Shown: positions 1-21,135 of the stretch, piece by piece
How positions within the stretch are numbered: the stretch's first letter is position 1
How the letters are laid out: each line of letters opens with the position of its first letter
From: a virus
Direction: 5' to 3' (one strand)
Virus record (IMG/VR): IMGVR_UViG_3300022874_000061
Span: 1-21,135 of that record
DNA length: 21,135 nucleotides
Translations under genes and position numbers: made by a program
The notes under the pieces: generated by a model
What the model was told of the DNA's origin: nothing
Database searches by the model: none
Seen by the model: the letters and a program-made list of their open reading frames with translations, nothing else

Positions 1-552
1 AAAATACGGAAAAGAAAAAATACTTTTAGCATTGATCTTTTATCAAAAGTATTTAATGCTGATTGGTTCAAATACAGAATCCTTTTTTCTAAAAGAAAAA
101 TAAGTCTTCCAGATTTTTTTAGATACGATAAAAATAAAATGAGTTTTTTTAATAAAAATGATTCTGGAATTCCCGTGTCTTGGTTTCAAGAATGTTTACG
201 TGGAGAAAGTTATCTTTCTGAAAAATACACGATAAAGATAAAAGATAAATATCCAGATATTACAAAAAGGATTAAGGCTATTTGGAAGGAATTTATAAAA
301 TATGATAAAATAAATACTGGCGATATTAATCAATTTGTTTTATGTAGTAAAAAGCTTTTCTCTTTTGGTGAGAAAAATAAAATTGATTGTCTTGTTCTTA
401 TAGATCTTATTGACGGGATGTTGAATAGGGCAAAAGACTTTAAACCAAAGCATGCTGGTTACCTCTCCAATAAAATTTTTTGGGAACAACAAATTCCTAA
501 TGAACTTGTTAGAACTAATCTTGTTTTAGATAGGAGTAAACTAATTCTATGA
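1..552 (+). CDS. Hypothetical protein, 5' end outside the window
   Basis: Reading frame 1 is open from the first base to a TGA at 550-552, so this is the last ~183 residues of a longer protein. The first internal ATG, at 139, need not be the start, because the frame upstream of it encodes ordinary-looking sequence (a basic, aromatic stretch ending in DFFRYDKNK). The visible part is lysine- and aromatic-rich and soluble, with no signal peptide, membrane segment or catalytic motif that I recognise. Its stop overlaps the helicase start as ATGA, so the two genes are translationally coupled. Position directly before a replicative helicase would fit a helicase loader or other replication accessory factor, but that rests on location only. 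Confidence 0.75.
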   Translation, partial: KIRKRKNTFSIDLLSKVFNADWFKYRILFSKRKISLPDFFRYDKNKMSFFNKNDSGIPVSWFQECLRGESYLSEKYTIKIKDKYPDITKRIKAIWKEFIKYDKINTGDINQFVLCSKKLFSFGEKNKIDCLVLIDLIDGMLNRAKDFKPKHAGYLSNKIFWEQQIPNELVRTNLVLDRSKLIL

Positions 553-2168
553 TTATGAGAAAGAAAGTAGAAGACAATTCTGAGTTTTTAGTTTTGTCAT
601 ATATGATCATGAATACTTCCGTACTTTTTTCCGGCTATTCCAGATATAAATCGGGACAGTTAAAAACGAAACACTTTACAAAATATTTTCAACCAATCTT
701 CCGTTGGTTGATTAGATACCATGCACAACATCATAAAGCACCTGGGCGTACAATCCAAAAAGTCTTTGAAGAGAAAAAGAAAAATTTATCAAAAGGGGAT
801 TGTGAAATAATAGATGATTACTTAGATCGTCTTGCTGAAGAGTTTATTCTTTATCAAGAAGATTCGGTCGATCCTGCTTATATTCGTAATGAAGTTTTGT
901 TAGACTTTATAAGAAAGAGAGAAATATCTGAAAGAATATTGAAGGCACAAGATAAGATAGACAAAGGACAATACGAAGAAGCAGAAAAAATTGTATCAAC
1001 GTATCCTGTATTAAACAAGAATGAAGAAGATGAGACCCTTGGGACGATTATTCCATACTCAAGCGAAGATCTCGTTAATCATGATGAATCTCATAGTGCG
1101 GCTGACGTTGCTTTTCAGTTTGATGGTGATTTGCATCACATGGTTGGTTCGCTTAATAGGACATGGCTTGTTGCTATAACGGGAACAGAGAAAACCGGTA
1201 AGAGTTATTTTCTTCAGGAAATGGCTTTTCAGGCGGCACTTTATCAAAGGAAAAAAGTTCTAATAATAAATCTGGAACTTGGCGAAAGTATTGTTAGAAA
1301 CAGAACAAGAAGAAGGCTTACACTTACTACAAATAAAAAGCGGTCACAGAAAGTAATCTATCCAGTTTTTGATTGTGAAAATAATCAGAATGGGACTTGT
1401 AGAATTTTAAGTACCTTGAAAAATAAAAAAGGATTATTTAAAGATAGTACGGAAGTTGTTGACTTTATGAATCGGGAAGGCTGGAAAGTTTGTACTCAGT
1501 GCAGAAACGATCCTAATATTCGCAGAAATGCTGCTTCTTCTAAAAGATTCATTCCTACAATTTGGTTTGACAAAACAAGAATTATGCCAATATCAAATGG
1601 AAGAGTTGCTAAAGCCATTAATAGAAATAGAATGACTGGGCTTTCTAATTTAAGAGTAAAATGCTTTCCGAGATTTTCCGTTACTTTTGATGAAGTTTAT
1701 GATTATGTTCGTCGTTATGTTGACAGAACTGGTTGGGTTCCAGATATAATTGTTTTTGATTATTTGGATATTCTTGCACCTGAAGCTGGTAATTTACAGG
1801 AAAGAATTGATGTTGATAGAAAATGGAAGAAGGCCGCAAGAATGGCAGGAGAAATGAACTGTCTTGTTCTTACTGCTGATCAAGCTACAAAAACCAGTAG
1901 AACTCAGTATGCTTTAGATCAGATGTCAACTTCAGAATCTAAAACAAAAGATTCTCATTTAGATGTTCGCCTTGCAATTAATCAAACCGATGATGAGAAA
2001 GAATTGAATATCACAAGAATGAATGTTTTATTTCATAGGCATATTATGTTTAGTGTTAAACACGAAGTTCTTATAACACAGAGGCTGGTTACGGCAGAAC
2101 CAATGGTTGACAATTCCAGACTTTTCTTCCGTGGGAAAAAATATAGATTATCTGGAACTTCTTTTTAA
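549..2168 (+). CDS. DnaB-like replicative DNA helicase with zinc-finger-like insertion
   Basis: This is a RecA-fold replicative helicase of the DnaB/gp41 type, which would unwind DNA 5'-3' ahead of the polymerase as a hexamer. Residues 1-160 form a helical N-terminal part. The ATPase core follows, with Walker A GTEKTGKS (212-219), a Walker B strand DIIVFDYLDIL whose Asp is 404, and LTADQATK (441-448) as the likely sensor segment. Between the Walker motifs lie C276, C284, C315 and C318 (CX7C...CX2C), which look like a zinc-binding insertion. At 539 residues it is longer than typical bacterial DnaB. An ATG at 555 is an alternative start two codons in; 549 gives the ATGA overlap with the gene before. 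The next gene-free region begins right after the stop, with a promoter. Confidence 0.85.
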   Translation: MIMRKKVEDNSEFLVLSYMIMNTSVLFSGYSRYKSGQLKTKHFTKYFQPIFRWLIRYHAQHHKAPGRTIQKVFEEKKKNLSKGDCEIIDDYLDRLAEEFILYQEDSVDPAYIRNEVLLDFIRKREISERILKAQDKIDKGQYEEAEKIVSTYPVLNKNEEDETLGTIIPYSSEDLVNHDESHSAADVAFQFDGDLHHMVGSLNRTWLVAITGTEKTGKSYFLQEMAFQAALYQRKKVLIINLELGESIVRNRTRRRLTLTTNKKRSQKVIYPVFDCENNQNGTCRILSTLKNKKGLFKDSTEVVDFMNREGWKVCTQCRNDPNIRRNAASSKRFIPTIWFDKTRIMPISNGRVAKAINRNRMTGLSNLRVKCFPRFSVTFDEVYDYVRRYVDRTGWVPDIIVFDYLDILAPEAGNLQERIDVDRKWKKAARMAGEMNCLVLTADQATKTSRTQYALDQMSTSESKTKDSHLDVRLAINQTDDEKELNITRMNVLFHRHIMFSVKHEVLITQRLVTAEPMVDNSRLFFRGKKYRLSGTSF

Positions 2169-2170
2169 AA

Positions 2171-2187
2171 CGTGTTATAATATAAAT
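2171..2187 (+). promoter_or_regulatory. Extended -10 promoter P1
   Basis: The 17-base string CGTGTTATAATATAAAT has TG at 2173-2174, one spacer base and a perfect TATAAT at 2176-2181: a textbook extended -10 element, which works with a weak or absent -35 box. No good TTGACA lies 17 bases upstream (the best is TGGAAC). It starts three bases after the helicase stop and precedes the first tRNA-like RNA, so it probably drives the RNA cluster. TATAAATA, the T4 late promoter consensus, is nested inside it at 2181-2188, but the conserved TG makes a sigma70-type reading more likely. Confidence 0.65.
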
Positions 2188-2199
2188 ATTGGAGAAATT

Positions 2200-2308
2200 G
2201 ATGGGGTGGTAGAATTGGTAATGCACGATCCACAGGGTCGATCTGATTGGTTCAAATCCGGCGATATTCTTTAGGCAAGCAGTACGGGTTCAAATCTCGT
2301 CTTCATTA
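2200..2308 (+). ncRNA. tRNA-like RNA 1 (about 109 nt)
   Basis: GATGGGG (2200-2206) can pair with CTTCATT (2301-2307), three of the pairs being G-U, and the helix can run on to 11 pairs with flanking AATT/AGTT. After TG comes a D-like arm with GTA/TGC pairing around GAATTGGTAA. A small hairpin follows, CGATC-CACAG-GGTCG (2226-2240), with a 5-base loop and no U33-like base. The T arm is clear: ACGGG, loop TTCAAAT, CTCGT (2284-2300). A second TTCAAAT loop at 2251-2257 has a weaker stem; it could be a duplicated T arm or an anticodon-like arm reading CAA. The length exceeds a normal type I tRNA by ~35 bases. CCA is not encoded. It could be a decayed tRNA; no amino acid can be assigned. Confidence 0.4.
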
Positions 2309-2355
2309 GTTCCTCTATTAATTATTTTTTAATTAGCTGTAACTTTTTTTTAAAA

Positions 2356-2372
2356 CGTGTTATAATATAAAT
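2356..2372 (+). promoter_or_regulatory. Extended -10 promoter P2
   Basis: The same 17-base string as P1, CGTGTTATAATATAAAT, recurs here with TG at 2358-2359 and TATAAT at 2361-2366. Upstream identity includes TTTTTAAAA, and the downstream leader is near-identical too (GTTGAGAAAATTG against ATTGGAGAAATTG), so promoter and leader look like a duplicated unit. It precedes tRNA-like RNA 2 by about a dozen bases after the expected start site. Confidence 0.65.
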
Positions 2373-2384
2373 GTTGAGAAAATT

Positions 2385-2584
2385 GCTAAGGTAGCGGGAT
2401 TGGTAAACAGGATATTTTTCAGAATATCTTTTCGAAGTGTTTATCATTGGTAACCGATTCTATAATAACCAAAAGTTTGTAAGTTTGCTATGGAGTATGA
2501 AGGTGGAGTGGAGCGAAAGCGTTGAAGCGATGAAGCCGAGAGGACTAACAAAACTTATTGCAGGTTCGAATCCTGTTCTTAGCA
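2385..2584 (+). ncRNA. tRNA-like RNA 2 with long central insertion (about 200 nt)
   Basis: GCTAAGG (2385-2391) pairs with TCTTAGC (2577-2583), only the last pair being G-U; the helix extends to ten pairs with flanking ATT/AAT. The T arm is canonical: GCAGG, loop TTCGAAT, CCTGT (2560-2576). The 5' half resembles a leucine-type tRNA (TAGCG, then GGATTGGTAAA), but the D stem pairs poorly. A hairpin follows, GATATT-TTTCAG-AATATC (2411-2428), with a 6-base loop. About 130 bases then separate it from the T arm, including a GCGAAAGC tetraloop-like element and a possible GTAAGTTT/AAACTTAT stem closing just before the T arm. This could be an intron, a degraded insertion or a separate RNA class. I could not find a full group I intron core or a tmRNA tag frame. 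CCA is not encoded. Confidence 0.45.
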
Positions 2585-2709
2585 ATAACAAGTTGATTGT
2601 GGAAAGACCAGGTAGGGTAGAAAAAATCTTCTTAAAGTAAGAAAGGAGGTTGCTTATGATTGATTGTTAGTTACCAGTTTTTGTTAAATTAGTTGTTGAT
2701 TGTTAAATT

Positions 2710-2819
2710 GATGGGGTAGCTCAAATGACTGGTCAAAGTAAGAATTGAGCAGAGCATCTGGTGATGCACTATGGTGGTTTTGTCACCGGAATATATAGGT
2801 TCGAATCCTATTCCCATCA
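2710..2819 (+). ncRNA. tRNA-like RNA 3 (about 110 nt)
   Basis: GATGGGG (2710-2716) pairs with TCCCATC (2812-2818), only the last pair being G-U, and the helix extends to ten pairs with ATT/AAT. The T arm is perfect: ATAGG, TTCGAAT, CCTAT (2795-2811). GCTCAA/TTGAGC can form a lengthened D-like arm. An extra hairpin follows, GCATC-TGGT-GATGC (2754-2767), and then an anticodon-like arm TGGTG-GTTTTGT-CACCG (2772-2788). The direct repeat TGGTG at 2759-2763 and 2772-2776 suggests that a 13-base segment was inserted or duplicated; removing it gives a more normal arm. Depending on the pairing chosen, the anticodon would be TTT, TTG or TGT, so I assign none. There is no CCA, and no obvious promoter of its own. 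Confidence 0.5.
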
Positions 2820-2937
2820 ATAAATATTCAATAAATACGAGGAGGGAAGAATAAAAATTTGTATGGATTGTTCGGAGTATAGGGAGTATAGTTTGTAACA
2901 TTACTAATTATTTTTTATTAAAAGGAGTTATTCAATT

Positions 2938-3678
2938 ATGAGTAAAGTAGTTAAAAAAGAACTTGGCAGCTTTATCAAAAAACTTAATAAGTTAAAACTG
3001 GCTGACAAGATTGGAACGAGGGGTGATGTTGGGGAGATGCAGGAAGAGTTCATTTCGGCCATTGAGGAAATTGACGATGCTGGTAAGGCCGACAAAGTTG
3101 ATAAAGAAATAATTGATTATTATGAAGGACTTCTCGAAGAGGGCGAGCCCGAGAAAGAACCTGAGAAAGACGGTAAAGATGGTGAAGATGAAGTTGACCT
3201 TGACGAGTTAAAAGAAGAACTTGAGGATATGTCATTTAAAGAGTTAAAGGCATATATCGAAGAAGAAGACCTTGAACTTGAAACGAAAATTACAAAAAAG
3301 AAAGTTGATGATATTATCGAAGAAATTCTGGAGTTGGCTGGCGAAGAGGGCGAGCCCGAGCCTAAGGAGAAAGATAAGAAAAAAGATAAAAAGGCTGACA
3401 AAAAGAAAGACAAAAAGAAAGACAAAAAGAAAGACAAAAAAACTTCTAAAGTAAAAGGCAAACTTCCAAAAATGCTTTTAGAAGCGATCGAAGAGGGTGA
3501 CGCTACATGGGGTAGTCTGGCCGAATTGGTTGCTGACGAAAAAGATAAAGAAGCGGAGAAGTGTATGGGTATAGTTATTCGGGTAGTTAGCCGAAAGATA
3601 TCCAAGGTTGTGCCTATTGTTTTGACTATGTCGGGTGATGAAACGGAAGCTACTTTTAAATTATCAGAGGAGGAATAA
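2938..3678 (+). CDS. Acidic/lysine-rich protein with SAP/HeH-like motif
   Basis: The function is unknown. Start ATG 2938 follows AAGGAG at good spacing. Residues 1-65 are a charged helical region, and 66-90 are Glu/Pro/Asp-rich. Residues ~97-135 read like a small helix-extension-helix module of the SAP/HeH/Rho-N type, with the core DMSFKELKAYIEEEDLEL. Residues 143-168 are a lysine tract built of KKKDKK repeats. The C-terminal ~75 residues look globular, with a hydrophobic segment (CMGIVIRVVSRKISKVVPIVL). EEGEPE occurs twice, each time encoded by the same 18 bases (3136 and 3343). A very similar acidic helix module ends the SSB encoded at 15077, which suggests a nucleic-acid-linked role here too. 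A hairpin terminator follows the gene. Confidence 0.75.
   Translation: MSKVVKKELGSFIKKLNKLKLADKIGTRGDVGEMQEEFISAIEEIDDAGKADKVDKEIIDYYEGLLEEGEPEKEPEKDGKDGEDEVDLDELKEELEDMSFKELKAYIEEEDLELETKITKKKVDDIIEEILELAGEEGEPEPKEKDKKKDKKADKKKDKKKDKKKDKKTSKVKGKLPKMLLEAIEEGDATWGSLAELVADEKDKEAEKCMGIVIRVVSRKISKVVPIVLTMSGDETEATFKLSEEE
3397..3432 (+). repeat. Three tandem 12-base repeats inside a coding region
   Basis: GACAAAAAGAAA occurs three times in a row and a fourth copy begins at 3433. The unit is four codons (DKKK), so copy-number change would lengthen or shorten the lysine tract without shifting the frame. Confidence 0.85.
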
Positions 3679-3723
3679 GCTCAGTTAAATATAAGTTAGC
3701 ATAAAACCTTTAGTTAATAATAC

Positions 3724-3766
3724 AAGAGCGTCAGAGCTTATCTCATAGCCTCTGACGCTCTTATTC
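3724..3766 (+). terminator. Hairpin, probable intrinsic terminator
   Basis: AAGAGCGTCAGAG (3724-3736) pairs perfectly with CTCTGACGCTCTT (3750-3762) around a 13-base loop. The bases after it, ATTCTTGTATG, are T-rich but not a pure T run. ATACAAG on the left and CTTGTAT on the right allow an outer extension across a bulge. It sits between the acidic protein and the clamp gene. The likely role is termination of the upstream transcript; a 5' leader structure controlling the clamp gene is the alternative. Confidence 0.7.
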
Positions 3767-3793
3767 TTGTATGTTAGGAGGGCAATAATAGTT

Positions 3794-4591
3794 ATGGCAA
3801 AAACATTAAAGAAAAAAGATAATATTTTCAAAACGAAATCTTTCCTTAGAATATTAAAGGAAATTTATTTGGGCGGATTGTTAGAAGAATGTATGGTATC
3901 TATAAACTATGGGAGGGCAAAAGTAGAAGCAGTAGATATTACCAATTCCCTTATCGTTATTTGTAAGGGTGCTGTTGCTTCTAAAGACGTAAGCGGCCAG
4001 TTAGGACTTGGAAATTTAGATCTTCTTATTAAGTTCTTATCTTCAGTAGAAGACCAGAAACTCTTTTTTAAATACAAGAAGGACGGGTCAAGCTTTGAAC
4101 TTTCAAGAAAAGATAAACGAAGAAAACTGAATTACTTATTAACTCAGCCAGAACTAATCGCTACTCAGTTACAGGTAGATGAGGATTCTGATGATAAGGA
4201 AGACCCTTACTTAAAGATGAAGAAGATGATGGAGTATAATGTAGAATTATCTGCTTCATTCATGAAAGATTTTCTTACGTATATTGGCCTGTTAAAAACG
4301 AAGGATGTCGTTCTTGAATTTGATGGGGCTGAGGAAATTGCTTTTATTTGTGGTGGATCAAATGACCATAAGTTTGAATTGGTATTAAGTAATGAAGTAG
4401 AAGGAGATGAAGTAGACCCATTTAGTCTTAAGGTTAACGGAGAACATCTTGCTCGAATTTTTAATACGATTGGTTTTGATGAAGATGAACCACCAGTATT
4501 ATCTTTTGCAGAAGAGAAACTTATAATGATAGAAGCTGAAGGTACGGTTTGGGCTCTTGTTCCGTTAACTGATTTGGAAAATGAAGATTAA
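3794..4591 (+). CDS. Sliding clamp (PCNA/gp45-like)
   Basis: This is probably the DNA polymerase processivity clamp, a ring that tethers the polymerase to DNA. At 265 residues it matches two-domain clamps such as PCNA or T4 gp45, not the ~366-residue bacterial beta clamp. The N-terminal half has a clamp-like strand-helix pattern (LGLGNLDLLIKFLSS). The end, with LKVNGEHLARIFNTI followed by VLSFAEEKLIMIEAEGTVWALVPL, has the typical closing strands of such clamps. No single motif proves the family; the two loader genes directly downstream make the call solid. I chose ATG 3794 because AGGAGG at 3777-3782 precedes it; the earlier in-frame ATG at 3767 abuts the terminator hairpin and has no ribosome binding site. 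Confidence 0.75.
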   Translation: MAKTLKKKDNIFKTKSFLRILKEIYLGGLLEECMVSINYGRAKVEAVDITNSLIVICKGAVASKDVSGQLGLGNLDLLIKFLSSVEDQKLFFKYKKDGSSFELSRKDKRRKLNYLLTQPELIATQLQVDEDSDDKEDPYLKMKKMMEYNVELSASFMKDFLTYIGLLKTKDVVLEFDGAEEIAFICGGSNDHKFELVLSNEVEGDEVDPFSLKVNGEHLARIFNTIGFDEDEPPVLSFAEEKLIMIEAEGTVWALVPLTDLENED

Positions 4592-4602
4592 GGAGAAAAA
4601 TC

Positions 4603-5520
4603 TTGAAGAATCTTATATGGTACGAAAAGTTTCGGCCTGACAGTTTATCTTCAATGACCTTACCACTAAAGGCAAAGAAAATATTTAGAGAATATATAAG
4701 AGAAAAACAAATTCCTCATGTACTTTTCTATGGACCGCCTGGAAGTGGTAAGACTACATTGGCTATGATTCTTTTGAAAGCAACTGCTTCGAGGAAGTTA
4801 ATTCTCAATGCAAGTAGTGGTGATCGAGGAATAGCAACAATTAAAATAAAAGTAAAACAATTTGCTACTGCCAAGAGGACAAGTTCTGATAAATTGAATG
4901 TCGTTTTTTTAGACGAAGCAGACGGTCTTACTTTTGATGCACAAATGGCATTGAAAAATACGGTAGAGACCTACTATAAAAATTGTCGTTTTATATTTAC
5001 TTGCAATCATATTGACATGGTCATTCCGGAGATTGCTTCCAGATGTATTCCTTTTCAGTTTGATACTTATCCTAAGGACAAACTTCTTATTCATCTTAAA
5101 AAGATGCTGGACAAAGAAGGGATTAAATATAAAGAAAAAAGTATTAACAGGATAATAGAACTTTGCTATCCCGATATCAGGTCTATTATTAATCTTCTTC
5201 AGAAAAATAGTATCGGCAAGAAGCTTGAAGATTCCGAAGTCTTGATAGACCTGAATTTATTTAGAGAATTTTTATTAGACGGGAACTTGTTTAAGATAAG
5301 AGAAATATTTAATGGGAAGATGGATTTTGTATGGGTGTATAAATATCTGTTCAATATTTTTATCCCTGAGTTTTTGGATAAAGATGTTAAGTCTGAGGCG
5401 GCAATTATTACTGCTGGCTATCTTTATAAAGATAGGACTGTTCCAGATAAGGAAATCAATTGTACCGCTTGTTGTCTTGAGTTAATGGATTTAATGGAAG
5501 TAAATATTTCTTTTGGATAA
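4603..5520 (+). CDS. Clamp loader ATPase (RFC small subunit/gp44-like)
   Basis: An AAA+ ATPase that opens the sliding clamp and places it at primer-template junctions. The RFC N-terminal box is present (WYEKFRPDSL, 6-15). Walker A GPPGSGKT lies at 44-51, Walker B is VVFLDEAD with the RFC-type DEAD form, and the SRC arginine-finger motif is present (ASRCIPFQF). At 305 residues it is close to T4 gp44 and archaeal RFC-S. Translation starts at TTG 4603: AAGGAG lies 7 bases before it, and the conserved RFC box begins only a few residues later, so the next ATG (4654) would cut into the domain. It follows the clamp by 11 bases. Confidence 0.92.
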   Translation: MKNLIWYEKFRPDSLSSMTLPLKAKKIFREYIREKQIPHVLFYGPPGSGKTTLAMILLKATASRKLILNASSGDRGIATIKIKVKQFATAKRTSSDKLNVVFLDEADGLTFDAQMALKNTVETYYKNCRFIFTCNHIDMVIPEIASRCIPFQFDTYPKDKLLIHLKKMLDKEGIKYKEKSINRIIELCYPDIRSIINLLQKNSIGKKLEDSEVLIDLNLFREFLLDGNLFKIREIFNGKMDFVWVYKYLFNIFIPEFLDKDVKSEAAIITAGYLYKDRTVPDKEINCTACCLELMDLMEVNISFG

Positions 5521-5527
5521 AAACAAA

Positions 5528-5920
5528 ATGAAAAAGAAAAATAATAGCAATAATAGTTTTGGTATAGCAAGTGCTCTTTTTACAAAAGAAGAAGTGAAAG
5601 TACAGAACGAATTTATGGTTAACAGAATTCTTTCTTTTCAGAAAGGAACCATTTTGTTTTCTATCGATATGAATAGGTTCGTATCTCGTCTGCCGTCTTG
5701 GGCAAGAGATACTCTTTATAATTTAGGGGTTCCAAAACAAAAGAATGCACCATATCTTAAATATCCCAAGAGGAAGAAAAAACAGAATCCAAAACTCTTA
5801 GCCAAGATTAGTAGTACTTTTTGTTGCAATGGATATCATTCGCAACAAATAATTGACATTCTTAAAAGGCATAAAGGGAAGCCACCAGAATCTTATTATG
5901 GATTAAAGAAAGGGGAATGA
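5528..5920 (+). CDS. Clamp loader small partner (gp62-like, Phage_clamp_A type)
   Basis: Probably the non-ATPase partner of the loader, equivalent to T4 gp62. The diagnostic stretch is NEFMVNRILSFQKGTILFS followed by IDMN, which parallels FMVENALSQFPECMPAVYA and MN in T4 gp62. The KLLAKISSTFCCNG...IIDILKRHKG tail parallels LLAKRYQVN...YKSILTKNG. At ~130 residues it is shorter than gp62 (187), though short forms are common in phages. The start is ambiguous: ATG 5528 lies just after the loader stop with little ribosome binding site, and TTG 5513 would overlap the loader gene by 8 bases. Either way the gene is coupled to its partner. Confidence 0.7.
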   Translation: MKKKNNSNNSFGIASALFTKEEVKVQNEFMVNRILSFQKGTILFSIDMNRFVSRLPSWARDTLYNLGVPKQKNAPYLKYPKRKKKQNPKLLAKISSTFCCNGYHSQQIIDILKRHKGKPPESYYGLKKGE

Positions 5921-6307
5921 ATGGACATAACGAAGTTTGTCAATAAAAGAAGTAAGGAAGAAAATCAAATGATAAGATTTGAAAAGATGATTCTTCCTTC
6001 TACTACAAAGCAAGAACAGAGAGTATTGGAAATGCATCTTTTAAAACCAATGCCGATTCCAAAGTACAAGGGGACTAAAACAGGGATGTCAAATTTCAAG
6101 AAGCGAACTCTTTTCTTTTCTTTTCCCAGTCCCGATTTTATTAAGAGGTTGGGGAAGATTGTTACTATAAATTCTTACATAGAAAATAATTGTCACGAAG
6201 TATTATTTTTAACGGAGCTGATTCGCTTGATAGAGGAAGGAAGAATTAAATGGGATGGCAAAAAGTATTCTTTCAGAACCCGTAGGGGAGGCAAGATAAG
6301 GTTATGA
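5921..6307 (+). CDS. Hypothetical small basic protein
   Basis: I do not recognise this 128-residue protein. ATG 5921 directly follows the TGA of the gene before, with AAAGGGGA as ribosome binding site, and its own TGA overlaps the next ATG (6304). It is basic, with a proline-rich central part (LKPMPIPKYKG), a predicted helix (HEVLFLTELIRLIEEGRI) and a basic tail (RTRRGGKIRL). No transmembrane or catalytic motif is visible. It sits exactly between the clamp-loader genes and the radical SAM operon. Confidence 0.7.
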   Translation: MDITKFVNKRSKEENQMIRFEKMILPSTTKQEQRVLEMHLLKPMPIPKYKGTKTGMSNFKKRTLFFSFPSPDFIKRLGKIVTINSYIENNCHEVLFLTELIRLIEEGRIKWDGKKYSFRTRRGGKIRL

Positions 6308-7731
6308 AAAAAGAATCGTTTGATGATTTAAAAAAGAAAGTAACAAGAGACTCTCAGGAATTTATTCGAGAAAATAGGGGGATGAAAATAGACAAATCCA
6401 GAACTTATATCAGTCCGAGAATAAGTTCTGAGTTTATGGATTGTTCTTTACCGATGACCTTCGACCAATATTCTTATTGCTCGATGGGGTGTACATACTG
6501 TTTTGCATATTATATGAAAAGCCAAAATCCAAGCTTTTCTCATAAGTTACATTCTGTAGACGAGAAGAAGCTTGTTGCTACTATTAAGGGAAAGCCTCCA
6601 ACAAGTAGACTCAAGGCAATGCATAAGAACTTTTTTTCTAAGAGGTTTGTATTTCATTGGGGTGGTCTTGCTTCTCCTTTCTGTAATTTTGAAAAAGTTA
6701 ATGGAGTCGGGTATAAGATTGTTTCTGCTTTGGGAAAAGAAAGCTATCCAACTCTTTTTAGTTTTAAGGGATCGGCTGTTTTCCGTCCGAACTTTGAGAA
6801 GTTATTTACAAAATATGCACATCAAAAGAATTTTGCTTTTCAGGTATCTATTGTTTGTCCTTCAGATGAAATGAGTAAGCAAGTAGAAATAGGAGTCCCT
6901 GTTACGAGCAGAAGGATAAAGGCATTAAAACATTTATCAGATATGGGGTACTATACCGTACTTCGTCTTCGACCTTTTATTATAGGAATTTCTGATATTG
7001 GTCTTGACGATTTACTTCATCAAGCAAAAGAAGCGGGAATAAATGCGATAAGTACAGAGTTCATGGCAATTGACCAAAGGCATAATGAGCATATTGCTAA
7101 GAGGTATAAATGGCTTGGAGAATTAACAGGAACAAAAGATTTGTTAGAATATTTTAAAGCATTAAGTCCAAGTGAACGAGGCGGATACATGCGACTTAAC
7201 AGATTAGTGAAAGAGAAGATTGTAAAAAAGATGTATACGTTTTGTGTAGATAATGATATTTTATTTTCATGTAGTGACCCCGACTATAAAGAGTTAGGGA
7301 TGTCTGGTTGTTGTTGTGGGTTGCCTGATACCTATAAAGAGAATAAGGAAATGGAAAATTGGGGAAAGAGCCAATTGACTTACGCCCTAAAAGAAGCCAG
7401 AAAAAAATTTCATCGTGATGGTAAAATTGTTCATTTTAAATTTAGCAAAGTTTTTGATCCAAAGGAAAGTCCATTTTTAAGCGACTCTACTTTTGGTCAG
7501 GATCATATTGGTGTTACAGGAATGACTGCAAGTCAGAGGCGAGGTATAACGTACTTAGATTTTGCAAGGGAAACGTGGAATAATCTCAGGTCTCCTGGAA
7601 ATCCAAGAAATTATTTTCATGGAAAAATGATGCCTATTAGAATGGACGAAGAAGATAATTATGTTTACGTCTATAATCCAAGTGAGTACGAGGCCAGATG
7701 GGTAAAGGAAGGAATTGATTTAACGAAGTAG
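6304..7731 (+). CDS. Radical SAM enzyme, SplB-like
   Basis: The radical SAM cluster motif is C59-X3-C63-X2-C66 (YCSMGCTYCFAY), which would hold a 4Fe-4S cluster and cleave S-adenosylmethionine. Later elements follow the layout of the SplB / DNA repair photolyase-like family (COG1533): HWGGLASPFCNFEK where that family has a DP(Y/F)...E element, FKGSAVF, a VSIVCPSDE strand, then VEIGVPVTSRRIKALKHLSD and LRLRPFIIG. At 475 residues it is longer than classical spore photoproduct lyase (~340). A C-terminal region with several Cys (SGCCCG near 338-343) may bind metal. It could repair or modify a DNA base or another substrate; the sequence does not say which. It ends in TAG, with a 25-base gap to the next gene. 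Confidence 0.85.
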   Translation: MKKESFDDLKKKVTRDSQEFIRENRGMKIDKSRTYISPRISSEFMDCSLPMTFDQYSYCSMGCTYCFAYYMKSQNPSFSHKLHSVDEKKLVATIKGKPPTSRLKAMHKNFFSKRFVFHWGGLASPFCNFEKVNGVGYKIVSALGKESYPTLFSFKGSAVFRPNFEKLFTKYAHQKNFAFQVSIVCPSDEMSKQVEIGVPVTSRRIKALKHLSDMGYYTVLRLRPFIIGISDIGLDDLLHQAKEAGINAISTEFMAIDQRHNEHIAKRYKWLGELTGTKDLLEYFKALSPSERGGYMRLNRLVKEKIVKKMYTFCVDNDILFSCSDPDYKELGMSGCCCGLPDTYKENKEMENWGKSQLTYALKEARKKFHRDGKIVHFKFSKVFDPKESPFLSDSTFGQDHIGVTGMTASQRRGITYLDFARETWNNLRSPGNPRNYFHGKMMPIRMDEEDNYVYVYNPSEYEARWVKEGIDLTK

Positions 7732-7756
7732 AAGAAGTAGTAGGGGAATTAAAATT

Positions 7757-8593
7757 ATGAAGATAGCCATATATATACCAAGCCATAGAAGACCAGAAAA
7801 ACAAAGAACCTTTAATTTTATACCTAAAAGATTAATAAAAAATACTTTCATTGTGGTTGATAAAAAAGATTTTAAAAGATATAAAGAACTATATGGGTCG
7901 AATGTTATAGAATGTCCTGAGAAGGGGATATGTAAAACAAGACAATGGATTCTTGAGAACAGTAAAAGGAAATATGCATTGATGTTAGATGATGATATGG
8001 ATTTTTCTGTTCGTAATAAAGAATTAAAATTGCATAGGTGTAGTCCTAAAGAATTTGCTGAGATGGTTATGCTCCTTGAAGGCTGGCTCGAAGAGGGATT
8101 GGTACATGTAGGAATAAGTCAAAGATTCGGTAACAATAGAATAGAGGAAGATTATCTGGAAGTTACAAGAATGAATAATGCGTATGCGTATAATTGCGAA
8201 AAGATGATTGAGTTAAAAGAAAAGCATAATGTATCATTTGATTCTCTTGAAAACAAGCATGGTAAGCAGCTTGTTATGGAAGACTTTTTAGTAACGCTAT
8301 CATTGTTTCAACTTGGATTTAAAAATCGTGTTACGTATAAGTATGTATGGAGCCAAAATCAGAGTGGTGCTGATGGAGGTTGCTCTTTATACAGAACATC
8401 TAAAATGCAAAAAGAAAGTGCTATTTTATTAGCACAAAAGTTTCCAAGATACGTAAGGGTAGTTAAAAAAGAAAGTTCAAAAGTATGGAAAGGTTTTGAT
8501 AGCAAAGTAAGAATCGACGTCATTATACAATGGAAGAAAAGTTTTAATGAAAAGGGAAGGGCGAATGGAGGAATTAGATCATGGCTCAAATAG
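7757..8593 (+). CDS. Probable glycosyltransferase, GT-A type, resembling TET-associated GT
   Basis: The protein opens with a Rossmann-like strand and loop KIAIYIPSHRRPEKQRT (2-18), continues with FIVVD (31-35), and has an acidic triad DDD (78-80) in ALMLDDDMDF, placed as the metal/nucleotide-sugar-binding DXD motif of GT-A enzymes. MEDFLVTLSLFQLGF downstream fits the second acidic region. This pattern, IPSxxR...DDD, is what I know from the TET/JBP-associated glycosyltransferases (TAGT; relatives of the base J glycosyltransferase) proposed to glycosylate hydroxymethylated pyrimidines in phage DNA. A glycosyltransferase acting on another acceptor is the main alternative. No TET/JBP or hydroxymethylase gene is in the window. 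The gene overlaps the next by 13 bases. Confidence 0.6.
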   Translation: MKIAIYIPSHRRPEKQRTFNFIPKRLIKNTFIVVDKKDFKRYKELYGSNVIECPEKGICKTRQWILENSKRKYALMLDDDMDFSVRNKELKLHRCSPKEFAEMVMLLEGWLEEGLVHVGISQRFGNNRIEEDYLEVTRMNNAYAYNCEKMIELKEKHNVSFDSLENKHGKQLVMEDFLVTLSLFQLGFKNRVTYKYVWSQNQSGADGGCSLYRTSKMQKESAILLAQKFPRYVRVVKKESSKVWKGFDSKVRIDVIIQWKKSFNEKGRANGGIRSWLK

Positions 8594-9363
8594 AATATAG
8601 ACTCTTTTTCCAAAGAAGGTCTGGTGGCCATGCGATTGTTGAATGGGTCGCATCTCATTTTGAAGAATCGGGCGTATTAATTAATTCTCTTCGGCCGAAT
8701 GTAAAGTGGAGTCGTCCAACCAAGTATTGGAATATAAAATATCCGTTCCATAATGCGAATAACGAAATCCAATTGAGAGAATATGAAAGGGGAAGATTGA
8801 AAATATCTCATTCGTTTGTTATTACTACATACGAAGACCCGTTAAGATATTCAGATGGCCTGTATAGGCATAAAAAATATGGGATAATAAATAGTCACAT
8901 TAAATATATTATTGTCGTTCGAGACGTATATAACTATGTCGCAAGCCGATTAAAATTTGATAGCAGACATAAAAAATTCACTCCTCCTGGATGGTATTCC
9001 GAATGCATTGCTCATTGGAAAAAACTTCTTCTTAATAAAAACTTTAATTTTTGTATTAGATTAAACTATAATGACTGGTTGACTAAAAAGAAATATCGTA
9101 TTAAAATTGCGAAGAGATTGGGGCTTCCGAATAATGATGGCCATATGGTAGATAAAATCCATAGTTATGGTGGGGGGTCTTCGTTTACCGGCATTAAAAA
9201 AACTGCAGCTCCTGAAGATCTTGTTAATAGGTATAAAGTCTACATAGAGGAGTTTGGAATTATATCTGAATTAAAAAAAGTTTTGAATGATAATGAGTTA
9301 CGCGAAATTAATCTTTCCGAATTTGGATGGGCGCTGGATAGAGAAGGGAAAATTATAAAATGA
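8581..9363 (+). CDS. Sulfotransferase-like protein
   Basis: Two hallmarks of PAPS-dependent sulfotransferases are visible. An N-terminal 5'-phosphosulfate loop-like segment, RRSGGHAIVEWV (12-23), follows the first strand. A 3'-phosphate-binding segment, YIIVVRDVYNYVASRLK (109-125), has the expected Arg (114) and Ser (122). The remaining ~100 residues include LNYNDWL and a glycine/serine loop GGGSSFTG (~197-204). At 260 residues it is in the usual size range. ATG 8581 has GGAGG upstream and overlaps the glycosyltransferase end; the stop overlaps the next start as ATGA. APS kinase, which makes the PAPS cofactor, is two genes downstream in the same operon, which strongly supports the assignment. 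The acceptor is unknown. Confidence 0.7.
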   Translation: MAQIEYRLFFQRRSGGHAIVEWVASHFEESGVLINSLRPNVKWSRPTKYWNIKYPFHNANNEIQLREYERGRLKISHSFVITTYEDPLRYSDGLYRHKKYGIINSHIKYIIVVRDVYNYVASRLKFDSRHKKFTPPGWYSECIAHWKKLLLNKNFNFCIRLNYNDWLTKKKYRIKIAKRLGLPNNDGHMVDKIHSYGGGSSFTGIKKTAAPEDLVNRYKVYIEEFGIISELKKVLNDNELREINLSEFGWALDREGKIIK

Positions 9364-10328
9364 AAGAAAAACAAGAACCACCATTTGCAATACAAGTTGA
9401 GCTTACAGAAGGCTGTAATTTATTTTGTAAATTTTGTGGTATACGTGGCATAAGAAAAAAACCAAACGAATGTAAATTTATGTCGTTAGAATGTAGTAAA
9501 AATATCGCAAAGCAAATTGGTGCAACAAAATGGGGGTCACGTATTGAGTTTGCTATGCATGGCGAGCCTACCTTAAATCCAAGACATTTAGAAATTATAA
9601 AAATATTTAGAAGTTATCTTCCACAAAACCAATTAACGATGTTGACGAACGGGATTGGACTTCTTCCTTCGCCAAAAGAAAAAGTAAAAAGATTATTTTC
9701 TAATGGAATAAATATTCTTGGTATAGATGATTATAGTCATAATCCATTCTCAAAGAAAATCAAATCAAAAGTAAAAGGCGAAGAATATCCTGGAGGTGAA
9801 AGCCCACATAAAAAGTTTCGAATCGATACCAAAAAAGTTATCTATATAAAAGATATACAAGATGCTAAAACTGGGGGGCATAGCGTTTTGAATAATCATT
9901 GTGGGTGTGCCGCTCCTTCATTATTTTCTCCAATGAAGAAGAGATGCGCAAAGCCGTTTAGGGAATTGAGTATTAGATGGGATGGTAAGATTGCTATTTG
10001 TTGTAATGATTGGAGGGGGCATTACTATTGTGGAGAAGTAAAAAAGGAAGGGAACTTAGACGATATTTGGAACGGCAAGGAATTCGATATCGCAAGAAAA
10101 TTATTATACGATAGAAACAGGAATTTCATACCATGCAAATGGTGTGATGCAATATCTTACAGGGTTGGATTCTTACCGGACAAAATGGGTAAAGCAACAT
10201 TGCCAATACCTACAAAAGAAGAAGTAGACTGGGCACGAGAAGAAAATACAGTTGACAAAACAATGTCAGAAATAATTGCAAGGCCATGGGAAAAAAATAA
10301 AAGAGTTGGGATTAGGGAATTGATATGA
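9360..10328 (+). CDS. Radical SAM protein with SPASM-like C-terminus
   Basis: The N-terminal motif C19-X3-C23-X2-C26 (TEGCNLFCKFC) is a canonical radical SAM cluster site, followed by HGEPTLNP (68-74), which corresponds to the usual GGEP motif, and MLTNGIG. The C-terminal half carries many more cysteines (181, 183, 196, 214, 215, 224, 259, 262) around a DGKIAICCNDW element and a DDIWNGKEF element, which match SPASM-type auxiliary cluster domains found in peptide, sugar or alcohol-modifying radical SAM enzymes. Its substrate is unknown. It is joined by 4-base overlaps to the sulfotransferase-like gene before and to APS kinase after, so the three proteins are probably made together. Confidence 0.85.
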   Translation: MKEKQEPPFAIQVELTEGCNLFCKFCGIRGIRKKPNECKFMSLECSKNIAKQIGATKWGSRIEFAMHGEPTLNPRHLEIIKIFRSYLPQNQLTMLTNGIGLLPSPKEKVKRLFSNGINILGIDDYSHNPFSKKIKSKVKGEEYPGGESPHKKFRIDTKKVIYIKDIQDAKTGGHSVLNNHCGCAAPSLFSPMKKRCAKPFRELSIRWDGKIAICCNDWRGHYYCGEVKKEGNLDDIWNGKEFDIARKLLYDRNRNFIPCKWCDAISYRVGFLPDKMGKATLPIPTKEEVDWAREENTVDKTMSEIIARPWEKNKRVGIRELI

Positions 10329-10930
10329 ATAATATTTTTCCTTCTCCATCATCTGTTTCTACTGTTGATCGGTATCTATTAAATGGTCATAGCGGAGGTC
10401 TGCTCTGGTTCACGGGTCTATCTGGAAGTGGAAAGTCCACCCTTGCTCATGCTGTTGAAGAAAAGTTGTATTCCCTTTGCGTGTGCAGTTATGTTCTTGA
10501 TGGAGATAATATTAGAACGGGATTAAATAAGGATTTAACTTTAAGCTCTGAAGACAGAAAAGAGAATGTTCGCCGTATTGCCGAGGTGTCCAAAATTATG
10601 GTGGATGCGGGATTGCTCGTTTTTGCCGCTTTTATTACTCCATATAAGCAAAGCAGAGAATACGTACGCAGGTTAATGACTGGTTGGCCTTGTTATGAAG
10701 TATATATTAAATGTAGTATTGAAGAATGTGCAAAGCGTGATCCAAAAGGTCTTTATGAAAAGGGTCGCATGGGTGAAATAATAAATATGACGGGAATTTC
10801 TGCGCCTTATGAAATTCCTGAACATTCTGATTTTATTATCGCTACAGATAAACTTAATTTGCAGCAATGTGTGGATGAGGTAATTGAATTTTTGCTAAAA
10901 CAAGGGTTGATTGATGTAGGCTCATGTTGA
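10325..10930 (+). CDS. cysC: Adenylylsulfate (APS) kinase
   Basis: It phosphorylates adenosine 5'-phosphosulfate with ATP to give PAPS, the activated sulfate donor. The match to bacterial CysC runs along the whole 201 residues: LLWFTGLSGSGKSTLA with Walker A at 31-38, DGDNIRTGL (59-67), EDRKENVRRIAEV, AFITPYK, RDPKGLYEK (138-146) and MTGISAPYE (155-163). The residue matching the E. coli phosphoserine S109 (ISPHR) is T105 here (ITPYK). No ATP sulfurylase (CysD/CysN or Sat) is in the window, so APS would come from the host. PAPS could feed sulfate assimilation, but a sulfotransferase-like gene in the same operon suggests use in a transfer reaction. The stop lies inside a 22-base tandem repeat. 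Confidence 0.95.
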   Translation: MNNIFPSPSSVSTVDRYLLNGHSGGLLWFTGLSGSGKSTLAHAVEEKLYSLCVCSYVLDGDNIRTGLNKDLTLSSEDRKENVRRIAEVSKIMVDAGLLVFAAFITPYKQSREYVRRLMTGWPCYEVYIKCSIEECAKRDPKGLYEKGRMGEIINMTGISAPYEIPEHSDFIIATDKLNLQQCVDEVIEFLLKQGLIDVGSC

Positions 10931-10952
10931 GATTGATGTAGGCTCATGTTGA
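10909..10952 (+). repeat. 22-base tandem duplication across the cysC stop codon
   Basis: The unit GATTGATGTAGGCTCATGTTGA occupies 10909-10930 and 10931-10952, perfectly repeated, and the first 8 bases occur a third time at 10953. The first copy encodes the C-terminus and TGA of APS kinase; the second is non-coding. A recent slippage duplication is the simplest explanation. Confidence 0.9.
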
Positions 10953-10994
10953 GATTGATGGATTTGATGGATTAAGAAATAAAAGAAGGAAAAA

Positions 10995-13900
10995 ATGGAA
11001 AATAAAAACTTCACCCATCTTCATTTGCATAGTGAATATAGCGTTCTTGACGGAGTAGGAACGGTAGATGCCTATGCAAAAAAGGCTTCTGAAATGGGGT
11101 TCAAATATCTTGCTCTTACAGACCATGGGTCTATAAATGGGTTAATTGAATTTCAGAAAGCTTGCGATAAATATAATATTTCTCCAATACTTGGTTGTGA
11201 AGCCTATATCGTTCCAGATGCAAAAGTAAAAAATGATAAGAGGCGAGGGCATATTTTACTTTTGGTTAAGAATCAAGAAGGCTTTAATAATTTATGTAGA
11301 TTACTTACATATGCTAATTTAGAAGGGCTTTATTATAGGCCAAGAATAGATTATAAAATGCTTCTAAAACATTGCGAAGGGTTGGTTGTTTCTACTGCTT
11401 GTTGTAGTTCGTTTTTAATAAAGTGCAAAGAAGGAGAAAAGTTTTTTTATGATTTGTTAGATAAGATTGGAGAGGATTTATATTGTGAAGTAATGCCTCA
11501 TCAATTAGATGGGCAAATAAAAGCAAACAAATTAAATATTCGTCTTGCGAAAAAATCAGGCTGTAAAATTATAGCGACAAACGATAGCCATTATATACAA
11601 AGAAGTGATTGGAAAGCACAGGAAGTACTTCTTGCTATTCAAACAAAAAAATTGTGGAGTGATCCCAATAGATGGAAATTCGATATTAGAGGATTGCATC
11701 TACGATCTGTGTCAGAAATGATAAGGGCATTAAGAAAAGTAAATGCTTACAAAAAAGAATATCTTTTAAATACTATTGAGATAGCAGAGAAGTGCAGTTC
11801 TTTTAGAATTCCAAAACAAGAAATTCATTTACCAAGAGTCAAAGGGGTATTAAGAGAAAAGAAATTCTTTTGGGAACTATGTCTTGAAGGGTATAAAAAT
11901 AAGTTTAAGAAAGAAATAAGCGGAGGATATCTTTCTCGTCTAAAGGAAGAGTACAATCTTATCGTTAAGAAGAAATTCGCTCGTTATTTTCTTATTGTGT
12001 GGGAATTGGTTAAATGGTGTAAATCAAATGATATTTTAGTTGGTCCAGGAAGAGGATCAGCGGCAGGAAGCCTTATTGCATTTTTACTTGGAATTACTGC
12101 TATTGATCCGATTAAACATGGATTACTTTTTAGTAGATTTATTAACGAGGACAGAATTGACTATCCAGATATAGATGTAGATTTTGAGCATATTAAGGGG
12201 CATCTTGTAAAACAGCATCTTGAAACGATGTATGGAGATAGCCATATTGCTAACGTAAGTTCTTTTAATAGAATGAAGGCAAAGGCTGTTATAAAAGATG
12301 TAAGTAAAGTTTTTAGCGTACCTTTTGATGAAGTCAATAGTTTTACAGATTTAATTGAAGACAATGATGAACATACCGGAATACAAGAGTCTATCGATAA
12401 TTATCAAGAAGGGGCAGAATTTAATGATAGACACCCTGAAGTTATTAGAATCGCTAAAGTTTTAGAAGGGCAAATAAAAAATTATTCTCAACACGCTGCG
12501 GCTTTGATTGTTTCTAATGAACCATTAGATCAGAGCGGAAGATGTAATTTGCTTAGGAGAAAAGACGTACTTCTTGTAAATTGGGAAAAGAATAATGCAG
12601 AATTTGTTGGCCTTATGAAATTAGATGCTTTGAGATTAAAGCTTCTTTCTATTTTTGGGGAAACATTAAAAAATATCAAAAATAATTCTAATCAAGATAT
12701 TGACTTTGACAAAATAAATATAGATGATAAGGCTGTTTATCAAGAAATTGATAATGGAAATACTGTTGGGCTGTTTCAGTTAAATACAAGGGCAACAACA
12801 AGTTTGATTGGTGAAGTTGGGGTTAAGAAATTTAATGATTTAAGAGATATTGTCGCTCTTGTTCGACCAGGAATTATGCAATCGGGAATGACTGCCGAAT
12901 ACATAAGAAGAAAACGAGGTGGTTCTTGGGAAACGAAACATAAAATATATGAATCTATTACTGCTGATACTCATGGGGTAGTTGTATTCCAAGAACAGGT
13001 GATGAAAGTTATTAGTGAAGTTGCTGGTTTGTCTTATTCTACTGCTGATAAAATTAGAAAGATAATTGGCAAGAAGAGAAGTAAAAAAGAATTCATGCCA
13101 TATAAGAAAAAATTTATTCGTGGATGTTTAAAACAAAAAACCCTTTCGAGAAAAGAAGCAGAAGAATTTTGGACTGGATTAGAAGAGCATTGTAGATATA
13201 GTTTTAATGCCAGCCATTCTGTTGCTTATGCTTTATTAGGATACCAGTCAGCGTGGTTAAAAAAATATTTTCCTACTGAATTTATTTGTGCGGCATTAAC
13301 TTTTGGTGCAAAGGATAAGAAATCGGTATTAATTGAAGAAGCGTATCGTTTAGGACTGACTGCTGTATTACCAAAGGTAGGCATAAGCGAGGCTACAAGG
13401 TGGGTCGCAAAAGAAGGTAAGTTATATATACCCTTCGTAGAAGTACGGGGTATAGGGGCTGTCAAGGCTGTTGAAATAGCTAATGCGGGAATAACTACTA
13501 ATGATATTAAGAAGTTTTTTACCAAGAAGAAATCAAATGTAGTTGTAAAGCAAAAAGGAGTGTTAGGAAAAATCCTTAATAAGATTGGTTCTTATAATCA
13601 ATATGATAGTGTTCAGGTAGATGAAGAAGTAGAATCGTTTTTTGATTTTCGTATTGTTGTAAATTCTCAAGCCAGTTACAAAAAACTCTTTACTCTTTTT
13701 AATGGTAAGATTCGACTTGATGTAATTGATAAATTGTTAGCGGGTGACATAAAAGAAGTTAGAAAAGCACCGAAGTCGGCTTTAAGAGAAGTAGAGTTTT
13801 CGGGGCATGATAAGCTTATGGCCTGTTCTCGTTGTGATCTTAGGAAGGAGTGTAAAAGCCCAGTTACTCCAACCCCAGGAAAGTATAATATTGTGATTAT

Positions 13901-14354
13901 TGGTGAAGCTCCTGGAAAAGAAGAGGATAAACAAGGAATTGGTTTTGTTGGGCAGACAGGAAAATTATTATGGAAGAGTATAAATAGAAGAGGATATGAT
14001 AAAAGCTTATTTCATATTACAAATATTTGTAAGTGTTTTCCTTCTAAAACCAGAAAACCAATTACTTCACAAATAAAAAAATGCAGTACTTTTTTAAAAC
14101 GAGAGCTTGTAGAAGTACGGCCAGTGGTTATCTTAGCGTTTGGTAATACTTCTCTACAATTTTTTACTCAACAGAAAACAGGAATTATGAATTTAAGTGG
14201 AAAAGTTATATGGAACGAGGAGTATGGTGCGTGGGTCGTTTGGTGTTTACACCCGTCGGCAGTTCTTTACAATTCAGAGAATAAAAAGTACTTCAAAAAA
14301 GGACTAAATTCTTTTTTCAGATTGTTGAAGATTTTTGTACCAAGGAAAAGCTAA
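10995..14354 (+). CDS. dnaE: DNA polymerase III alpha (DnaE) fused to family-4-type uracil-DNA glycosylase
   Basis: A family C replicative polymerase with a second enzyme at its C-terminus. The PHP domain is intact at the N-terminus (HLHLHSEYS 8-16, DHGS 43-46, TNDSHY). The palm has GPGRGSAAGS, the catalytic PDIDVDF with D394 and D396, and a third Asp at 544 (KLDAL); FQEQVMKV and FNASHSVAYALLGYQSAWL mark the fingers, and VRGIGAVKAVEI a helix-hairpin-helix. The usual C-terminal OB/tau-binding part is not evident. From ~930 on the protein is a UDG: C944 and C947, GEAPG (970-974), GFVGQTGKLL, TNICKCFP with C1014, C1030, and LHPSA with H1086. CX2C...CX15C is the 4Fe-4S pattern of family 4 UDGs. 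The start has AGAAGG upstream. Confidence 0.93.
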   Translation: MENKNFTHLHLHSEYSVLDGVGTVDAYAKKASEMGFKYLALTDHGSINGLIEFQKACDKYNISPILGCEAYIVPDAKVKNDKRRGHILLLVKNQEGFNNLCRLLTYANLEGLYYRPRIDYKMLLKHCEGLVVSTACCSSFLIKCKEGEKFFYDLLDKIGEDLYCEVMPHQLDGQIKANKLNIRLAKKSGCKIIATNDSHYIQRSDWKAQEVLLAIQTKKLWSDPNRWKFDIRGLHLRSVSEMIRALRKVNAYKKEYLLNTIEIAEKCSSFRIPKQEIHLPRVKGVLREKKFFWELCLEGYKNKFKKEISGGYLSRLKEEYNLIVKKKFARYFLIVWELVKWCKSNDILVGPGRGSAAGSLIAFLLGITAIDPIKHGLLFSRFINEDRIDYPDIDVDFEHIKGHLVKQHLETMYGDSHIANVSSFNRMKAKAVIKDVSKVFSVPFDEVNSFTDLIEDNDEHTGIQESIDNYQEGAEFNDRHPEVIRIAKVLEGQIKNYSQHAAALIVSNEPLDQSGRCNLLRRKDVLLVNWEKNNAEFVGLMKLDALRLKLLSIFGETLKNIKNNSNQDIDFDKINIDDKAVYQEIDNGNTVGLFQLNTRATTSLIGEVGVKKFNDLRDIVALVRPGIMQSGMTAEYIRRKRGGSWETKHKIYESITADTHGVVVFQEQVMKVISEVAGLSYSTADKIRKIIGKKRSKKEFMPYKKKFIRGCLKQKTLSRKEAEEFWTGLEEHCRYSFNASHSVAYALLGYQSAWLKKYFPTEFICAALTFGAKDKKSVLIEEAYRLGLTAVLPKVGISEATRWVAKEGKLYIPFVEVRGIGAVKAVEIANAGITTNDIKKFFTKKKSNVVVKQKGVLGKILNKIGSYNQYDSVQVDEEVESFFDFRIVVNSQASYKKLFTLFNGKIRLDVIDKLLAGDIKEVRKAPKSALREVEFSGHDKLMACSRCDLRKECKSPVTPTPGKYNIVIIGEAPGKEEDKQGIGFVGQTGKLLWKSINRRGYDKSLFHITNICKCFPSKTRKPITSQIKKCSTFLKRELVEVRPVVILAFGNTSLQFFTQQKTGIMNLSGKVIWNEEYGAWVVWCLHPSAVLYNSENKKYFKKGLNSFFRLLKIFVPRKS

Positions 14355-14356
14355 AG

Positions 14357-14373
14357 CGTGATATAATATAAAT
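14357..14373 (+). promoter_or_regulatory. Extended -10 promoter P3
   Basis: CGTGATATAATATAAAT (17 bases, from C14357) differs from P1 and P2 in one base. It has TG at 14359-14360 and TATAAT at 14362-14367, and no recognisable -35 box. Like P1 it lies within a few bases of the preceding stop codon (14354). It would start the SSB-RecA-nuclease transcript, leaving a ~45-base leader before ATG 14426. Confidence 0.65.
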
Positions 14374-14425
14374 ATACGGGCTTATTTGAAGTTAACTCTA
14401 CAAGGAGTAGAACAGGAGTAGAACA

Positions 14426-14926
14426 ATGGGAAAATACAGTAAATACAGGAATGAATTGTTTATTGATAAATATAATCTTGATGAAGAGCTTGTTAAGCAA
14501 CCACAGAGGTATTTCGATTGGGCTTTGAAGGCTGTTCAGGCCGCAGGGGATAAAGATGCCGCCAAAAAAGATTTAGATATTGTTAGAGCAGAAGCAGAAG
14601 ATGAAATTCGTAAAGACCCGAAGAAGCACGGGATTAACGAAAAAGGAAAGATTACCGAGGCTATGATAAGGAATGCAGTAATGCTTCATGAAAGAGTAAA
14701 GGAATATAATGCTAATTATTTAGAGGCTGTAATGGAGGAAAGGGTTCTTGAGAAAATGGAGAAGTCTTTTAGTAGTAGAAAGAAATCGCTTGAAGGATTG
14801 GTTCAGTTAGATTTACGTTTACATTTTTCAGAACCAAAAACCTCGAAAGGGTATAAAGAAAATAAAGAATCGGAAAGAGGAGATACGAAACGGACTATTT
14901 GTAGGAATCTTAAAAGGAGAAAGTAA
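14426..14926 (+). CDS. Hypothetical charged helical protein upstream of SSB/RecA
   Basis: This 166-residue protein is almost entirely charged helix, starting with YNLDEELVKQPQRYFDWA and containing DIVRAEAEDEIRKDP. A segment RKKSLEGLVQLDLRLHFSEP (117-136) resembles the end of a widespread phage protein family I have seen beside SSB and RecA-like genes, usually unnamed. After it comes a basic, disordered tail (LKRRK). It is the first gene after promoter P3 and overlaps the following start by one base. A recombination-mediator role like T4 UvsY would fit the place, but there is no sequence proof. Confidence 0.75.
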   Translation: MGKYSKYRNELFIDKYNLDEELVKQPQRYFDWALKAVQAAGDKDAAKKDLDIVRAEAEDEIRKDPKKHGINEKGKITEAMIRNAVMLHERVKEYNANYLEAVMEERVLEKMEKSFSSRKKSLEGLVQLDLRLHFSEPKTSKGYKENKESERGDTKRTICRNLKRRK

Positions 14927-15156
14927 TGGCAGAGGTATTTAGAAATGTATTGATAGTTGTGATTGCTTTCTTATTCTGCTATATTTTTTTCCGATTAGCG
15001 GGATTGGCAGTTGCCAAAAGTTTTATGCAGGTCTTTAGTAAAAACATAAAAAACACAAAAAAGGAGGAGGGTACTAATGAGCAGAGACAGAAAGGGCAAG
15101 AATGGCAAGAAAAATTCAAGAACAAAAAGCAGAGAGAAAAGAAGAATACAAAGTGA
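14926..15156 (+). CDS. Small membrane protein
   Basis: A 76-residue protein with one N-terminal hydrophobic segment (NVLIVVIAFLFCYIFFRLAG, 7-26), followed by a long, strongly basic and glutamine-rich cytoplasmic-looking tail (KKEEGTNEQRQKGQEWQEKF...). ATG 14926 shares its A with the preceding TAA and has AAGGAG upstream. Its last 80 bases overlap the SSB gene in another frame, and the ribosome binding site of SSB (AAGGAGG) lies inside it. The function is unknown; a single-span protein next to replication genes could anchor something to the membrane. Confidence 0.6.
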   Translation: MAEVFRNVLIVVIAFLFCYIFFRLAGLAVAKSFMQVFSKNIKNTKKEEGTNEQRQKGQEWQEKFKNKKQREKKNTK

Positions 15157-16129
15157 AAGATTACAGGCAAGAGTTCAGGCAGGGCAAGAGAGAAGCCAGG
15201 GAAAATCAAAAAATATTTTAAAAGAAAATCCTGATGTATCTATGTGGCGTCCAAAAGATGGTTCTCATATTGTTGATGTTGTCCCGTATTTGGCAGGAAA
15301 GAGCGATCCGTTTGTTAAAAAAGGAGATCCGACTTATACCTTTGAATACTGGGCGCATACAAGAGTTGGTCCAAATGAAGGAATGTATTTGTGTCCTGCA
15401 GAAATGTATAATAAACCTTGCCCAATTTGTGAGGAAAGGCAGAGGCTGAGGGAGAAGGGAGTTAGTGACGATATTTGGAAAAAGTTATTCCCAAAAAGAA
15501 GAAACCTTTACAATGTAATTTGTTATGATAAAGGGGAAGAGAAAAAAGGAGTACAGATTTGGGACGTATCTTATCATTACTTTGAAAAGCTTGTTCTTGC
15601 TATCAGCAAGAAACCTTCAAGGCGTGGAGGAAAAGAGAAATTAATTAATTTTGCCGATCCTGTTGATGGAAGGTCTATTTCCTTTAGTGTTGAACCAGCG
15701 AAAAGTAAAAACGATTATCCAAAATATGTTGGGCATAGTTTTGATGAAAGAGATTATGAAGTAGATGACGAAATCCTTGATGCTGCCTTTACTTTAGATG
15801 ATGAAGTTATCAAGGCAGATTATGATGAAATCTCCGAGGCGTACTGGGGCGGTAAGGATAAAGAAGAAGAAGGAAAAAAGAGAAGTCACAAAGACGATAA
15901 AGATGATGATGAGAAGGAAGAAGTTTCAGGAAATGAAAATGAAGATGAATTGGAAGATTTATTAGACGAGGTAGAAGACCTTGAAGATATGGATGAATTA
16001 AAAGAGTTTATCGAAGAAAATGATTTGGATGTAAAGGTTAAAAGAAAAGATGAAGAAGAAGAGGTGAAAGAAAAAATTGTCGAAGCTCTTGAAGATAAGT
16101 TTGAAAAGGAAAGCGACATCCCATTTTAA
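15077..16129 (+). CDS. Single-stranded DNA-binding protein, gp32-like
   Basis: The protein coats ssDNA at replication and recombination sites. Residues 1-45 are a very basic arm. The core has a zinc site H94, C106, C115, C118 (LCPAEMYNKPCPICEE), with the spacing of T4 gp32 (H64, C77, C87, C90), and KRRNLYNVICYDKGEEKK followed by IWDVSYHYFEKL like the gp32 OB strand region. The C-terminus is long and acidic, contains a helix module (DELEDLLDEVEDLEDMDELK...) and ends with ESDIPF, the peptide tip that bacterial SSBs use to recruit partners. At 350 residues it is longer than gp32 (301). ATG 15077 has AAGGAGG upstream, inside the preceding gene. Confidence 0.85.
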   Translation: MSRDRKGKNGKKNSRTKSREKRRIQSERLQARVQAGQERSQGKSKNILKENPDVSMWRPKDGSHIVDVVPYLAGKSDPFVKKGDPTYTFEYWAHTRVGPNEGMYLCPAEMYNKPCPICEERQRLREKGVSDDIWKKLFPKRRNLYNVICYDKGEEKKGVQIWDVSYHYFEKLVLAISKKPSRRGGKEKLINFADPVDGRSISFSVEPAKSKNDYPKYVGHSFDERDYEVDDEILDAAFTLDDEVIKADYDEISEAYWGGKDKEEEGKKRSHKDDKDDDEKEEVSGNENEDELEDLLDEVEDLEDMDELKEFIEENDLDVKVKRKDEEEEVKEKIVEALEDKFEKESDIPF

Positions 16130-16151
16130 TAACTTTTAACAAGGTGAAGCT

Positions 16152-17258
16152 GTGAAAAAAAGAAGTCTTAAACGTAGAGGCGGAACGGTATCAGAATGTG
16201 TTGCTGATGCTAAGAGGTCTGTGGGAAAAAGAAATGAAATTCCCACAGTAGAGTTCTTGGGAAGTGGAAGTACTACATTGAATCTCGCCTTGAGCGGGGA
16301 GGGTAAAGATGGCGGTTGGGCAAGAGCAAGAGTTTTAAACCTTGTTGGTGATGGGAGTAGTGGTAAAACATTGCTCGCATTGGAACTTGCCTTTTGGTGT
16401 TATAAAAACATCAAAAAAGTAAAGTCAAAAATCTTTCCAAAAGTTAAAGAGGTAAAGATAGTTTATTGTAATGCAGAAGGGGTCATGGATTTCCCAATTA
16501 AGAAAATGTATGGAAAAGATTTTGTCAATTCTGTTGAATGGGTTACTCCTAAAAATATAGAATCTATGGGAAGGGATTATATATCGAGGATGAATGAATT
16601 AAAGAAAGGTTATTTTTTACTTTTCATTATTGATTCTTGGGATGCTTTACGTTCTTATGCTGATACTGAAAGATTTAAAAAGAGTGTTGATACGGGGGGA
16701 GAAATAGAGGGGAGTTATAATCTCGAGAAGCAAAAGTACGGCTCTGCTTTTTTTGCGTATGTTTGCAGTTTGGCAGAAACAAATAAAAAAGATGCGACTC
16801 TTATGATCTTGTCTCAGATTAGAACAAAGATTGGCGTTACTTTTGGAAAGAAGACTTACAGGGCAGGGGGGAAAAGTTTAGATTTTTATACGCATCAAGT
16901 TGCGTGGATTAGGGAAATACAGAAGCTTGCAAAAACAAGACAGGGGGAGAAAAAAGTTTATGGCATTCAGAGTCATATTAAAGTAGAAAGAAGTAAGGTA
17001 GCAAAGCCATTTAGAGAAAGTAATTTTAATATTCTTTATGATTATGGTCTTGATGATTTACAGTCCATGATAGATTACTTATGGGGAAAGAAAAAAATTA
17101 AGTTTAATGGAGAGAAGTTTAAGACGAGAGAATCTTTTGTAAAATATATAGAAGGAAATAATTTAGAAGATGAGCTTATTAAAAAAGCAAGCAAGAAATG
17201 GGAATATATTGAGTCTGTTTTCGAAGACGAAGTCTCATCAAGAAAGTCGAGATACTAA
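16152..17258 (+). CDS. RecA/UvsX-like recombinase
   Basis: An ATP-dependent strand-exchange protein. The order is VEFLGSGSTTLNLAL (33-47), Walker A GDGSSGKT (66-73), YCNAEG with E109, Walker B FLLFIIDSWDALRS with D161, and a segment MILSQIRTKIGVTFGKKTYRAGGKSLDFY that holds the DNA-binding L2 region. This layout is the RecA family in its phage form. At 368 residues it is close to UvsX (391) and RecA (352). Translation starts at GTG 16152 behind AAGGTG. The end overlaps the next frame by up to 89 bases. Confidence 0.88.
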   Translation: MKKRSLKRRGGTVSECVADAKRSVGKRNEIPTVEFLGSGSTTLNLALSGEGKDGGWARARVLNLVGDGSSGKTLLALELAFWCYKNIKKVKSKIFPKVKEVKIVYCNAEGVMDFPIKKMYGKDFVNSVEWVTPKNIESMGRDYISRMNELKKGYFLLFIIDSWDALRSYADTERFKKSVDTGGEIEGSYNLEKQKYGSAFFAYVCSLAETNKKDATLMILSQIRTKIGVTFGKKTYRAGGKSLDFYTHQVAWIREIQKLAKTRQGEKKVYGIQSHIKVERSKVAKPFRESNFNILYDYGLDDLQSMIDYLWGKKKIKFNGEKFKTRESFVKYIEGNNLEDELIKKASKKWEYIESVFEDEVSSRKSRY

Positions 17259-18165
17259 AGATACTAAGACAGAAAATTCTCCTATACTTTTAATAGATGG
17301 AAGTGTTCTTTGTTATATGGCTCTTAATGCTATGGGGCATTTGTCTTATAATGGTAAGAATACTGGGGTAACTTATGGAGTATTGCAAAAAATCTTATCT
17401 CTCTCTAATAAATTCAAGACTAATAAATTTATTTTTTGTTGGGATTCTAAAGGTAGCAATCGAGAAAAGATTTATGCAAAGTATAAATCAAAAAGAATAA
17501 AGAATAGAAAAGAAAAAACGATAGAAGAACGGGAAGCTCATCAATCTTTGATTCGTCAAAGAGAAGGATTAATGAATTATGTTTTACCAGAGCTTGGTTT
17601 TAAAAATAACTTTATTTGTTCTGGGTATGAGGGCGACGATATTCTGGCGTGGTGGGTTTTAAGATTAAATGAAAGAAAAGTAAAGGCTCGAGTTGTTATG
17701 GTTACTACGGATGCAGATATGTATCAGGAATTAGATTACTGTGATATATGGAATCCACAAAAGAAGAAGTTCTTTACGAAGAGAAATTTATTAATCGATT
17801 TTGGTGTTCTGCCTAACCAATGGGCTATGGCAAAAGCAATTGGTGGTTGTGATGGTGATGGGGTAGTAGGAATAAGAGGTGCAAGCGATCCCAAGAAGGC
17901 GGCATCTAAGGCGCTGAAATATATTATAGGCAAACTTGTTAAGGGTAAAATTTATGATAAGATAGAGAGCAAGGAGGGGCAAGAGATTATTAAAAGGAAT
18001 TTAAAATTAGTGTCGTTGCCTTTTGATAATGAAATAAAAAGAATGGTCTTAAGAAGAAATCGATTTACAAGACAAAAGTTCTTAAGAGTATTTGACCAGC
18101 ATCATTTTAAAAGTTTTTTAGATAATGATAACTTTATTAAATGGGAGAAGGCTTTTTTAAGATAA
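17170..18165 (+). CDS. 5'-3' exonuclease / flap endonuclease (FEN, T4 RNase H-like)
   Basis: A PIN-like 5' nuclease that removes RNA primers and flaps. Core motifs are PILLIDGSVLCYMAL near residue 38, FIFCWDSKGSNREKIYAKYK, GYEGDDILAWW, VTTDADMYQELD and an H3TH-type region (GGCDGDGVVGIRG). These supply the expected metal-binding Asp residues. The start is uncertain: ATG 17170 and TTG 17209 both lie inside recA, and no start codon exists between the recA stop and the first core strand. The protein therefore has an extra ~25-38 residue N-terminus encoded over recA, or uses a non-standard start. The last helix region (RFTRQKFLRVFDQHHFKSFL) is typical for phage FENs. Confidence 0.85.
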   Translation: MSLLKKQARNGNILSLFSKTKSHQESRDTKDTKTENSPILLIDGSVLCYMALNAMGHLSYNGKNTGVTYGVLQKILSLSNKFKTNKFIFCWDSKGSNREKIYAKYKSKRIKNRKEKTIEEREAHQSLIRQREGLMNYVLPELGFKNNFICSGYEGDDILAWWVLRLNERKVKARVVMVTTDADMYQELDYCDIWNPQKKKFFTKRNLLIDFGVLPNQWAMAKAIGGCDGDGVVGIRGASDPKKAASKALKYIIGKLVKGKIYDKIESKEGQEIIKRNLKLVSLPFDNEIKRMVLRRNRFTRQKFLRVFDQHHFKSFLDNDNFIKWEKAFLR

Positions 18166-18185
18166 TTAATATTTAAGGAGGCAGT

Positions 18186-18332
18186 ATGAAAATAGATATA
18201 ATAGAAAAGAACTGTTTAGCCATTTTAAATGAATTGAAGAATAGCCAGTTTACACGGGAAGAACTTGAATTTCTACAAATATTCTTCCAAGAAATAGTCA
18301 ATAAAACAGAACAAAAGTTATTATCAAAATAA
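18186..18332 (+). CDS. Small hypothetical protein, 48 residues
   Basis: A short gene behind a very strong ribosome binding site (TAAGGAGG, 4 bases before ATG). It encodes a mixed-charge helical protein beginning MKIDIIEKNCLAILNEL and ending EQKLLSK, with no membrane segment or recognised motif. It lies 20 bases after the nuclease gene. The perfect ribosome binding site is the main argument that it is real. Confidence 0.6.
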   Translation: MKIDIIEKNCLAILNELKNSQFTREELEFLQIFFQEIVNKTEQKLLSK

Positions 18333-18357
18333 AGGGATCGTACGAGATGGATTAAAT

Positions 18358-18552
18358 ATGTTAGATGCTAAAATATCTAAAGGTGGCACTTTGTTAGTAA
18401 AAAAATTAGGCTCAGCAGTTTTCCGCAATCATATTTGTGGGACTAATACCTGCGGTGATTGGTGCCCTCATTTTGACGAATATGAAATAAGAGGAGGCAA
18501 AAATATAATGGCTTGTCTTGCTTGTTTTAATCTTGTCGAGGATAAAAGATAA
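18358..18552 (+). CDS. Small putative zinc-binding protein
   Basis: A 64-residue protein with C27, C32, C36, H38 (HICGTNTCGDWCPH) and C53-X2-C56 (CLAC), enough ligands for one zinc ribbon-like site. Otherwise it has no recognised domain. The ribosome binding site before ATG 18358 is poor (GAGATGGA). It follows the 48-residue gene by 25 bases. The role is unknown; small zinc proteins in phage early regions often bind host proteins, but nothing here shows that. Confidence 0.6.
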   Translation: MLDAKISKGGTLLVKKLGSAVFRNHICGTNTCGDWCPHFDEYEIRGGKNIMACLACFNLVEDKR

Positions 18553-18620
18553 AGGGATTGCTCAAAGGAAGGAAAATAATCATTATGAGTGTGAATATAG
18601 CTAAAAAGGAGAAATAAGAA

Positions 18621-18866
18621 ATGGCAATAACAGCAGAACAGGCAGTAATGGCAGCATTAAAGTTAAAAGAAGAAGTAGAAGAAGAAAGGTAAGAAGCAAA
18701 GGATTTGTTAAATAATCTATTTGCGAGAGCATTAAACATTCCAAATAATCCTAAGGATATTTCTGTTAACAGAGTTGACCGTATAGTTGATTGCATTATT
18801 GGTGCTGCGGCGGGAATAGCCGCCTTGTCTTTATTTAAGGCTAAAGTTGATTCTGGTAAAGATTAA
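18621..18866 (+). pseudogene. Small gene interrupted by one in-frame TAA
   Basis: ATG 18621 has AAGGAG upstream. It opens a frame of 23 codons ending EEVEEER, meets TAA at 18690-18692, and continues in the same frame without another stop for 57 codons to TAA 18864-18866 (EAKDLLNNLFARALNIP... ending KAKVDSGKD). The continuation looks like real protein, with a small hydrophobic stretch CIIGAAAGIAALSLF. One substitution (CAA, GAA or AAA to TAA) would account for the break. The second part could restart at TTG 18705, but that codon lacks a properly spaced site. A 10-codon frame (18585-18617) with its own AAGGAAGG lies just before it. The function is unknown. Confidence 0.55.
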
Positions 18867-18880
18867 TTATTAACTATTAA

Positions 18881-18920
18881 CAGAAAGTAACAGAAGGTAA
18901 CAGAAAGTAACAGAAAGTAA
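18881..18920 (+). repeat. Four tandem 10-base repeats upstream of the histone-like gene
   Basis: CAGAAAGTAA occurs at 18881, 18901 and 18911, with CAGAAGGTAA at 18891. ACTATTAACAGAAA flanks the array on both sides (from 18873 and from 18921). The array occupies the gap between the interrupted gene and the H1-like gene. The 10-base period, about one helical turn, would put any bound protein on one face of the DNA. Slippage is the plain alternative. Confidence 0.85.
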
Positions 18921-18950
18921 ACTATTAACAGAAAACAGAAGGAGAAAGAA

Positions 18951-19313
18951 ATGGCAAAAAAGAAAAAGGTAGAAGAAGTAGAGGTAGAGAAAGAGGCCAA
19001 TTCGAAAGTAAAGAAGAGAAGTAAAGAAATTGAAGTTTTACTTATCGGTCTTCGAGAGTCTATCGATGAACTTTTGTATGATTCCAGAAAATTCGATAAG
19101 GGGACTATAAAGCCAGGAGTAAGAGTCAGGGTAGGTTTGCAGGGGATTATCAAAGAAGCAAAATTAATTCGTGGAGATATTCTTGAAAAGAAAAAGAAAA
19201 ATAAAAAGGCAAAGATGGCAGAGAAAGGAGAGAAAGGAGAGAAAGTAACAAAGAAGAAAAAAGTAACAAAGAAAGTAGCCAAAAAGAAAGTAGCCAAAAA
19301 GAAAGGCAAATAA
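18951..19313 (+). CDS. Histone H1-like (Hc1-type) basic DNA-binding protein
   Basis: 120 residues. After a charged head comes a helical core with the segment KPGVRVRVGLQGIIKEAKLI, continuing RGDIL, which resembles the Hc1/HctA histone H1-like family (a Gly-x-Arg-x-Arg element, then a basic helix). The tail is a run of lysine/alanine/valine blocks (KKKVTKKVAKKKVAKKKGK), as in H1-type nucleoid proteins. It would bind and compact DNA, or coat phage DNA in the cell. ATG 18951 has GAAGGAG upstream; the stop TAA directly abuts the next ATG (19314). Confidence 0.6.
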   Translation: MAKKKKVEEVEVEKEANSKVKKRSKEIEVLLIGLRESIDELLYDSRKFDKGTIKPGVRVRVGLQGIIKEAKLIRGDILEKKKKNKKAKMAEKGEKGEKVTKKKKVTKKVAKKKVAKKKGK

Positions 19314-20282
19314 ATGTTAAAGTCCTTAGAAATTAAAAATTATCAATCTCATAGGGATACAAAAATTAATTTCGTTCCTGGAATTACGGGGATTATTGGA
19401 GAGAGCTTAAATGGGAAGACCCCTATTTTAAGGGTGATACAATGGATCGTTTCTAATCGCCCTGGAGGTTTTCGTTTTCATTCTCATTTTGCTAAGAAAG
19501 ATAAAAGGACGAGTGGTTGCATTACTACAGATAAAGATTCTAAAGTAACATTAACTAAAACAGCGAAAGATGCTGTTTATAAATTAGAAGTTCCAGGAAA
19601 GAGAATTAAAAGGTTTGGAAAATTAAATCAGAAAGTACCTGACCTTGTAAAGAACGAATTAAACATAGGAGAAATTAATTTTCAAAAGCAATTAGATTCT
19701 CATTTCCTGGCCGCTTCTTCTGGTGGACAGATTGCAAGAGCAATTAGTAAAATTACACAAACAGATAAAATTAATTCTTGGATTCAAACAATAAAGAAAA
19801 CATTATCGAACTTGAAAACAAGGGAAGGTATTCTTAAGGCCGATATAGAAATAATTGATAATCAGATAAAATCTTTTAAGGGAATGAAACGTATTGGCAG
19901 GACAATATCAAAATTAGAATTAGTTCATTCTAATAGAAAAGAAGCACAAGCAGAATATGAAGAAGTAGAAGCCTTACAAGAACAAATTCAAATTTCTTAT
20001 CGGGCTGTGAAGGATAGGGAAAGGTATTTTAAGGGCAAAGGCTTATTAAAACAGTTAGAGGCCTGTCAGGAAGACCTGAGGCTTGCTGAGTATCAAGAAA
20101 ACCTTATCTTAGACATTAAAAAAGTCCAAAGGGATATAGCTAAATTAAATACCTTCAGAAAAGAGCATGTAGAAGAATATATTTTAGTAATCAAAAGAAA
20201 AAAGAAATGTCCTGTTTGTTTTGGTAAAATTAATTCTGATTGTATTAGAAAAATTAAAAAAGAAATTTCTAAAGAAAGGTAA
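19314..20282 (+). CDS. SbcC/Rad50-like ATPase, N-terminal half with zinc hook
   Basis: The N-terminal half of an SMC-like exonuclease ATPase (SbcC/Rad50/T4 gp46). It begins MLKSLEIKNYQSHRDTKINF, has Walker A GESLNGKT (29-36), and a Q-loop region INFQKQLDSHFLAASSGG near 121-138 as in Rad50. Coiled coil follows (~165-285) and the zinc hook CPVC lies at 299-302. The protein then stops, 20 residues later. The second coiled arm and the C-terminal lobe (signature and Walker B) are missing, so at 322 residues it is about half a phage gp46. A second half could lie downstream of the window. SbcD follows after 13 bases. Confidence 0.8.
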   Translation: MLKSLEIKNYQSHRDTKINFVPGITGIIGESLNGKTPILRVIQWIVSNRPGGFRFHSHFAKKDKRTSGCITTDKDSKVTLTKTAKDAVYKLEVPGKRIKRFGKLNQKVPDLVKNELNIGEINFQKQLDSHFLAASSGGQIARAISKITQTDKINSWIQTIKKTLSNLKTREGILKADIEIIDNQIKSFKGMKRIGRTISKLELVHSNRKEAQAEYEEVEALQEQIQISYRAVKDRERYFKGKGLLKQLEACQEDLRLAEYQENLILDIKKVQRDIAKLNTFRKEHVEEYILVIKRKKKCPVCFGKINSDCIRKIKKEISKER

Positions 20283-20295
20283 AAGCTGAGGAATT

Positions 20296-21135
20296 ATGAA
20301 ACTATTACTTCTTTCTGATATTCATGCTATTAGCCGTAATCCTGTTGGGCGGGAAGACCGTATTATTGATACCTTTAAAGAGAAGTTCTTATTCGTTTTA
20401 GAGTACGCCAAAAAACATAACTGCCCAATTTTACAAGCAGGGGACTTTTTTGATAATTCGAGAGATTGGCATATTCTGTATATGATGATCGAGTTATTAA
20501 AAAAATATGGAATAAATCTATATTCTATATTCGGGCAACATGATTTATTAATGCGGGCTAACCAGTTAGATACGCCAACTACAATGGGGGTATTAAATCG
20601 ACTTGGCCTGATTAAAATATTAAATAAGTTTCCTGTATCCATAGGATCCATAGGAAATATTTGCCTATACGGTTGCAGTTGGGATTCTAAGATTCCTTCG
20701 CCCACTCCAGGAAAAATAAATATTCTTGTTATCCATGCATCCATTTCTAACAAGGCAGCGTATACAGGTCATTCCTTTACAGGAGTTAGATATTTCTTAA
20801 GAAAAAATAAAGGTTGGGATTTGGTTTTGGTTGGAGACATTCATATACAATCCATTTATAATAATCAGAAAAAAAGAGATACGATCGTAGTCAATACCGG
20901 ACCAATGTTAAGACTTGTCAGTTCACGGTATAATATGTCTCACCATCCTTGTTTTTTTATTTATGATTCTAATCATCATTCTTTAAAAAAAATTGAAATC
21001 CCCCATAAAAATTCGAGTGAAGTTCTTTCTCGTACTCATATTAAAATTAAAAGAAGAGAAGATATTTCTTTATCTGAAGAATCTCTTGTTCGTTTTTCAA
21101 ATCTTATGATGAAGAAGCAGAACAAGCCAGTAATG
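20296..21135 (+). CDS. sbcD: SbcD/Mre11-like nuclease subunit, 3' end outside the window
   Basis: A calcineurin-like metallophosphoesterase, partner of the SbcC-like protein in DNA end processing (T4 gp47 equivalent). The frame is open from ATG 20296 to the last base, giving 280 residues. Motifs are LLLSDIHA with D8 and H10, QAGDFFDN with D50, SIFGQHDLL (80-83), VIHASI with H147, and VGDIH (179-183). The usual GNHD is GQHD here, a change at a residue that binds metal in Mre11, though the rest of the site is intact. The start follows GAGGAA. Antisense frames over this gene are not real. Confidence 0.88.
   Translation, partial: MKLLLLSDIHAISRNPVGREDRIIDTFKEKFLFVLEYAKKHNCPILQAGDFFDNSRDWHILYMMIELLKKYGINLYSIFGQHDLLMRANQLDTPTTMGVLNRLGLIKILNKFPVSIGSIGNICLYGCSWDSKIPSPTPGKINILVIHASISNKAAYTGHSFTGVRYFLRKNKGWDLVLVGDIHIQSIYNNQKKRDTIVVNTGPMLRLVSSRYNMSHHPCFFIYDSNHHSLKKIEIPHKNSSEVLSRTHIKIKRREDISLSEESLVRFSNLMMKKQNKPVM

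Follow-up and report, generated by a model that had tools for sequence, protein, structure and literature searches.

An operon in the window (the whole 21,135-nucleotide stretch of phage DNA that was analysed) encodes a protein with the predicted fold of a PAPS sulfotransferase (ST), together with a TET-associated glycosyltransferase (TAGT), two radical SAM proteins (rSAM1 and rSAM2) and an APS kinase (CysC). These genes probably serve to place a sulfated sugar on DNA. Read from the sequences as a whole, the operon may serve the hypermodification of phage DNA, with a pyrimidine that is both glycosylated and sulfated as its product, and the chances that the entire chain of steps proposed below holds are about even.

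A sequence-only reading had placed the five genes, with short gaps or overlaps, between the clamp loader and the polymerase, and the ORF check of the window bears this out: all five ORFs are located on the plus strand at positions 6304–10930 (Table 1). rSAM1 and TAGT are separated by a gap of 25 bases, TAGT and ST overlap by 13 bases, and ST–rSAM2 and rSAM2–CysC are each joined by a 4-base overlap of the ATGA type. The DNA of the cassette was found again in three more contigs of the window phage with 99.9–100% identity, and an assembly artefact is thus ruled out for it. A T4-like clamp, a clamp loader and a small clamp-loader subunit are encoded 5′ of the cassette, and the DNA polymerase III alpha subunit is encoded 3′ of it. 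A GDP-mannose dehydratase and a sugar C-methyltransferase are also encoded on the 51-kb contig of the window phage. All of the records used here are metagenomic fragments, in which a gene not seen may lie outside the fragment.

Table 1 The cassette and its neighbouring genes in the window
Feature	Position	Strand	Evidence
Sliding-clamp-like protein (context)	3767..4591	+	phrog_223 polymerase processivity factor, weak match 0.0021; constant place upstream of rSAM1 in relatives
Clamp loader ATPase (context)	4603..5520	+	PF00004 4.6e-13 and clamp-loader families
gp62-like small clamp-loader subunit (context)	5513..5920	+	phrog_225 6.9e-9
Small conserved protein directly before rSAM1	5921..6307	+	No family match; most rSAM1 loci have a relative in this position
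rSAM1, divergent radical SAM protein, 475 aa; proposed base activator	6304..7731	+	CX3CX2C; rSAM1 loci of other phages
TAGT, TET-associated glycosyltransferase, 278 aa	7757..8593	+	PF20691; phrog_842
ST, PAPS-type sulfotransferase (predicted), 260 aa; family without Pfam model	8581..9363	+	AlphaFold model; structural alignments; conserved motifs
rSAM2, radical SAM/SPASM protein, 322 aa; proposed sugar remodeller	9360..10328	+	PF04055 and PF13186; BtrN profile match
CysC, APS kinase, 201 aa; proposed PAPS supply	10325..10930	+	PF01583; NCBIfam PRK03846
DNA polymerase III alpha with C-terminal uracil-DNA glycosylase domain (context)	10995..14354	+	PF07733, PF17657, PF02811, PF03167

The assignment of ST, which had been called sulfotransferase-like, comes from structure prediction. 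Its sequence gave no useful match in Pfam, PHROG, NCBIfam or PDB and matched no sulfotransferase model, and these libraries may lack this branch. A genome scan with only the two phage ST sequences found no further relative, and the entry to the relatives was a weak plasmid match (E 1e-4). The AlphaFold model had a pLDDT of 30 when two sequences were given, and a pLDDT of 76 with a pTM of 0.79 when an alignment with 15 relatives was given. The best 50 structural alignments listed for this model are all with PAPS sulfotransferases (Z 12.8 to 9.6), the first of them covering 210 residues at 3.7 Å, and the best Foldseek match is Stf0 (6e-4). Foldseek also listed guanylate kinases, which were discounted as sharing a general P-loop likeness, given that only sulfotransferases appear in the structural alignment. 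Among the 16 aligned sequences, R13, G15, R114 and S122 are invariant and S14 is nearly so; R12-R13-S14-G15 forms a conserved motif, and R114 and S122 are eight residues apart. Judged by motif, the RSG residues and this spacing presumably correspond to the known PAPS 5′-phosphosulfate and 3′-phosphate sites. ST has in common with Stf0, TPST2, CurM and olefin-synthase sulfotransferase domains, and SULTs the fold, the P-loop-like RSG motif and the R/S pair. It differs from them in that the identity is only about 8–15%, that no Pfam model recognises the family, and that the members linked to TAGT carry motifs peculiar to them (RRSGGHA and SSFTG), from which the L169 member departs. By its modelled fold ST is grouped with the PAPS sulfotransferases, and its predicted reaction is the transfer of sulfate from PAPS.

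The glycosyltransferase, the SPASM radical SAM enzyme and the APS kinase named in the sequence-only reading all scored above the family cut-offs. TAGT matched PF20691 with 57.7 bits (cut-off 27.5, 2e-15) and phrog_842, beta-glucosyl-HMC-alpha-glucosyltransferase, at 6.7e-46, and its profile search of PDB sequences found no relative. The family is linked to DNA pyrimidine modification, and the T6-type TAGT is credited with diglucosylated DNA cytosines (PMC13390438). At locus L018 of another phage, a dehydratase related to GDP-mannose dehydratase adjoins a TAGT. rSAM2 reached 50 bits for PF04055 (cut-off 29.5) and 38.4 bits for PF13186 (cut-off 21.5), and the best solved-structure match of its profile is the 2-deoxy-scyllo-inosamine dehydrogenase BtrN (1.3e-16). 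The substrate of BtrN is a free aminocyclitol in antibiotic synthesis, whereas a sugar attached to DNA would be novel as a substrate. Relatives of rSAM2 adjoin TAGT and a ThyA-type pyrimidine hydroxymethylase (HMase) in seven other phages. CysC matched PF01583 at 1.6e-57 (194 bits, cut-off 21.1) and NCBIfam PRK03846 at 7e-71 (238 bits, cut-off 163).

ST adjoins TAGT in five different phages: the window phage and those of loci L097, L169, L182 and L183. The order rSAM1-TAGT-ST-rSAM2 of the window is repeated in L097. L169 carries TAGT, two rSAM2 genes, TAGT and ST in addition to an HMase, and L182 carries ST, TAGT and rSAM2, again with an HMase. This adjacency in other phages, in two of them with an HMase and a SPASM enzyme, favours a glycosylated, sulfated DNA base. 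The five genes do not recur as one unit: no APS kinase is located at the place of CysC in L097, the closest relative, and among the related records searched, an APS kinase above the cut-off was found only in contigs of the window phage. A five-gene unit was therefore rejected, and in the related records searched ST and an above-cut-off cysC were seen together only in the window phage.

In L183, the TAGT–ST pair is located between prohead-protease-like and capsid-like genes. This keeps in play a virion protein (capsid or tail) as the acceptor of the sulfated sugar instead of DNA, and the viral ST relative at L189, which lies beside a glycosyltransferase and upstream of large virion-type genes, is consistent with such a target. 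We consider it unlikely, however, since TAGT and ST have replication genes, rSAM2 or a hydroxymethylase as neighbours, and not head genes, at four of the loci (that of the window phage, L097, L169 and L182), and since modification of DNA pyrimidines is the role to which the TAGT family is linked. It is more improbable still that the genes modify a surface or secreted glycan of the host, perhaps as a barrier to superinfection, or that they are auxiliary genes for the sulfur metabolism of the host. The cellular and most other viral ST relatives have no TAGT linkage; the cellular ones come from a cluster of polysaccharide type that also encodes another sulfotransferase, a glycosyltransferase and a mannose-1-phosphate guanylyltransferase, and ST is also found in glycan-type clusters of other phages. 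These settings, and the two sugar genes on the 51-kb contig, speak for a host glycan. On the other hand, the glycosyltransferase of the operon is a TAGT in a slot where related phages carry enzymes of DNA hypermodification, and a sugar-nucleotide enzyme may equally feed a DNA glycosyltransferase, as the position of the L018 dehydratase illustrates.

rSAM1 had been described as a SplB-like radical SAM enzyme. The radical SAM part stood: the CX3CX2C motif is present as CSMGCTYC (residues 59–66), and its three cysteines are kept in four relatives. SplB was rejected as its family, because no SplB model is among the NCBIfam or Pfam matches; the Pfam radical SAM match is below the cut-off (E 0.0016), the nearest NCBIfam families, PA0069 (3.8e-12) and Rv2578c, are both far below theirs, and "SplB-like" is thus only approximate. 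A profile search of PDB sequences found no relative. About 23 relatives of rSAM1 were found in other phages at the same replication locus, and relatives lie between the clamp loader and the polymerase beside thymine-hypermodification enzymes. The slot from rSAM1 to the polymerase contains an ADDT in L114, L116 and L121, an amidoligase in L121, a weak HMUDK match in L102, and TAGTs in other phages. rSAM1 is part of a wider conserved locus, of which only the downstream cassette is variable, and it accompanies at least two separate TAGT branches.

The TAGT-bearing phage loci were partitioned by their base-activating enzymes: 63 of the 85 carry an HMase-like gene, 8 a TET/JBP dioxygenase, 11 rSAM1 and 3 none, and not one carries two of the three, a partition whose statistics overstate independence because the loci are mutually related. 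Profile searches of the 51-kb contig of the window phage with PF00303, the HMase profile and PF12851 gave no match; the lack of an acceptor-making HMase or TET/JBP enzyme beside its TAGT on this contig is a feature of the setting and not of the TAGT family. We propose that rSAM1 takes the place of these enzymes there. It is somewhat probable that rSAM1 activates a pyrimidine base for modification, which looks like a third, oxygen-independent route to pyrimidine activation in DNA. A less probable course, to be taken seriously all the same, is that the DNA receives a sulfated sugar while rSAM1 acts later or repairs DNA, the hydroxymethylated base being supplied by an unseen or divergent hydroxymethylase. 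The SplB family, to which rSAM1 is loosely related, repairs DNA. The contigs are incomplete, rSAM1 has no close characterised relative, and a divergent ThyA-like gene lies beside a dCMP deaminase on the L097 contig, with ThyA-like genes on the contigs of L109 and L120 too. However, seven rSAM1 contigs of 72–99 kb have no PF00303 gene, although this model detects TAGT-linked HMases at 1e-18 to 1e-24, and rSAM1 never occurs with an HMase or TET/JBP enzyme at a TAGT locus. Moreover, the window phage has ThyX at the place of the ThyA-like gene of L097, which fits a plain thymidylate synthase role for both.

With rSAM1 as the activator, the pathway would proceed as follows. The first step would be activation of a DNA pyrimidine by rSAM1, which would stand in for the HMase or TET/JBP enzyme that other TAGT phages have; in the simplest case, a radical reaction would oxidise the 5-methyl group of thymine and so yield 5-hydroxymethyluracil. 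TAGT, in keeping with the known function of its family, would put a sugar on the activated group; rSAM2, as a BtrN-like SPASM enzyme, may oxidise or remodel this sugar; ST, judging from its modelled fold, would transfer the PAPS sulfate to it; and the phage APS kinase would boost the PAPS supply. The likely purpose would be to shield the phage DNA against host nucleases. Hydroxylation of a ring methyl without O2 has a precedent in the radical SAM enzyme BciD, which acts on bacteriochlorophyllide (PMC7242693); BciD is adduced as a precedent for the reaction, not for kinship by sequence. The ST fold, the APS kinase in the operon, the L097 order, the HMase loci, the slot contents, the partition and the BtrN match are points for this pathway; the ThyA-like genes of L097, L109 and L120, the unconserved APS kinase, the head-gene setting of L183 and the ST relatives without TAGT are points against it. 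Phage DNA as the target of a sulfated, sugar-bearing modification, one candidate in the sequence-only reading, is now clearly stronger by virtue of the ST fold, the ST–TAGT pairs in five phages (two with HMase) and the slot shared with thymine-hypermodification enzymes elsewhere; L183 stands on the other side, and the acceptor and the chemistry are those that we infer.

Three known systems can be compared with this cassette. One is the T-even pathway of glucosylated 5-hydroxymethylcytosine, in which a T6-type TAGT adds the second glucose: the glycosyltransferase family (phrog_842/PF20691) and the DNA-replication setting are common to both, whereas the window phage has rSAM1 in place of a detected thymidylate-synthase-like hydroxymethylase and adds a sulfotransferase, a SPASM radical SAM enzyme and an APS kinase. 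Another is the TET/JBP-TAGT systems (the eight loci above), in which a base-activating enzyme is likewise the neighbour of TAGT; the window phage differs in encoding a radical SAM enzyme instead of TET/JBP and in the addition of sulfation. The last is thymine hypermodification by 5-HMU kinase and ADDT/aGPT-type transferases in phages such as PhiW-14 and SP10. The rSAM1 relatives have an ADDT, an amidoligase and an HMUDK-like kinase in their slot, whereas the window slot holds TAGT, ST, rSAM2 and CysC, and the known pathway begins with a dUMP hydroxymethylase.

Literature searches on sulfated DNA, on phage sulfotransferases linked to DNA modification and on radical SAM enzymes in connection with phage hydroxymethyluracil turned up no account of this system, although the core TAGT and thymine-hypermodification papers may mention rSAM1. 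We know of no report of a DNA decoration with a sulfated sugar. The joint reading, in which rSAM1, as an O2-independent counterpart of TET/JBP, oxidises thymine (or 5-methylcytosine) at its methyl group within DNA, and the product is glycosylated, remodelled and sulfated into the first sulfated DNA base, is tentative and falls a little short of an even chance. If true, sulfate would join the groups that phages attach to DNA, to our knowledge as the first case, and sulfate activation through PAPS would be tied to genome protection; the decoration could guard the viral genome against bacterial defences. The reach of rSAM1 would be wider: DNA chemistry would gain a new class of enzyme, and a widespread phage locus would activate DNA pyrimidines with no need of oxygen or of a hydroxymethylase that acts at the nucleotide level, which would explain the ADDT, kinase and TAGT genes in phages that lack known activating enzymes.

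The claimed succession of five ORFs, with its gaps and overlaps, was borne out, and the same operon DNA was found in three other contigs of this phage at 99.9–100% identity (the longest is 51 kb). Family searches likewise supported the identities of the APS kinase, the radical SAM/SPASM protein (rSAM2), and the TET-associated glycosyltransferase (TAGT; 57.7 bits against PF20691, cut-off 27.5). For the first gene, the label "SplB-like" held only in part: the product, rSAM1, carries a CX3CX2C motif and counts as a divergent member of the radical SAM proteins, but the label is a loose description, because even the closest NCBIfam families, PA0069 and Rv2578c, scored far under the cut-off.

Coordinates of the features in the window (operon genes on the plus strand) and in the phage records compared (L-numbers; L008 is the 51-kb contig of the window phage)
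Record	Position	Feature	Remarks
Window		T4-like clamp, clamp loader, gp62-like subunit	Upstream flank of the operon
Window	5921–6307	Small protein; no family match	Directly before rSAM1, likewise in most relatives; T4 has regA at this place
Window	6304–7731	rSAM1	
Window	7757–8593	TAGT	
Window	8581–9363	Sulfotransferase-like protein (ST)	260 aa
Window	9360–10328	rSAM2	
Window	10325–10930	APS kinase	
Window	10995–14354	DNA polymerase, Pol III alpha fused to a uracil-DNA glycosylase (UDG) domain	Downstream of the operon; UDG-led PolA-type proteins in relatives L098, L057, L063
L008	4655–5773	GDP-mannose 4,6-dehydratase	Near terminase gene
L008	6678–7949	C-methyltransferase	Near terminase gene
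L008	13124–13603, 13591–14019	Short ThyX (159 aa); next to it, a dATP/dGTP diphosphohydrolase domain (PF18909)	The domain may point to another nucleotide-pool change
L057 (= L122)	1743–5108	rSAM1, 1121 aa, two intein-like inserts	One insert at last cysteine of CX3CX2C; downstream polymerase genes appear interrupted as well
L097	1328–1936, 7910–8473, 11835–12473	Three related HNH-type homing-endonuclease-like genes	Scattered in replication region; one at the APS kinase place
L100	9893–11503	B12-binding radical SAM enzyme	After rSAM1; two TAGTs and a pair of rSAM2 homologues accompany it; possibly a methylated sugar or base
L103	9652–11304	B12-binding radical SAM enzyme	After rSAM1; possibly a methylated sugar or base here too
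L114	10001–13971	rSAM1 locus with myo-inositol-1-phosphate synthase, ADDT, phosphatase-kinase fusion	Suggests that the base modification is unusual, perhaps linked to inositol
L119	5063–5647	UDG	Stands alone, unfused
L169	2520–3134	Protein with a PHADD motif like PIG-L/LmbE deacetylases	Between TAGT and rSAM2; hints at an amino sugar
L183	2309–3708	TAGT-ST pair	Between prohead-protease-like and capsid-like genes

For the ST, the family and database searches gave no useful match by sequence. A profile built from a Paracoccus plasmid match (E 1e-4) and a weaker Gemmatirosa match reached 16 loci among bacterial genomes, including those of cyanobacteria, Planctomycetota, and Rhodobacterales. The 16 aligned sequences have in common RSGxHA close to the N terminus, R114 and S122 at a spacing of eight residues, and GxGSS. 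The AlphaFold model (pLDDT 76, pTM 0.79; low confidence at residues 41–49, 56–61, and 195–207) matched Stf0 and TPST2 (Foldseek ~1e-3), and all 50 listed structural alignments were to PAPS sulfotransferases (Z 12.8 to 9.6); on these grounds, the predicted structure has the PAPS-binding fold.

Relatives of rSAM1 occur in ~23 other phages, mostly in a similar frame: clamp, clamp loader, (gp62), small protein, rSAM1, variable genes, and UDG-bearing polymerase. In many of them, TAGTs occupy the variable slot; its other contents are the amino acid:DNA transferase ADDT (L114, L116, L121), an amidoligase (L121), an HMUDK-like kinase (L102; weak match, 6e-4), a T4 beta-glucosyltransferase-like protein (L119; weak match, 8e-4), and B12-binding radical SAM enzymes (L100, L103). 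HMUDK and ADDT are parts of the known thymine-hypermodification route, which begins at 5-hydroxymethyluracil in DNA.

A three-way partition is seen among the 85 TAGT-bearing loci: 63 carry a hydroxymethylase (HMase)-type gene, 8 carry TET/JBP, and 11 carry rSAM1, while none carries two of these. Some of the 63 were picked up only by the thymidylate-synthase-like query, the more distant one, and their gene may be an ordinary synthase. The remaining three, which carry none, nest among the HMase, TET, and rSAM1 rows, respectively, of the TAGT tree, as fragments would. Fisher's test of rSAM1 against HMase gave 3e-8, which is not an independent probability because the loci are related; on the tree, the rSAM1 label has to change five times, and well-supported branches force at least two of these changes. 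Whole-contig searches of 30 rSAM1 records found a ThyA-type gene in three and no TET/JBP; the searches did give positive matches elsewhere. In L097, the closest relative, the ThyA-like gene adjoins a deaminase-like gene; since the window phage (51-kb contig) has ThyX instead, both are probably ordinary thymidylate synthases. Hydroxylation of a methyl group on a ring has a radical SAM precedent in BciD (PMC7242693). We lean towards rSAM1 being the enzyme that activates the base.

The TAGT of the window falls in phrog_842 (beta-glucosyl-HMC-alpha-glucosyltransferase), and its relatives in named phages adjoin a pyrimidine hydroxymethylase or thymidylate-synthase-like gene; diglucosylated cytosines in DNA are attributed to the T6-type TAGT (PMC13390438). 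Relatives of rSAM2 lie at TAGT loci with HMase in seven other phages. The best solved structure for the rSAM2 profile is BtrN (1.3e-16), an aminocyclitol dehydrogenase, and this suggests the sugar as the substrate of rSAM2. The dehydratase and C-methyltransferase of the 51-kb contig, and a related dehydratase directly upstream of a TAGT in L018, may supply a sugar donor, perhaps an unusual one.

The co-occurrence of all five genes was only partly confirmed in the close records, which are all metagenomic fragments. L097 preserves rSAM1 (70%), TAGT (78%), ST (71%), and rSAM2 (81%) in identical order, but an HNH-type protein occupies the APS kinase position; among the related records searched, the APS kinase cut-off was reached in the window phage only. 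TAGT was found in 5 of the 21 viral records of the ST family (the window phage and L097 included), adjoining ST in all five. One of these, L169, reads TAGT, PIG-L-like protein, rSAM2, rSAM2, TAGT, ST, with a ThyA-type HMase ~2 kb further; L182 reads glycosyltransferase-like protein, ST, TAGT, rSAM2, with an HMase present. A quick tree places the five TAGT-linked STs and one other viral sequence, L189, in a group with support in the mid-80s. The other viral STs examined adjoin other glycosyltransferases, and thus specificity for DNA does not extend to the entire ST family. The gene neighbourhood of the TAGT-ST pair in L183 would fit decoration of the virion, and for this reason a virion protein is the main rival to DNA as the acceptor. 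We consider it likely that a sulfated sugar is carried on the phage DNA.

In the proposed chain, rSAM1 would generate, within DNA, 5-hydroxymethyluracil or something equivalent, and TAGT would add a sugar, which rSAM2 would remodel and ST would sulfate with PAPS fed in by the APS kinase; for the chain as a whole, the chances appear even. To our knowledge, neither a sulfated DNA-bound sugar nor base activation by a radical SAM enzyme has been described, and no account of either was found in the literature searched, which covered the central papers incompletely. Glycosylated hypermodified pyrimidines are already known from phages, and the system is thus a variation on an established theme.

Follow-up and report, generated by a model that had tools for sequence, protein, structure and literature searches.

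The 21,135-nucleotide stretch of viral DNA analyzed here (the window; positions 1 to 21,135 of IMG/VR record IMGVR_UViG_3300022874_000061) encodes a family C (DnaE-type) DNA polymerase that carries a family-4-type uracil-DNA glycosylase (UDG) at its C terminus. The gene is a single uninterrupted ATG-started frame of 1119 codons on the plus strand (positions 10995 to 14354), and the fusion, proposed from the bare sequence in a first-pass annotation, is confirmed by the open reading frame, Pfam, an AlphaFold model, and structure alignment. The product is best explained as the phage's own family C replicase. By analogy with known systems, we give about an even chance to the reading that the UDG serves mainly to grip or scan DNA and is also able to remove uracil.

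Architecture of the fusion protein

The Pfam domains of the window protein, all passing curated cut-offs, occur in the order PHP, DNA_pol3_alpha, finger, and UDG, and all features lie on the plus strand. The PHP domain spans residues 8 to 167 (positions 11016 to 11495; 3.2e-38), and the positions aligned to the ligand residues of Taq Pol III alpha look conserved. The palm, or nucleotidyltransferase domain (DNA_pol3_alpha; residues 292 to 546, positions 11868 to 12632; 1.9e-75), contains PDIDVDF at residues 391 to 397 plus D544; D392, D394, D396, and D544 are each at least 90% invariant in the 24-member alignment of the A4 group. The fingers (residues 551 to 714, positions 12645 to 13136; 1.9e-43) are followed by the rest of the fingers and an HhH/beta-binding-like part up to approximately residue 879 (positions 13137 to 13631). 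This part is present by a structure match to Pol III alpha that continues through residue 889; the Pfam HHH_6 model was not reported for the window protein itself and was matched by 12 of the 24 A4 members. With the PHP domain, the three catalytic palm aspartates, and the fingers all present, the protein is a family C polymerase, as the first-pass annotation had stated. Downstream lie ESFFDF, a putative clamp-binding motif (residues 880 to 885, positions 13632 to 13649), and a linker that fills the gap between two structural matches (residues 886 to 932, positions 13650 to 13790).

A phmmer search of the PDB with the window protein returned Thermus and Escherichia coli Pol III alpha, followed by the family-4 UDGs of Sulfolobus, Thermus, and Thermotoga. 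The AlphaFold model of the whole protein, built with a 24-row alignment, has a mean pLDDT of 88.8 and a pTM of 0.78. With VIA-align, model residues 4 to 889 were superimposed on Taq Pol III alpha (4iqj; Z 47.2, rmsd 4.2, 853 residues aligned) and residues 934 to 1115 on the Thermus family-4 UDG (1ui1; Z 23.4, rmsd 1.9 Å, 180 residues aligned).

The UDG domain (residues 933 to 1116, positions 13791 to 14342) was delimited by Pfam (UDG, residues 964 to 1104; 2.9e-27), NCBIfam, PDB alignment, and the structure match. Family-4 UDGs have motif A GE(A/G)PG and motif B HPS (as defined in PMC10359453) and four cluster cysteines, and the alignment places all of these in the window protein, as the first-pass annotation had read them: C944 and C947 (CX2C; positions 13824 to 13835), GEAPG at residues 970 to 974 with E971 (positions 13902 to 13916), C1014 (with N1010, positions 14022 to 14036) and C1030 (positions 14082 to 14084) forming CX15C, and HPS at residues 1086 to 1088 (positions 14250 to 14258). 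In UdgX and family-4 enzymes, the motif A Glu activates the nucleophile, and the motif B His and an Asn, the equivalent of N1010, bind uracil (PMC10359453). With E971, N1010, and H1086 retained, the domain is probably active in uracil excision, and it presumably binds a [4Fe-4S] cluster. The best NCBIfam UDG models were type-4/family-4 models (114.2 and 116.4 bits with the whole protein, 117.8 and 120.0 bits with the domain alone); because these scores fall short of the curated cut-offs (125.3 bits for TIGR00758, 250 for NF040953), we use the label family-4-type. The family-4 UDGs of Thermus, Thermotoga, and Sulfolobus and UdgX share the fold, motifs A and B, and the four cysteines but, unlike the window UDG, are stand-alone proteins. 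The window protein lacks the GEQPG motif and KRRIH R-loop of UdgX: its motif A reads GEAPG, and aligning it to 8iir shows no inserted R-loop.

From residue 811 to residue 966 the model is free of strands, and there is therefore no OB barrel between the polymerase and the UDG; likewise, none of the Pfam families found in the 24 A4 members is an OB model. The OB fold and tau-binding domain of full bacterial DnaE1 are absent from the window protein, which has the UDG instead and was therefore filed as a phage DnaE core rather than a full DnaE1. The modeled structure thus supports the earlier placement of the UDG at the site of the bacterial OB and tau-binding parts, directly after the HhH/clamp-binding part.

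An assembly join at ∼13780, named in the first-pass annotation as what would undo the fusion, is excluded as far as the data allow. The full window protein is found at 100% identity in three other IMG/VR metagenome records (L002, L005, and L006), and residues 463 to 1119 are found at 100% in another (L004). A same-length relative (L003) is 65% identical, and the architecture recurs in dozens of other relatives. Because four other assemblies carry the identical protein or an identical overlap and the architecture is kept at 65% identity and below, we rejected an assembly artifact.

The gene lies in a T4-like replication and recombination block with a helicase, a gp44-like clamp loader (positions 4603 to 5520, plus strand; phrog_168, 1.8e-65), its gp62-like partner (positions 5513 to 5920, plus strand; phrog_225, 6.9e-9), a gp32-like single-stranded DNA-binding protein (SSB), a UvsX-like protein, a 5′-3′ exonuclease, and gp46/47-like proteins. 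The T4 polymerase belongs to family B; the window block has a family C enzyme in that place. The clamp loader next to relatives differs in type, being T4-like in the window and, by eye, DnaX-like beside L007, L032, L039, and L040. The frame at positions 3767 to 4591 could not be assigned as a sliding clamp by its PHROG match (phrog_12062, function not known) or its best PDB match (E 0.53). Also encoded in the window are a TET-associated glycosyltransferase and further proteins that resemble DNA modification functions.

Distribution and history of the fusion

In total, 60 nonredundant DnaE-UDG fusions were collected from two IMG/VR scans and other fetched loci, comprising 48 of the window type and 12 of a second, degenerate type. 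Near-copies (over 96 to 98% identical) and rows covering fewer than 250 of 850 DnaE columns were dropped before counting. The earlier impression that family C-UDG fusions are rare therefore does not hold; they are widespread, though barely described. Searched by tblastn against 50,697 phage records, the whole window protein matched 1391, of which 11 cover at least 80% of the protein; the UDG part alone matched 53, including 10 Rhizobium and 2 Stenotrophomonas records. An iterated profile, used to look for a UDG hidden in other DnaE tails, found the domain in 27 of 62 tails and in none of the remaining 35.

The degenerate type has members among cultured phages of Rhizobium and Stenotrophomonas as well as on plasmids of Shinella and Acinetobacter baumannii, and its genes are usually labeled simply "DNA polymerase III alpha." Rhizobium phage RHEph10 gp048 and its kin and the plasmid DnaE proteins have, like the window protein, a C-terminal domain of the UDG superfamily (PF03167), but theirs is degenerate and belongs to a separate DnaE clade (clade B). 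PF03167 follows DnaE above the cut-off in all four cultured phages checked (RHph_N1_10, 5.5e-10; B1VFA, 3.1e-11; RHEph10, 1.2e-9; BUCTxx99, 1.9e-6) and is not found in the DnaE of Streptomyces phage Moab. Moab, Peebs, and other Streptomyces phages have a PHP-bearing family C replicase with ∼34 to 35% identity to the window protein; unlike it, their tails look OB-like by eye and hold no detectable UDG. In PLSDB, 184 of 72,556 plasmid records, 137 of them from Acinetobacter, match the degenerate UDG of B1VFA, and not all of these are fusions; both plasmids that were fetched, NZ_CP096896 of A. baumannii and NZ_CP132310 of Shinella, do encode one. In pABTJ2, a NUMOD4 endonuclease gene interrupts the DnaE-UDG gene, and the downstream part, the C-terminal end of the polymerase with the UDG, therefore bears the annotation "uracil-DNA glycosylase family protein." Among 14 loci hit in cellular genomes, 13 are UDG genes with no DnaE in the sequence retrieved around them; the remaining locus (L094), on a 4-kb contig of a Syntrophaceae metagenome-assembled genome, is a fusion. 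Two human fecal records labeled as phage (L012 and L013) hold stand-alone UDGs next to bacterial-looking genes.

Traces of the architecture already exist in databases: the GenBank note on RHEph10 gp048 reads "uracil-DNA glycosylase-like," and PHROG_4335 matches both a polymerase piece and the UDG, making the DnaE-UDG order visible there. Among the listings and abstracts from searches of an open-access library, we recognized no paper describing the fusion, and the passages retrieved from PMC12926913, PMC8775771, PMC7824862, PMC2147016, and PMC9069017 do not mention it.

When a tree was built from the DnaE portion (86 rows, after 14 OB-type rows were thinned by hand), the window fell in clade A (54 rows, SH-aLRT 100), which comprises 38 rows with an intact UDG, 11 with an altered UDG, 4 without a UDG, and 1 cut by a contig end. 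Clade B, with the degenerate UDGs, has 10 rows (SH-aLRT 100). The two clades stand apart, but a topology that forces them into one group is not rejected (p-AU 0.243; 36 rows, LG+G4); the data are compatible with the fusion having arisen either once or twice. Presence and absence of the UDG require a minimum of six changes over the whole DnaE tree. In the UDG tree (87 rows), 50 of 52 clade A UDGs group together (SH-aLRT 92), with the contig-cut or split rows L118, L136, L150, and L156 counted with clade A, and are separated from another set (98), made up of 21 UDGs that stand alone or are fused to family A polymerases. The exceptions, L027 and L030, are both altered copies. The domain and the polymerase have therefore mostly traveled together.

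In the four clade A members without a UDG (L032, L036, L039, and L040), the DnaE stops shortly past the HhH part and has neither UDG nor OB. No UDG frame was found around their DnaE genes, nor PF03167 on their whole records, which are fragments. An indispensable UDG was rejected on these 4 of 54 rows. Three of the four end at, or a few residues from, a YFxF-like motif that precedes the linker, and a loose form of the pattern matches 44 of 53 clade members. By position and composition, we infer that this motif (ESFFDF in the window) is a clamp-binding peptide.

Catalytic residues and selection

The E/N/H catalytic set is intact in 37/48 window-type fusions and altered in 11. The altered sets are Q/N/H in four E-to-Q variants (GQDPG; L116, L117, L119, and L122), in which N and H are kept, E/T/H in two with motif A deleted, and L/H/A, E/T/S, D/S/N, E/N/G, and G/F/S in one each, the last being L003, the nearest nonidentical relative of the window protein. 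On the DnaE tree, the intact and altered states require a minimum of eight changes within clade A, or six without the E-to-Q rows. A mainly dead structural domain was rejected, given that 37 of 48 keep E/N/H. All four cluster cysteines are kept in 48/48 window-type fusions, the 11 altered ones included, and the leading Trp of WNEEY never varies, even in altered copies. An extra cysteine (C953) is present in 31/37 intact fusions versus 4/27 members of a "stand-alone" UDG set, which contains a few contig-cut fusions as well and has Arg at this position in 13/27. In the degenerate type, neither the full E/N/H set nor all four cysteines are found in any of the 12 fusions.

To compare constraint, dN/dS was calculated pairwise for the UDG and polymerase parts (NG86 with codon bootstrap). 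For L155 and L149, both with the motif A loop deleted and N replaced by T, dN/dS was 0.097 (0.048 to 0.161) in the UDG and 0.103 (0.078 to 0.138) in the polymerase, and the linker was as constrained as the UDG (dN 0.07, dS 0.72). In degenerate Rhizobium phages, the UDG and polymerase values were 0.137 versus 0.153 (L008/L011), 0.145 versus 0.110 (L008/L015), and 0.105 versus 0.179 (L011/L015); the pair L010/L008 (B1VFA/N1_10) was looser in both parts (0.433 and 0.313). Intact pairs gave 0.116 versus 0.079 (L111/L115) and 0.050 versus 0.114 (L111/L112), and the pair of the window and L003 was uninformative because UDG synonymous sites were saturated. Altered copies thus evolve under purifying selection (dN/dS of ∼0.1), like the polymerase, in the measurable pairs; a low dN/dS indicates constraint without telling which function is constrained. 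The AlphaFold model of the altered L155 domain has a family-4 fold (pLDDT 88.1; Z 19.8 to 1ui1, 2.0 Å, 166 residues), toward which the intact relatives in its alignment may bias it.

Possible roles of the UDG domain

Repeated alteration of the active site, retention of the cysteines, and a dN/dS of ∼0.1 indicate that something besides canonical excision is also selected. DNA gripping or scanning is the simplest candidate, with vaccinia virus D4 as a precedent. D4 is required for processive replication with its glycosylase activity dispensable, and the D4-A20-E9 holoenzyme also places a UDG fold in a viral replicase (PMC3946371). D4, however, is of the UNG type, lacks an Fe-S cluster, and is bound to E9 through A20, whereas the window UDG is fused to its polymerase; a D4-like processivity role for the window UDG is proposed by analogy.

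In the gripping and scanning reading, the OB and tau-binding parts would have been replaced by a family-4-type [4Fe-4S] UDG tethered right behind the HhH/clamp-binding part. The UDG fold would grip and scan DNA leaving (or entering) the polymerase and so add processivity or DNA surveillance; we infer both this activity and its position relative to the fork. The window UDG, with E971, N1010, H1086, and all cluster cysteines kept, would additionally excise uracil. Across the clade, catalysis would be optional, and selection would keep a folded, cluster-bearing module. The tethering or scanning role put forward in the first-pass annotation gains from the purifying selection on altered domains and loses from the four clade A members without the domain, which show that the module is not indispensable. 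Also counting against it, the 37/48 fusions with full catalysis argue that excision itself is usually selected; the looser constraint in the L010/L008 pair and the equally constrained L155/L149 linker weigh on the same side. We hold more tentatively the broader claim that the Fe-S UDG is a standard replisome part in a large phage clade (degenerate in phage-like plasmids), where it would serve as a DNA-gripping processivity module in place of the OB/tau region, with excision lost several times and the cluster kept.

Plain repair coupling, in which an ordinary active glycosylase on the replicase removes uracil at the fork and the altered copies are decaying, is possible but on the unlikely side. 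It would account for the E/N/H set and motifs that are intact in the window and in most window-type fusions, and dUTP may enter the DNA, given that PF00692 dUTPase was found in 0/18 clade A records (taken as incomplete) and ThyX in 6/18, including a 51-kb record with the identical protein. Decay, however, sits poorly with altered copies that keep their cluster cysteines (11/11) and polymerase-like constraint in measurable pairs; moreover, PF01261, the one AP endonuclease family searched, had no match above the cut-off in the 18 records, which are fragments, and excision ahead of the fork would leave abasic sites facing the replicase. The pocket might instead read uracil or modified bases in the template and stall or signal without needing excision, resembling in effect the read-ahead of archaeal family B polymerases. 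We consider such a sensor improbable: the E-to-Q variants that keep N and H, the TET-associated glycosyltransferase and modification-like genes of the window, and 9qhs, a phiLo family A polymerase structure that matches a UDG and whose title contains "modified template," would suit it, but L003, L027, L031, and clade B have lost N and H too and retain no pocket as known, and modified DNA in the window's phage is without support. About as improbable is a protein-docking platform, on which the UDG fold would bind a replisome partner (clamp loader, SSB, or helicase) in lieu of the tau-binding parts; the UDG does occupy the tau-binding place, and the WNEEY Trp is invariant even in altered copies, but no candidate partner emerged and the flanking replisomes of relatives differ in clamp-loader type.

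Fusions of UDGs to family A polymerases, mentioned in the first-pass annotation, do exist: in the SPO1-type/Lupandier group, PaBG gp205 (PMC7412058) and the phiLo polymerase, which has a released structure (9qhs), likewise carry a family-4-like UDG on a phage polymerase. Those polymerases are family A with an N-terminal UDG, whereas the window protein is family C with a C-terminal UDG, and the UDG tree separates them. UDG-polymerase unions were known from poxviruses (noncovalent) and from the family A fusions of phages, and the family C fusion is a third. Its occurrence in many environmental phages, with relatives on clinical Acinetobacter plasmids, indicates that replicases and UDG folds have been paired more than once. 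Copies that have lost their active site in nature yet stay constrained provide a ready means to separate a DNA-binding role from uracil excision. If the UDG is a standard replisome part, it would give a cellular-type replicase a parallel to poxvirus D4 and would place an iron-sulfur cluster at the fork, with a possible redox or DNA-sensing role.

Insertions and endonuclease genes at DnaE-UDG loci

Two genes resembling HNH endonucleases (5445-6008 and 9370-10008), recognized by eye, flank the DnaE-UDG gene in L003, the locus with the nearest nonidentical relative of the window's fusion. In the A. baumannii pABTJ2 locus (L174, 719-4962), the DnaE-UDG gene is broken by a NUMOD4 gene, and its C-terminal piece carries the annotation "uracil-DNA glycosylase family protein." Among other loci with related genes, an intein-like insertion of 248 residues lies in the DnaE fingers of L007 (8305-9048), at the FNKAHS motif, and large intein-like insertions are present within the UDG domain in L035 (3031-7695) and L158 (2301-6932), the insertion point in L035 being immediately behind the VVKC cysteine of the Fe-S cluster.

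Separate UDG genes beside DnaE

In two related loci (L034, 4023-10658; L063, 1848-7666), DnaE is divided between two genes, and a free-standing UDG gene separates the halves. These adjoining UDG genes are possible prefusion neighbors, as may be those of L053 and L168, where the UDG gene precedes DnaE.

Other genes of the window

On the 5′ side of the clamp loader, a lysine/glutamate-rich, low-complexity protein of 246 residues (2938-3678) had no match in the PHROG search. The position of the 274-residue protein encoded between this gene and the clamp loader (3767-4591) suggests a candidate sliding clamp; sequence searches with it returned no match backing that assignment.

Directly upstream of the polymerase gene, profile matches delineated a modification-like cluster (6304-10930) comprising a radical SAM protein (a weak match, under the cutoff), a TET-associated glycosyltransferase (PF20691), one unassigned gene, a radical SAM/SPASM protein, and an APS kinase (PF01583, 1.6e-57). 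The predicted content of this cluster suggests DNA or glycan modification, possibly involving sulfate.
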